A stretch of 64,000 nt of DNA from Tridacna crocea (Eukaryota; Mollusca; Bivalvia; Cardiida; Cardiidae). The DNA lies in NCBI GenBank assembly GCA_943736015.1, contig OX031065.1, forward strand, positions 48,834,992 through 48,898,991. Reading direction: 5' to 3'. The position numbers and the translations under genes are program-made. Below are positions 1-64,000 of this stretch, in pieces. Position 1 is the first letter of the stretch, and every line of letters starts with the position of its first letter. A model generated the notes under the pieces. It was not told the DNA's origin. It made no database searches and saw only the letters and a program-made list of their open reading frames with translations.

Positions 1-499
1 ATGACCAGCTTTAATAGTGTCATGCCACAGATCAATGAGGTCCAAAGACACATTCAGAATTTAGCAAACATTGAAGATTCTGATTGAATTTGCTCCTTTA
101 TGAGAAGTCTGATCTGGCTCTACGACATTTGCTGCCAAATGAATTCTTAAAACTTTAAGGCTCTTTATGATTGTCTGACAAGAAAAGAAACAGAAAGTCG
201 CTCTTTCACAAACCACAACATTAGCTAAGAAGTTCTGAAGTTCCAATAAATTTAGCACAATTTTACAGAAACAGTTCTGGAAATTCATTGCAGTGAATCT
301 ACAAAAAACAGACATTTTTTTTCTCATAATGTTTTCCTAAGTCGCCTCTATTGAGGTCGTTATGAAGTTGGCATTGTTTGAGCTCCCAAAACAAAACAAA
401 AATAATTGAGCTATCACTAAATGTGATCCCAAACCAGCTCCTTGTCACTAAACAGCTCTTTGTCACAGAATGCAGAATGGTTTAGTACAAAAGAGTTTT

Positions 500-1225
500 A
501 AAAAATTATATATTAGAAAGGGCTATAACTCTAAAAATAGTGGGAAAAGATTTATGGTTCTTGCACAGTGCACTTTACTTTGATGTGATTCAAAATCATA
601 TGAAGTTTGAAGTGACTAGCTTTTGTACTTTGAAAGTTATGCCCCATTTTAAAAATCCAAAGTTACAATTAACTAAGGGCAATAACTCTAAACGTAGCAG
701 GAACAGAGATATAGTTTTGAAAACTGCACTTCTTGTTAATGTGGTCCATCTGTATATGAAGTTTGAAGGTACTAGCTTTTACACTTGGAAAGTTATGCCC
801 CAGACAAAAATCCAAATTAAAATTTACAAAGGGAAATAAATGTGAAAATAGTGGGAATATAGTTATAGTACTGGTAAAGTGCTCTTTGCTTTATGGTGAT
901 CTAATTATATATGAAGCTTGAAGTCACTAGCTTTTGTACTTTGGAAATTAAGCCCCAGATAAAAATCCAAAGTTAAATATACAAAAAGATATAAACGTTA
1001 AAATAGTGGAAAAAGTTATGCTTCTTGTACACTGCACTACTCTTTAATGTGGCCGATCTGTACATGAAGTTTTTGGTTCTCGCCGTTTTATTTTGGAAGT
1101 TAAGCCTCAAACAAAAATCCAAAGTTTGAAGTCACTAGCTGTTCTACTTTGAAAGTTATGCCAAGCTTTTTGTGACACATGGATGGACAGACACGGTGAC
1201 TCCCGTATACATCCCCCATACTTTG
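500..1225 (+). repeat. Dispersed element made of about four ~155-bp tandem units
   Basis: The phrase 'ctaaaaatagtggg', or a close variant, recurs near 533, 687, 841 and 999. Each time it is followed by 'cttgcacagtgcac', 'tatgaagtttgaagt' and 'aaagttatgcccca'. The block ends in 'ggatggacagacacggtgactcccgtatac', a tail shared by many dispersed repeats I associate with bivalve genomes. The short open frames across it carry unit-wise repeated peptides and are not genes. Confidence 0.75.
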
Positions 1226-1339
1226 TTTATAGGGGGTATAAGCATGATAAAAACACATAATGTAGTTAAATTTGTTTGAATCTAGAAGCAGACTTGTTCT
1301 GCAAGTAGACAGTATCCCTTTCTTGAACCTAACAAAAGA

Positions 1340-1960
1340 AAGTATGTGATGAGAGAATTTCTGTATGCCTTCCATGGAAGAAAAGAAGTTGAACTATCTC
1401 TTTTGGATATGATTTGCTATATCAAAGAAAGACAATTAGTAAGGATTTCTATCCTGGCGTATTTGTTGACTCAAAAGAACATCATCAAACCATTTTGTTT
1501 TTGATTGCCTATGACCCCACTGATGCAGAGTTACACTTAACTCAAAACTTTAACATTTCTCATCAGATTGCAAATAGTGTCCAGACTGGTAAGAAGAGAG
1601 AAAAAAAAAACTTCTTTATGCCTGTGATGGGGACCACAATCTTGATTGAAAAACATGATAATGACTTGTTAAAGTTTAAAAGAAAGTTAACAAGATCTCT
1701 AGCGATGTAATCTATTAGTCAATAAACTAGCTGATAAGGAGGAAAAGGTGAAGAGTATTCTAAAAATAGAACACTCCACTGCATATTTTGCTCGAGTTGC
1801 CGACATGAGGAAGGCAAAAGATCGTCTTCAAGATTTTTCTAATCCTTCACTTTACCATTATAATTTATTTAAAATATGTTTGGAAAAAATATCTCCAGCT
1901 GTAAGAAGTGGTAATTCAAGTTTATTTTATGACTATTCATGTTTTGAGAATCAGTAATGA
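1340..1960 (+). other. Possible decayed coding sequence, unidentified
   Basis: Two consecutive open stretches, 1414-1710 and 1748-1957, have peptides of fairly normal composition (for example 'IAYDPTDAELHLTQ' and 'ADMRKAKDRLQDFSNPS'). A stop and a frame change lie between them. I recognise no family and see no clear splice signals or start. It could be a remnant of a transposon-borne or host gene, or a chance pair of frames. Sequence at 1226-1340 shows nothing recognisable. Confidence 0.2.
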
Positions 1961-2059
1961 TCGATAGTGTGACGTCATTTAAACAAATATGCAGACGCTT
2001 TACCTGTGGGGGAAAAAAGTGTGATTTTCGTAGGATAAAGGGGTGGATTTAGGGGTTTC

Positions 2060-2977
2060 AAGACAGTTCCCCGACAAGACAGTTCCCCGACACAAATTTT
2101 GGAGACAGTTCCCCGACAGATTTGGAGACAGTTCCCCGACACTTTTGAAGACAGTTCCCCGACACTTTTGTTCGATGTCAAACAACAAAATAGTTATTAT
2201 CGTATATAAAAAGAAATTTTCGGTAAGGGATTATATGGATAAATGATCTTTTATGACTAATTGAAGTCTTTGTTAATGTATGTTTTGGTGAGTACGTACA
2301 TTTGATCATCGTGGTAACATCTATAACTTAGTTTGACAGAACAATTTGATAGCCTATCGTCACAAAATATCAAGACATTATCGAAATTACATGTACATTC
2401 TCCGAAATGCTGTGCATACAAAGAGGAGATCTACAATATACATGTATGTAAAATTGTTCGAGAGTACAAGACAAACAGAAAAGGTACTTCACTCGGTAAA
2501 CCCCCCCCCCCCCCACCTCGCCCTCTCTACTGTAGGCCTATTTCTATAAAACAGGGTAAAGCATGTAGGCCTACACGTAACTAAACTACAAATTATTAAA
2601 GACTTTATAGAATAAACACAAAATACTCATTTTGATGCTGGCTAAAAGTGCCCTTAAAATTCTGTTATGTTCAATACAGCCGTGATTCATTGTGAATTCA
2701 TCCATGAGACAATAACTACCCGTCAATTTATATATAGCAATCGATCTTCTTCACAGGGTACAGATAATCCGATCACAACATCAGTTATCCACGAATATTT
2801 CAATTTCTCATTATTATCAATTATAGTTTTGGTAATTCTACAGTATAAAAGGTAATTTCCATGAAACAAAAGTGTCGGGGAACTGTCTTCAAAAGTGTCG
2901 GGGAACTGTCTCCAAATCTGTCGGGGAACTGTCTCCAAAACGTGTGTCGGGGAACTGTCTTGTCGGGGAACTGTCTT
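2060..2977. mobile_element. 918-bp element with repeat-built terminal inverted repeats
   Basis: The left end (2060-2170) holds five copies of GACAGTTCCCCGACA with spacers. The right end (2866-2977) holds the same five units and spacers as a mirror image. A 12-bp near-identical direct repeat, 'gatttagg(g/a)gtt', flanks it at 2046-2057 and 2984-2995 and may be a target-site duplication. The interior encodes nothing convincing, so the element is presumably non-autonomous. The family is unknown to me. Confidence 0.75.
2500..2516. repeat. Poly-C run
   Basis: About 15 consecutive C residues inside the 918-bp element; a simple repeat likely to vary in length and to be error-prone in assembly. Confidence 0.85.
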
Positions 2978-3282
2978 GTTCCCGATTTAGGAGTTAGTAA
3001 CAGGTAAGGATCATAACACTCTGCTGTCTTGTCCAAATTGATAAAGTTAATTAGTGATAACCTGTCATCCTTTGTCTTTGATAGCGGATATTCATGAATA
3101 TAGGCCTGGTCGGGACTGTTCGTTAGGCGAAGTTTTTTCGCTGTGAAAGCTTGATGATGCAAATTTGGGTCATTGAAGACGACTTTTTCACCCTGTACCA
3201 TACTTCCTCAAGTTCCTGCTTCAGTCTTTCTCCACTTATCTCGTGAGTTGAGACAAAAATGTCAATAAAAAATCCTTTCGAC

Positions 3283-3334
3283 ACTTATTTTCGCCAGTTA
3301 AAGAAAAACTACAACTGGCGAAAATGGCGATAAG
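3283..3334. repeat. Short inverted repeat
   Basis: 'cttattttcgccagtt' is mirrored by 'aactggcgaaaatggcgataag' across a loop of about 14 nt. It is isolated and may be the core of a small decayed foldback element. Confidence 0.5.
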
Positions 3335-3399
3335 CAGCGTGGGTCCCGCTGCTGCATGTTATTGATCTTCGTATCGGAAGGTTATATAGGAGACAAGAC

Positions 3400-3600
3400 A
3401 GGTACCAGTTTAAAAGTTTGGGTTGACGTTCGCTTTAAATACAGACTTTTTTTGACGAAACGAATAATGGTTAGGGTCGGCGGAAAAAAAAATAAAAAAT
3501 CTTTTAGAACCTTCTTATATTTTTTTTCTGGTTTTGGGAAAATTGCAGTCGGCGGGTTTGTAAATCAACTAATAAAAAAATTCTCGCCTAATACCTGATT
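3400..3600. repeat. Probable dispersed repeat remnant
   Basis: Contains 'gacgaaacgaataatgg' and 'ggttagggtcggcgg' with long A and T runs. The open frame across it (3356-3598) is low-complexity Lys/Phe-rich and is not taken as a gene. Confidence 0.3.
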
Positions 3601-3630
3601 TCATGGTAGCTTTTTCTCTTTTTTAGAGCA

Positions 3631-3690
3631 GACAGTGCAGATCAAAAATTAGACTGCATATATTGTGCAGTCTGATCTTGATCTATGGTA
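3631..3690. mobile_element. GATCAGACTG foldback element
   Basis: 'gacagtgcagatcaaaaatt' pairs with 'gtgcagtctgatcttgatct', giving a ~60-bp hairpin. The same inverted repeat recurs at 40967, 60321 and 62258. Confidence 0.65.
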
Positions 3691-4294
3691 GCCACAAAGG
3701 CAACTGTAGTTCTGAAGTGTCAAGAATTCCAGGAGGCAACTCACGGTGAGGAAACTACATAGACGGAGCCATTGGCTCTGTTAAGGAAATCTTGTGTGGG
3801 TTTTTCCGGTCACGTGCGGCGCCGTCAATATCGGCTGTTTCGGTGGACACGAAAACGTAAGTTTTCCATTTATTGTCAAAATTTGATTTTATACTGAACA
3901 CTAGCGAGAAAAGGGGAATTGTATGAGGGGCCCATGACTTTCAACTTACTTCCTTGTCCGTAGGGAGTTCCAAGTCGGCGCGGTTTTGTCTGAAACACTT
4001 TTGCCGTGAGCCACGGCGAGGTAAACAAAGGTCATTTTCTATAATGACCACAGGCTTTCTATTGCTTTTTCTGCATAAATATTACTTATCTAAATGTTTA
4101 CACCGTCCGAATGTATGAAGTGATTATCTAATCCTTCCCCACTCACGAAAAACAAAATTTGAATCAAAATAAAAAAAAATTGAGAAAAAATAAACAATGG
4201 CTCCGTCCATATCGGCCGGCTCTGTCTATATCGGCTGGCTCCGCTGTATGAGGGTGAGTTTTAGAAGCGACGTATATGCACAATTGAAACAAAA

Positions 4295-4342
4295 CTCACA
4301 CACACACACACACACACACCCCCACACACCCACACACACACA
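4295..4342. repeat. (CA)n microsatellite
   Basis: Imperfect CA repeats broken by CCCC tracts, just inside the left arm of the 2.3-kb inverted-repeat element. Confidence 0.9.
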
Positions 4343-4577
4343 ATTCGCTTTATTTTCTTTCTTTATTTTTAGACTATGGGGCTTTACAAAGGCAAAAGAA
4401 AAAGAGGTCTTCGCTTAAGTATTAATCGGAAACCCCATATATACCGACGACAACTATTGCGCCACTCTGGATTGCATTCTGTAGACACTATATTTTGTGA
4501 TTATTTTTAAATCACTACACATTTACATGAAGTGGTCAAATACTCGCAACCACGAATGTGTGCCCTAATATGACTGA

Positions 4578-5108
4578 AATAAGAGCTGTCGCATGACAGC
4601 GTAGCTCGACTGCATCTGGCCTTGTCAAACTGGGGTCATCTCTGACTCGTAACACAGTTCATCAAACTCATATATCTCATGGCCATGATGGTATAATGCA
4701 CAAATAAAAAATAATGAAGATATTCTAGATTTTAGCCCTAAGCCCCACCCCCACCCCCAGGGCAAGGATGCAGGGGCCCATGTCATGGAATGAATCTATG
4801 ATAAGTAGTAGCCAAGATCTGGACTTATAGAAAACTATACCACAGTCAATTTTCTAAGGTGTTCTAGATTTTAACCCCTAGCCCCATCCGCCGGACAAGG
4901 ACCCAGGGGCCCATGTCATGGAATGAAAGCCAACCCTACTGAGTAACTATGGTCCAAGTTTGGACCCTCTATGATAAGTTGTTGCCATGATCTGGATTTA
5001 TAAAAAACTATACATCAGTGTGACGGGAGCGCGGACGCGCACGGGAACGCGGACGACCGAGGTGACTACAATAGCTCTTCACACTTCGTGCAGTCAAGCT
5101 AAAAGTAA
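4578..5108 (+). mobile_element. Dispersed element with hairpin start and two ~125-bp internal repeats
   Basis: It begins with a small hairpin around 'gagctgtcgcatgacagc' and ends 'gcagtcaagctaaaa' after a GC-rich 'gcggacgcgcacggg' block, a layout familiar from bivalve non-coding repeats. Two direct repeats (about 4728-4855 and 4860-5010) share 'gcaaggatgcaggggcccatgtcatgg'-like text and 'tgatctgga(c/t)ttata'. Presumed non-autonomous. Confidence 0.6.
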
Positions 5109-5217
5109 GTACTCAAGTCTGGAGTGTCAACTTCAGACATACCTGCAAAACTTTTACAAAGGTTATTCTCAAATATTGGTTTCATTCAGTTTTGCGTCCC
5201 CCAAGCTGTTAAACTGG

Positions 5218-5412
5218 TATTGAGACGAATGGATCGGTAAGTGGGAGGAAACGGGAGTACCTCGGGAGTATCCAGGGAAAAACACCCGACACACCCGCAA
5301 GCAGAACTTGGCTTGTCCACGTTGTCCGAGAGTGCCCTGTACCCACAGGGTGATATGGTCGAATGATCAAGAGCACTGAAGTCAACCACTTTAACCACTC
5401 AACCACGTGACC
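5218..5412 (-). mobile_element. tRNA-derived SINE (candidate)
   Basis: On the minus strand the block starts with a tRNA-like head containing 'GTGGTTGAGTGGTTAA', a box A-like sequence. It continues through 'ACCCTGTGGGTACAGGGCAC'-like text and a 3' body containing 'CTCCCGTTTCC'. Box B is degraded. The overlapping minus-strand open frames here are unlikely to be genes. Confidence 0.45.
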
Positions 5413-6078
5413 GCCCTTTTTGAAATGATAGATGTTTCGAGAAAAGCATCACCATTCCAAAAATAACTTTCAAAAAATCTAACTTTTGACTGGTAAACTC
5501 AATAGCGAAAAAAACCTATCGCTTCTAAAACTCGCCCTCATACAGCGGAGCCAGCCGATATAGACAGAGCCGGCCGATATGGACAGAGCCATTGTTTATT
5601 TTTTCTCAATTTTTTTTATTTTGATTCAAATTTTGTTTTTCGTGAGTGGGGAAGGATTAGATAATCAATTCATACATTCGGACGGTGTAAACATTTAGAT
5701 AAGTAATTTTTATGCAGAAAGAGCAATAGAAAGCCTGTGGTCATTATAGAAAATGACCTTTGTTTACCTCACCGTGGCTCACGGCAAAAGTGTTTCAGAC
5801 AAAACCGCGCCGACTTGGAACTCGCAACGGACAAGGAAGTAAGTTGAAAGTCATAGGTCCCTCATACAATTCCACTTTTCTCGCTAGTGTTCAGTATAAA
5901 ATCAAATTTTGACAATAAATGGGAGACTTACGTTTTCGTGTCCACCGAAACAGCCGATATTGACGGCGCCGCACGTGACCGGAAAAACCCACACAAGATT
6001 TCCTTAACAGAGCCAATGGCTCCGTCTATGTAGTTTCCTCACCGTGCAACTGCCAACTAGAATCGGTAACTAGCATTT

Positions 6079-7975
6079 TTTAGCTCACCTGAGCATGTAG
6101 TGTTCAGAGTCAGCTTTTGTGATTGTGCTGTGTCCCTTGCCAGTAGTGTATTATGCGTCTTCCATCATCAACATTTACCTTTTATACGCTCTAAAGGCCA
6201 CTACTGAAACTTGGTCAGAATGTTTGTCTTGACGATATCTTGCACAAATCCCAAAATGGGTCATGTGAGGTTAAAAGACTCGGTCAAATCTTAAAAAAAT
6301 TTTTGTGTATGCTCTAGAGGCTACATTTCTGTCCAATACACCTGAAAGTTAGTAAGAATGTTTGACTTGATGATATCTTAGAGGAATTTGAAAATGGGTA
6401 TGTCGGGTCAAAAACTCAGATCACCAGGTCAAATCTTAGAAAAAACTTGTTATGCTCTACAGGACACATTTTCAGTCCAATACTCTTGAAAGTTGGTCAG
6501 AATCTTTTCTTGATAATATCTCTAATAAATATGAAAATGGGCCATTTTGGGTCAAACGCAAGGTCACAAGGTCAAATATTAGAAAAACCTCATGTAAACT
6601 CTATAGGCCAAATTTTCAGCCCAATACCCTTGAAAGTTGGTCAGAATATTTGTCTTGATGATATCTTGGATGACTTTAAAACTGGGCAAAGTTGGGTCAA
6701 AAACTAGGTCAACAGGTCAAATCTAAGAAAACCTTGTGTATGCACTACATGCCACATTTTCAGTCACTCTTCAAGGATAATCAAACTGTTTGTCTGGATG
6801 ATATCTGGGACAAGTTCTATAATGGGCCATGTTGGGTTAAAAACTAGGTCACTAGGTCATATCTTAGAAAAACATTGTGTTTGCTCCAGAAACGACATTT
6901 TTTGTCCAGTACTATAGAAAGTTCGCCAGAATCTTTATTATAATAGTATCACAGACAAGTGTGAAAATGGGCAATGTCTGGTCAAAACTAGGTCAAATCT
7001 TAGAAAAACCTTGTGCATGTTCCAGAGGCCACATTTTCAGTCCAAAGCTCTCCAAAGTTGGTCAGAATGTTTGTCATAATGATAGCTTGGATTACTTAGA
7101 AAATGGGTCATGTGTAGTCAAAAACTAGGTCACTTGGTGAAATCTTAGGAAAACCTTTTAACCCTTTCCCAAACAATCCCTGGTTTTTACGGGTCAGGAA
7201 TAGGAGCCTTTTGAAAACATAGTGGGAAAAGAAGAAATGCTGGTAACCAGCATTTTCTCCTTTTCCCACAATGTTTTCTACCCTATCATATAGAAAAATC
7301 ATCTTTTCAGCAACTGTTAATTTGCCATATGCAAAATGCTTTCAATTTGGTCTAGTCCAAAATTTGCCGTTTGGGAAAGGGTTAACCTTAACATGTATGC
7401 TGCTGAGACCACTTTTTCAGTCAAATAGGGCTTAATCTTGAAATTTTTTCAGAATGTTTGTCTAGGCTAGTATGAAAATGGGTCATGGTTACCAGGTCAA
7501 ATCTTGGAAAAAACTTTTGTACACATTACAATTTTAGTCCAATATTCTTAAAACTTGGTCAAAAAGCCTGTCTTTAAGATCTCTTTTGTGAGTTTGAAAA
7601 TGGGTCACTTGGAATCTAAAACTAGGTGACCAAATTCAATCCTTGAAAAATCTTGTGCACACTCTAAAGACCACATTTTCGAACTAATAATCTTGACATT
7701 TGCATAGAGTGTCTGTCTTGATAATATCTTAGACTAGTAGGAAAATGGGTCATGTTGGATAAAAAAAAAAACTAAGTCACTAGGTCAAATCTCGGAAAAA
7801 AAAAGTTGTACACCCTATAGGCCACATTTTGTCAGAATGTATGTCTGGATAATTTTGACATTGCAAGAAGGCCAATGAGACAAATTCTAGAAAAAGATTG
7901 TGCATGCTCTGAAGGCCATTTTTTTTTTTTTTGTCAAATGGTAATGAGTGTTTGTCAGAATGTTTGTCTTAATAT
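6079..7975 (+). repeat. Long tandem bivalve repeat, ~140-bp unit
   Basis: Begins 'tagctcacctgagcatgtag' and then repeats the cassette 'ccacattttcagtcca', 'gaaagttggtcagaatg', 'tgatgatatctt', 'gaaaatgggtca', 'aggtcaaatcttagaaaaac' about a dozen times with increasing decay. A TPM copy interrupts it at 7158-7385. The repeated ORFs at 6447-7128 are unit-wise copies. An opposite-strand member lies at the right window edge. Confidence 0.85.
7158..7385 (+). mobile_element. TPM-a, full length
   Basis: TTAA-CCCTTTCCCA start and GGGAAAGGG-TTAA end. The palindrome is at 7213-7278 with centre GGTAACC. It is inserted in the tandem bivalve repeat at 'aaaacctt', so it is younger than that repeat. Confidence 0.92.
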
Positions 7976-8504
7976 CTCTGAAATGACTGGATCCATCCCT
8001 TTCCCTCCACTGATCAATTTTTCATTAAATGTTATCTGGGAAAGCAGCCAAGGGCCTGAAAAGAACATTGTGAAAAGTACTGGTAAAAGAACCTTCTGGA
8101 AAGTATGTAGCTGACATAATATTGAAAATGGCCTTCAAAATCATTCAGTCATATTCAACAACCAGACTATATGACCAGATCTATAATGTTGTCATCTGGT
8201 AAACGATGTAAATATTTTTCATAACTTACACTAGTATTATCAGCATTCAAGATGAACAAAGCTGACCATAATGATCCCCCACAAGTGTACCCCCCACAAA
8301 AAATTCTGTAGAAGTATTGAAATGCTCTTGATCGTAATCTGTTGAACCCCAAACACCAATGAAATTTAACCGAAATAACCTCATTTCAAACTCAAATATT
8401 ACTTTCTTAAGAGATTTATCCATAGGAGGTTTTTAACTCATGTTATTTCTCCCCTTTGCCTAAATGAAATTAAATCTTTCTCATAACTCAAATAATTCTG
8501 CATT

Positions 8505-8660
8505 TTGATAATACCATATAATTATAAGAGCTTCAGAAAATATTGTCGTAAAAGTGAGAATATGCTGGTAACCAGCATTTTCTCACTTTTTCCACAATAT
8601 TTTCAAAAGTTGTTTTCCATTGGGTCATTAAAGCCTAAGGGATCCTGTGATAAAGGGCAA
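8505..8660 (-). mobile_element. TPM-a, ends decayed
   Basis: Palindrome at 8536-8604; AAAGTGAGAA / TTCTCACTTTT is matched on both arms although it differs from the usual AAAGGAGAA. The right end survives as 'ggatcctgtgataaagggcaa'; the left end is not recognisable. Confidence 0.75.
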
Positions 8661-8772
8661 GTTGTGTGGAGTTTTACACAGGTTTAAACATTATTTCACT
8701 TATTGCAGCCAGTGCATCTGTCTATGCTTTCCTGTAGTTCATTTTTACAAATTCAAGCAAACTTCTTCTCAG

Positions 8773-9332
8773 GCCTTTGGCTGCCTTCCCATAAAACCAT
8801 CAATGAAGCAGTGATCAGCTACTAAAGTGGAATGACTTCAGACCCCATCACACCAAACTAAGTTTTGGAACTCCTTACCCAGCATCCTGACATGATGGGA
8901 AAACTGATTATGGTTGGGGTTGAACATCTAATTTTGGCCTGATAATGACCGAAGCCCTTGTTTCACAAGACCTGTTCCGCAATATTCTTATCATGGTCAA
9001 CAAAATTGAAAAAGACGTGTAAATTTGGTCGATAAAATGCAAATGTACAGCCAGTTGATGCCTGACTGAAACAATTCTCTAATAGGATTGCAGTATGGCA
9101 GTTCCGCCTGTAGCATGTCCATGTTGTCAAAAAATTTTGAGCAGGCTCAAAGTTCTGGAGCACCCTCCCCTTCCTAACCAGTCCATTAAATTTGTGAACA
9201 GATTGTAAAAATTTGCTAAAACCTCTGCTTTGTCCGAACACAGTTTCAGTCAGTTTGGCAAAATTTTTGGAACTGATTGAGAACGAATTTGGTGTGACTG
9301 GGGATGTTCCATCACTATTTCCACTAACAATC
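8773..9332 (+). pseudogene. Decayed coding-like sequence, unidentified
   Basis: Starting after an acceptor-like 'aacttcttctcag', one frame reads protein-like text with two TAA codons (8823 and about 8859): 'HKTINEAVISY', then 'VLELLTQHPDMMGKL' and 'VGVEHLILA', then stops. After a frame change it reads 'TEALVSQDLFRNILIMVNKI' and, in a third frame, 'NLVDKMQMYSQLMPD' and 'QYGSSACSMSMLSKNFEQ'. The final segment (about 9252-9332) reads 'SLAKFLELIENEFGVTGDV' between an acceptor-like 'gtttcag' and a donor-like 'gtaagaac'. The composition is much more protein-like than its surroundings, but stops and shifts break it. It may be an old retrocopy or several decayed exons. The family is not recognised. 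Confidence 0.3.
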
Positions 9333-9484
9333 CTCAGTAAGAACTATGTGACAAGGAGAAACAATTTATCACATGGTTTATTTCAGTCATTTCATGTCTA
9401 TCCTTAGCCTAAATAGGTCTGTTTCACCTAACATATTAATTACCAATGCAAACAAGCGTATTAGTCCAGCTTATATTATTACGA

Positions 9485-9557
9485 CTTTTGAAAACATTGT
9501 GGCCAAATGAGAAAGTAAAATGGTTAAGTAACAAGCATTTTCTCTTTTTTGCCCTGA
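9485..9557. mobile_element. TPM fragment, palindrome only
   Basis: 'gaaaacattgtggcc' and 'aacaagcattttctc' are recognisable remains of the two arms; both termini are lost. Confidence 0.5.
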
Positions 9558-9685
9558 AAGCAGATCTACAAGCAAATCTCTTTTTGTCTCAACGTTTGCA
9601 CATGACTCTTAGTACACGTTGACAGCCTATATTATGCATAATACTGTATGTCTTCTGCTGCAAATTTATTTCATGACCGACTCTT

Positions 9686-9915
9686 TTAACTCATTACCGA
9701 ACAACAACATTTTAGGATTGTCCAAATCGAAAGCATTTGCAGACAACAAAATAAAAGTGACTGAAAATTAGAAATTTGCCTTGTGAAGTTGTAGAAAACA
9801 TTGTGGGAAAAGGAGAAAATGCTGGTTTCCAGCATTTTCTCCTTTTCCCACAATGTTTTCAGAAGGCTTCTTCCTCTGGCTCATAAAAACCGGGGATTGT
9901 TTGGGAAAGGGTTAA
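9686..9915 (-). mobile_element. TPM-a, full length, first of a chain
   Basis: The palindrome is 67 bp (9794-9860) with centre GGTTTCC. Its right TTAA (9912-9915) is also the left TTAA of the next copy, so two full elements share one target duplication. Confidence 0.93.
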
Positions 9916-10145
9916 CTCTTTGTAACCAGACAACAAAATTTTGGCCCGGCCTAAATTGAAAGTATTTGCAGATGACAAAATAAATATGACCGGAAAACTG
10001 AAACTTGTTATGAGAAGGGTAAAAAACATTGTGGAAAAAGAAGAAAATGCTGGTTACCAGCATTTTCTTCTTTTCCCACAATGTTTTCCAAAGTTTTCTT
10101 TGTCAGGGTCGTTAAGAATCGGGATTGTGTCAGGGAAAGAGTTAA
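9912..10145 (-). mobile_element. TPM-a, full length, second of a chain
   Basis: Palindrome 10022-10088. The arm change GGAG to GAAG is matched by CTTC on the other arm. It joins the previous copy through 9912-9915 and a decayed copy through 10142-10145. Confidence 0.93.
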
Positions 10146-10310
10146 ACACATTAACAGTTGGAAAGAAAAAAAATTCATGGTATTAACAGCACTTTCTCCT
10201 TTTCCAAATACATTTTTTATCCATCCAAATAGACCCTATCATTTGAAACATTTAAATTGTTATCTGCAAATACTTTCATATTGGAAAAGTCTAAATGTCA
10301 CAAAGTGAGG
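10142..10310 (+). mobile_element. TPM, decayed
   Basis: After the shared TTAA only 'cactttctccttttccaaata' and 'tgttatctgcaaatactttc' remain recognisable. The left arm of the palindrome is lost. Confidence 0.55.
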
Positions 10311-10542
10311 ACTTCACTACCCTATAAAATTTAAAAATATTCTTAGAAAACATATATATTTAGAGCTATCTTGAAAACATTTTGGGAACATAAAAAAATC
10401 TTTGCAACTTGCAACTATTTCTTTTTCACACTGTTTTAGAAGCTCCAAACAGTTTAGATATAAAAATTGTAATTTGTACCGTACTAGGTTAATCACATTC
10501 TTAATTATAAAGTGTATCCAACATCAGTTTTATTGAACCACA

Positions 10543-10682
10543 ATGCCACAAATGGAAAACTTTACCGTCGATTCACAAATTTCTTTCCCTAACAAAATAG
10601 ATAAAACGTCACGTCTCGTCTCAATACCATGTGAATCATTCAAAATTTCAACCACTACAACTCAAATTTTCACTCAATGTCA
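10543..10682 (+). CDS. Candidate exon with start codon, unidentified
   Basis: An ATG at 10543 opens a 46-codon frame (begins MPQMENFTVDSQISFP) that runs to a donor-like 'TGTCAAG|gtattc' at about 10682. There is no stop and it is not repetitive. No family is recognised, and upstream stops leave it as a first exon at best. A chance frame is a real possibility. Confidence 0.2.
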
Positions 10683-10687
10683 AGGTA

Positions 10688-10916
10688 TTCAACTCTTTCC
10701 AAAACAATCCCTGGTTTTTACACTCCTGAGAGAGAAGCCTTTAGAAAACATTGTGGAAAAAGGAGAAAATGCTGGTAACCAGCATTTTCTTCTTTTCCCA
10801 CAATGTTTTCTACCCTGCGGAAACAACTTTTGATTTCTGAGTTGCGTTTATTTTGTCATCTGCAAGTGCTTTCAATTTGGACCAGTCTAAAATTTTGTCG
10901 TTTTGTAAAGAGTTAA
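10688..10916 (+). mobile_element. TPM-a, full length
   Basis: The left TTAA has decayed to TTCAA; the right TTAA (10913-10916) is shared with the next copy. Palindrome 10744-10810, with one arm reading GGAG and the other CTTC, a single unmatched change. Confidence 0.88.
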
Positions 10917-11143
10917 CTCTTTATTCCAACTGATAAAATTTCAGACATTAAAACTGAAGGGCTTGCACATAACATGTGTAATATGCGAGTCAAAAGATTA
11001 GATTTGTCTTCAAAAGGGTAGAAAACATTGTAGGAAAAGAAGAAAATGCTGGTACCCAGCATTTTCTTCTTTACCTTCCAATTGTTTTCTAAACCTTTTC
11101 TTATTCAGATTTGTAAAATCCCTTGATTTTCGGATAAGGTTAA
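10913..11143 (-). mobile_element. TPM-a, diverged
   Basis: Palindrome 11021-11089 with centre GTACC; GAAG/CTTC is matched on both arms. The long flank is well decayed. Confidence 0.82.
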
Positions 11144-11488
11144 TGAAGCCAAATCATGAAAATTTTCTACACATTAATTTCACATATCAGTGCACATATT
11201 GCATTGAAGATATCCTTCTGCCGTTTAATGTAGAACGTTTTCAAATACTACGTCGCCGATCTCATAAATTCACATTTTTTTGTTGCAATGAAAAAGACGT
11301 AATATTACCCTCGCAAAAAGCAGAAAATATTTATATAAATCTACATGTAAACAGGTCAAGTTACTTTTTACTTTTATGTAGGATCTCCAAAAAATTAGAT
11401 CTCTAAGGGAAGATTCATTCTACTAGTTAGCAATATTGAAATATTTTGCAGACGACATAAAATATAGCTTAATCATGTGATTTTTTCC
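11144..11488. other. No supported gene
   Basis: A + strand open frame at 11143-11406 starts inside the preceding TPM end and is Phe/Cys-rich with no recognised motif. I see nothing else here apart from possible TPM traces ('atattttgcagacgac') near 11440. Confidence 0.5.
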
Positions 11489-11711
11489 TTAACTCATTAC
11501 CAAACGACAATATTTTAGGCAAGTCGAAAGCATTTGCAGACGACAAAATAAAAGTGACTGAAAATTTGAAATTTGTTTTGTGAAGGGTAGAAAACATTGT
11601 TGGAAAAGGAGAAAATGCTGGTTACCAGCATTTTCTCCTTTTCCCACAATGTTTTCTACAGGCTTCTTTCTCAGGGGCGTAAAAAGTAGGGATTGTGTGG
11701 TAATGGGTTAA
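11489..11711 (-). mobile_element. TPM-a, full length
   Basis: Palindrome 11590-11656, 67 bp, centre GGTTACC. The right TTAA (11708-11711) is shared with the next copy. Confidence 0.93.
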
Positions 11712-11905
11712 ATCATGTGGTATTTTCCTTTAGAAAGCATTGTGGGAAAAGAAGAAAATGATTGTAGCCAAATTTTTTGTTTCCAATTTCCCACAATTTT
11801 CTATCCTTTTCTAGATAAATTCTTACATTTGAACTACATTTAATAAGTTTTCTGTTTTTTTTTTGTAAATTTGGACAAGTCTTAATTTTTAATGTAAAGA
11901 GTTAA
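11708..11905 (+). mobile_element. TPM, palindrome decayed
   Basis: Left arm 'agcattgtgggaaaagaag' is present; the right arm is broken ('gtttccaatttcccac'). It ends GTAAAGAG-TTAA and shares both terminal TTAAs with neighbours. Confidence 0.75.
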
Positions 11906-12440
11906 CCTTATACCAAACCGCAAAATTTTGCACTTGCCCAAATTGAAATGTAGCTCAACAGGGAAAAGATGTCTGAGAAGGGGTAGGAAACATAGTAGGA
12001 AAAAGAGGAAATACTGGAAACTAGCATTTTCTCCTTTTCCTACAATGTTTTCAAAAGCAGTTCTTCATCCGGAGAAAAGATTTTTATGAGAAAGGGTACA
12101 GATCATGGGAAAAGGAGAAAATGCTAGAAACCAGCATTTTCTTCTTTACCCATAGTTTATTCAAAAGCTTTCTTCATCAGCATCGTTAACCCTTTCCCAA
12201 ATGACAAATTTTAGACTGGCCAAACTCAAAGTGTTTGCAGAAGACAATTTTGAATTTGATGAGAATGGCAGAAAACTTTCTGATAGGCTAGAAAACACTG
12301 TGGGAAAAGGAGAAATTGCTCGTTACGAGCAATTCCTCCTATTCCCAAAGTGTTTTCTAAAGTCTTGTACTGCAGACACGTAAAAACCAGGGCTTGTTTG
12401 GGAAAAAGTTAAAGCTTCTGGTTGTGTGGTAAAGGGTTCA
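11902..12440 (-). mobile_element. TPM with two palindromes, interrupted by another TPM
   Basis: The left part (11902-12189) carries two successive palindromes (about 11985-12050 and 12105-12160), suggesting an internal duplication. At its internal TTAA ('catcgTTAA') the 12186-12412 copy is inserted. The remaining right end (12409-12440, 'ggttgtgtggtaaagggttc') follows immediately after it. Confidence 0.78.
12186..12412 (-). mobile_element. TPM-b, full length, nested in another TPM
   Basis: Palindrome 12291-12357 with the ATTGCTCGT tip. It duplicates the internal TTAA of the host TPM (12186-12189 and 12409-12412). Confidence 0.92.
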
Positions 12441-12527
12441 AGTCTGCCGAGTGAATTTTTCTACCTCCAGGATTTGACAAGGATAAATACTTTACCGGTA
12501 GTTTGATATAATTTCTTTGTATAAGAT

Positions 12528-12764
12528 TTAACCCATTACCACACAATCCCGACTTTTGACAAACCGGGAAAAAAAGCCTGTTGAAAACATTGAGGGAAAA
12601 GGAGAAAATGCTGGTAACCAGCATTTTCTCCTTTTCCCACAATGTTTTCTACCCTTCTAAAATCAAAATTCGATTTTTGATTCACATTTGATTTATATAA
12701 TTGTTGTCTGCAAATGCTTTCAATTTTGACTAGCTCAACATTTTGTCCTTTGGTAAAGAGTTAA
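12528..12764 (+). mobile_element. TPM-a, full length
   Basis: Palindrome 12583-12649 with one unmatched base (GAGGG against CCCAC). The long flank carries a small extra inverted segment, 'aaaatcaaaattcgattttt'. Confidence 0.92.
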
Positions 12765-12820
12765 AAGTTATACAAGCTCATCAATTCTTTCAAAAAGCTG
12801 TAATTGCCCCCTCAAATTTT

Positions 12821-12925
12821 TTAAACCCCTTGCCAAAATTCAATAATCCTAATTTTAATGGACCCTCAGAAAAACCATTAACAGGAAAAGAACAAAAATG
12901 CTGGTCACCAGCATTCTCCTTTAGT
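12821..12925 (+). mobile_element. TPM, truncated after the palindrome
   Basis: Short flank and a shortened palindrome ('atgctggtcaccagcat') remain; the long flank and right end are missing. Confidence 0.65.
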
Positions 12926-12929
12926 TGAA

Positions 12930-13620
12930 TTTACTAAACGAGTTTACATGGTAATAATTATAGTTTAATGCAGTCATGGACCTACTTTGACTTTGATATG
13001 ATCTGCCTGTAGTGAAGAACATCTTTCCTTTAAGGCACCATGCAAAAATAAGTGATCAGCAATATCTGGCACATCAACTTCCAAAGGCACAATGACTTCA
13101 GCTTACCCATACTGAACAGGCGCAACCACATTTTCCGTAGCTTTACGCAGTTGACATCAACTAACCGTAGTAGCTCATAATTAGGATAATTATAGTTTTT
13201 ACACAGTGTTAGGTAGTCACCTGTAGTAAGACGTAGTGACACCGTAGTAACCCCAAGCTGCCTTACTTGCAGTTGAATGTAGTTCACTATACTAACACAT
13301 AGCTCAACCTACTTGGATTCTCTGCTTCCCCTTTTTGCCAATTTTGAACCTATAATTATATAGTTTGAATGTAATCCAACCTAGTAACCATAGTAATACC
13401 ATGGCAGAATTACATTTGAAATGAACTACAGACAACATAGACTGGTGTCAGTCCATTAAACAGAGCCTTTTCGTTAAAGAAAACCATCAAGTAAAACTGC
13501 AAAACCAAAATTCTGTGTTCTCAATGTTCTGAATGTCTGGTTTAAGATGAAGGACAAGTAACAACACATATGTCTGTGACTTTGCTGTAGTTGTGTACCT
13601 TATTTATTAGAATGACTTAA
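12930..13620. other. No supported gene
   Basis: Non-repetitive sequence of higher complexity than its surroundings, with many TAG triplets on + ('cgtagtagc', 'gtagtaag'). The minus frame 13030-13287 is open but I recognise nothing in it. The 3' end supplies a possible splice acceptor for the exon candidate at 13627. Confidence 0.4.
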
Positions 13621-13626
13621 ATGCAG

Positions 13627-13782
13627 GGCCTGAATGCCAGGCTACGGACAACACTGCATGATCTTTATCATGACCATGGCTTTGAGAGAAAATTGTATCA
13701 TTTGAGTGTCACTTTAGTAACAGGCCGAGAGCATATTCTTTCTCAATGGACAAATCTTAAGTTGTTCCTTGCAGTACTAAAG
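13627..13782 (+). CDS. Candidate internal exon, unidentified
   Basis: Exactly 156 bp (52 codons, phase 0-0) lie between 'gacttaaatgcag' and 'gtattcattc'. The peptide starts GLNARLRTTLHDLYHDHGFE and continues 'LVTGREHILSQWTNLK' to 'AVLK'. Its amphipathic, charged composition and relatively high GC contrast with the flanks, which suggests helical (possibly ARM/HEAT-like) repeats, but that is inference. No family is recognised. TPM copies on both sides would then be intronic. Confidence 0.4.
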
Positions 13783-13962
13783 GTATTCATTCAACTGAAG
13801 ATGGGTGATAAATGGACAGTCTTTGTTAGACTGGTACTTAAAGTTTGTTCAATCTATTTTAAAATCATGTTATCTTTTGTTTGTACAGAAAAATGGAGCC
13901 AGTCAGGGATGTTGTTACACATTCACTTTTCATGTTAACCCTTTACCACCCACTCTTACTTT

Positions 13963-14190
13963 TTAACCCAATACCAAACAACCCCTACTTTTGACGCCCC
14001 TGAGAAAGAAGCCTTTATAAAACATTGTGGGAAAAGGAGAAAATGCTGGTAACCAGCATTTTCTCCTTTTCCCACAATGTTTTCTACCCTTCACAAAACA
14101 AATTTCAAATTTTCAGTCACTTTTATTTTGTCATCTGCAAATGCTTTTGTTTTGGACAAACCTAAAATTTTGTCGTTTGGTAATGAGTAA
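13963..14190 (+). mobile_element. TPM-a, full length
   Basis: Palindrome 14019-14084. The right TTAA has mutated to GTAA. A preceding fragment, 'gttaaccctttaccaccc' (13935-13953), looks like the start of another copy. Confidence 0.9.
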
Positions 14191-14221
14191 ACAAATACAA
14201 GAGGACCTCCTTTGAATACAA

Positions 14222-14628
14222 CAGAGAAAAGGAGAAAATGCTGGTAATCAACGAACAGCTGGATAGTTGTGCAGCTAGCATGTCCGATTCATGACCTAGA
14301 GGTTCTGGGTTTGATACCTGGTTATGTCAATTTTTTGCCTCTAACCTCTGATCTGCATGAGAAAAGTAGATGGCTTTAGAAAGAAAGTTGTGTCAGTACT
14401 GGTGCGAGAAAGCCAGGAAACACATGTGTGTGTCACTGACTGCCATGATATGACCTAAGCTGTTTAAATGGAATTAAACTCCAACACAAACAAGCAATGA
14501 GCAGTTTCTCCTTTTCCTACAATATTTTCTGACCCTTAAGCACATCCCATCTGAGCTACATACAGACTATTCAACTTGTTTGCTAATGCTTCCAATGTCA
14601 ATCAGTGAAAGATTTGTTTTCTGCTTTA
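14222..14628 (+). mobile_element. TPM split by a SINE
   Basis: The left arm (14222-14246, 'gagaaaatgctggtaat') and the right arm with long flank (from about 14500, 'gagcagtttctccttttcc') are separated by a SINE. This is the only case seen of an insertion at the palindrome centre. Confidence 0.65.
14250..14495 (+). mobile_element. tRNA-derived SINE
   Basis: Box B-like GGTTTGATACC sits near 14310. It is followed by the body text shared with the 27046 and 49747 copies: 'cctctaacctctg', 'gcatgagaaaagtag', 'gaaagccaggaaacacatg', 'gccatgatatgacct'. Box A is weak. Confidence 0.75.
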
Positions 14629-15017
14629 CTCAATACCAAATGACAATATTTTAGGCTTGTCCAAATTGAAACCATTTTTCTCCTAAACTAGTAAATGTCA
14701 GTATGGCATAATATAGTATGGGTCAAGAACTATACTGACATGACAATGCTTTTAGACTACACTGGACATGTTTCTGTTAACTCTTTTACCTGTTTTGTTT
14801 TTTATCAAATAACCAAATTTAATGTCATTTGAATCAAAAACGGGTGGAACAGCAGGCAATAAACACATTTTACCCTGACAAGTGATACTTAGTGCTTTGT
14901 GATCAACTGTTAGGGCCTTTGTACACCAGAAGAAGATTACTTGATGAAACGGTTATACCAGGGCTAGAAAGAGTATAGATCATAGGTAGGGGACTTTATG
15001 CTGTCAAAAGAAACTAC
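14629..15017. other. TPM fragment, then unremarkable sequence
   Basis: 14629-14680 is the start of a minus-oriented TPM ('ccaaatgacaatattttagg', 'gtccaaattgaaacc'). The remaining 340 bp hold nothing I can support. Confidence 0.5.
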
Positions 15018-15239
15018 TTAACCTTTTACTCCATAGATTCTCATTTCTACGCATTGCTTGTAGGAGCCTTTTGGAAACAATGTGGCAAAAGGTGAAATTG
15101 CTCGTGACGAGCAATTTCATCTTTTGCCACAATGTTTTCTACACTATCAAAAGTTGTCATATACACAGAGGAAACAGCTTCATCCTTGCTGTTATTCAGG
15201 GTCAATACCATAGAAATACCTTATGGGGTAAAGGGTTAA
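15018..15239 (+). mobile_element. TPM-c, full length
   Basis: Palindrome 15074-15139 with GGCAAAAGGTG and the ATTGCTCGT tip. GGCAAAAG on the left arm is matched by CTTTTGCC on the right. It carries family-specific flanks ('ctacgcattgcttgtagg', 'catagaaata'). Confidence 0.9.
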
Positions 15240-15424
15240 AAGCATCTGAGCCACATTCTGGCAAAAGGAGGTTAAGAGCACCTAAATGATGCATGGTACC
15301 AATCAACTTCACAATAATCATGGACCTAACAAATCCATTTTGTCTCTGAACCAAATGGATCCTAACTGAGGTATGACCATTGGACATACATAAAAATTGG
15401 TAATAGAAAAAATTTTAGACAAGG

Positions 15425-16290
15425 GTCAGCCTGCACAGTCTGTACAGGCTGACATAGGTTGTGCACAGTCTGTACAAGCTGACATAGGTTGTGTACAGGC
15501 AGACATAGGTTGTGCACAGTCTGCACAAGCTGGCAAAGGTTGTGCACAGTCTGTACAAGCTGACATAGGTTGTGTACAGGCTGTACAAGCTGACATAGGT
15601 TGTGTACAGTCTGCACAAGCTGCCATAGTTTGTGTACAGTCTGCACAAGCTGACATAGGTAGTGTACAGGCAGACATAGGTTGTTCATAGTCTGCACAAG
15701 CTGACATAGGTTGTGCACAGTCTGTACAAGCTAACATAGGTTGTGTACAGGCTGACATAGGTTGTGCACAGTCTGCACAAGCTAACATAGGTTGTGTACA
15801 GGCTGACATAGGTTGTTCACAGTCTGCACAAGCTAACATAGGTTGTGCACAGTCTGTACAAGCTGACATAGGTTGTGTACAGGCTGTACAAGCTGACATA
15901 GGTTGTGTACAGGCTGACATAGGTTGTGCACAGTCTGTACAAGCTGACATAGGTTGTGTACAGGCTGACATAGGTTGTGCACAGTCTGTACAAGCTGACA
16001 TAGGTGTGTACAGGCAGACATAGGTTGTGCACAGTCTGCACAAGCTGACATAGGTTGTGTACAGGCTGACATAGGTTGTGCACAGTCTGCACAAGCTGAC
16101 ATAGGTTGTGCACAGGCTGTACAAGCTGACATAGGTTGTGTACAGGCTGACATAGGTTGTGCACAGTCTGCACAAGCTGACATAGGTTGTGTACAGGCTG
16201 ACATAGGTTGTGCACAGTCTGCACAAGCTGACATAGGTTGTGTACAGGCAGACATAGGTTGTTCAGTCTGCACAAGCTGACATAGGTTGA
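15425..16290. repeat. Minisatellite of mixed 30-bp and 21-bp units
   Basis: The unit core is CTGACATAGGTTGTG followed by CACAGTCTGYACAAG (30-bp type) or TACAGG (21-bp type). Types alternate irregularly over ~866 bp. Because both lengths are multiples of three and the minus strand lacks stops, several minus frames stay open (up to 266 codons, repeating 'QPMSACTDCA'-like text). I regard these as artefacts of the repeat. Confidence 0.95.
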
Positions 16291-16920
16291 TTTGAACTGA
16301 ATATGAACTACAAATGAGATATCAACAGTCATTAAGTATGTCATCCATTAACTTTAAGCCTTGTCCAGTTTGGTTTTTTAGTTCATGAGCTACTCATTAA
16401 TGATGATCAAGAACCTAGCATGAAAAGTTTTGGATGTTTTCAACACTGACGTTACTCCAAAGGATACTTTCATGTAGCTCTTGAGTCATTGGTATTTAGC
16501 AATTCAGAATGTAAAATGGCCATATAGGCTACCTTAAACTCTTCACATGTTGTGTACAACATTAACTTTTCTTGTGGAAAGCAGTCCTAAGATCAGACCA
16601 CTAGGTCTGATTTCTAAAATATACTTATTTCATAAGGCTACATTTTTTGCAAGAAAAAACATGAAAAAGCATTCTTTAGGTCTTTTCATAATTAATCTTA
16701 TTACCACAACAAAATGGTAACCTCATTTTTGTTGCCTGTAAAGAATTAATGACCTGTATCAGTCACTCATTAATCATTATTGGTTATTGATAACATGTAA
16801 ACAGGTTAAAACCTTGAACCACATTACCATGACAAAAACACATAACTTTGAGCATTAGATGAAAATGTAAATATAATGAGATGTAGATTCACTAATTACT
16901 CTCTCATTATTGCTTATCAG
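16291..16920. other. No supported gene
   Basis: AT-rich, apparently low-copy sequence. Its 3' end ('ctctctcattattgcttatcag') is a strong acceptor-like tract for the exon candidate that follows. Confidence 0.4.
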
Positions 16921-17056
16921 GGGCGTATGCAACAAAATTTCTTTATGCTGGTCCAACGCCAAGAACTGAGGCATATCTTGTTCAAAATCAAAGACACAGC
17001 ATGCCTTTCTGTGGTGTTCTTGTGGCATATCTGTGTTCGTATGGAATTAGAGGGAC
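16921..17056 (+). CDS. Candidate internal exon, unidentified
   Basis: A pyrimidine-rich acceptor ending at 16920 and a donor-like 'GGGAC|gtaaagt' bound 136 bp. With two leading and two trailing bases the 44 codons read AYATKFLYAGPTPRTEAYLV and then 'PFCGVLVAYLCSYGIRG'. A second frame (GRMQQNFFMLVQRQ...) is also open and runs to a stop at 17088, so the frame is not settled. It could follow the 13627 exon only through another exon, because the phases differ in the preferred frame. No family is recognised. Confidence 0.35.
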
Positions 17057-17334
17057 GTAAAGTATCGGTATGGCTTATTGAGGCGTAAGCATGTGGCATA
17101 TGACACGTTGCCATGACATAACCACTTCACTAGCATGACATTCATTTCCTGTGTTTTATAAGTTATCAGTAATGACATAGATATTAAAAAATGTCTCAGT
17201 TTCTGTGCCATGATGCACCATGATAACAATGCTGAAAAAAGAGATACAAATGATGACAGGGCTATGACAATACTTCAGGTTTTCTCACTAGAAAGCCACA
17301 CTAAAATTCAGAAAATGGTTTGAAGAGCTGTCTT

Positions 17335-17552
17335 CCAAATGTGGCAAAATTTTAGACCTATCCAAATTGAAAGCATTTGCAGACGACAATTTCGTAGTGG
17401 CTAAAATGACATAATTTTTAGCTGATAGAGTAGAAAATTTGTGGAAAAGGAGACAGTGCTGATTACCAGCATTTTGTCCTTTTCCCACAATATTTTCAAA
17501 AGGCTCTATCCTCAGGATCGTTAAAAATCATCATAGTGTAGTAAAGGGTTAA
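17335..17552 (-). mobile_element. TPM-a, left end decayed
   Basis: Palindrome 17433-17497. It ends GTAAAGGG-TTAA; the left terminus is blurred near 'aatgtggcaaaattttagac'. Confidence 0.82.
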
Positions 17553-17653
17553 TGAATTTTCATGATGCATCAATGGAATCTTTGCTTCTTAAATGTTTAA
17601 ATCTTTTATTTAGTGACAACATAGATTAAAATCAGTCAGTTTACAGAGAGTCT

Positions 17654-17851
17654 GGGTCCATATTCAAAAGCCAGCATTATTGGTTTCATTCCTAGTAGTC
17701 CTACTCCAGATAAATATAAAGTAACACACTTTCTGATTGGCTAAGCCTCTTTGTTTAGCCAATCAGAGGTTGTGTTACTTTTAAATGTAGAATTTTTTTT
17801 AGAATAATATGTACTAAAAATGATCTGTGAATGGTTGGTGGATATGGTCCC
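17654..17851. mobile_element. CCAAT-core foldback element
   Basis: Outer ends 'gggtccatattca' and 'ggatatggtccc' are inverted. The core is a ~60-bp hairpin built on 'ctgattggctaagc' / 'ttagccaatcag'. Sister copies are at 48656 and 54604. Confidence 0.78.
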
Positions 17852-17924
17852 TGATCTCTATCCCCTCCTCCCACCAAACAATCATGATCGACAGGCGACA
17901 TCCTGGCAGTTGATTCTAAATTAT

Positions 17925-18134
17925 GTACAATAAAAGATTTTAGACTTGTATAAAATCACTGAAAGTATTTTTCAGACAACAAACAAAATGAAGCAGAATG
18001 GATGATTTCTGTCTTTGAAATGGTTGAAAAAAAAAACACTGAGGGAAAAGGAGAAAATGCTGGTTACCAGCTGGTTACCAGCATTCTCTCTATTTCCCAC
18101 AATGTTTTCAAAAGTATACTTCTTCAAGGGTTAA
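17925..18134 (-). mobile_element. TPM-a with duplicated palindrome centre
   Basis: The palindrome centre reads 'ctggttaccagctggttaccagc', a local tandem duplication across the tip. It ends 'aaggg-TTAA'; the left end is decayed. Confidence 0.75.
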
Positions 18135-18234
18135 CATGACATTAATACTACTATTACTTTTTAACACACTGGAAAGATTATTATAATGAGTATCCAATAA
18201 ACTTTTACTTCCAAAATAGTTTTTAAAAAAAGAA

Positions 18235-18402
18235 AATCACAAAAATTCACAATTTCGCAGATCTGACCACGGACCTCAATCATCTATTTTACCAGGTACA
18301 ACAAGACTATCTTGGTACATTTCAGTTTTGTTTTTTTTAAATCACAAAAATTCACATTTCACAGATCTGAACATGGACCTCAATCATCCAGTTTACTAAG
18401 TA
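18235..18402. repeat. Tandem duplication of ~105 bp, split by a transposon
   Basis: Copy 1 (about 18235-18335) and copy 2 (about 18340-18402 continuing at 19636-19690) share 'atcacaaaaattcaca', 'gacctcaatcat' and 'acaacaagactatcttggtacatttca'. The TA-flanked transposon at 18403-19633 splits copy 2. Confidence 0.75.
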
Positions 18403-19010
18403 CCGTAATTCCCCTAAGTATTCGGACGGAAAAAAATAATTATTTTTTTTGGTGTCCGAAAACTTATTAAATTATTTGTGTGACTGTCCGAAAATTTTCT
18501 GGAAATCTCTTTCCACCAACAACAACAACATATCCTTTAATAGACATCGTATGTATAACATACAGTAAGGCATGTATTTCCCGAAAAGAACTGACATGAG
18601 ATCGACCTTTTTGGATTAATAAAACTTACTTGTAAAAAGATTTCACAAAATTACGTATTCGAACGCAAATAGCTACTTCGCTAAACAATCCTAAGTCATG
18701 GTCGTGATAAGGGTTAATCTTGACCTGACTAAACCTGGTTAAGTCACCCATACACGTGCTTGTCTCCATGCCAACATGTCAGTGTACAGGTCGTTAAAAC
18801 TAGCCATCCCGTTATGCATTAAAGGTTTATCTTATAGCGTTTATAGATAAGATTTACATCTTTAATGCGTCACGGGTATTGGACTAAATATATACAGCCT
18901 GTGTAACACAAATTAGCACCTGCATTCAGTCTACCGCGATCAATCAGATACCAAACAAAGGATTTAAGCTTAAAACATAGATTGATTTACTCTTCTCAGG
19001 TACATGCTAA

Positions 19011-19233
19011 TTAACTCTTTACCACACGATCACGACTTTAAACGATCCTGGGGTAAAACCTTTTGAAAACATTGTTGGTAAAGGAGAAAACGCTGGAATT
19101 AATTATTTTCTCATTTTCCCCCACTGTTTTCTTCGTTATCCAATCAAAAATCATTTTAGCAAAATGTAATTGTCGTCTGCGAATCCTTCGAATTTTATCT
19201 AGTCCAATGAAATTTTCGTTTGGTAAAAGTTTA
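19011..19233 (+). mobile_element. TPM, tip diverged
   Basis: Inside the 1.23-kb transposon. Arms 'gaaaacattgttggtaaaggag' and 'ttttctcattttcccccac' remain but the tip is 'ctggaattaatta'. The right TTAA is now TTAC. Confidence 0.78.
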
Positions 19234-19502
19234 CCATATCCCAAACAAGCCTTTGTCGTATGCAAACTCTTTCAGTTTGGAAGAGTCTTTAATTTGTTGT
19301 CTGGGAAAGAGTATTGCAGACCTTCGTCGATCTTCTGAACCATTTTAACTTGTTGTTTGGGAAAGAGTATAGCGGGTCTTCGTCAACTTCTAAACCATTT
19401 TAATTTGTTGTTTTGGAAAGAGTGTAGTGGGTCTTGTCAACTTTTAAATAATTTTAATTTGTTGTTTGGTAGAGTACTGCGGGTCTTCTAAACCATCATA
19501 AT
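19230..19502 (+). repeat. TPM-like remnant followed by 56-bp tandem repeats
   Basis: 19230-19310 resembles a TPM without its palindrome ('cccaaacaagcc' directly joined to 'tcgtatgcaaactctttcag'). Its right end then starts a ~56-bp unit ('ttgttgtttgggaaagagta', 'cgggtcttcgtcaacttct') repeated almost four times to 19502. Confidence 0.7.
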
Positions 19503-19768
19503 TTCGTGTCCGAAAATTTAGGGACAATTATTTTACCAAGTGTCCGAACTTAGGGACAAAAAATAAATTATTTCGGAAAATAATTAATGGTGTCCGAAAA
19601 TTTAGGGTGTCCGAATACTTAGGGGAATTACGGTACAACAAGACTCCATTTTACTAAGTACAACAAGACTATCTTGGTACATTTCACCAATACAGGACTG
19701 GTATCGTTCTTCATAAAACCATCAGCTGTTTGTTGATCTGTGTTATGTCACTACCATCATTCTTTACT

Positions 19769-20222
19769 GTAACTCTTTACCACACAATCCTGAGTTTAAC
19801 CTTTTCCTAAACAAGCCCTTGTTTTTATGTGTCTGCTGTACAAGTCTTTTGAAAACACTGTGAGAAAAGGAGAAATTGCTCAATGAGCAATTTCTCCTTT
19901 TCCCACAGTGTTTTCTACCCATTTGGAGAACTTTCTGCCATTTTTATCAAATTTGAAATTGTCGTCTGCAAACTCTTTGAGTTTGGAAGAGTCTAAAATT
20001 TGTTGCTTGGGAAAGGGTTAAACTACTCTAACGAAAAAGGCTCTGGAAAACATAGTGGAAAAGGAAGAAAATGCTGGTGAACTGCATTTTCACCTTTTCC
20101 CACAATGTTTCCTACCCTACAATGTCTTACAAAGACAGAAATTCAGCACCACTTGATGTACATTTTTGCTATCAATTTAGCCGAGTCCAAAATTTTATTG
20201 TTTGATTACTTGGTAGAGTTAA
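19769..20222 (+). mobile_element. TPM-a interrupted by a TPM-b
   Basis: 19769-19799 ('ctctttaccacacaatcctg') and 20018-20222 form one copy. Its internal TTAA near 'cctgagtTTAA' received the 19796 copy. The palindrome lies in the right part (about 20047-20112) and its tip is partly decayed. Confidence 0.8.
19796..20021 (+). mobile_element. TPM-b, full length, nested in a TPM-a
   Basis: Palindrome 19851-19915 with ATTGCTC tip. CACTG on the left arm is matched by CAGTG on the right. It duplicates the host's internal TTAA exactly. Confidence 0.92.
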
Positions 20223-20460
20223 CCCTATACCACATTACAAACATTTTGGACTTGCCTAACCTGGAAGCATGACAGAATAAATGCTTTTGAACACATTTTG
20301 GGCAAAGGAGAACATGTTTGTAGCCAGCATTTTTTCCATTTCCAACAGTCTTTTCTATCCTTTTATGGACAATTTGTAAATTTTCAAACTTTTAATTTGC
20401 CAACCTGCAAATGCTTTTAATTTTAACAATCTAGAATTCTTCATTTTGTGCCCTAAGGTT
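20219..20460. mobile_element. TPM with long-type flanks on both sides
   Basis: The left flank ('ttttggacttgcctaacctgg') and right flank ('caacctgcaaatgcttttaa') both look like the long flank, so the copy may be a recombinant of two orientations. It is decayed, so this reading is tentative. Confidence 0.55.
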
Positions 20461-20554
20461 GGGACTACAAATGTGCAAGGGTATCCAACTGGAAGAAAGT
20501 GATTCATTCTTTTCCAAAAACCCTTCCATGTCTTGTAAAGGTACGGGGATCCTC

Positions 20555-20768
20555 TGTGACTCAGTGTGACTGCAGAACTTGTGACCTAGAGGTCCCAGGT
20601 TTGAGCCTCTGTGGATCCACTGGGTTTTTTGTGTGAGTGTTCTTTGGCAAGAAACCTCAAAGCCCTAGCCTAGCACTGGTGAAATCCAGGATATACATGA
20701 ATATGTGATCTGTTGCAGTGATATGACTAAAATAATGTTGAAAGTGGCATAAAACACCATTCAATCAA
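20555..20768 (+). mobile_element. tRNA-derived SINE, second family
   Basis: Box B-like 'GGTTTGAGCCT' near 20598, body 'gttctttggcaagaaacc' and 'agtgatatgactaaaat', and a tail ending 'aaaacaccattcaatcaatc'. A diverged relative is at 41190. Confidence 0.7.
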
Positions 20769-21042
20769 TCCTGTAGGTGCATACTAAGCCTAATCTGTGC
20801 AGTAAAGGGTTGACATAAAAGGGTGTTTATTTCTTTTTTCACACATTCTGTTTTATTTTGAAATGATCCTGCTGAGTAGCTGTATAACAAGTATATGGTA
20901 CATTTACTTATTTCATTGTGGTGAAAGCTGTAATTTAAAACCCATCTGTCTGTCTGAGTGAGAAATACAATTAAAATATTTCCTTCATAGGCCTCTTCAA
21001 CTGTGTGTCTTCTAAATTCTGTTTTGTAAGAAATGCTGCTAA

Positions 21043-21422
21043 TTAAGGTAAGACCTGTGTAATGCACTTCCGGTGAACATTTGGCAAAGATTTTAATTGG
21101 TTGATAAATAAAGATAAATAAGGATTTATGCAGAAATGATATTTTTGCACATTTCTAATGGATCAGAAATTCCATTTATGTCTATCTTGAAACTATTTTT
21201 GATACTTTTGTTTGTTTTCTAAAAAGGGAGGTAATTATCATCCCTTTTTGAATTGAGCATATAGTGATTTTAGATTTATAAATGATAATTCAAAGAAGGA
21301 AAAAATGGAAAAAATGAAAAGGTGGAAGTAGTTCAATAATTCTCATTTTTAACTATAGCTAATTTTGCAGGATGATATTTTAGTGGAAATAGCTGTTTTC
21401 CATTACATAGGTCTTACCTTAA
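21043..21422. mobile_element. 380-bp TTAA element with 22-bp inverted ends
   Basis: TTAAGGTAAGACCTGTGTAA at the left and its mirror with one mismatch at the right (21401-21422). The AT-rich interior has no open frame. It is a third TTAA-bounded family distinct from TPM. Confidence 0.82.
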
Positions 21423-21446
21423 AAGTCAAGACAGTATGCCAAAAAG

Positions 21447-21680
21447 TATAACTTTCCCAAATGACAAAATTTCGGATAGGACTGTCCAGTATGAAAGCCC
21501 TTGCATACAATAAAAATTTATAAATTACAAAATTAATGATGGAATTTGAATCAAATGGCCTAGAAAAAATTAGGGGAGAAGGGGAAAATGCTGGTTACTA
21601 GTATTTTCTCCTTTTCCCTACAATGTATTACAAGGCCTATTCAGGATTGTTAAACCTCTGGCTTGTGTGTTTAAGGTTAA
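21447..21680 (-). mobile_element. TPM-a, diverged
   Basis: Palindrome about 21552-21632 with 'ctggttactagtat' tip. The right TTAA (21677-21680) is shared with the next copy; the left TTAA is decayed to 'ataac'. Confidence 0.75.
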
Positions 21681-21893
21681 ACATTTCCAAAACAGTTACA
21701 TGTTTACTTGTAAATTACCCTGTCAAACAACATTAAAAACACTGACAAATCAAAAAAAATGCTGGTAACTTTTTCCCACAATGTTATCTTATCTAATCTT
21801 TTAAAAATAAATTTGATATGAGCAATATTTATCTTTTGTCAGCAAATGCTTTTGATTTGGACAAGTCCCAGATTTGTCATCCAGTAAATTTAA
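21677..21893 (+). mobile_element. TPM, right half of palindrome mostly deleted
   Basis: 'aaaaaaatgctggtaac' runs straight into 'tttttcccacaatgtt', so the inner right arm is lost. The long flank 'gtcagcaaatgctttt' is preserved. Confidence 0.68.
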
Positions 21894-21974
21894 AATTTTT
21901 TCATGATGTAATGGACAGTTTCAGCACTGCTTTCTGCATCTCAATTTGAAGTAAATGTGCAGGTATACTGTACA

Positions 21975-22705
21975 GGGTCTCATATCAGGACTTGTGACCC
22001 CCAGGACAGGGCCAAATTTAATCCAAGGGCTATAATTTGGGCACCTTTGGTAGACAACCACTTGATAAAGCTAGATGCAAAATTGAGTAGCCCTAGGCCT
22101 TATGGCTTGGTACGAGAAGATTTCTAAAGTTTTCATTATATAAGCCCATATAAAACTTGTGACCCCCGTGGCCAGGCCAAATTTGACCCCTGGGCTATCA
22201 TTTGGGCACTCTTGGTAGACAACCACCGGATAATGATACATTCCAAATTTGGTAGCCCTAGGCCCCATGGCTAGGTACCAGATGGATTTTAAAGTTTTCC
22301 CTATATAAGCCCATATAAAACTTGTGATGCCCGGGGCGGGGCCAATTTTGACCCCAGGGCTATTATTTGAAGGAACTTGGTAGAGGTTTACTAGATAAAG
22401 CTACATGCCAAATTTGGTAGCCCTGAGGCCTTGTGGTTTCAGAGAACATTTTTAAAAATTTTCAATATTTTTCAGTTTTGTTGCAATGGCAACCAGAGTT
22501 TTTGAAGGAATCCAATTCTTTCCAGGAATTCTGAAGAGGACCAAGTCAGGATCATTTCTGTGAAGTTTTATAAAAATCGGATGGGTAGTATTAGAGAAGA
22601 TGTTTGAAATAAAAGTTAACACAGACACGGACGGACACACGGACGCACAGCGGGCACCGGGACACGACATAAGCCTGCTGGCCTTTGGCCAGTGGAGCTG
22701 AAAAT
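21975..22705 (-). mobile_element. Dispersed bivalve repeat, ~160-bp units plus tail
   Basis: Three units share 'aaacttgtgacccc', 'gccaaatttgacccc', 'gggcactcttggtagac' and 'ggtagccctaggcc'. The tail 'atcatttctgtgaag', 'gacacggacggacacacgg' and 'gccagtggagctg' also closes the 34.0-kb relative. I give the strand on the assumption that the hypervariable GACGGAC tail is proximal to one end; orientation is uncertain. Confidence 0.7.
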
Positions 22706-22777
22706 AAAGAAGGAAGAAACACTTTAAAACAAAAACTGTGATCATAAAAAAATAAAATTGCCCATGTGTCCTGGTTC

Positions 22778-23017
22778 AATTATCCATTACAGCACAACAA
22801 AATTAAAGACCCATCCAAATTGAAAGCAATTAAAGACAACAGTTTAAAGTGGCTCAACTGATACAATTTCTCTTTGATAGGGTAGAAAACATTGTGGGAA
22901 AAGGGGCAAATGCTTGTTATAAGCATTATCTTCTTTTTCCATAATTGTTTTCAATTGTTTTCAAAAGGCTTTTTCTTCAGGGTCATTATAAGTTGGCATT
23001 TTACCCTAAAGGGTTTA
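22778..23017 (-). mobile_element. TPM-a, diverged
   Basis: Palindrome 22886-22952 with 'tgcttgttataagcat' tip. The right arm end is locally duplicated ('attgttttcaattgttttc'). Confidence 0.78.
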
Positions 23018-23527
23018 GAAAAAAATACAATGAGATGATGATATGCCCATGCTTAGCTGGTCCCCAAGTTGGTCACAAGTGCGGTATATATGTATACGAT
23101 ATTTCTCCAAATAATAAAAGTGCCCTCCTTATAGTAGTATCTATACAGTAAACAGTGTCTATACCCTGTAGGATATTCTTTGCTGTATTAGGGGATGTAA
23201 CCAATCTATATGGATGGATGCTAGCTATGGAAAAAGAGTCATTTGAGACTCCAAGTATGTAAAAAAAGTAAACAGGATACTGAAGAATGTTGAATTAAAC
23301 CTCACCATCTCAGATCCTGTTATAAAACCAAAGCTTTTGATAACAAAAGGTATTCCTTGTACAAGACTTCGTATTTTCTACTTTTCTATTAAAAAAAAAA
23401 AGGTTTATGTGTATTGCACTTTCTCCTCTTCTTGAAATGCTTTCAAACTCTCTTTATTCAAGGTTATTATAAATTGCAAATTGGTTGGCAATTATGTATC
23501 TCAATCTTTTACAACACAGCACTACTC
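23018..23527. other. No supported gene
   Basis: AT-rich sequence. 23395-23470 contains a possible remnant TPM ('gcactttctcctcttcttg', 'ttcaaggttattataaa'). Nothing else stands out. Confidence 0.4.
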
Positions 23528-23753
23528 TTAACCCATTACCAAACAATTCCTACTTTTGACGCCCCTGAGAAAGAAGCCTTTTGAAAACATTGTGGGAAAA
23601 GGAGAAAATGCTGGTAACCAGCATTTTCTTCTTTTCCCACAATTTTTTCTACCCTTCACAAAACAAATTTCAAACTTTCAGTCACTTTTTTGTCGTCTGC
23701 AAATGCTTTCAATTTGGACCAATCTAAAATATTGTCATTTGGTAATGGGTTAA
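23528..23753 (+). mobile_element. TPM-a, full length
   Basis: Palindrome 23583-23649. The TTAA at 23750-23753 is shared with a following deletion derivative. Confidence 0.93.
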
Positions 23754-23910
23754 TACAATCCTGGGGAAAGACGTTTTTTAAAACATCATGGGAAAAGGAG
23801 AAAAACTTGTTTTCTGCCCTATCAAAAGTCATTGTTTTGGGAACATTTAATGAATTTTCTGCTAAATTGTTTTCAAGTTAGATCTAGTCCTGTTGTCCAA
23901 AAGTTTGTTT
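23750..23910 (+). mobile_element. TPM deletion derivative
   Basis: The left arm 'aaaacatcatgggaaaagg' jumps to 'cttgttttctgccctatc', removing most of the palindrome. Confidence 0.65.
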
Positions 23911-23911
23911 G

Positions 23912-23955
23912 TACTGGTTCTGTGCAGTCTGATCTTTGATCTACACTGCCATATA
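23912..23955. mobile_element. GATCAGACTG foldback, half copy
   Basis: 'ctgtgcagtctgatctttga' followed by 'tctacactgcc' matches one arm of the hairpin family at 3631. Confidence 0.5.
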
Positions 23956-24024
23956 AGGACATAATTATTTTCCCTTGAAAATTACCATTGAAATAGGAAA
24001 AAATGTTATTTTTTTACTATCTGG

Positions 24025-24238
24025 TTAACTGTCTAACGGGCAACAAAATTTTAGACTGATCCAAATTGAAAGCACTTGCAAATGACAAATTAAACTTAAC
24101 TCAAAAAATGCAAGGTAGAAAACATTGTGTGAGTAAGGAGAAATGATGGTTAGCAGGATTTTCTCCTTTTCCAACAATGTTTTAGAGGGCTTCTATCTCA
24201 AGGTCGTAAAAACCAGGGATTGTTTGGTAAAGGGTTAA
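24025..24238 (-). mobile_element. TPM-a, full length, diverged tip
   Basis: The tip reads 'gatggttagcaggatt'. The right TTAA (24235-24238) is shared with the next copy. Confidence 0.85.
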
Positions 24239-24463
24239 TCCATTACCACACAATCCCTACTTTTGACACCCCTGAAATAAAAGCCTGTAAAAAACCTTGT
24301 GGGAAAAGGAGAAAATGCTGGTAACCTGCATTTTCTCCTTTTCCCACAATGTTTTCTACCCTTCACAAAACGAATTTCAAATTTTCAGTCACTTTTATTC
24401 GGTAGTCTGCAAATGCTTTCAATTTGGACAAGCCTATAATATTGTCGTTTGGTAAAGGGTTAA
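24235..24463 (+). mobile_element. TPM-a, full length
   Basis: Palindrome about 24289-24357. The tip 'ggtaacctgcat' has lost one arm base, the same tip variant that seeds the 27-29 kb minisatellite. Confidence 0.92.
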
Positions 24464-24492
24464 AATTTCATTTCACTTTAAAAGACAAGGGT

Positions 24493-24727
24493 GAACCCTT
24501 TACCTATCTTTCAAAATTTTAGACTGGTCCCAATTGAAAGCATTTGTAGATAACAAATTAAAAGTGGTCCAAATAACAAAAAATGTTCGTAAAAATTTTG
24601 AGGGAAATGGAAAAAATGCTGGTCACCAGCATTTTATTCTTTATCCCACATTGTAATTTAACGTTTTTTTCTTCAATCTTCCGGGGTATTATAAAGTAAG
24701 GATTGTTTGGTAGATCTAAAGGGTTAA
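24493..24727 (-). mobile_element. TPM-a, diverged
   Basis: The tip 'gctggtcaccagc' is still perfectly paired while outer arm positions have decayed. The right end is GTAGATCTAAAGGG-TTAA with a small insertion. Confidence 0.78.
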
Positions 24728-24756
24728 AAATAGTTTTGAAAAAAATTTAATCTTAC

Positions 24757-24835
24757 CTCCATCCAGCCCAAAAAAGGGATTTCATTTTAGGTAAGGTATC
24801 TCCATGTACTTCCATTCTCCCAAAATATTCCGAAT
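24757..24835 (-). CDS. Candidate internal exon, minus strand, unidentified
   Basis: On the minus strand 'ttgaactacag' precedes 79 bp ending 'GGATGGAG|gtaagatt', a strong donor. The open frame with 2+2 split bases reads SEYFGRMEVHGDTLPKMKSL and then FWAGWR. No other exon of the same gene was found nearby. No family is recognised. Confidence 0.28.
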
Positions 24836-25009
24836 CTGTAGTTCAATTAATGTGGAGTTTGAAGATCAAATTCACATCCTTTTTGGAAAGCAGATGATGG
24901 TTTTTCCGTAAGTCAGTCTTTTTATTGTATCCGATAGCAGTGTCATCTTTTACACTAGATCATTAATCGCAACTTGATGCAATACAATGTCAACTAATGT
25001 TCCCACCTC

Positions 25010-25085
25010 TTTAACATAAACCTATGGCAAAATTTTAGACGCATCCAAATTGAAACCATTCATAGATTACGACTTAAATACTAGT
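25010..25085 (-). mobile_element. TPM left-end fragment
   Basis: 'ggcaaaattttagacgcatc' and 'aaattgaaaccattcataga' match the long flank; the rest is absent. Confidence 0.55.
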
Positions 25086-25315
25086 TTAACCCATTACCAA
25101 ACGACAATATTTTAGACTGGTCTAAACTGAAAGCATTTGCAGATAACAAAATAAAAGTGAATGAAAATTTGAAATTTGTTTAGTGAAGGGTAGAAAACAT
25201 TTTGGGAAAAGGAGAAAATGCTGTTTTATCAGCATTTTCTCCTTTTCCCACAATGTTTTCTAAAGGCTTCTTTCTCAGGGACGTCAAAAGTAGGGATTGT
25301 GTTGTAATGGGTTAA
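25086..25315 (-). mobile_element. TPM-a, full length
   Basis: Palindrome 25193-25260 with a changed tip 'gctgttttatcagc'. Confidence 0.92.
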
Positions 25316-25329
25316 ATGACAGGGTTGGT

Positions 25330-25437
25330 CTTTGAAAGGGTAATATTTTTGCGAGAAATGAAGAAAATACTGGATAGGTGCATAGTTTTCTCTTCAGGGC
25401 TCTTGAAGCTTAGGCTTTTGTGGTAAAGGGTCAACTT
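25330..25437 (-). mobile_element. TPM, heavily decayed
   Basis: Only 'gaagaaaatactgg', 'ttctcttcagggctcttga' and the end 'ttgtggtaaagggtcaac' survive. Confidence 0.45.
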
Positions 25438-25606
25438 TCAATAACTAAAATTGTTAAGGGACACTGAAGATTTGGATCAGACAGCATAGAAGTTACAGTG
25501 CAATCTTTTATTCACCTGTCAATGATGTTTTGTGAGATTATTTGACACATAAACTGCCTTTACCAAGCAGTTCTGTGTCAAAACAAACGTGAGAAGGAAG
25601 GCTTCT

Positions 25607-25820
25607 GAAAGCAGTACCTCTGACGACCCTTAGAGTGAAGCCTTTGGAAAACAATGTGAGAAGAGGAGAAAATACTGGTAATCATCATTTTCTCCTTTTC
25701 CCATAACGTTTCCTATTCTTCACAAAACAAAATTCAAATTTTTAGCCACTTTTATTTTGTCGTTTACAAATGCTTTTGATTTGGACAAGCCTAAAATATT
25801 GTTGTTTGCTAATGAGTTAA
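25607..25820 (+). mobile_element. TPM-a, left end lost
   Basis: Starts within the short flank at 'ctgacgacccttagag'; the palindrome tip 'actggtaatcat' is imperfect. The right TTAA (25817-25820) is shared. Confidence 0.82.
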
Positions 25821-26051
25821 CCCATTACCACACAATCCCTATTTTTGACGCTCCTGAAAAAGAAGCCTTTTGAAAACATTGTGGGTAAAGGTGATATTCC
25901 TGGTAACCAGCATTTTCTCCTTTTCCAACAATGTTTTCTACCCTTCACAAAAAAATATTCAAATTTTCAGTCACTTTTATTTTGTCATCTGCAAAATTTA
26001 ATTCTTTTGATTTGGACAAGTCTAAAATAATGTCATCTGGTTATGAGTTAA
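25817..26051 (+). mobile_element. TPM-a, full length
   Basis: The left arm has drifted ('gggtaaaggtgatattcc') while the right arm is near consensus, so here the arms have diverged independently. Confidence 0.9.
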
Positions 26052-26220
26052 GGAAAAAAAAAGAAAATGATGGTAACCTAGCATCTTCTGCTTTTCTCAA
26101 CATAATTATTTTCAACTTTCCAAAGAAAAATATTTCTGTTTGAGCTATACTTAATTTGTTGTCTGCAAATGGTTTTGATTTTGGACTAACCTAAATTTTG
26201 TCATTTGGTGATAGCATTAA
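26048..26220 (+). mobile_element. TPM, left part deleted
   Basis: TTAA leads directly into 'aagaaaatgatggtaacc'; the long flank is intact to 'gtgatagcaTTAA'. Confidence 0.7.
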
Positions 26221-26409
26221 TATTACAATGAACTTAGTCTTTTCTATAGAGAGGAAAATGTCTGTTTCGTTCACTCAGCCTTCTAAAAGTTAATTACATC
26301 AAGTTAATTGACAACATGTTTTGCCATCAGTATTACAGAAGCTTCCATAAATATTAATATGTACTCATTTATCATTCTTTTTATCATATGAAAAAGATCC
26401 CAACCTGAC

Positions 26410-26645
26410 TTAAAATAACCGAATACCAGATGACAAAAATTTTAGTCTTGTCCAAATTGAAAGCATTTGCAGACGACAATTTTAGCGTGGCTCAAATGGT
26501 GTAATATTTCTTTGATAGAGTAGAAAACTTTGTGGGAAAAGGAGAAAATGCTGGTTACCAGCATTTTCTTCTTTTTCCAACAGTGTTTTCAAAAGGCTTC
26601 TTTTCCAGGAGTGTCAAAAGTCTGCAATGTGTGGTAAAGGGTTAA
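26410..26645 (-). mobile_element. TPM-a, first of a five-copy chain
   Basis: Palindrome 26523-26590. The chain continues at 26642, 26874, 29683 and 29909 through single shared TTAAs. Confidence 0.88.
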
Positions 26646-26877
26646 CTCATTACCACACTATACTGTGTTGTAACAACCGTAAAGAAGAAGCCTTGAATTG
26701 TAAATATTGTTGGAAAAGGAGAAAATGGTGGTTACCCGCATTTTCTCCTTTTCCAACAAAGTTTTCTACCCTATCAATGACAAAACTATTACTTGAGCTG
26801 CATATATTTTGTCATCTGTGCTGTTAATGCTTTCAATTTGTTGGAGTCGAAAGTTCTGTCGTTTGGTAAAGAGTTAA
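26642..26877 (+). mobile_element. TPM-a, second of the chain
   Basis: TTGGAAAAGG on the left arm is matched by CCTTTTCCAA on the right, a paired change from the consensus GTGGG/CCCAC. Confidence 0.88.
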
Positions 26878-26944
26878 GCCTAAGAAACTATCCCATTTCA
26901 TAACCTTGTTCTGTTCTGTGGAAAATATCTAGGCTTTGGAAAAC

Positions 26945-29042
26945 TTTGGTTAACCTGCATTTCCTCTTGTTCCCTAAAAAATGTTGCACCATTTCATTGT
27001 ACCCTGCATTTTCTCTTTTTCCCTAAAAAATGTTGCACCATTTCAGCCCGCCCAGGTGGCTCAGTGGTGAGCGTGTCGGACTCAAGACCTGGTGGTTGTG
27101 AGTTTGATACCCAGTTGAGGCGAACTTTCTTTCCAGCGTATTTTTGCCTCTCACCTCTGCTGAAGCATGTGAGAAAAGTAGTTGGTGGCTTTGGAAAGTA
27201 AGTTGTGTTAGTACCGGTATGAGAAAGCCAGGAAACACATGTGCGTCACCAACCGCCATGATATGACCTTAGTTGTTAAAGTGGCGTTAAACCCCAATAC
27301 AACCAATGCACCATTTCATTGTAACCTGCATTTTCTCTTTTTCCCTAAAAAATGTTGCACCATATTATCGTAACCTGCATTTTCTCTTTTTCCCTAAAAA
27401 ATGTTGCACCATTTTATTGTAACCTGCATTTTCATCTTTCCCTAAAAACCATATTATTGTAACCTGCATTTTCTCTTTTTCCCTTAAAAATGTTGCACCA
27501 TTTTATTGTAACCTGCATTTTCATCTTTTTCCCACAAACATGTTGCACCATATTATTGTAACCTGCATTTTCATCTTTCCCTAAAAACCATATTATCGTA
27601 ACCCGCATTTTCTCTTTTTCCCTTAAAAATGTTGCACCATATTATTGTAACCCGCATTTTCTCTTTTTCCCTTAAAAATGTTGCACCATTTTATTGTAAC
27701 CTGCATTTTCTCTTTTTCCCTAAAAACCATATTGTAACCTGCATTTTCTCTTTTTCCCTAAAAAATGTTGCACCATTTTATTGTAACCTGCATTTTCTCT
27801 TTTTCCCTTAAAAATGTTGCACCATATTATTGTAACCTGCATTTTCTCTTTTTCCCTTAAAAATGTTGCACCATTTTATTGTAACCTGCATTTTCATCTT
27901 TCCCTAAAAACCATATTATTGTAACCTGCATTTTCTCTTTTTCCCTAAAAAATGTTGCACCATTTTATTGTAACCTGCATTTTCATCTTTCCCTAAAAAC
28001 CATATTATTGTAACCTGCATTTTCTCTTTTTCCCTTAAAAATGTTGCACCATTTTATTGTAACCTGCATTTTCATCTTTTTCCCACAAACATGTTGCACC
28101 ATATTATTGTAACCTGCATTTTCTCTTTTTCCCTTAAAAATGTTGCACCATTTTATTGTAACCTGCATTTTCTCTTTTTCCCTTAAAAATGTTGCACCAT
28201 TTTATTGTAACCTGCATTTTCATCTTTCCCTAAAAACCATATTATTGTAACCTGCATTTTCTCTTTTTCCCTAAAAAATGTTGCACCATTTTATTGTAAC
28301 CTGCATTTTCATCTTTCCCTAAAAACCATATTATTGTAACCTGCATTTTCTCTTTTTCCCTAAAAAATGTTGCACCATTTTATTGTAACCTGCATTTTCA
28401 TCTTTCCCTAAAAAACATATTATTGTAACCTGCATTTTCTCTTTTTCCCTTAAAAATGTTGCACCATATTATTGTAACCTGCATTTTCTCTTTTTCCCTC
28501 AAAAATGTTGCACCATATTATCGTAACCTGCATTTTCTCTTTTTCCCTTAAAAATGTTGCACCATTTCATCGTAACCTGCATTTTCTCTTTTTCCCTAAA
28601 AAATGTTGCACCATTTTATTGTAACCTGCATTTTCTCTTTTTCCCTTAAAAATGATGCACCATTTTATTGTAACCTGCATTTTCATCTTTCCCTAAAAAC
28701 CATATTATTGTAACCTGCATTTTCTCTTTTTCCCTTAAAAATGTTGCACCATTTTATTGTAACCTGCATTTTCTCTTTTTCCCTAAAAAATGTTGCACCA
28801 TTTTATTGTAACCTGCATTTTCATCTTTCCCTAAAAACCATATTATTGTAACCTGCATTTTCTCTTTTTCCCTTAAAAATGTTGCACCATATTATTGTAA
28901 CCTGCATTTTCTCTTTTTCCCTAAAACATGTTGCACCATTTTATTGTAACCTTCATTTTCTCTTTTTCCCACAAACATGTTGCACCATATTATTGTAACC
29001 TGAATTCTCTCTTTTTCCGTAAAAAATGTTGCACCATATTAT
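26945..29042 (+). repeat. Minisatellite derived from a TPM palindrome arm, about 39 units
   Basis: The main unit (~48 bp) is 'gtaacctgcattttctcttt', then 'ttcccttaaaaatgttgcac', then 'cattttatt'. A shorter ~38-bp variant has 'ttttcatctttccctaaaaa' and lacks 'tgttgcac'. In parts the long and short units alternate, giving higher-order repeats. 'gtaacctgcattttctc...tttccc' is the right arm of a TPM. A SINE interrupts the array at 27046-27306. Confidence 0.95.
27046..27306 (+). mobile_element. tRNA-derived SINE with target-site duplication
   Basis: The head 'ggtggctcagtggtgagcg' carries box A, and 'GAGTTTGATACCC' resembles box B. The body is 'cgcctctcacctctgctg'-like with 'gaaagccaggaaacacatg' and 'gccatgatatgacc'; the tail is 'ccccaatacaacca'. 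The 12-bp flanks tgcaccatttca (27034-27045 and 27307-27318) fit a target duplication, although the host array also repeats this text. Confidence 0.88.
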
Positions 29043-29093
29043 TGACAAGCCCCATCTTTTGAGTCACATTTAATGTGTCCCCTTGTAGATGCT

Positions 29094-29651
29094 TTAAAGG
29101 TGGCCCTTCAGATTTTGGAACAAAAATTTCACAAAAATACAAAAAAGTCATCTTTATACTCCCAAAGCCTTATAATTTTCATTCATTTAACTCCTGTAGT
29201 CGAAAACCATCCAACAACTAGATAAATTTGAGATTTACTACAGCCCAAGTTGACACTGAAGGGAAACACAGTCTATTTTTACATGAGCAACTCGCTCATT
29301 TACATACCGGAAATAATATTTATATACAGATGAAGCTCCAAAGATAGCATCCGAAGTTCTAGACATTGTGGAAAATAATTACATGTTTGTTATGTTATGG
29401 AATTTTTATAGTCATTAGTCACGTGCAAGGCACTTAACACTCCCACAATGCTTTTTTGATTTTGGCGGGAAATCTAAAAATACCTTAAGAGGCTACGTAG
29501 CCTTTTAAGGGAATACAACCAAAAAAACTTTTTTTTTTAAATTTATGATTCTTAATTACTGATGATTTGTATTGTTTTTTGATATAAATTTCAGTGACAT
29601 ATACAATTTTTAATTTGATGTGATGTGAAAATTCTAAATACCCACCTTTAA
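29094..29651 (+). mobile_element. 558-bp AGGTGG TTAA element
   Basis: TTAA-AGGTGGCCCTTCAG at the left and CCACCT-TTAA at the right. The interior shares 'gtagtcgaaaaccatcc', 'gctcatttacataccgg', 'gattttggcgggaaatc' and 'gaggctacgtagcc' with copies at 31669 and 54627. It carries the uninterrupted text 'gtagccttTTAAgggaatac', which is the empty site for the TPM at 32007. It is inserted in the long flank of the expanded TPM. Confidence 0.88.
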
Positions 29652-29682
29652 ATATGGACAGATCTGAAACTTAGTTGTCTAG

Positions 29683-29912
29683 TTAACTCTTTATCAAACG
29701 ACAAAATTTAGACTGGTCCAAATTGAAAGCATTTGCAGACAACAAAATAGAACTGATTGAAAATTTGAAATCTGTTTTGGGAAAGGAAGAAAACATTGTT
29801 GGAAAAGGAGAAAATGCTGGTTACCTGCATTTTCTCTTTTTTTCCCACAATGTTTTCAGAAGGCTCCTTTCTCAGGGTCATTGAAAGTCGGGATTGTGTG
29901 ATAAAGAGTTAA
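29683..29912 (-). mobile_element. TPM-a, fourth of the chain
   Basis: Palindrome 29789-29857 with tip 'ctggttacctgcat', the same one-base-shifted tip as in the adjoining minisatellite. Confidence 0.92.
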
Positions 29913-30131
29913 CTCTTTACCACGCAGTCCCTACTTTAAACGACCCAGAGAAAAAAACCTTTTGAAAACATTGTTGGAAAAGGAGAAAATGCTGGTGGAG
30001 AAAATCTGGTGTCCAGCATTTTCTCCTTTTCCAACAATGTTTTCTGACCTTCTCAGAACAAATTTCGTTTTTTAAGCCACACTTTTTTGTCGTCTGAAAG
30101 TCTAAAATTTTGTCGTTTGGGAAAGAGTTAA
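29909..30131 (+). mobile_element. TPM-a, fifth of the chain
   Basis: Outer arms are perfectly paired with the variant GTTGG/CCAAC. The tip carries an extra 'ggagaaaatctggtgt' duplication. Palindrome 29967-30044. Confidence 0.9.
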
Positions 30132-30212
30132 AAATGTAATTTTAAACCCGCTGAATCAGACTGGTCAGCCAAACCAACTATTGCAATGGAATCTACCGAC
30201 TGAGGTACAATG

Positions 30213-30511
30213 GTTAGTTGGTCATTTCCGTTTATTTATTGTCGCTACCGGTTGGCCATCTGAGCAACGCCCCCAGATGACGGTTAGTTGTTACAGGGGA
30301 TAGTGCAAGGATACAGGTCGAAACTACGTCTGGTTCTTTAATGTGCTCCGTGTATAGCAACGTCACACGGGACTTCGGTTTAACTTCTCATCCTAAAGAC
30401 TGTTAGTAATTTTAATTGACCAGCCAGGGATTCAAACCCACAACCTGTAGTGACCCAAAACATTGTGTTCACGAGTCCTACGCTCTACCTACTGAGCTAT
30501 ATCGGCTGGTT
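30213..30511 (-). mobile_element. tRNA-derived SINE, CCAGCC family, complete
   Basis: On the minus strand the head reads CCAGCCGATATAGCTCAGTA, then 'GGTAGAGCG', and later GGTTTGAATCCC before GGCTGG, so both polymerase III boxes and a CCAGCC/GGCTGG acceptor-like stem are present. A 12-bp duplication tgaggtacaatg flanks it exactly (30201-30212 and 30512-30523). The interior 'cggttTAActtctcatcc' near 30380 is the empty site for the TPM at 58676. Confidence 0.9.
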
Positions 30512-30523
30512 TGAGGTACAATG

Positions 30524-31089
30524 AAGCTTGCTTGACCAATATAATGGGTATGAAAGACTAAGCACACCAAAATAAGGCTGCAGTGACATGCAGGCCAGTC
30601 TTAATGCATTTAACATTCATGGAAAAGGATAGAACGTATTATGATATTTAGGAAATATGTAAGTTTGTCACTATCCATTTAAATTAAATTCCCTGTCAAG
30701 TTTTACCATATCGTGGAAAACTATCAACCCCCCTATCACTTATGAATTGCCTAATACTGTATCACCTACTTCCAATAGCACAGAAAATGAATACACAAAA
30801 TGTAGTTCCCTATTGTAACTCTCACAATTCTTCACTTTTCCCATGAATATAATGATAGCAGGTCAAGAATACAATACAAGTAGATTTTATGCAAATATCA
30901 CTCAAGATTCCATAATGATAGCAAACATATCTAAAACAGTAAGTAAATATGTACAATTTTTGTGGTAAACATCCACAGTATAACTTGATATCATAATGAA
31001 ATAATAGGCAGAAATTGTATGGCTTCGGCAAAATATGGTAAAGATAGTTTTCATTTTATGTGTGAATCACTAGAGAGCACATGCAAAAA
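30524..31089. other. No supported gene
   Basis: AT-rich sequence with no repeats I recognise. The minus frame 30822-31031 is Cys/Tyr-rich and likely chance. Confidence 0.4.
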
Positions 31090-31510
31090 AGGAAGCTTTT
31101 ATCTCGCTGGGTTAGAGTGAAACTATGGTATCTGCATTTTCCAAAATTTTACAGGAGAAGGAAAAAACTGTTTCATTTCATTATTAAAGCTTAAGCTGGA
31201 TAAACACTTAGATATAATTTGTATTTCAGAAAGTTGTGTTAATAACAAAAATCATTTTAAGGAAAAACAAATTGAATTTTCTGCTTTTTAATGGAATGTC
31301 ACTTACAATAGTTTCACACCATGAAAAATGGTGTTTTACAGAAATCATCTTTAGTATGGAACTATGGCATTTGCATTGTTTACATAGAATTTTAACAAAT
31401 TTGAAGTTTTTTTCAATTCACAAAAAATATTATGTTCTTTGAGATAACAGGCTGTTGCTGAAAATGTGCTTATAGAGGCTTACGGTGCAACAGCATTATA
31501 GAAAGGATAG
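31090..31510. repeat. Dispersed repeat, inverted relative at 45.2-46.0 kb
   Basis: 'cgctgggttagagtgaaactatgg' at about 31103 appears in inverted orientation near 45950, and 'tatggaactatgg...gcatt' recurs at 31355 and 45190. The family is unknown. Confidence 0.5.
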
Positions 31511-32006
31511 ATGTTGCATTGGAGAGAAGAAATTGCTGTCAACTTGCATCCTGTTCTCTCTTTGCTAAACTGATTTTAATGTATAATTGTGAATATAATG
31601 TGGAAAACTGGTATATAGGTATTAGATTTTTGTTTATCTTTAACCCTTTATCAGATAATCCTGAATTTCAAAGGTGGCCCCTTTTAATTTTCATTCATAA
31701 AACCCCAATAGTCGAAAATCATCCGACGACACGAAAAATTAGAGATTTACTATGTCCCAGGTTGACACCAACCGGAGACACATTCTATTTTTAGATGATC
31801 AATTCGCTCATTTACTTACAGGAATACACAGAAGAAGCTTCAAACATAGCGTCTGAAGAAGACATTATGGAAAATAATTATTACATGTTTGTTATGATAG
31901 GGAATTTAAGCATTACGAGTCACGTGCCAGTCACTTGACATTCCCACAATGCTTTATTGATTTTTGGCGCGAAATCTAAAAATAGCTATAGAGGCTACGT
32001 AGCCTT

Positions 32007-32235
32007 TTAACTCTATACCACACGAGAAAATTTTAGACTGGTCCAAATTGAAAGCATTTGCAGATGACAAAATAAAGGTAACTAAAAAATAGAAATTTGG
32101 TCTGGGAAGGGCAGAAAACACTGTGGGAAAAGGAGAAAATGCTGGTTACCAGCATTTTCTCCTTTTCCCACAGTGTTTTCAAAAGGCTTCTTTCTCAGGG
32201 GCGTCAAAAGTAGGGATTGTGTGGTAATGGGTTAA
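32007..32235 (-). mobile_element. TPM-a, full length, with a known empty site
   Basis: Host text 'agccttTTAA' and 'TTAAgggaatacc' flanks it. The paralogue at about 29505 reads 'agccttTTAAgggaatac' uninterrupted, proving TTAA duplication. Palindrome 32114-32180 is perfect, with CACTG/CAGTG changed on both arms. Confidence 0.96.
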
Positions 32236-32904
32236 GGGAATACCATCAAAAAAACATTTTTTTGTAATTCTATGAATCTTAATTATTGATGATTTGTATT
32301 ATTTTTTCATATGAATTTCAGTGATATATATGTCGTAGGCCAGATTGGAATCCAGGCAGATCTGGAATCGGCCTAGGCAGATCTGGAATCTGCCTAGGCC
32401 AAACTAGAATTCTAATTTGGTCTAGACCAAAATAGAATTCTTGTTTGGTCCAGGCAGATTCCAGATCTGCCTGGGCCAAATTAGAATTCCAGTTTGGCTA
32501 GGCAGATACAGGATCTGCCTAGACCAAATTGGAATCTTTTCTTTTTTTTAATAATCTTTTCAGTAAATACCCATTTTAACAAAAAAAACAAAACATTTCT
32601 TTATACACCTGAACATTCGATTTTTATACCCTTATTATAAATGCTTTATTAAGTAAATACATTTATATAAAAGGAAAAAAAAAAAAGATTTGTAAGTTAT
32701 GAATTTATCCTCATTCTTCTTTTCATGTAGTTCCCACTTAAATCATATTTTGTAGGAAGTGTAGACAAAGATCAGCATTACAGTTTGGTCTTTTGTCTAC
32801 ATTTTGTTATCTTTATTATCATTTTTTTTGATTTGGGCATTTATTGTTCATGAACAAAGCAATTAAGTACAATGTAGTATTTCAAAAACAAAAGCAGTTT
32901 AGTA

Positions 32905-33095
32905 AATGTGACCCATTAGGCTAAGGCCCAGGTCAAAAAAGAGCCCTATTTTTAATTTTTTTTCAATCCATCTGGTAGAAAAATTCAAATGATACAGTGA
33001 GTTAGGATAGCCTATTAGGGTCACTTTAAGCATGGATGCCAGATCTGAAAGTGGTGCAGATTTTTTTTATATGCTAATAAACGCGCCTACCCCAA
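32905..33095 (+). repeat. Left arm of an inner inverted repeat
   Basis: 'ttttttcaatccatctggtag', 'ggatgccagatctg' and 'gtggtgcagatttttt' recur in inverted order at 37430-37625, 4.5 kb away. This suggests a second inverted-repeat element inside the 6.45-kb one, or additional subterminal sequence of it. Confidence 0.65.
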
Positions 33096-33637
33096 ATTTG
33101 CCTATAACAAAAATTAAACTTTTCCTATGTTCACAATAATGGAAAAAACAATGAAACAATGCAATCTTTTTGACAAATCTTTTGAATTTAAGATGCTCAT
33201 AAAAATCCACATTTACCTGTATGTAAGACTTTTATTAAATCAAGTCTGGCCAATTTCACATACCGTAAAACACCTAATAAATGTTCCTAGCAGAATGAAT
33301 TGAAAATAATCTCTGAATTTCAGTCTTCACATTGAATGTGTTAATATTTCTGGCTAGATTTTTTCACATTTTTGGCTAGAGCTACTAGGACAGACATAGA
33401 GGATCAGAATTAAGAACAGTTATGGAGTTTTAGCATTTAGCACCTCAAAAATGATGTATTTATGAGTGCAACAGTATAATTTGTTGTTGCACACTAACCT
33501 TTGATTTAGTTATTTCATTATATATTCACAACTGTAACCATAAGTATGCCAACACTAAGATTTGGCTATTTTCATTACTTAAGCTGCTTTATTTCCTTTG
33601 TTATTCTTACTCTCCTACTCTGTTAATCTATTTCACT

Positions 33638-34000
33638 GATGCAATAGGGGATATGACTTGAAGCTAGAGGGTCATGATGGCCCTGTATCGCTCCACTGGC
33701 TAATAAGTGAAAACACTACAAGCCAAACATTACAACTCAAGCCAAATGGTTTCAAACTTGAACCATACAATAAAGCCCAGGTCAAAAAAGGACCCTATGT
33801 TTTTCATCCATCTGTTTCTCTAGTTCGCTGATGCAATAGGGGATATAACTTAAAACAAGAGGGCCATGACGACCCTGTATCGTGTCACTGGCTAATAAAT
33901 GAAAACACTACAAGCCAAATATTACTACTCTGGGCAATTGGTTTTAAACTTGAAGACATACATTTTTTTTTTCGTATAGAATCCTACAGGAAAGGTATGA
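33638..34000. repeat. Two ~185-bp tandem repeats
   Basis: 'gatgcaataggggatat', 'ccctgtatcg', 'actggctaataa' and 'gaaaacactacaagcca' occur at about 33638-33820 and again at 33823-34000. Confidence 0.75.
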
Positions 34001-34975
34001 CCCCTTGAACCCTGAGCAAAGCCATTATTGACCACAAAGCTATAATAACTTGAATCCTGGTGGAGGTCCTCAAGATAAACACCCGTACCAAATCATACAG
34101 GTCTAGAATGTTGTGTTATAAACAAGACGTTTTTCAAAGTTTCCTACAAGAAAAAAGGCCATGAAAAACATGAGACCCATGAAACAGGGCTAAATTTGGT
34201 AGCCCTAGGCTTTATTATGGTTAGTAAAAAGATCATTTATAAAGTTTTCAACACAAAAGCTAAAGTAAAACTTGTGACCCTTGATGTGGGGACAAACTTA
34301 ACCCCAAGGCTATAATTTGAGCCCTTCTGGTAGAGGCCTACTATATAAAGCTACATTCAAAATTTGGTAGTCCTAGGCCTTGCGGCTATGTACAAGTAGA
34401 TTTTTAAAGGCTTTCCCAATATAAGCTCATGTAAAAGTTGTGACCCCGGGGCCGGGCCAAATTTGACCCCAGGACTATAAATTGGGCACTCTTGATAGAC
34501 ACCCACTTGATAAAGATACATGCCAAATTTGAAAGACCAAGGCCGTAAAGAATTATTTTAAAGTTTTCCCTATATAATCCTGTATAAAACTTGTGACCCT
34601 AGGGCCAGGGCCAATTTCGACTCCAGGGCTATTATTTGAAGGAACTTGGTAAAAGTTCACGACATAAAGCTACATGCCAAGTTTGGTAGCCCTAGGCCTT
34701 ATGCTTTCAGATAAGAAGATTTTCAAAGATTTCAATATTTTTCAGTTTTATGCCATGGCAAACAGAGTTTTTGAAGGAATCAGATTCTTTCAAGAAATTC
34801 TGAAGAAAGCCATGGCAGGATCATTTCTGTAAAGTTTCATCAAGTTTGGATGGGTAGTGTCAGAGGAGATGTTTGAAATATAAGTTAATGCACGTACGGA
34901 CAGACACACGACGGACAGCGGGCCATAAAGTAAGCCCGCTGGCCTTCGACCAGTGGAGCTAAAGTCCTCTTGATG
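34000..34975 (-). mobile_element. Dispersed bivalve repeat, relative of 21975-22705
   Basis: Repeated units with 'ttggtagccctaggc', 'aaaacttgtgacc' and 'ggccaaatttgacccc'. The tail shows 'atcatttctgtaaag', 'cggacagacacacgacgg' and 'gaccagtggagct'. Orientation is uncertain. Confidence 0.7.
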
Positions 34976-35067
34976 ACTTAAAATTAACAAATGCACTGTT
35001 CATTCAGTGTAATTGTGACATATGATCAATCATCAGTTTCTTTGTTTGCTGCATTGACAGTACAGCT

Positions 35068-35132
35068 GCGTTGTGTGTGTGTGTGCGCGCATATGTGTGT
35101 GGATGTGGGTGTGGATGTGGGTGTTTTTCTAG
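35068..35132. repeat. (TG)n microsatellite
   Basis: TG-rich tract 'gtgtgtgtgtgtgcgcgc' grading into 'ggatgtgggtgtgg' repeats. Confidence 0.85.
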
Positions 35133-35149
35133 GTTCTTTCTTTTTAGTT

Positions 35150-36265
35150 CACCTTAGCACAAAGTACTAAAGGTGAGCTATTGTGATCGTCCTATGTCCG
35201 CCGTCCGGCGTCCAGCATCTGTCATCCGTCAACAATTTCTTTAAACATCTTGTTCTAAATCACTGTGCAAATCTTGATGAACTTGGCAGGGATGTTCCTT
35301 GGGTGAAGCTCTACCAAAATTGTTCAAAGAATAGAATTCCACTCATAATTCTGGTTGCCATGGCAGCAAAAAGGGAAAAAAAATCTTTGAAAATCTTCTC
35401 TGAAAGTAGAAGGCATAGAGCTTTGATATTTGGTATGTAACATCTCCTAGTGGACCTCTACCAAGTTTGTTCATATAATGCCCTTGGGTTCAAAAGTGGC
35501 CCTGCCCCGGGGGTCATAAGTTCGAACACAGGAACAAAGAAGAAAAACTTTACAAATTTCATTTCTCAAACTTGATGGCGTAGAGCTTTGATTTTTGGTA
35601 TGTAGCATCTTCTAGTGGACCTCTACCAAGTTTGTTCATATGATGCCCCTGGGGTCAAAACTGGCCCCGCCCAGGGGGTTACAAGTTCAAACATAGGAAC
35701 AAAGAATGAAAACTTTAATATCCTTCTCCTCATTAAGTAAAAAGCATAGAGCTTTGATATTTGGAATGTAACATCTCCTAGTGGACCTCTACCAAGTTTG
35801 TTCATATGATGCCCTTGGGTTCAAAAGTGGCCCTGCCCCGGGGGTCATAAGTTCGAACACAGGAATAAAGAAGAAAAACTTTACAAATTTTCTTCTCTGA
35901 AACTTGATGGCGTAGAGCTTTGATATTTGGTATGTAGTATCTTCTAGTGGACCTCTACCAAGTTTGTTCATATGATGCCCCTGGGGTCAAAACTGGCCCT
36001 GCCCTGGAGGGACACAAGTTCAAACATAGGAACAAAGACAGAAAATTATAAAATTCTTCTTCTCTAAAACTAGAAGTCATAGAGCTTTGATATTTGGCAT
36101 GTAGCAATTCCTAGTAGACCTCTCCAAAATTTGTTCATTTCATGTCCTTGGGGTCAAAACTGGCCCTGCCCCTGGGGTCACAGGTTAGTTTAAAGTTCAT
36201 CACATAAACATGAAGGAAATAACGCTATAGTCTCAGGTGAGCACTCCAGGGCCAATGTCCCTAGC
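35150..36265 (+). mobile_element. AGGTGAGCT-type bivalve repeat with terminal hairpin and ~165-bp units
   Basis: It starts with a stem-loop, 'tagttcaccttagcac' / 'actaaaggtgagcta', then 'gatcgtcctatgtccgccg'. Five imperfect units follow, each with 'agagctttgatatttggtat', 'gtggacctctaccaagtttg' and 'ggtcataagttcgaac'. It closes with 'ctcaggtgagcactccaggg'. The open frames here are unit copies. Confidence 0.75.
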
Positions 36266-37430
36266 TTGTTGAAATATTATGATGTAATGGATTTATTTCC
36301 TACATAACAATGATATTTTTAATGTACATAGCATGAATATAGTTAACAGTGGGTACAGAAGAGTAACTGAAATAACTTAAATGTAATAGTAATAACATTT
36401 AAAGCCTTAATTTGTCAACAAGACAGCATTTTTGGTGCAAATGACTTTTCTTAATTTCATGTATAACCATTCAATAATTGTTTCGTTTGATTTTTCTCAA
36501 ATAAAGTACAAACCTTTTTTTGATACTTATATGTGTCTGTGCTGTAACATTTTGTGTCATTGCTGTAAAACATCAGTCGTATATATAACAATGATTAAAA
36601 AAAATGCTCATGAAAGAGAGCCGGGACGTTTAATTTGATAAAAACAATTTCTGGGAACAAAACGGAAAATACAGTTACATTTTCAGTACCTACAGCAAGG
36701 AATCATTTACTAGATCTATATAACTTTTTCAAGAAACTAAAATAGTTGCAAAACACTGATCTTCTCTGACATAACGTGCCAAAATTTTGTTCCAAAATAC
36801 TCAATTAATATAAAACAAATATGTGTTATACAGATGATTCTAAGTCAAATATAATCTGAACCAGAAAATATTTATTTTTCTAAATTAGAATAGAATTTCT
36901 TTTACTTTACAATTTTGTTACATGAAGGACATGTCGATGTGTTATGACTAGCATTGCATCACAGTAGACAATATTCCAGTGTGGATATAAGGAACTTTAT
37001 CAAACCAAAAAAATCCAACTTAATTTTCAAAAATCGTGTCTCCTAAAATCTGCCATGATTATATAATAGCTCATAGATGGCCGTGTATATACATTTGTGG
37101 GTGGGGTAAAAGATAAGCACGACCGTAACAAATATACAATGCAGCAATTTAGTACAAATAGTAAGCATTTAGTTCTCATTAAACCCTTTCACAAGAAGTT
37201 GAAACACAAAAGTCTTAAATGATATTAAGTTCCTCATGATTTTCAAAAAATGTATGCAAATTTGGTGGGTGGGGTAACACCAGGACACCCAATGTATTTT
37301 ATCCTCTCCTGTAACTGGATTCTTTTCATTGCTTATGTGCTTAACCGTCAATTAGACCTATTTGCAATCAATATACTCCGTATATTGAAATTTTGTGGTT
37401 TATACACATAAGCTCAATTCAGTGCATTTA
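36266..37430. other. Interior of the 6.45-kb element, no gene seen
   Basis: AT-rich sequence. 'gtgggtggggtaa' recurs near 37098, 37262 and 37432 at about 165-bp spacing, suggesting decayed tandem units. The largest frames have no recognisable motif. Confidence 0.45.
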
Positions 37431-37625
37431 CAGTGGGTGGGGTAACAAAATGTCGTCTGAAAAAAATCTGCACCACTTTTGTTTCTGGCATCCACCCTAA
37501 TTTGACTTCTATATAGCTATACTATCACCTGGTACCAATGAAATTTTTCTACCAGACGGATTGAAAAAAAATTGAATCCAGCTTGCCAGGCCTTAGACTA
37601 CATCATTCAAAAAAGGACCATCCAG
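37430..37625 (-). repeat. Right arm of an inner inverted repeat
   Basis: Inverted counterpart of 32905-33095; shares 'aaatctgcaccac', 'tggcatcc' and 'ctaccagacggattgaaaaaaa'. Confidence 0.65.
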
Positions 37626-37878
37626 AAACTGCAATAAGTACACTGCTCAGGTTGCACTGACTGTGTTGGCTGACCAAGACTAAAATTTCACTTAAGTGGA
37701 TCATGTTTACCTATCAAATAAACAGTCACATGTTTGAAAAGTATTGACCCAGATATACATGTACATGCACTCGCTGTAATCTCTCTTATTACATGTAAAG
37801 GGTTGCCAGATGGTCCCTGTATGTGGGATTGGTAAAAAAAAATATCACACATTCATACTTTTACAGCTAATTTAGCAA

Positions 37879-38097
37879 TCAACCCTTTACCAGATGACAA
37901 AAGTTTAGCTTTGTCCAAATTGAAGCATGTGCAGACAACAATTTCAATGTAGTTAAAATTGAGCATTTTTCTTTGATAGTTAGAAAATAAAAAGGAGAAA
38001 ATGCGAGTTACCAGAATTTTTTTCTTTCCGCATAATGGTTTCAAAAGTTTCCTTTTTCAGGTCTGTTCAGAGTCAGCATTGAGTGGTAAAGGATTAA
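37879..38097 (-). mobile_element. TPM, diverged
   Basis: Lies inside the 6.45-kb element. The left TTAA is decayed to TCAA; the palindrome is badly eroded ('gcgagttaccagaat'). Confidence 0.72.
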
Positions 38098-39254
38098 AAT
38101 CATTTTGACAATTTCAACTTTCACTTCACACATCATACTTGTGCCAGGTAGACAGGTTGACCCATCACATATTATTAATTACCATTTATTGGGAAAAATA
38201 TATAAAGAATATACAGTATGAACAATTCTCCTTTTTCCATCGTAATTTCTACTAGATTTATTTGTCATTTTTCTCATTTTTATAACATAACCGTACAAAA
38301 AATAAATCGGGTTTACAACTACAACTCTGAAGTAGAATTCTTAGGAGAAAAAAACTTTTCATACAATACTTACAACTTCATTATTGGATTATTTCATGAT
38401 TTTTCTTTCTATTAAATCAAACAGATCCACATATAATTACAACTAAGATGTACATGTATTTCTAGTTAAAGAATTCCCCTTCCCCACATTTGCTCCATTT
38501 CCTACATTTTTTTCCTGCTAAAGTGCAACACATTCAAAATTCATTCTTTCTCTGAATTTCTGATTAACTACCTCTTTTAATTATGGGTTTAAATTAAGAA
38601 TTCCAATTTGGTCTAGGCAGATTCTGGTTCTGCCTAGCCAAACTGGAATCCTAATTTGGTCTAGGCAGATCTGGAATTTGTCTAGACCAAAGTAGAATTC
38701 TGATTTGGTCTGGACCGAAATAGAATTCCAATTTGGTCTAGGCAGATTCCGGATCTGCCTAGATTCCAGTTTGGACTACGACATATATATTCTTTAATTT
38801 GGTGAGATGTAAAAATTCTAAATACCCGCCTTTAACGACCCTGGGGAAGACAGTTTTTGAAAACATTGTAGGGAGATATGAAATTCTAGTTAACCGGCCT
38901 TTTCACACATTTTCACAATGTTTTCTTACCTGTCAAGAAAAAAAACAACTTTTTAGTCACATTTACTTTGTCATCTTCAAAATGGTTTTGATTTGTCTTG
39001 GTTTAGATTTTGTTGGGTTGTAAAGAGTTGATTCAATGAAGATTTGATCAATTTTCCACATGTGGTTATGTGCTACATTGGTGTTCAAGTGCAATAAAAT
39101 TGTCATATTTTTGTCAAGGAGGTCTTCAGTTCCTGCTTCAGCAGGGTTGGGCTTGATGGATTTTTAATTGCTGACATGTTTGGTATAAGTAAATCTATGT
39201 TTGTTCAACAGTATTTCAGTTTTTCTTATTCAAGTGATTAATGTGTTTTGTCAG

Positions 39255-39337
39255 CAGTAGGCTTCTAAAGGCTCTGCACTACTTTCCTGAGAAAGCTCTC
39301 AAGCATCAGCACTATAGCTTAGGAATGAATCTAGGAG
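39255..39337 (+). CDS. Candidate exon, unidentified
   Basis: Acceptor-like 'gtgttttgtcag' precedes 83 bp ending 'CTAGGAG|gtatgg'. After one leading base, 27 codons read SRLLKALHYFPEKALKHQHY and then SLGMNLG. It joins in phase to a frame at 39516 that ends in a stop. No family is recognised. Confidence 0.3.
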
Positions 39338-39515
39338 GTATGGAAAACAAATGAACACTTTTAATCAATAAGCTAGGTAAGAACCCTTCAAAGAATAATT
39401 GCCAGGAACTCACAGGCAGCATACTGTATGTCTGTTTGTGTTTTCCACCACTCTCATCATTATTTCTGTGATTTCACTGTGACAGGTAACTTATGTGTGT
39501 CCTTGGCTTCACCAG

Positions 39516-39574
39516 GCCAAGGCCAGGATTCTGAAGCAAATAGTGCTTTACAAACCAAAGGCTTACAAGTATAG
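39516..39574 (+). CDS. Candidate terminal exon, unidentified
   Basis: A pyrimidine-rich acceptor 'gtgtccttggcttcaccag' precedes it. Spliced to the 39337 donor it continues GQGQDSEANSALQTKGLQV and stops with TAG at 39572-39574. A second frame here is open for about 36 codons (AKARILKQIVLYKPKAYKYR...), so the phase is open to question. Confidence 0.25.
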
Positions 39575-39753
39575 ATCTACCACAAAGCCATGCAAATCAT
39601 ACAGAACCCACAGTCAGTTTGTGTAACTTGATTCTTGCTTGTTAAAAGATGTTTGTTTTATTGAGATAAACTAACAACAACTATCTGCAAGCAATTCAGG
39701 GCCACATAATGGACACTGCAATCAAAATCTTGTTCTACTCTTTTTCCTGTAAC

Positions 39754-39983
39754 TTAACTCTTTACCAAACAACAAAATTTTGGACCAGATTAAAATGGAA
39801 AGCATTTCCATATGAGAAAATAAATGTGACCGAAAAATGGAAATTTGTTTTGGGAAGGGTAGAAAACATTGTGGGAAAAGGAGAAAATGCTGGTTACCAG
39901 CATTTTCTCCTTTTCCCAGAATGTTTTCAGAAGGCTTCTCTCTCAGGGTTGTCAAAAGTAGGGATTGTGTGGTAAAGAGTTAA
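39754..39983 (-). mobile_element. TPM-a, full length
   Basis: Palindrome 39862-39928; one base (CCCAGAATG) departs from perfect pairing. Confidence 0.93.
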
Positions 39984-40966
39984 CAGTCTTTTTAGCAAGA
40001 TGTTTAATGAAACCAACCTTGAACTATAGATTTTCAAACCATTAGAACAGTAGTTACTTCTCCTTCTCAACCTTGAGAATTATAGTGCAAGTATCAAACA
40101 CTCAATATTAGCCCTATATGGAACAATCCTGACTTTTAGCCAGATAACAATATCTGTTTATCAAAAATTCTCCATTCCAAAGATTTAAAGTTCCCCAGAG
40201 TGCAAAGTATATACAAGCTTTTATGGACAGAGTAGATCAAGGTCTGGTCTTGGGGGTATGCTGTGACATAATTATTTTGATAGACTTTGGTCAAACATCA
40301 TTGAGATTGTAATATGTAATTAAGTTGTGTTATGCTGAATCAAGATTCAGCAATTACTTTATAGAGAGTGTATATCTGGATCAGACTGCACGGAGCCTGC
40401 AATCCAATTTAAAATTTACGCTGTCTGCTTTATTTAGATTTTCAGACATCTGCTTTAAATCATAAAAGTTTGTTTCATCCATCATTTGTACCTTGAATGT
40501 TTTTTTTCATCATGCACATCAGATCACTGCAGCCCATTCAGCAGTACTATATATTTCAATTTTCGCCTGGATCTCTCAATGCATTATGCAATTGACAGAT
40601 CCAGAATGAATTGAGTAATTTTCATTTTGTGTGAGACCTTTTTCAAAGTACTTGTTGGGAATTGACTATATATCCTGGTCCATAGTAAACTGTATGTATG
40701 CAATGCCACAGCATTGATACATAGAACCTGTTTTTGTTTATTGTTGTACAGCTGTCAGAATAGAAAATAAATTTCTTTTTTCCTTTTGATGACATACTTG
40801 ATAAAATGTAAAACACAAGAGGCAATCTTACAGCTATTGTTTCATTCCAAGGAAAGGAATACCCTTGCTTCTGACCCAAGCCAAACACAAAGCAAAATAA
40901 CAAAATAGTCATCTTAAGTCTTAAGATTCTCTTACGCAAGGAGATCTTGGCATAAATAAGCACAGC
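39984..40966. other. Mostly unremarkable, small foldback fragment
   Basis: Around 40232-40256 'ggacagagtagatcaaggtc' matches one arm of the GATCAGACTG foldback. The minus frame 40643-40963 is AT-driven with no motif. No gene is supported. Confidence 0.4.
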
Positions 40967-41016
40967 TTAACCAAGATCAGACTGATTACTTGGTGCAGTC
41001 TGATCTTAACCTAAAA
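40967..41016. mobile_element. GATCAGACTG foldback element
   Basis: 'aaccaagatcagactg' and 'cagtctgatcttaacc' pair across a 10-nt loop. Confidence 0.6.
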
Positions 41017-41189
41017 TGGCTGCAAAGACAACTCTTTTTGTGAAAGGTCTTGCAGAAATCAATTTTAAAACAAAATATTGGTGATTTAATATGTAAGTTA
41101 AATTTATATACTCGACAGCATCATACTTTATCACAATAACTTTGCAGAGTAATTTGATATATACTATAAATACCATGAAAAAGAGGTCC

Positions 41190-41395
41190 TGCATGACTAA
41201 GTGCTTAAGTACAAGACTTGTGAAGATCCCAGGTTTAAGCCTTACTGGAAGCACTGCTTTTTTCATGGGAGTGTCCTTGGGCAAGTACTGGTGAAAACCA
41301 GCACATGCATGAATAAGTGAGCTTTTATGGTGATACTGTTTAATGTAAGATTGAAAGAAGAGTAAAATACCATGCAGCCTAAAACACCAAACTAA
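41190..41395 (+). mobile_element. tRNA-derived SINE, second family, diverged
   Basis: 'gatcccaggtttaagcctta' (box B region), 'gtgtccttgggcaagtactg' and the tail 'gcctaaaacacc' match the SINE at 20555. The 141-codon minus frame across it is not a gene. Confidence 0.6.
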
Positions 41396-41399
41396 ATCT

Positions 41400-41690
41400 A
41401 CTGCAAAGCGGACTAATGTGTCCACCAGCACCTTGTCAGATGACCGACGTGAACCAAAAACAATACGACACCTCCTTGGGTCATGAGAAACACTTGGATA
41501 AAGTTTCAGGGTCCCAGGTCAAATAGATTTTGAAGTTAGAGAATGGAAATGAAAAAAAGATGGACAGACAGGTGGTTGGACTGACAAAGAAAAAGACAGA
41601 CAGAAATGGTGAAATCAATCTTCTCTTCCCCCCCCCACCACATGTCAGTCAATAGCATGAAAAATGTTCAAAATTTAAAGCTTTCTTTTT
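41400..41690. repeat. Repeat tail with GACAGACA-rich segment and poly-C
   Basis: 'gatggacagacaggtgg', 'aaagacagacag' and 'cttccccccccc' resemble the variable tails of dispersed bivalve repeats such as the one at 500-1225. Confidence 0.45.
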
Positions 41691-41934
41691 AATCCTCTCA
41701 AAAAAACTTTTAACTCTTTAAGTAAATTCTAACTTAATACTTTTCCTCGTAACCATTATCTGAATGATGATAAACTATCATGTGTTTTTGCCTTTGCAAT
41801 GTGATGAAAAAAAAAATTGAGAACTATGTGAGAAATGTTTTCCTTTTTTCAATTTTTTCACCTATTTGAAATGATAGTGCAATGTTTACTATAGATGTAT
41901 AGCTTTTGAAAGGTGAAAAAGGTATCCTCTGCTT

Positions 41935-42156
41935 TAATTCTTAACCACACATTGCAAAGTTTTAACAAGCCTGAGGGGGAATGCTCTTTAAAAGATCGTG
42001 GGAAAAGGAGAAAATGCTGGTAATCAGCATTTCCTCCTTTTCCCACAATGTTTTCCAAAACTGTACGAATCCCATCACTTGAGCCACATTTCATCTGTTG
42101 TCTGCAAGTGCTCTTAATTGGGACGAACTTAAAATTTTGTTGTTTGGTAAGGTAAA
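41935..42156 (+). mobile_element. TPM-a, ends decayed
   Basis: Palindrome about 41996-42056 with 'ctggtaatcagcat' tip; the right end is 'tttggtaaggtaa'. Confidence 0.78.
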
Positions 42157-42924
42157 TCCTCCCAAATCGGACAACGTCAATATTCTGTCATCGGGGAAAA
42201 ACGAGATATACATGGATCCGTGGTGATAAGATAAACCGACTACCTTAGTTACTGTTGCCAGGGTCTCACAAACAAACGTAGTCAATACAAATACAGTATA
42301 GCAGATAGGCTACTTAAATCGTGCTGTCATGACTGTTTCTCTCAATAAAATTCCGGAAAAAGTATTTTAATCATATATTTATTTCTATCGATGATAAATT
42401 CTCAGTAAACAATTTAAAGATGCTTAAATAATTTACATACGGAGATGTATTAAAAGGGCGAATTACGGGGGCGACGTACAATGTAACAGATTTACATGTT
42501 TAAACAAAGATCTGAACCTATAAAAAACATCAACAAATCTCCGTTTTTCCACAAAATAATAGAATTAACGATACTTATTGCTTTCGTTGGGCTAGTAAAG
42601 TCATCTCAGCATCATACCAAATTAAATAACACTGAATTACAAACCTTTCGACAAGTTTATAGAATGTCTGATTCTACAGTGAGGTTTAACTTAATGAAAA
42701 AAATTAATATCAGGTTAAGGGTAAACGGTTGTCTGATGGATTATAAAATGCGTTAAGTCTGTTGTCAATTAAGAAAATTGTTAAAATCATTGACGGTAGT
42801 ATATGATACACTGATGACAACGGGTGGTCAACCTGATTAGAGCGGTAAGTTGCTTTGCAATCAAACACACTTCATATCAAATTAACAATTTACCAACACA
42901 CCCTTTGTGCTAATGTGCTGATCC
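42157..42924. other. Low-copy sequence, no supported gene
   Basis: The + frame 42496-42756 (begins MFKQRSEPIKNINK) and a minus frame starting at 42285 are open but carry no motif. 'gggcgaattacgggggcgacg' near 42458 is unusually GC-rich for the window. Confidence 0.35.
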
Positions 42925-43147
42925 ATTTAAACTCGTCACCAAATGACAAACTTTTTAGAGCAATCCAAACTCAAATACTTGCAGACAACAAAATAAATGA
43001 TTCAAAAATTGAAATTTGCTTTTGAAAGAGCGCAAAACACAGTGAGAAAAGGTTAAGATGAATGTTACAAGCATTTTCTCCTTTCTCCGCAATGCTTTTA
43101 AAAGCTTTCTACGGGTCGTTAAAACCCGTTATGTGGTAAACGGTTAA
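42925..43147 (-). mobile_element. TPM, diverged
   Basis: The long flank and right end (GTGGTAAACGG-TTAA) are clear; the palindrome is eroded ('gatgaatgttacaagcat'). Confidence 0.75.
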
Positions 43148-43548
43148 AACAGATAAGAGAAAATTTTCCAAGTTCCACCAGATCATAAGTTAGACTCTTT
43201 TTAAAATTGAAATATACCCCAAGTGAGGAAGAACTACACGTTAAAGTGTTTGTAGTAATCAGCAGGTTCTTTAAATCCAAGACTAATCATCATGTAATTT
43301 GCAATCTGATCTATATCTACACATTAGGGATCATATATACGATCCCAGTACACATTCAGCATGTTCTTCATGCACCTTGGATTAAGATTAATGTCAAATT
43401 GAAACATTGGTGACAACGGTTTCTCGGCCACTTTTTGAATGTGCATATGTTATTGAACAAGGTTAGATATTCAAGTAAAAGCATTTTCCTTTGACTAATA
43501 CTTCATATAGGTCAATTTTTACCTTTGTTTTCCATTTTTCTCTTTCAG

Positions 43549-43644
43549 GGAGGAAAAAGTTTAGAATACTTTGAATTAATCCACTATCCAGCGCTGATCA
43601 GCTCTTTGCATAAATTCAAATTTTCAGTAATCATCACAATGTAA
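43549..43644 (+). CDS. Candidate terminal exon, unidentified
   Basis: A very strong acceptor tract ('ttgttttccatttttctctttcag') precedes a 31-codon frame, GGKSLEYFELIHYPALISSL and then HKFKFSVIITM, ending TAA. A donor-like 'TTTTCA|gtaatc' is also present. No matching upstream exon was found. Chance is plausible. Confidence 0.2.
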   Translation, partial: GGKSLEYFELIHYPALISSLHKFKFSVIITM

Positions 43645-45150
43645 ACTTGTCTATAGCCTCTGCGTGATTTCACGTCATCGGTACATGTTCGCAAAGCACA
43701 TTTTTTAAGTTTTTTTTTTAAATTCAAACGTTAAAAACACAACATGAATAAAGAAAATCGCATTCTTCCAACGTTAACAGTCGTTTATTTGTGAGCCAAA
43801 ATAGCAGAAGCCAAGGTAGGACATCGGGTAGAATAAACGCGATGTCCTGATTGGTCAAATATCGATTTCCACGGATCCATGTATTATGGCTGATTCACAT
43901 CTGGAAACTTCTCAAAGAGTAGTTTCGTCGACTTCTACACCAGTTATTAAGCAAATCTCATAGATACAGAGTCTTACTTAACAAGGATTACATTTATACA
44001 TAGAGATATGACGTAATACCCACTTTCTTTCTGAGGCAAACAGAAACTTCCAACGACCGAGTCATGCCAACATGAGCTATATGCAGGACTTTTACGTGGT
44101 TGTTTGGGGCATTATACAAAAAAAATCTAAACGACTAAATCAAATGCTTTTTAGAGATCTGAGAAACGTCATTAAAAGAAGAAATATCAGTCTTCCTAAG
44201 AATTAGATCTAGTGGTAAAAATTTGATGTGTCCAAAGATCAACAATCATTTTAATAAGTCATTAAAAGTTGGACAGAGAATAAAAAGTGAATTTCAATAG
44301 AAAACCGACACCTTTGCAATAATATCTGTCAACTTAAGAAACAAAATGTATTTTAATGTTTTTGAAACAAAGCACTCAAACTGTTCTTTCTCTCATTAGT
44401 AACAATAATCTCTACAGTGCAGGCTTCAAAAGCTGTGAAGGGAAAAGAGGGAAAGGAGGGAGGGGTAAGTGAAAATTACCCGTCTTAAAAGAGCTCGATC
44501 AACTTTTCCCTGATATTTGTTTAACACATAAGAAGGAGAGACTTGTATCTTTCTAAAAAAACCTAGTTGGAAAATGTTAAATTGCTCGTAACATGGAAAA
44601 TTTCCTGTCCAAACTTAAATGAATGTTTGTCCGAAGTTTTACGATGAGCTCCAAATGATGCCATTTAGCACAACAGTGCATTTTCTCCTATTTTTTGGGA
44701 TAATTTTTGCTTTATCGTTGTTCCAGTTATAAAATATGAAACTATAATGAACAAATTATCAAGGGAGGTCATCCGACAATGATTCACTTCACATTCAAGC
44801 TCTCAGCGATGGTTTATGTGAGGACCAATGATTTTTGTCCAACTTTTGCCGAATTCACCCAATAGGGTTTAACTTTTTAGAAAACAAAAACTAGGGTCAA
44901 ATAAGTATGTGACATGAATATTTAACAACCTATGTGCTTGGGTGTCCTTTTTATCTTCTGCTGTCTGCTCATCAAGGTTTTTGAATGTGGAGAAAACTCA
45001 GCAATCTCATCAAAATACTGCTATAACAGCATCATTGTAAAGTGCTGATATTATTTTACAAATGAAAACAGATAATGACAATACTGTGATGTCATCAGTG
45101 ATGTAATCAATACCCATCTTCAGTAAAGGTAGTTATCTGTTGTTTTGAGC
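43645..45150. other. Low-copy sequence, no supported gene
   Basis: 43880-43960 has a CCAAT-like 'ctgattggtca' followed by a short ATG frame (MADSHLETSQRVVSSTSTPV) that stops quickly. It could be a first exon or chance. No TPM copies are recognisable over this ~1.5 kb, the longest TPM-poor part outside the left end and the 6.45-kb element. Confidence 0.35.
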
Positions 45151-45159
45151 CAAGGTATG

Positions 45160-45995
45160 GTATCTGCTCTGTTATTGATTTTTATTTAGTATGGAACTAT
45201 TGTATCTGCATTTATGACCATAATTAAGTAATTTTTATGTAATTTTGCACTGCAATACTCTTCTCCCCACACCTCTGAGGTAAAAAAAGAAAGGGAAAAC
45301 ACAACCTGACATGTGTAATTTGAAAATTCATATTAATTTTTCATTTTTTAGTGAATATTTTTCAAAATGCTTTTTTTAAAGATTTTTAACAGATAACAAA
45401 AGTTAGATGCAATAAGAAGTTTGATTTTCTCTTTGTCCATTTGAAAATCACATTTTAACTTTTTTTGTCTTCTGGAAAAAGCTTCTAATCAGTGAAATAA
45501 TCACATGTTTGTAAGAATGGGAAAAAATATGGAAAAAAATAGAAAAACATCACTTTATCACAATATTATGAGAGTATACATGTAATGAATTTCACCTAAA
45601 TTGAACACACTTAGATTGGTTTGAACAAAGTTGGGTTTGGGCTAAAAAAGAAGATCAGAAGAATCTGTGATAGAGTTGATGATAATTCATCAGATTGTTT
45701 CAGTCATTTACAATACTGAAGTTTTTTGGATTGATTAAAAAAATTGGTACGAAACTGTTGTAAGTGCAATTTGCACATACAATAGTTTCATACTGAAAAT
45801 ATTTAAAAACATGCAAATACAACATTTTGCATTATTTCAATTAAAGTCATTTTGAAGTAAAATTCATACCTGGTACTTTATCAGGAGGTGAGATAGTTGA
45901 TTTGCAGTGGTTTTATGCAAAAAAAACATTTTTGAAAAAAATGTCACTTGCCATAGTTTCACACTAACCCAGCGATCTGTTGACATCTTAAATTC
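45160..45995. repeat. Dispersed repeat with internal hairpin
   Basis: Inverted relative of 31090-31510 ('atagtttcacactaacccagcg'). At 45748-45795 'ggtacgaaactgttgtaagtg' pairs with 'cacatacaatagtttcatac'. Confidence 0.5.
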
Positions 45996-46102
45996 TCTGG
46001 TTTTCATAAGAGCCTTTCAAATATTTATGAAAATATATAATAACATGATCTTATTCATAACAAAGCATGAGAATGCTCAAGAGCGTATAGCAATTACCTA
46101 AA

Positions 46103-46298
46103 TTCTTTACCACCTGGCAATTTTCAGGGCCTATCCAACTGACAGAACTTGAAGACAACAAATTAAATGTAGCTGATATTATAGGATTTGTTTATTTCAG
46201 GGAACAGAAAAATATTTGGAAAAGGAGAAAATTCCTCTTTGTTTTCTAGAGCCTTTTTCCTCTAGGTCATTTGAAGGGGAATGTCTGGTAAAACTTGC
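46103..46298 (-). mobile_element. TPM, palindrome collapsed
   Basis: Long flank present; 'tggaaaaggagaaaattcctc' jumps to 'tgttttctagagcc', so the tip region is deleted. Confidence 0.65.
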
Positions 46299-46454
46299 CA
46301 TAAAAAGGAAAAAGAACACAGTCTGTATTAAGATTTAGACCTTTGATACTGTAATGATGTAACTGTATACCAACACAGGAGGTAGGTTTCACAAGTCCTT
46401 TACTTCGTTCAGTTCTGCTTATTATATTTTTTCAAGTATTCAGTTGGTTTGTTT

Positions 46455-46725
46455 GTATTGGAGTGTAAAGCCATTTTAACATCTTAGATCTGACACATCA
46501 CAGCGGTCAGTGACGCACCCATGTGTTTCCTGGCTTTCTCACACCAGTACTAACACAACTTTCTTTCCACAGCCATTGACTACTTTTCTCGCATGTATCC
46601 AAGGTGAGAAGTGAAAAATTGCTGTAAAGAAAATTCGCTGCAGCAGGGTATCCAACACACAACCTTCAGGTCACCAGTTAGATATGCTAACCACTGCAGC
46701 CACCCAGGTTTGAAGTATTGAGGGG
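46455..46725 (-). mobile_element. tRNA-derived SINE
   Basis: Minus-strand copy of the 27046 family: 'atgtgtttcctggctttctc', 'actttctttccac' and, near the right end, the head complement 'aaccactgcagccacccagg'. Diverged. Confidence 0.75.
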
Positions 46726-46919
46726 TTCAAGAAGTTTTCAGGAACAAGAATATGTATTGTACATACATATTGTACTCAAATGGGCTGAATGTCATTGATT
46801 GACTAATTGATATGAGGATAAAATTTCAGTTCAATCATAGCTGCCAGTGCAACTATCAATGCTCTCCAAAGGATGACTATATAATCAATCCTCATTAAGA
46901 AATTGTGCAAGCTAGGGGT

Positions 46920-47027
46920 TTAACCCATTACCACACAATCCCTACATTGACAACCCTCAGAAAGAAGCATTTGGAAAACATTGTGGGAAAAGGAGAAAAT
47001 GCTGGTTGTCATTTGGCAATGAGTTAA
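46920..47027 (+). mobile_element. 108-bp TPM deletion derivative
   Basis: Left end, short flank and left arm are intact, then 'ctggttgtcatttggcaatg' leads straight to TTAA. The right arm and long flank are gone, but both terminal TTAAs remain. Confidence 0.85.
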
Positions 47028-47136
47028 ACCAGTGACCCCTTGTGTATTACTGACCGAGCATCTTGGCTTGGCCTAAATGGCCTTGAAGTCTGCTGGTGTT
47101 CCTTTTACATTTTATTCAAAATATGAAAAGATCACC

Positions 47137-47574
47137 GCAGCGTCTCATTATTGAGACTACTATTAACGCGAGATATCCGTCATGTTTTACAATTTTTTTG
47201 ACAATTTAGATCCATTGAGGAAGCCATTCGCTGACATCACAAGATTCCCTTGAATAGGTTGAATAGGGCTAAAGTCTATAGAGTTACCTTGGGGAATTTC
47301 CCTATTCACAAGAGTCAAATATCTTGTCTTTAAAAAAGAATACGGTCAAATACTTTTGTTAGTTACATCTAGAAAAACCTTAAGTATTATGTGATATCCA
47401 TAAATAACGAAAAAAATAATAGTAACAAGTAATCCGAAAATACACTTCCTGGGAATCCCGCGACGTCAGCAAATGGCTTCCTCTATGGATCGAAATTGTT
47501 CAAAAAATTGTAAAACATGATGGATATCACAGGGAAAGGCTGTCTTGTGCTTGCACCGGCAATTGAGACGTTGC
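47137..47574. mobile_element. 438-bp inverted-repeat element
   Basis: About 84 bp (47166-47250) is mirrored at 47449-47532 ('gatatccgtcatgttttac', 'ggaagccattcgctgac'). Weaker pairing extends to 'gcagcgtctca' / 'tgagacgttgc' at the outer ends. The interior is non-coding. Confidence 0.72.
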
Positions 47575-47978
47575 ATTCCTTGTGTTTATGTTATATAGGG
47601 GAGATTTTTTTTTTCACATTTTATCATTTATTTCGGTTATAGAATGTCATATTCCTGTGGCAAATCCTAAACTTAAAATCATAACTGGCAAATCCGATCA
47701 AAACCTTTGGAAGTATTCACCAAATTCCAAACAACACAAAATCCACTGCCCAGACACAAAATTTCATATAAAAAAAAGTATCTAACTTTTCAAACAAAAG
47801 ACTGTCCAACAAAAGCCTTCACTAATATCACCCAAAACTTGCAACAATAAAAAGCCAATTTTGCTTTGTTCCCATGGTTCAGTACACTAATTTCCTCACT
47901 GAGACAATTAAACACAAGGTGCTAAAATAAAGGTACAGTACTACAAGCTTCCGATGGATGTTATCCCTTATTTTTGTC
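47575..47978. other. No supported gene
   Basis: AT-rich sequence; the + frame 47582-47785 has no recognised motif. Confidence 0.4.
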
Positions 47979-47990
47979 TTAACTCTTTAC

Positions 47991-48220
47991 TTACCCCTTT
48001 ACCAAAGAACAGTATTTTAGCGATGTCCAAATTGAAAGCATTTTGCAGATAATAATTTCCATGTAGCTCAAATGGTGCAATTTTTCAATGATGGGGCAGA
48101 AAACATTGTGGAAAAAGGAGAAAATGCTGGTTACCAGCATTTTCTCCTTTTTCCACAATGTTTTCTAAAGGCTTCTTTCCAAGTGTTGTCAAAAGTCCGC
48201 ATTGTGTGGTAAAGGGTTAA
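47991..48220 (-). mobile_element. TPM-a, full length
   Basis: Palindrome 48099-48165 is perfect, with GGAAAAAGG matched by CCTTTTTCC. The left end duplicates 'cttta(c)' text (47978-47998), suggesting a small rearrangement of the terminus. Confidence 0.9.
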
Positions 48221-48420
48221 CAGTACAATTTCATACTTGTCCATATTGAAAGCTTACATAGCGCATGAATTCTTGAAGACAGATTCAAACTTTGGTATGT
48301 CTGTGAAAGGATAGAAAATAATGTGGGAAAAGGACAAACTAGTATTTTCTCCTGTTCCTTCTGGTATTCCAATGCATTTGAACTTATATTGGTAAAAAGA
48401 TAGGATCCTTCAGTAAAGGT
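48217..48420 (-). mobile_element. TPM, decayed
   Basis: Shares TTAA with the previous copy; 'gtgggaaaaggacaaactag' and 'ttttctcctgttcc' are the surviving arms. Confidence 0.55.
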
Positions 48421-48424
48421 CTAC

Positions 48425-48655
48425 CTCTTTCCAGGGAGACAAATTTTCTTGTCTGTATCGATAACATTTGCAGATATATGTCAGGAATTTAGGCAGAATC
48501 ATTTGATTCCTCTTTCAAAAGAAAGAAATCTTCCTGGGAAATGGAAAAAAGTTCTGGTTACTATTTTTTTTTTTCACTTTTCCACAAAGTTTTCAAAAAC
48601 GATCTCATTCAGGTTGTAATAACACATGACTGGTAATTTACTCTTTACCAGTCCA
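48425..48655 (-). mobile_element. TPM, decayed
   Basis: 'ctctttccagggagacaaat', 'gggaaatggaaaaaagttctgg' and 'caaagttttcaaaaacg' outline a copy without clean termini. Confidence 0.5.
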
Positions 48656-48816
48656 AAAATTCTGGATGTCAATGTGAAAGTAACAGAACTTCTGATTGGC
48701 TAAACCTAAAAGTAAGTTAGCCAATCAGAAGTTCTGTTACTTTCACATTTAGAAAATTTTGAAGAACAAGACAAATAATGGTTTTAAGAATGGTTGGTGA
48801 ATATGGATCCAGATGA
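48656..48816. mobile_element. CCAAT-core foldback element
   Basis: A perfect ~27-bp stem, 'gtgaaagtaacagaacttct' continuing 'gattggctaa', faces its mirror across a ~12-nt loop. The right end 'ttggtgaatatggatcc' matches the 17654 copy. Confidence 0.8.
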
Positions 48817-48819
48817 CAA

Positions 48820-48915
48820 GTTGAATGTGGCTCCAATCGCTGGATCTATTTTTGACAAGATTGAAAAGGAGAAAATGGTAGTTGCCAGCATTTTTTCCTT
48901 TTCCTCAGATCACCA
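48820..48915 (-). mobile_element. TPM fragment
   Basis: 'gatgacaagttgaatgtggc' and 'aaaggagaaaatggtagttgc' continue a TPM that the foldback element appears to interrupt. Confidence 0.5.
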
Positions 48916-49049
48916 TTGTCATCATCATCATCATGACACTGTTAAATTTTTCAAAATATTTACAAGATATCCTCTACAAATCCAATTTGCTAAGTGTTCC
49001 TTTCTTTAAAATTTACTACAGATTAAGTGTTATATGTTCCACTTTAAGT

Positions 49050-49185
49050 CTTAACCAAATGACAAATTGTAAACCAGTCCAAATTGAAAGTATTTATAGA
49101 CGACAACATAAGACTTGCTCAAAAAATGAACTTTGTTTGTGAAAGGAAAGAAAACATTGTGCAAAAAGGAGAAAATGCTGATTAC
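49050..49185 (-). mobile_element. TPM, truncated at the palindrome centre
   Basis: Long flank and left arm end at 'gaaaatgctgattacaaaat'; the right half is absent. Confidence 0.68.
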
Positions 49186-49431
49186 AAAATTCTACAGTCC
49201 TTGGAACTTGTAAACTCGCTCAAAAATCTTCGCCATTGACAAGGGTTCGTACATTCTATACTGATGGTCACGTATATAAACCAATGAAATTTCTTGTTCC
49301 AGTGTCACATGACAGAAGATGGCTGCAGCTGTTTAGAATTTGCTACTGGATCACAAAAATTCAATGAATTCTGAGGTGTTTCGTCGTCATTTAAGACAAA
49401 GACTATAGGTAAGAAATATTTTGAAACATGT
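49186..49431 (+). promoter_or_regulatory. Possible promoter / first non-coding exon
   Basis: 'cacgtatataaaccaatg' (49270) contains a TATA-like and a CCAAT-like motif. About 100 bp on, 'aagactatag|gtaagaaat' is a strong donor-like sequence. No long coding frame lies between them. This is suggestive only. Confidence 0.2.
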
Positions 49432-49660
49432 TTAACCCATTACCACACAATCCCTACTTTTGACGCCCCTGAGAAAGAAGTTTTCAGAAAACATTGTGGG
49501 AAAAGGAGAAAATGCTGGTAACCAGCATTTTCTCCTTTTCTTACAATGTTTTCTACCCTTCACAAAACAAATTTCAAATTTTCAGTCACTTTTATTTTGT
49601 CATTTGCAAATGCTTTCGATTCGGACAAACCTAGAATTTTGTCGTTTGGTAATGAGTTAA
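49432..49660 (+). mobile_element. TPM-a, full length
   Basis: Palindrome 49487-49553, one arm base changed (TTCTTACAATG). Confidence 0.94.
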
Positions 49661-49746
49661 AGGTTGTATGCTGCTAATGCTGTGCTTCACTGGATCTGTT
49701 AAAGTGCATTTTATAACTCGAAAATGGATGTATGAACCCTTGTCGA

Positions 49747-49985
49747 CCGCCTGGGTGGCTCAGTGGTGAGCTTGTTGGACTCATGACCTGGTGGTTGTGA
49801 GTTCGATACACGGTTGAGGCAAACTTTCTTTCAGGCGTATTTTCGCCTCTCACCTCTGCTGAAGCATGAGAGAAAAGTAGTCAGTGGCTTCAAAGGAAAG
49901 AAAGTAGTGTTATAACTGGTCTGAGAAAGCCAGGAAACACAGGTGCGTCACCGACTGCCATGATATGACCTTAGCTGTTAAATAG
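49747..49985 (+). mobile_element. tRNA-derived SINE
   Basis: Head 'ctgggtggctcagtggtgag' (box A) and 'GAGTTCGATAC' (box B) followed by the same body as the 27046 copy. No clear target duplication is seen. Confidence 0.85.
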
Positions 49986-50052
49986 CCTAAGACTTGGGGT
50001 TAATCAGGGTATTCAAACTGGGCATTGTGTTATATAGGGTTAACATTAATAA

Positions 50053-50279
50053 TTAACCATTTCCCAAACAAGCCCTGGTTTTTATGTGTCTGCAGTAAAA
50101 GTCTTTTGAAAACACAGTGGGAAAAGGAGAAATTGCTCGTAATGAGCAATTTCTCCTTTTCCTACAGTGTTTTCTACCATTTTTGAGAAGTTTCTGGCAT
50201 TTTCTCCAAATTTAAAATTGTCGTCTGCAAACTCTTTTGGTTTGGGAGAGTGCAAAATTTGTCATTTTGGAAAGGTTAA
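50053..50279 (+). mobile_element. TPM-b, full length
   Basis: Palindrome 50108-50174 with ATTGCTCGT tip; long flank of the 'gcaaactcttttgg' subtype. Confidence 0.92.
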
Positions 50280-50439
50280 ATCAGGAATAGGGGATGAATC
50301 ATTCAAGTGAGGAAAAGATGATCCTGAACACATACAAGTACCCTGAGGCAGAAAACGGCTACTTTTTACCTTTTCACCCCTAATAACTGTACAATCAGAC
50401 ACTGCAATATAGACATCAACTCTTCACCTTAGGACTGAA

Positions 50440-50600
50440 ATTTGAGATATGTCTGTTTTTAAATTTGCTTCAGTGATGAGATTTCAGCCTATGTAAAAGT
50501 AGGAAACATTGTGGAAGAAGGAGAAAATGCTGGTAGCCAGCATTTTCTCCTTTTCCCACGTTGTTCTCAAAAGTCAATAATTCTCCTTTGGGTGGTATTA
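50440..50600 (-). mobile_element. TPM-a, flanks decayed
   Basis: Palindrome about 50501-50572 with tip 'ctggtagccagcat'; right end 'ccacgttgttctcaaaag' is eroded. Confidence 0.72.
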
Positions 50601-50648
50601 CCAATTGCGGTAATTAAAGTATTGTTTTGTTACAATAATTCACCATAC

Positions 50649-50852
50649 CTAGTCATAGTCCACTGAAGTCTGAGGATCTGTTAAATATTCATAAAGCTTA
50701 TAGCCACATCTGTCTCGATGGCTTTTATTACATAAATTACCAGCAACATTATGGACCAATTTACCCACGAGAATCCAGTAAAAACAAGACAGAAAGAGGT
50801 ATATTTTTAGGTCGGGAAAATACCTTTTGCTAAATTCTACAGACAACATCAT
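50649..50852 (-). CDS. Candidate terminal exon, minus strand, unidentified
   Basis: A 67-codon minus frame ends in TAG. Its 3' half reads KSHRDRCGYKLYEYLTDPQT and then SVDYD, which looks protein-like; the 5' half (FSKRYFPDLKIYLFLS...) is hydrophobic. A possible acceptor, 'gtctgtag' at about 50840, would start it. No family is recognised. A candidate upstream piece lies at 51178. Confidence 0.25.
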   Translation of the reverse strand: MMLSVEFSKRYFPDLKIYLFLSCFYWILVGKLVHNVAGNLCNKSHRDRCGYKLYEYLTDPQTSVDYD

Positions 50853-50949
50853 GGGATGAGGAACAATTTTTTTTTAATTGTGAACAAGAGTCAAGCTACC
50901 AAGAGTTCCAATCACATTTGTCAAAGTGAAAAGGCAAATGATAACTGCT

Positions 50950-51178
50950 TTAACCCTTTCCCGCACAATGACGACTTTAGAGGACCCTTAGAAAGAAGCC
51001 TTTTGAAAATATTGTGGGAAAAGGAGAAAATGCTGGTAACTAGCATTTTCTCCTTTTCCCGCGATGTTTTCTACCCTGCCAAATTCAAATTTCGATTCTT
51101 CAGTCACGTTTATTTTGTTGTCTGCAAATGCTTTCAATTTGGACCAATCTTTAAATTTGTTGTTTGGTAAAGAGTTAA
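50950..51178 (+). mobile_element. TPM-a, full length
   Basis: Palindrome 51005-51071 with small changes (tip 'ctggtaactagcat'; CCCGCGATG at the right arm base). Confidence 0.92.
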
Positions 51179-51266
51179 CCTGACCCAGGTCAACATCAAT
51201 TATATGACTTAAAATTCTATTTTCACCCTTGGCATCACACGAAGCTGGCTTCAATTTCGTTCCCAA
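51179..51266 (-). CDS. Candidate first exon, minus strand
   Basis: From an ATG at 51264-51266 the frame reads MGTKLKPASCDAKGENRILS and then HIIDVDLGQ, meeting a donor-like 'GTCAG|gttaac' where the TPM terminus begins. If real, the TPM would sit within the first bases of the intron. Low confidence. Confidence 0.15.
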
Positions 51267-51716
51267 TGGTCACGGAAATATTCTGTATGGTATGTACGAA
51301 CAGCATGTATAATTACCCGAATAATAGCCGCAATTCTATTTATATGCCTACTTATATATTCAGCATAAAGGTCAGGATCAGGTTAAATGAAGTAGACAAG
51401 AAAATATTGATGCTGAACATCAATGGCGCCGCAAACCAATTATTTCTGTAACAGGGCACAATGCATTGGGCCACGTTTAACCTTTTATGGAAATCACTTG
51501 ATCGTTTAACAGCTCATTAGGAATCACACTGTTGATCACGTGACTCATTTTGTCATGTTTAACATCTAATATTTGCATATGTGGAGAAAATCATGGCCCT
51601 TGTAAGATTTTGTCTACACAAACAAACATTTGTCGGCAATGAACGTACCATACATTAACAAAAGAAAAAGTCTGTTATCGGATTGTGCTAAATCTGACAC
51701 TCTAACACGTACATAT

Positions 51717-51823
51717 ATGTCTAGTATCATACAACCCTTCTTTATAGATATAATAAAGACTTGAATAAAGTTCTTATTATATCTATATAGACTAGAGGGG
51801 TTGTATGATACCAGTCATGTCAG
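51717..51823. repeat. Long imperfect palindrome
   Basis: 'agtatcatacaaccc' and 'ttatagatataataa' are mirrored by 'ttattatatctatatag' and 'gggttgtatgatac', with a ~20-nt centre. Probably a separate foldback element. Confidence 0.7.
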
Positions 51824-52599
51824 GCACTCCAACATTGACCTAGTTACAGTTAGCTGGTCTTAAAAATATGATCGCGAAAGGAAAACAATATTTCTACAAT
51901 CCATACAATACTAGAACAAAAATATAACGGGGGTCACAAGTACCACATAGGGTGCTCTAGGGTCAAAGAGCTTGAAAATATCTCTTAACCTTTTTCTAGG
52001 GTAAGATATTTAAAATGGCGGCTTCGAAAATTTGTGACAAATACATGTAATCTTTTATCACGTGACTTCTCGAAATGCATCTTTATTATTTTTCAAGAGG
52101 AAAATGTTGATATGTCTATGATCCGGGTTTTTATCCATCTAACAATGAAAGTACAATATATTAGATATATTAAAAAAAAAATCCCACAAATAAATAAAAA
52201 AGGCTAGTATGGACCCCGATCTGGTAATCAAAGTACAGTAGATATAGATGATTGTTAAAACAAAGCATGGAACCAGTTCAATATGGCTGCCTCCATAGGC
52301 ACTTTACAAAACCGAATAAAAATACAGTGCCGCCACTCATGCGGCACCACAACATTATACAGAGTTAAAGGATAACTGAAATACAAATTGAAGGCTATAC
52401 ATGTATAAAACATTATTCAATATCAGTATCAAACTTACATACCTTTTCATAAACTTTATGATACTTCTCAAAACCGGATGTTTAAGAGGTTCTTCCTTAG
52501 AGTATGTGGCTGAATCCATTTTCCAGCAATGTTTGAAAAATTAGAAAATTTTCCAGACTTTATAATGATCTTTTTAGATGGTATCAAAATCCTGAGAAT
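51824..52599. other. Low-copy sequence, no supported gene
   Basis: Two ATG contexts (ATGGCGGCTTCG at 52015 and ATGGCTGCCTCC at 52284) each open a short frame on +. The second runs 30 codons (MAASIGTLQNRIKIQCRHSC...). A hairpin 'gtgccgccactcatgcggcac' lies at 52327-52347. These may be repeat-derived. Confidence 0.3.
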
Positions 52600-52735
52600 A
52601 ATTCGGTTTGCAAGCAACAGACATTTTTTATTTAGAAATACTGTGGGAAAGGGAGAATTGTGCATAATCAGCATTTCCTCCTTTTCCCACAGAGTTTTCC
52701 AACTTAACAAAGACAAATTCAATCATTATCAACCC
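52600..52735. mobile_element. TPM, decayed
   Basis: 'gaaatactgtgggaaaggg' and 'tcctccttttcccacag' are surviving arms with tip 'tgcataatcagcat'. Confidence 0.6.
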
Positions 52736-52940
52736 TTTCCCAAACGACAGTTTTGAGACTCTTCAAGACTCAAAGAGTTTGCAGACGACAACTTCAAATT
52801 TGATAAAAATGGCAGAAAGTTCTCCAAATGGGTAGAAAACGCTGTGGGAAATGGAGAAATTGCTCGTCCCACAGTGTTTTCAAAAGACTTGTACTGCAGA
52901 CACAATCATAAAAATAAGGGCTTGTTTGGGAAAGGGTTAA
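52729..52940 (-). mobile_element. TPM-b with shortened right arm
   Basis: 'gagaaattgctcg' runs directly into 'tcccacagtgttttc', so ~20 bp of the right arm is deleted. It shares TTAA (52937-52940) with the next copy. Confidence 0.85.
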
Positions 52941-53165
52941 CCCATTACCACAGGGTAAAATTTTAGACCTATCCAAATTGAAAACATTAGCAGACACGAA
53001 TTTCAAAGAGGCCCAAATGGTGCAATTTTACTTTGATAGGGTAGAAAACATTGTGGGAAAAGGAGAAAATGCTGGTTACCAGCATTTTCTCCTTTTCCCA
53101 CAATGTTTTCAAAAGGCTTCTTCCTCAAGGGCCTCAAAAGTCGTCGTTGTGTGGTAAAGGGTTAA
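52937..53165 (-). mobile_element. TPM-a, full length, perfect palindrome
   Basis: Palindrome 53044-53110 is 67 bp with no mismatch around a single central T. Termini are TTAA-CCCATTACCA and TGGTAAAGGG-TTAA. This is a good reference copy. Confidence 0.95.
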
Positions 53166-53242
53166 GCCATATTTGAATACATGTTAGTTGGCTTGCAAAT
53201 GCTCTCAAAATGAACAAATCTAAACACTGCTCCTTGATATCG

Positions 53243-53464
53243 AGTTCAACTCTTTTGTACACAATCCTTAATTTTGATGACCTCGAGGTACAAGGCATTT
53301 GAAAACATTGCGGAAAAAGGAGAAAATGGAGGTAACCAACTTTTCCTTTTTCCACAATGTTTTCTACTCTGGAAAAGAAATTTCATTCATTTATATGATT
53401 TTCGAATTTGTCATCTGCATATGCTTTCAACTTGGAAGAGCTGACCAATTGTCATTAGTTTAAG
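53243..53464 (+). mobile_element. TPM-a, diverged
   Basis: GGAAAAAGG is matched by CCTTTTTCC on the other arm, although the tip has decayed ('ggaggtaaccaac'). Confidence 0.78.
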
Positions 53465-53714
53465 AGGTCTGTCTGTCCATCAGAACTTCTTTCTAACACA
53501 AACAGTAACATCGCTACTCACTGTGCGATTTCACTTTTATCACAATGAATAATATCCACAGAAATTTTTAACAAGGACCTGAAAATCCTCACAAAGCAAA
53601 GTCATTGATAAACCCAGGATAAATTTCTGCCTTCTAATAGGGTATTATAAGCATTTTACAGGCCTTACAGTGAAATAAAGCAGGCTTTCACAAATGTCTT
53701 GAAACTGTCCAAAC

Positions 53715-53935
53715 CCTCACAAAATAAATCCTGTGTTTAATGACTCTGAAATTAAAAGCCTTTGAAAATATTGTTCAAAGAAGAAAATGGTAGTAACAAG
53801 CATTTTTCGCTCTCATCCCTCAATACTTCTATCCTTTTCGGGAAAATTTGCATAAATTTGGGCAACTTGATTTGTCGTCTGCAAATGCTTTCAATATGAA
53901 CTTGTCTAAATTTTTCCATTTGGTAAAGAAGTATT
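53715..53935 (+). mobile_element. TPM, decayed
   Basis: Short flank and long flank ('gtcgtctgcaaatgctttca') are recognisable; the palindrome is mostly lost. Confidence 0.6.
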
Positions 53936-53984
53936 TGAATTTATCTCCACAACTTTCAGCATTTACTTTTTAAAATACCAAAAA

Positions 53985-54196
53985 GTAACATTGCAAGACC
54001 TTTCTTCCAAAGTAAACCCATTTGAAGACGATTTAAATGTGCCTATAATGGCCTAAATTGGTGTAACTTGTTTTCAACAGGGTAGAAAACATTGTGAGTG
54101 AAGGAGAAAATGCTTGTTAACAGCTTTTTTCTGCTTTTACCAACATGATTTCTTCTTCATAGTCATTAAAACATGGGAATGTTTGTAATGAGTGAA
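53985..54196 (-). mobile_element. TPM, decayed
   Basis: 'gggtagaaaacattgtgagt' and 'gcttgttaacagc' mark the palindrome; the right end is 'tttgtaatgagtg'. Confidence 0.62.
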
Positions 54197-54603
54197 TGTA
54201 CTGAATATGGTGTAATCCCCAAATGAAGTAGCATGACACATACAGTTTCAAAATTCCATCAGGCTAATTTGTAGAATGACTTTCATCTTTAAAAGTAGGC
54301 AGTTTTGTTGAATGGAATATCTTCTGTACCATAGTACTCATAATGTATGTACCATATCTAATTTGGGTGCCTTTCAAAACCAACAGATTGCTTTCACCTT
54401 TGCTTAAGATTAAGATTATGGAACATGCTAATAAGATGCCTTGAAATTGTAATTATACAGGTAATTTTTTTGTGGAAATCCATATTGCTCATGTGGTGCT
54501 CAGTTGGTGCTTTGAAGGTGTGACGGTAACTAGCCAAATTGAGAAGTTATAATGTAGGCCCTTGAATACAAATTACAGAGCAGTCTCCATTTCTTTATAG
54601 GCA
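54197..54603. other. No supported gene
   Basis: Low-copy AT-rich sequence with no motif I recognise. Confidence 0.4.
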
Positions 54604-55345
54604 GGGCTCATATTCACCAACCACTCTTAAAGGTGGCCCTTCAGATTTTGGGACGAAAATCTTACAAAAATACAAAAAAATCATCCTTTCACTCCCAAAG
54701 CCTTACAAGTTTCATTCATTAAACCCCAGTAGTCGAAAACCATCCGACAACTAGGTAAATTAGATATTTATCACAGCCCAGGTCAACACTGAAGGGAAAC
54801 ACGGTCTTTTTTTATATCAGCTGCTCGCTCATTTACATACCGGAAATATACAGACGAAGCTTCAAACAGAGCATCCGAAGTTCTAGACATCATGGAAAAT
54901 AATTACATGTTTGTTATGTTATTGAATTTAATAGTCATTAGTCACGTGCAAGTCACTTAACATTCCCACAATACTTTTCTGATTTTGGCGGGAAATCTAA
55001 AAATAGCTTAAGAGGCTACGTAGCCTTTTAAAGGAATACCACCAAAAATCTTTTTCTTGGAAATTTTATGATTCTTAATTACTGATGATTTGTATTGTTT
55101 TTTCATATAAATTTCAGTGACATATATATTTTTTAATTTGGTGTGATGTGAAAATTCTAAATACCCACCTTTAAGAACGTTCTTTGTCTTATTCTTCAGA
55201 ATTTTCTACATTTGTAAGTAACAGAACTTTTGATTGGTTAAACCGAATGGTTTAGCCAATTAGAAGTTCTGTTACTTACAAATTTAGAAAATCTTGGAGA
55301 ATAAGACTAAGAATGTTCTCAAGAGCGGTTGGTGAATGCGGGCCC
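54604..55345. mobile_element. CCAAT-core foldback split by an AGGTGG element
   Basis: Outer ends 'ctcatattcaccaaccactc' and 'gcggttggtgaatgcgg' are inverted. The hairpin core 'gtaagtaacagaactt' / 'aagttctgttacttac' lies at about 55213-55280. The AGGTGG element occupies its TTAA at 54627-55174. Confidence 0.82.
54627..55174 (+). mobile_element. AGGTGG TTAA element, complete
   Basis: 548 bp from TTAA-AGGTGG to CCACCT-TTAA. Its 'gtgacatatatatttttt' is the empty site for the 6.45-kb element of the 31.6-39.0 kb stack. Confidence 0.9.
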
Positions 55346-55960
55346 AGATCAAGTTGAGTTGTGCCCATAATTAGCTTTATATCATGCATTAATCAGGATG
55401 AAAAATTAGAGAGCTGTACACTTTTTCTATTTGATGGAGAAAACCTTACATGAAAAAAAGTTCAAAGTAGTCTGTGAATATGATGAATCCAGAATAAATG
55501 CATGGTATGAAAAAGTCTACAAACTCAGTACATGCTTGAAAAAAATCTCTGGTCTGATGTATATGTGTATTTTACTATAATTATATGTACATTGTATTTC
55601 AGTCATGGCAAGTTGAATGTTACCCAAATGAAAGGTTTGATGTTCTGAAGGTACAAGAGTAGGAAAGTATTGGGGAAAAATATTAGCATTCGCCAACGGC
55701 GACAAGAAAATCGGCTGGAGGGGCCGAAAATGTCCGTCAGGGGCCCAGGTGGTGATCAAAAAAAATAGGACATTTTTCAGATTCATTAAATTTTTGGACA
55801 GAATAGTGACCAAAGTCAAGTTTCTGTCTAGTTTATTATTCCTGTTTGACAAGATTCAGGTATTTCTGAACCTAATATTGTATCATTTACAGTATTTCTT
55901 TTTTACCAGATGTTTATTTGTATTTGGCTGGTTCTCAATTACTGCATGCGCATCTCACGG
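55346..55960. other. No supported gene
   Basis: 'caacggcgacaagaaaatcgg' to 'gggcccaggtgg' (55695-55755) is GC-richer than its surroundings. The + frame 55749-56027 is Phe-rich and unrecognised. Confidence 0.35.
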
Positions 55961-55964
55961 AGAA

Positions 55965-56310
55965 TTACGGACAACTCATCCAAAGACAACTCACCCAACA
56001 GTTAGAGGTCAACTCGCCCCAAACTAAATACAACTCGCTTAAAATAAAATCGGACTCGCCCATAGATTGGGAAAACATCTCGTCCATAATTCAAATGACA
56101 ACCCACCCAAGTCTAGAAGTCATCTAAATTCTCACCCCAAACATGTCCGAACGAATTGTCTTTAGGGCAAATTGTCCTGCACTCCTTGCCGATACCATAA
56201 AGCCCCAAAAAATTAAAAATAAAATCGCCAATACCATGAAGCCAGGAAAAATTAAAAATAAAATCGGACTTGCCAATAGATTGGGAAAACATCTTGCCCA
56301 TTTTATCTTC
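55965..56310. repeat. ACAACTCGCCC-motif repeat
   Basis: 'caactcgcc', 'caactcatcc', 'caactcaccc' and 'actcgccc' recur every ~15-30 bp. Two longer blocks, 'aattaaaaataaaatcgg' plus 'agattgggaaaacatct', are duplicated (about 56035-56095 and 56205-56300). Confidence 0.7.
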
Positions 56311-56929
56311 CCCTATCACTAATCCATTCTGGTTTCGGTAAGCTGGGTCCCTGGATTTTGGGCTGGGCCCCTGGATTTTTTTGGGGCCAAGGTGGAGATT
56401 AGAGGAAAGAAGTTAGTCTTTTTCCCTGAGTATGTTGAGGAAAAGATTGTGAAAAGGCTGTGATTGTAACAGGCAGTCACTCCTTTTTTCAAATTGTTTC
56501 AAAATTTGCCCATTGTATGGGTGTGACAAGTATTGGTATGGTGATGGGCTGAACTATAGTGGGTGCTTATTACAAACTGTTTGGTACAGTAGAGTCAGGG
56601 ATAATGGTTACATTGGATACCAAACATTCCTCAGATCAGTGCTGTTGTCACTATCTTTATCTGACTAAGAGACATAAATTTGAAAACAAGTATTTAAAGA
56701 GATTTAATTCATTAATCTCTAGCTACTTAACTTTCTAATCCCACAAACCGGAAGTCCATGAAAACACCCTGACATAAATGTCATTCTTTTCTGGAGATAA
56801 AACAGGGATACAGAGTGGGTCTATCATTCTCTATTAACTTTTTCCAAATGGTAAAACTTTCTACTTATCAAAATGGAAGGTATATGCATTCAAGAAATTA
56901 TAATGGCTCTAAAAGTGAATCTTGTGTTT
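56311..56929. other. No supported gene
   Basis: 56335-56395 repeats 'gctgggtccctggattt' / 'gctgggcccctggattt'. The remainder is unremarkable. Confidence 0.4.
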
Positions 56930-57009
56930 TGAAGTATAGAAGACCATGTTGGAAAAATACAGCATTGTCTCCTTTTCCAACAAACGGTTTTCTGCCCTCC
57001 TAAAGTTAA
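56930..57009 (+). mobile_element. TPM fragment
   Basis: 'ccatgttggaaaaatacagc' and 'gtctccttttccaacaaac' with end 'aaag-TTAA'; shares TTAA with the next copy. Confidence 0.55.
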
Positions 57010-57236
57010 CCCCCTTTCCCCATAGGGCATATCTATGGTATCTCTAATTGACCCTAATTAATAGCAAGGATGAAGCCGTTTTTTATGGGTATATGACACC
57101 TTTTGATAGCATAGAAAACATTGTGACAAAAGGTGAAATTGCTCGTCACGAGCAATTTCACCTTTTGCCACAATGTTTTCCAAAAGGCTCCTACAAGCAA
57201 TGCGTAGAAATGCGTATCTATGGAGTAAAGGGTTAA
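57006..57236 (-). mobile_element. TPM-c, full length
   Basis: Palindrome 57114-57180: AAAAGGTGAAATTGCTCGT is fully matched on the other arm, with one mismatch (GACAAAA against GGCAAAA). Flanks differ from TPM-a and contain 'caagcaatgcgtagaaatgc'. Confidence 0.92.
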
Positions 57237-57331
57237 ATTCAACAACTTTTGAATCACATTTCATTTGTTGTCTGCCATTGCTTTTGATAAAAATGTGGCT
57301 TTCAGGTTGAATAATTTCAATTCAGATACAT

Positions 57332-57561
57332 TTAACCCATTGCCACACAATCCCTACTTTTGACGACCCTGAGAAAGAATCCTTTAGAAAATATTGTGGG
57401 AAAAGGAGAAAATGCTGGTAACCAGCATTTTCTCCTTCTCCCACAATGTTTTCTACCCTTCACAAAACAAATTTCAAATTTTCAGTCACTTTTATTTTGT
57501 CGTCTGCAATTGCTTTTAATTTGGACAAACCTAAAATTTTGTCGACTGGTAATAAGCTTAA
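57332..57561 (+). mobile_element. TPM-a, full length
   Basis: Near-consensus palindrome (CCTTCTCCC on one arm); right end is TGGTAATAAGC-TTAA. Confidence 0.93.
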
Positions 57562-57596
57562 CACCTCATTACTTACTTTTGCCAGCTAGATGGCCT

Positions 57597-57829
57597 TTAA
57601 CCCATTACAACACACCAGAATTTTAGACCTATCCAAATTGAAAGCACTTGCAGACGAAATTTTAAAGTGGCTGAAATGGTGCAATCTTGCTTTGATAGGG
57701 TAGAAAACTTTGTGGGAAAAGGAGAAAATGCTGGTTAGTGATTACCAGCATTTTCTCCTTTTCCCACAATGTTTTCCGAAGGCTTCCTCCTCAGGGGCAT
57801 TAAGTCGTCATTGTGTTGTAAGGGGTTTA
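57597..57829 (-). mobile_element. TPM-a with a real loop
   Basis: Palindrome 57703-57776 carries a 7-bp insertion at its centre ('ctggttagtgattaccag'), turning it into a spaced hairpin. Confidence 0.9.
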
Positions 57830-57841
57830 CTCAAAGAAAGA

Positions 57842-58062
57842 GTAACTCTTTACCAGGTAACAAGGTTTTACTGTTCCAAATTGAAAGAATAAGCTGATGA
57901 CAAAATTAAAGAGACTCAAAAATTGAAACTTGCATGTTTAGGGAAGGTTAGAAAACATTGTGGGCTAAGGAGAAAATGCCATTCCCTCCTTTTCCCACAA
58001 TATTTTCTGAAGGCCTCTTTCCCAGAGTTGTTAAAGCCAGGGATTGTTTGGTAAAGAGTTCA
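57842..58062 (-). mobile_element. TPM, tip deleted
   Basis: 'gctaaggagaaaatgccatt' joins 'ccctccttttcccac'; the tip is missing. Confidence 0.78.
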
Positions 58063-58364
58063 GAGGTCAGTATGACTCAAAGCAAATATCACTAAGATGT
58101 CATGTAAACCATAAATTTTTGAGTTTTATCACAACTTAATTAAAGACTACAAGGGTAATATTGAATAGACAAACAATATGCCAAGGGCAGTTTAGCACCT
58201 TGTTGAGTAATTGAAGAATATAATTACAGTAATTATTGAAATTTCCCATAAGCAAACTTTATCTCTTCCTTCATAAATCAGCTTTACCCAATGACCAAAT
58301 TGAAAGCATTTACTGATGATATTTGTACTGATTATACATGTATTGCTTGATTGAATTTGTGTTT
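58063..58364. other. No supported gene
   Basis: AT-rich; 58285-58320 ('ccaaattgaaagcatttactg') is a possible TPM trace. Confidence 0.4.
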
Positions 58365-58492
58365 ATTTATCATCACCACCAGTTTCACATATGGGCAATG
58401 CCACCTTAGATGGCCAGCCGAGGGGATCGAACCCACACCCTCATGATCTTGAGTCCTACACTGTACCAACTGAGTTATGCAGGCTGGTTGTA
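58365..58492 (-). mobile_element. tRNA-derived SINE, CCAGCC family, shortened
   Basis: The minus-strand head CCAGCCTGCATAACTCAGTT continues to GGGTTCGATCCCC and GGCTGG, so box B is perfect and a CCAGCC/GGCTGG stem is retained. Most of the body is deleted. It is a SINE head, not a functional tRNA: it lies in the SINE context with the shared 'gtgtttatttatcatcac' tail. Confidence 0.82.
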
Positions 58493-58504
58493 TTGATTAC
58501 AGAT

Positions 58505-58940
58505 TGAATTTGTGTTTATTTATCATCACAACAGGTTTCCCATATGGGCGACGCCCTCCTGACGGCTGTTAGTATTGTTACGGAGGATAGTGCAGATACA
58601 GGACGAAACCCATCCTAAGTTTCGCCTGGTTCTCTAACGAGCTTGGTGTATAGCACTGTCACACAGGACCTTGGTTTAACCCATTACCACACAATCCCTA
58701 ATTTTGACACCCCTGAGAAAAAAGCCTTTAGGAAACATTGTGGGAAAAGGAGAAAATGCTGGTAACCAGCATTTTCTCCTTTTCTCACAATGTTTTCTAC
58801 CCTTCATAAAACAAATTTCAAATTTTCAGTCACTTTTATTTTGTCGTCGGCAAATGCTTTCGATTCCGACAAACCTAAAATTTTGTCGTTTGGTAATAAG
58901 TTAACATCTCATCCAAAAGACTATTAGAATTTTAGATGAC
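58505..58940 (-). mobile_element. SINE, CCAGCC family, split by a TPM
   Basis: 58505-58678 and 58905-58940 match the body of the 30213 SINE ('cacaggaccttggtttaac' and 'atctcatccaaaagactatt'). The head is lost. Confidence 0.8.
58676..58904 (+). mobile_element. TPM-a, full length, with a known empty site
   Basis: Inserted at the TTAA that is uninterrupted in the SINE at 30380 ('cggttTAActtctcatcc'), giving a second demonstration of TTAA duplication. Confidence 0.95.
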
Positions 58941-59078
58941 CAGGATTTTCTACTTTTCCCATAATGCTTTCTCCCCCATCAGAGATCATCACTTCATTTG
59001 TACCACTTGAGGATTTTTTTGCCTGCATATTCTTCCAATCCGAAAGCCTTTAAAATTTGTTCCTTATGAAAGTGTTAA
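58940..59078 (+). mobile_element. TPM, right half only
   Basis: Starts inside the right arm ('gattttctacttttccc') and ends GAAAGTG-TTAA, shared with the next copy. Confidence 0.7.
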
Positions 59079-59300
59079 CTATTTACCACACAACAAAAAT
59101 ATAGACTTGTCCAAATTGAAAGCATTTGCAGACGACGAAATAAACATAACTCAAATATTGAAATTTGTTTCCTGCAGGGTAGAAAACATTGTGGGAAAGA
59201 GAGAAAATGCTGGTTACCAGTATTTTCTCCTTTTCCCACGTTTTCAAAAGCTTCCCCTTTCAGGGCATTATAAGTCATCAATGAGTGGTAAAGGGTTTAA
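59075..59300 (-). mobile_element. TPM-a, right arm shortened
   Basis: The right arm base reads 'ttttcccacgttttc', a 4-bp loss. Confidence 0.87.
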
Positions 59301-59471
59301 CTAAGCAATTAGTCACAATACATGACTGTGGATTCATAAAGAAAGAAATGGTCTTTGGATATTTTTACGAACAAAGTCTGTTACAGACATTTTTACGAAC
59401 AAAGTCCCGTAACAAAGAAACAAATAGATGCATAGCTCAAATATAATCAGCATCTGGTGGGATTAGAACCC

Positions 59472-59700
59472 TTAACCCATTACCACACAATCCCTACTTT
59501 TGACACCCCTGAGAAAGAAGCCTTTTGAAAACACTGTAGGAAAAGGAGAAAATGCTGGTAACCAGCATTTTCTCCTTTTCCCACACTGTTTTCTACCCTT
59601 GCCAGAACCAATTCCAATTTTTCAGTCACCTTTATATTGTCGTCCGCAAATGCTTTCATTTTGAACCAGTCTAAAATGATGTTGTGTGGTAAAGAGTTAA
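59472..59700 (+). mobile_element. TPM-a, full length
   Basis: Palindrome 59527-59593; the arm bases ACACTGTAGG and CCCACACTG are not matched, so this copy is drifting. Confidence 0.92.
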
Positions 59701-60021
59701 AGGGACAAATAACCTCATTTTTTAGGAATTAAAAGACCAATGCCATAACCATTGAGCCAAAGGGATATCTTTCTGACGAAGTTGTCAGGTATTGTATTTA
59801 AATCGAGATGAAGGTATGCACTAAGAAGTGGTCTCCCGTAACAACATGTAGAAAATTTATAAATAGCCATTATCATTTTAAACTATACTAGGATGAAAAG
59901 GAAATGCAGGGTAACCTTTCAAGGTAGTTTAGAGGTGTATAACTTGATTGAGAATTCTAAATTAATGATTTTATGTTTACCATTGATCAGTTTTGAATAT
60001 TTTGACAAAATTTCATTCCAG
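59701..60021 (-). other. tRNA-like SINE trace, otherwise nothing seen
   Basis: 59735-59775 read on the minus strand gives 'CCTTTGGCTCAATGGTTATGG', a box A-like head without a clear box B. The remainder is low-copy. Confidence 0.35.
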
Positions 60022-60096
60022 TGTGGCCAAAAGGAAATGAGAAATGGATTCTTATTGACAGTTGCCCCTCCTCAGTGGAAAGGAAGTAGTAACTGA
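60022..60096 (+). CDS. Candidate terminal exon, unidentified
   Basis: Acceptor-like 'aaatttcattccag' precedes two al­ternative open frames: WPKGNEKWILIDSCPSSVER ending TAG at 60089, or CGQKEMRNGFLLTVAPPQWK ending TGA at 60096. Both are compositionally protein-like, and I cannot choose between them. No upstream exon is identified. Confidence 0.22.
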   Translation, partial: CGQKEMRNGFLLTVAPPQWKGSSN

Positions 60097-60320
60097 CAGC
60101 ATATGTACACTCAAAGCTTGTTCAATATCTGGTATGGTACCCTGTGTTTCTTTTTCGTCCTAATATATGTCGGTACTTACATTGATGAGGTATCTAACTT
60201 GTCGACCTCCATTACTGCAGCTTATGAAGTTCTGTTGATTTTAATTATCTGAAACATTTAAAAAAAAGTTCACAGAATTTTAACAACTCTTTCCTTACTA
60301 TAGATAACACAGGATCCTTT
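60097..60320. other. No feature seen
   Basis: Low-copy AT-rich sequence. Confidence 0.4.
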
Positions 60321-60391
60321 AGTGGACAGTGTAGATCAAGATCATACTACACAGAATGTTCAGTCTGATCTCTGATCTACTCTGTCCACTC
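60321..60391. mobile_element. GATCAGACTG foldback element
   Basis: 'agtggacagtgtagatcaag' pairs with 'ctgatctactctgtccact' around a centre containing 'cagaatgttcagtctgatc'. Confidence 0.68.
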
Positions 60392-60492
60392 TTCTGGATT
60401 ATGACCAAACTGTCTTATAATCTTGCTGTGGAAGTGTATTTGCTGCCATTGAAAACACCTAGTTTATTTATTTGGTAGTGAAAGACTTGAAG

Positions 60493-60900
60493 ATTAACTC
60501 CTTTTTGCACAATTTTACCCTCATCCAAATTCAAACCATATACAGATGACAAGTTAACCCTTTCCAAAACGACAAAATTTTGGACCGGTCCAAAGTGAAA
60601 GCACTTGAGGACGACAAAACAAACATAACACAAAAATTGAAATTTACTTCCAGCAGGGTAGAAAACATTGTGGGAAAAGGAGAAAATGCTGGTTACCAGC
60701 ATTTTCTCCTTTTTCCACAATGTTTTCAAAAGGCTTCCATCTCAGGGTCGTAAAAACCAGGGATTGTTTGGTAAAGGTTTAAAGGGAGCTACAGGAACAA
60801 AATTTGTTTTTGATAGGGCAGATGATTTTTTAGGAAAAGAAGAAACTGGTAGTTACCATCATTTTCTCCTTTTCCCACACTGTTTTCAAAAGTCTTATCT
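60493..60900 (-). mobile_element. TPM interrupted by another TPM
   Basis: 60493-60557 (left end, 'cagatgacaagTTAA') and 60779-60900 ('ttgatagggcag', 'agttaccatcattttctcc') are one copy split at a TTAA in its long flank. Confidence 0.72.
60554..60782 (-). mobile_element. TPM-a, full length, nested
   Basis: Palindrome 60661-60727 with a single unmatched base (CTTTTTCCAC against GTGGGAAAAG). Host TTAA duplicated at both ends. Confidence 0.92.
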
Positions 60901-61060
60901 CTTTACCAGATGTCAAAATTTGTGTTTCATCCATGATAAAAGCAAGTGCAGACAACAGGTCGGAAATGGCTCACATGACTGTTTTTGTGTAGTAAAATAC
61001 ATTGCAGCAAAAGGAGAAGCTGCTCATGATAAGCAGTTACTCCTTTTCCAGTACCGGTAC
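60896..61060 (-). mobile_element. TPM, variant palindrome
   Basis: The arms read 'gcagcaaaaggagaagctgc' and 'agcagttactccttttcc', a tip unlike types a-c; ends are decayed. Confidence 0.6.
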
Positions 61061-61065
61061 ATCTT

Positions 61066-61249
61066 TAGCTCATTACCACACCACAAAATTTTAGGTTTGT
61101 CCAAATCAAAAACATTTGCAGAAAACAAAATAAAAGTGATTGAAAATTTTAAATTTGTTTTCTGAAGGGTAGCTCCTTTTTGTACAATGTTTTCTAAAGG
61201 TTTCTTTCTCGAGGTCCTCAAAAGTAGGGATTGTGTAGTAATGGGTTAA
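61066..61249 (-). mobile_element. TPM without palindrome tip
   Basis: 'ctgaagggtag' joins 'ctcctttttgtacaatg'; the left arm is deleted. It ends TAGTAATGGG-TTAA. Confidence 0.78.
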
Positions 61250-61307
61250 AGGACAAATATAGAAAAAACAGCTGTAAGGTTTTTTATTACAGATTAATTA
61301 TTTGTTG

Positions 61308-61410
61308 GTTGGTTGATTGTATTTGGGTTTAACGCCACTTTAACAGCTATGGTCATATCATGGTGGTCAGTGACACACATGTGTTTCCTGGCTTTCTCGC
61401 ACCAGTACAA
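61308..61410 (-). mobile_element. SINE fragment, 27046 family
   Basis: 'tttgggtttaacgccacttt', 'catatcatggtggtcagtga' and 'tgtttcctggctttctc' are the 3' half of the family on the minus strand. Confidence 0.75.
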
Positions 61411-61414
61411 ACAC

Positions 61415-61620
61415 AACTGTGTTTAATGCCATTTTCAACATTATTCCAGCTATATCGCAGCAGTCAGTGCACTTATCTCTGATTGTCAGGGAGCTTTTTA
61501 CCAGTATTCCGCACAGTATTCTCTCCAACTCACTGGCTGCTTTCCCAAATACATGTAACCTTCGCTGAAACAATGATCAGCAGTCAGAGAGGACTGAATT
61601 TGGTTGCAATGACCAACATC
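61415..61620 (-). mobile_element. Second SINE-like fragment
   Basis: 'aatgccattttcaacattat' and 'atatcgcagcagtcagtg' resemble the tail of a distinct dispersed element, directly abutting the previous fragment. Confidence 0.5.
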
Positions 61621-61627
61621 AATCCTC

Positions 61628-61855
61628 TTAACCCATTACCACACAATCCCTACTTTTGACAACCCTGAGAAAGAAGCCTTCAGAAAACATAGTGGGAAAA
61701 GGAGAAAATGCTGGTAACCAGCATTTTCTCCTTTTCCCATTATTTTTTCTACCACTTACAAAACAATTTTTAAATTTTCAATACTTCTATTTTGTTGTCT
61801 GAAAATGCTTTCGATTTGGACAGACCTAAAATTTTACTGTTTGGTAAAGAGTTAA
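61628..61855 (+). mobile_element. TPM-a, full length
   Basis: Palindrome 61683-61749; the right arm base has drifted ('cccattattttttc'). Confidence 0.92.
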
Positions 61856-61857
61856 GG

Positions 61858-61940
61858 AAATTGGCAAAACTGGGGATTGAACTAGAGATACCCTGTTCTC
61901 AAGTCATGTATGCTCCCCACTAAGCAACAGGGGGCTTGGC
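61858..61940 (-). mobile_element. tRNA-like SINE head
   Basis: The minus strand reads 'CTGTTGCTTAGTGGGGAGC' (box A-like) and 'CTAGTTCAATCCCC' (box B-like). No long body is visible. Confidence 0.5.
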
Positions 61941-62257
61941 TACTTTTTTTTTTTGTCAGAAAGGAAGTCTAAATATATATATAATCAAAATGTGAACATA
62001 CCTCAACCTGAAGAAAATTCACCATGCACTTATAAAACAAAAACAAACTGCGAAATGAATTTAAAGAGAAAAAGATACTATTGACGCATGAACAACAAAG
62101 TAAAAAAAAAAGGACAGACAGTAAGTAGACCTGAATATAAATGAGCCATTTTAACCCTTGTCCTTCTGAATGAAAGAAATTAAACTTTCAAGCGAATAGT
62201 AAAAGCCTAAATTTTGCTGTTTGAAAGGTATTTATGGAGGAAAGTCATGTCTTTGTT
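61941..62257. other. No feature seen
   Basis: AT-rich sequence with an A-run near 62105. Confidence 0.4.
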
Positions 62258-62322
62258 GGACAGTGCAGATCAAAGATCAGACTGCACATTCTGTGAAGTC
62301 TGATCTTGATCAACACTGTCCC
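62258..62322. mobile_element. GATCAGACTG foldback element, best copy
   Basis: 'ggacagtgcagatcaaagat' pairs with 'cttgatcaacactgtcc'; inner stem 'cagactgcac' / 'gtgaagtctg'. Confidence 0.75.
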
Positions 62323-62422
62323 AAAAAGGTTAGTGAGTCATGCTTAACAGCCTAAGGGTTAAAAAAACCCATTTCAACAGTTAATAATAGTTTAGACTGG
62401 GTTAAAATTATGGGAACTTTAG

Positions 62423-62666
62423 TTAACCCTTTACCCAACAACCCATTACCAAACGACAATATTTTAGACTGGTCCAAATTGAAAGCATTTGCAGACGACA
62501 AAATAAAAGTGACTGAAAATTTGAAATTTGTTTTGTGAATGGTAGAAAACATTGTGGGAAAAGGAGAAAATGCTGGTTACCAGCATTTTCTCCTTTTCCC
62601 ACAATGTTTTCTGAAGGCTTCTTTCTCTGGGGTGTCAAAAGTAGGGATTGTGTGGTAATGGGTTAA
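62423..62666 (-). mobile_element. TPM-a, full length
   Basis: Palindrome 62545-62611 is perfect. The left terminus is duplicated ('aaccctttacccaacaac' precedes 'ccattaccaaacg'). It shares TTAA with the next copy. Confidence 0.93.
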
Positions 62667-62857
62667 GGCATTTCTATGGTATCTCTAACTGACCGTAAAT
62701 AGCAATAAGGATGAAGGTGTTTCTTATGTGTATATGACATTTTTTGATAGCAAGGTGAAATTTTTCATCACGAGCAATTTCACCTTTTGCCACAATGTTT
62801 TCCAAAGGCTTGTACAAGCAATGCGTAGAAATGAGTATCTATGAAGTAAAGGGTTTA
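62663..62857 (-). mobile_element. TPM-c, left arm mostly deleted
   Basis: 'gatagcaaggtgaaattttt' leads to 'catcacgagcaatttcacc'; the rest matches the 57006 copy. Confidence 0.8.
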
Positions 62858-63072
62858 CACTTTACTGTACCACATAACAATATTTTAGACTGGTTCAAAT
62901 TGAATGCACTTGCAGATGATGATTTCAATTTGAATCAGATGATTGTTTTAAACAAAAAATTGTGGGAAAAGGAGAACATACTGGTTACCAGCATTTTCTA
63001 CTTTTCCCACAATGTTTTCAAATGTCCAAATCCACAGGGTTGTTAAAACTCCTGCTTACGTGGTAAAGGGTC
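62853..63072 (-). mobile_element. TPM-a, ends decayed
   Basis: Left arm 'attgtgggaaaaggagaac', tip 'actggttaccagcat'; right end 'acgtggtaaagggtcgag'. Confidence 0.78.
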
Positions 63073-63230
63073 GAGACATTTTACCACATAATCCCAAGTT
63101 TTAATAACCCTAAGGAAGAAAACTTTTGAAAACACTGTGGGAAAAGAAGAAGGTACTGGATACCTGTATAATATTAGTTTCCCATTTTCCACAATAAAAA
63201 CCAGTCCGTCTGGTGAGAGAGTAACACAGT
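63068..63230 (+). mobile_element. TPM, decayed
   Basis: Short flank 'ataatcccaagttttaata' and left arm are present; the right arm is broken and the end is 'ggtgagagagtaac'. Confidence 0.6.
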
Positions 63231-63264
63231 ATTTCTAGCAGATGCTTCTTTTTCTTGCCCTTGG

Positions 63265-63350
63265 TAGACTAATATTGAAAATGTTGTGATAAGTGATGAA
63301 ATTGCTCACAACCCCTTTTTCTCCTTTTATCACAATGTTTTTGTGTGAAT
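63265..63350. mobile_element. TPM-c-like fragment
   Basis: 'aatgttgtgataagtgatga' and 'cttttatcacaatgttt' pair: GTGATAA / TTATCAC is matched on both arms although it differs from all other copies. Confidence 0.55.
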
Positions 63351-63357
63351 TTCTGTA

Positions 63358-63575
63358 TTAAACCTCAAAATTTCAGGTTTGTCCAAATCGAAAGCATTTG
63401 CAGACAACAAAATAAAAGTGACTGAAAATTTGATTTTTTTTTGTAAAGGATGGAAAACATTGTGGGCAAAAGGAGAAAATGCTGGTTGCCAGCATTTTCT
63501 CCTTTTCCCACAATGTTTTCTAAAGGCCTCTTTCTCAGGGTCGTCAAATGTAGGGATTGTGTGGTAATGGGTTAA
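63358..63575 (-). mobile_element. TPM-a, full length
   Basis: Palindrome 63453-63520 with one inserted C in the left arm (GGGCAAAAGG). Confidence 0.9.
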
Positions 63576-63585
63576 CTCTTTACTA

Positions 63586-64000
63586 AACCACACAAGAGGG
63601 ACATGATGGCCCTTAAGTCGCTCACCTATAAGCCTATCAACCAAACATGATCCATCTTAAGTCTCTTTCGAAAGTGTACAGAAGTTTTTCTTTTTTGAGA
63701 TTTGACCAAGTGACATACTCTCTGAGCTGGAATGACCCATTTTCAAACTCATCCAAAATATTATCAAGACAAACATTCTGACTAATCTTCAAGACTATTG
63801 GACTAAAAATGTGGCCTTTAGAGCATATACAGGTTTTTGTTTTTTTTCAAGATTTGGCCCACTGACCTGGTTTTTGACCTGACACGACCATTTTTCAAAG
63901 ATGTCCAAGATATCATCAAGACAAACATTCTCATTAACCTTCAAGAGTATTGGAGTAAAAAATTTAATAAGGCCTCTAGAGCATACACAAGGTTTTTCAA
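63586..64000 (-). repeat. Tandem bivalve repeat, cut by the window edge
   Basis: Begins 'acaagagggacatgatggcc' and 'aagtcgctcacct', then carries reversed units matching 6079-7975 ('gacccattttcaaa', 'atcaagacaaacattctga', 'gtggcctttagagcata'). Confidence 0.85.

Follow-up and report, generated by a model that had tools for sequence, protein, structure and literature searches.

The question raised by this locus is why changes in one arm of a palindrome should be mirrored in the other. In a window of 64,000 nucleotides from the bivalve Tridacna crocea (the whole stretch of DNA that was analysed), the original prediction described such mirrored variants among copies of a palindrome at 32114..32180 and offered two causes, namely a continuing repair of the palindrome by arm-to-arm gene conversion or template switching, or selection for hairpin pairing. 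The palindrome is 67 nt long and perfect, with two 33-nt arms around a single central T, bears the paired subfamily variant 8T>C, and forms the centre of a non-coding, TTAA-flanked MITE of ~230 bp. The complete copy at this site, 229 bp in length (32007..32235, + strand), runs from TTAA at 32007-32010 to TTAA at 32232-32235, has the ends TTAACTCTATACCAC and GTGGTAATGGGTTAA, and scores 231 bits over positions 1-228 of the model in a profile search. With the profile made from this copy (228 columns; cut-off of at least 30 bits, overlaps removed), 85 matches covering 16,164 bases were found in the window. Outside it, 194 matches cover 36,265 of 250,000 bases (14.5%) in 25 stretches of 10 kb, sampled at round coordinates on seven contigs; three of the stretches hold no match at all. 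For the assembly of 1.05 Gb in 31 contigs, extrapolation from these 250 kb gives about 0.8 million copies, and the exact 49-nt intact core alone occurs 68,413 times genome-wide.

Among 132 full-length copies in the window and in loci L002-L033, TTAA is found at the 5' end of 109, at the 3' end of 107, and at both ends of 90. The same loci contain 19 junctions, in all four relative orientations, at which two adjoining MITEs have one TTAA in common; those of the window lie at 9912, 10913, 26642, and 29909. Such a junction is a MITE inserting at the target site of an older copy and, together with the TTAA at both ends, it shows an element that inserts into TTAA, at times beside itself. Being short, non-coding, TIR-ended, and of high copy number, the element is a TTAA-inserting MITE, and none of the three window ORFs of at least 150 amino acids looked transposase-like by eye. 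A 49-bp minisatellite of ~37 units at 27307..29044, each unit carrying one decayed palindrome arm, is a MITE fragment turned tandem array. Further tandem arrays occupy 15432-16289 (periods 21-81), 35394-36186 (period 166), and 6282-7157 (136-285 bp). At the gathering score, the only Rfam match to a known RNA family in the window is tRNA-like (58412-58484, - strand, 36 bits), where ARAGORN predicted none; it is possibly a tRNA-derived SINE. A search of phage records gave no match.

The alignment of the arms of the window copies contains all six mirrored pairs that had been cited. CACTG/CAGTG (32114, 19851) corresponds to 8T>C in the copy at 32007 and in that at 19797..20021 (- strand), which belongs to the GCTC-type subfamily and carries paired 26T beside 8C, and GGAAAAAGG/CCTTTTTCC to 14G>A in the copies at 47991..48219 (+ strand; the palindrome, from 48099, is otherwise perfect) and 53248..53468 (- strand; with several unpaired changes). 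GTTGG/CCAAC is 12G>T, found at 29910..30131 (- strand; with a loop insertion, and a TTAA in common with the copy at 29683-29911) and at 26643..26877 (- strand; TTAA in common with 26416-26644). GAAG/CTTC is 20G>A, found at 9912..10144 (+ strand; TTAA in common with 9686-9914) and, together with paired 12A, at 10913..11138 (+ strand; TTAA in common with 10691-10916). The pair GTGAGAA/TTCTCAC at 8536 proved to be a mirrored insertion of T after arm position 19 in a partial copy with paired 6T (8534..8657, + strand), the only one of its kind among 252 copies, and the pair cited at 15074 is 14G>C with 21T, 26T, and 31C, the mark of a subfamily represented by the partial copy at 15019..15152 (- strand). 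The two copies cited as unmatched do have unmatched arms: one (59527; copy at 59473..59700, - strand) has 8G on the left and 8C with 12A on the right, the other (25817; copy at 25818..26051, - strand) 12T on the left and five changes on the right. Three of the positions given for these copies (53243, 26642, and 25817) fall at the ends of minus-strand elements, outside the palindromes.

Counted over 2155 position pairs in 67 usable copies of the 71 with two arms (from the 85 matches; four were left out for large gaps), 42 changed positions are identical on both arms, 15 differ, 153 are changed on the left only, and 159 on the right only. When right arms were shuffled among copies, 12.1 ± 3.4 identical pairs were expected and none of 2000 permutations reached 42, so that the mirroring does exceed chance as predicted. 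Most changes nevertheless have no partner (327 of the 369 changed positions), and a single subfamily supplies, in five copies, 16 of the 42 pairs. A larger set was assembled from the window, the grid of sampled stretches, and seven loci (L002-L008) found via their likeness to the window core, the last contributing 37 of 273 two-armed copies; 21 with short or gapped arms were left out. In the 252 copies retained, 170 positions are paired, 77 changed differently, 556 changed on the left only, and 607 on the right only, against 49 ± 7 pairs under permutation. The expectation rises to 76 ± 8 when the permutation is stratified by divergence, and without the 25 GCTC-type copies 96 pairs are observed against 59 ± 6.5 on the same stratified basis. 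A site-by-copy rate model for 222 copies, with the GCTC-type left out and the tandem copies of L011 taken once, predicted 64.9 unpaired doubles where 66 were seen, and 47.7 non-founder pairs where 74 were seen, a modest excess for some of which unsampled small subfamilies can account; for the most part, the scattered pairs are what double hits at hotspots would give. The L011 copies (1225, 2893, 4564, 6236, 7902, and 9570), six MITEs spaced by ~1.67 kb whose arms and flanks are identical, are a tandem array with one MITE per unit.

Much of the raw pairing signal is accounted for by descent and hotspots, and it could be supposed that nothing else is involved: a few accidentally symmetric founders, multiplied by plain descent, plus double hits at mutable sites, with neither selection nor correction. 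Five variants do make up 85 of the 170 paired cells (8C 24, 14C 11, 21T 12, 26T 21, and 31C 17), and the possibility that all paired variants trace to a few founder subfamilies, which would have told against the original prediction, is therefore borne out for half of them; the rest are scattered over many backgrounds. On a tree made from the flanks only (199 copies after merging of identical rows, from the 204 of 252 with at least 120 flank columns), the five are clonal, 8C requiring 6 changes for 22 copies, 14C 1 for 10, 21T 2 for 11, 26T 2 for 19, and 31C 4 for 16. The sites mark clades of 10 (14C and 21T), 9 (26T and 31C), and 16 (8C), and perhaps represent no more than about three lineages. 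The remaining paired variants in at least three copies are scattered, for example 20A (7 copies, 7 changes), 12T (5 and 5), and 14A (4 and 4), and the closeness of scattered pairs to the rate model likewise speaks for plain descent with hotspots.

What plain descent leaves aside is that the five founder sites are altered on both arms while one-arm founder changes are few. By a clonality index (at most 0.5 changes per copy, for variants with at least five copies), which overlooks clonal variants mingled with recurrent ones such as 13A, five of seven paired variants are clonal against none of 77 single-arm variants; the comparison with flank variants is circular for the flanks, not for the arms. 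At a majority of at least 75%, clades carry five paired and one single-arm variant in the arms, and 159 variants over 106 of 161 columns in the flanks. A single-arm subfamily marker does exist in left-arm 13A, present in 6 of the 10 copies of the 14C clade, and at a 60% majority five single-arm variants stand beside the five paired ones, which implies that asymmetry is tolerated in places. Placed on the tree, paired arm changes exceed expectation: internal branches, with 46 events on the left and 43 on the right, carry 7 pairs where 1.1 are expected (0 of 1000 shuffles), and terminal branches, with 462 left and 461 right events, carry 38 where 23.3 are expected (2 of 1000 shuffles). The terminal branches are long, since the sample comprises only a few hundred copies out of perhaps 0.8 million. 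The view that independent decay of a fixed palindrome would not produce the pairing thus holds good, since the five paired subfamily variants are not explained by such decay. Swapping of cores between backgrounds was considered and is unlikely, as the founder core variants track the flank tree and parts of the flanks correlate at 0.54-0.59. Near-perfect palindromes at L014:6506 (paired 12T, 14T, and 32A) and L019:7252 (paired 14T and 15G) are perhaps small subfamilies, and the palindrome of L054 is perfect, has paired changes at three sites (6T, 9C, and 14A), and stands on an unusual flank background. Plain descent with hotspots as the whole explanation is improbable, also in view of a core conserved better than the TIRs.

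If conversion or hairpin repair were continuing in every resident copy, recent changes should be paired as well. Such changes can be approximated by those private to a copy within its flank cluster, which mostly arose after insertion, the clusters being defined from the flanks themselves in the 204 copies with at least 120 flank columns. At thresholds of 0.10, 0.14, 0.18, and 0.22, the private paired changes numbered 1, 0, 0, and 0, with 0.06-0.29 expected by chance; the tightest threshold, which gave the single pair, covers 31 copies, and the widest, with 0.29 expected, gave no pair among 50 left and 56 right private changes in 99 copies. The arms of an individual resident copy decay separately and, private changes being almost never paired, show no noticeable repair; on this point the original prediction is not supported, and ongoing repair was rejected as the dominant process. 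It is true that pairing exceeds the permutation, and that in 227 non-GCTC copies the left arm agrees with its own right arm at 96 changed positions, and with that of the flank-nearest copy at 46. At arm site 24, moreover, where 2135 single-arm changes and 273 doubles occur genome-wide, 93 of the first 100 doubles listed are paired (88 with 24C, 2 with G, and 3 with T) and 7 unpaired. The 24C pairs nevertheless belong partly to one subfamily (9 copies requiring 7 changes against 8.9 for shuffled labels; 0 of 200 as low), and the 556 left and 607 right single-arm changes far outnumber the 170 paired ones, so that repair of resident copies is regarded as very improbable.

The pair GGAAAAAGG/CCTTTTTCC is a recurrent hotspot. 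In the exact 49-nt core, paired 14A occurs 685 times genome-wide where ~257 would be expected from 4196 one-arm copies (2.7-fold), an expectation that takes the one-arm count, obtained in a single orientation, for both arms; the excess amounts to about 5% of single-arm copies. A single founder subfamily was dropped as an explanation of 14A, the flank backgrounds being scattered: 20 fetched paired-14A copies, with a median flank distance of 0.318, are as dispersed as the whole family, and with 4 sampled ones added, the 24 copies require 22 changes on the flank tree against 23.2 for shuffled labels. The corresponding medians are 0.177 for 33 sampled intact-core copies, 0.28 for 19 others fetched from within the first 2.1 Mb at the end of one contig, and 0.37 for 212 sampled copies. 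As a strong sign of repeated arm copying, 14A is in turn weakened by the ~257 pairs expected, and pairs that are largely double hits at a hotspot are what plain descent would allow. Since mirrored changes in a repeat follow from subfamily descent and hotspot double hits, they are by themselves no evidence of repair.

The chief competitor of selection at mobilisation is a correction coupled to copying. The nascent strand would fold at the palindrome during replication, or during gap repair after excision, and one arm would template the other, in which case transposing lineages would stay symmetric and silent copies would decay; this is tentatively entertained as a possible, if unlikely, account. 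Support comes from the centre base, which outside the GCTC subfamily is T in 175, A in 39, C in 10, and G in 2 of the sampled copies. Among oriented perfect copies genome-wide, centre A occurs 1449 times and centre C 392 times, an A:C ratio of 3.7 against 1.5 (95:62) at the remaining T sites of the arms, site 8 left out (Fisher P 8e-7), the control being a small sample in a differing sequence context, which also weighs against the account. Centre-A copies are scattered on the flank tree (20 changes for 21 copies). This T>A excess matches the spacer inversion predicted for template switching, and in yeast such switching homogenises arms and inverts spacers (PMC8604942); for a spacer of one base, biased point mutation may fit equally. 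The mirrored insertion at 8534 and the excesses of scattered pairs and of 14A point the same way. The link between flipped centres and pairs is weak, however, centre A being present in 18 of 63 copies that have non-founder pairs and in 20 of the 147 that have none (z 1.84 when stratified), and the absence of pairs among the 106 private changes at the widest threshold counts against coupled correction. Coupled correction alone should, in addition, leave the evolution of the arms unslowed, yet columns with a clade-majority variant are far scarcer in the arms than in the flanks. That arm is copied from arm whenever the element is itself copied, so that the core stays symmetric and thousands of copies come to bear paired changes and flipped centres, is rather doubtful.

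The conservation of the core bears on what keeps the symmetry. In 204 copies, the major allele has a mean share of 0.90-0.91 across the core, against 0.87-0.88 across the TIRs and 0.71-0.80 elsewhere. Arms and flanks, the comparison called for by the original prediction, differ at the subfamily level: at threshold 0.22, shared changes, which are mostly ancestral, number 0.021-0.026 per site in the arms and 0.063-0.085 in the flanks, ~3x fewer in the arms. One subfamily, whose flanks are only 52-55% identical to those of the main one (within or near the shuffled range), departs from it in the core at four paired sites and one single-arm site only. A core kept across near-unalignable flanks is conserved in its sequence besides its complementarity, and this speaks for a recognised site rather than a bare hairpin. 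Among subfamilies that have spread, differences in the core consist mainly of changes made on both arms. It is therefore somewhat favoured that symmetry is kept in the lineages that amplify, selection at mobilisation being the best reading, and the palindrome is probably the central functional module of this TTAA-inserting MITE family. Under selection at mobilisation, a near-symmetric core would be required for amplification; mutants of one arm would seldom be propagated, and subfamilies would arise from variants with matching arms. This is probably because the arms serve as equal half-sites, the candidates being sites bound by a dimer, for example of the transposase, or sites paired in an extruded hairpin. 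Copying of arm onto arm may contribute a small share of the pairing, corresponding to a few per cent of the single changes at most, and other scattered pairs would be chance double hits at mutable sites. Selection at mobilisation leaves the excess of scattered pairs and that of centre T>A unexplained. Against it also stands that private changes are somewhat fewer in the arms (0.015-0.017 per site against 0.022-0.027 in the flanks at threshold 0.22, ~1.5x), a deficit that selection at mobilisation alone does not give and that may be explained by alignment error in the flanks or by CpG sites.

With the family at near 15% of the sampled genome, the need of a symmetric inner site for the spread of a MITE becomes countable, as does the frequency of hairpin-templated correction in a eukaryotic germ line, two questions that are usually untestable. 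If it is real, correction coupled to transposition would place hairpin-templated repair among the regular steps of the MITE life cycle.

Known systems offer several points of comparison. Members of the piggyBac superfamily have a terminus of CCC/CCY. The ends TTAACYCWTTACCA combine a TTAA target with a CCC/CCY-like terminus of this kind, and the CY end fits a putative piggyBac assignment. Non-autonomous piggyBac-type elements and MITEs are likewise short, non-coding, and TIR-ended, with TTAA on both sides, and the present element starts with CYC after TTAA; unlike them, it has at its centre a 67-nt perfect palindrome conserved above the TIRs. The ends of piggyBac contain 19-bp palindromes, and the dimer of the piggyBat transposase uses its C-terminal cysteine-rich domains to bind an imperfect palindrome (PMC11707139). 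The TTAA target site is also common to the Kolobok T2-MITE, and PMC6004289 gives RR as the Kolobok terminus, AGGRR in T2. Kolobok was rejected, since the present element ends in CY and has no terminal RR after TTAA. A literature search of partial scope found no description of the element or of paired changes in the inner palindrome of a MITE. In a REPIN, the hairpin is the whole element; in the present MITE, it is an inner module. REPINs are bacterial, associated with RAYT, and without TTAA or TIRs of the MITE kind. A REPIN was set aside, the host assembly of 1.05 Gb not being bacterial and the element having both TIRs and TTAA. Template switching at quasipalindromes, as set out in PMC8604942 and PMC8794818, predicts homogenised arms and inverted spacers. 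In contrast to such quasipalindrome correction, pairing is here concentrated in subfamily lineages and rare among private changes, and only the centre flip and the small excess of pairs point towards correction of that kind.
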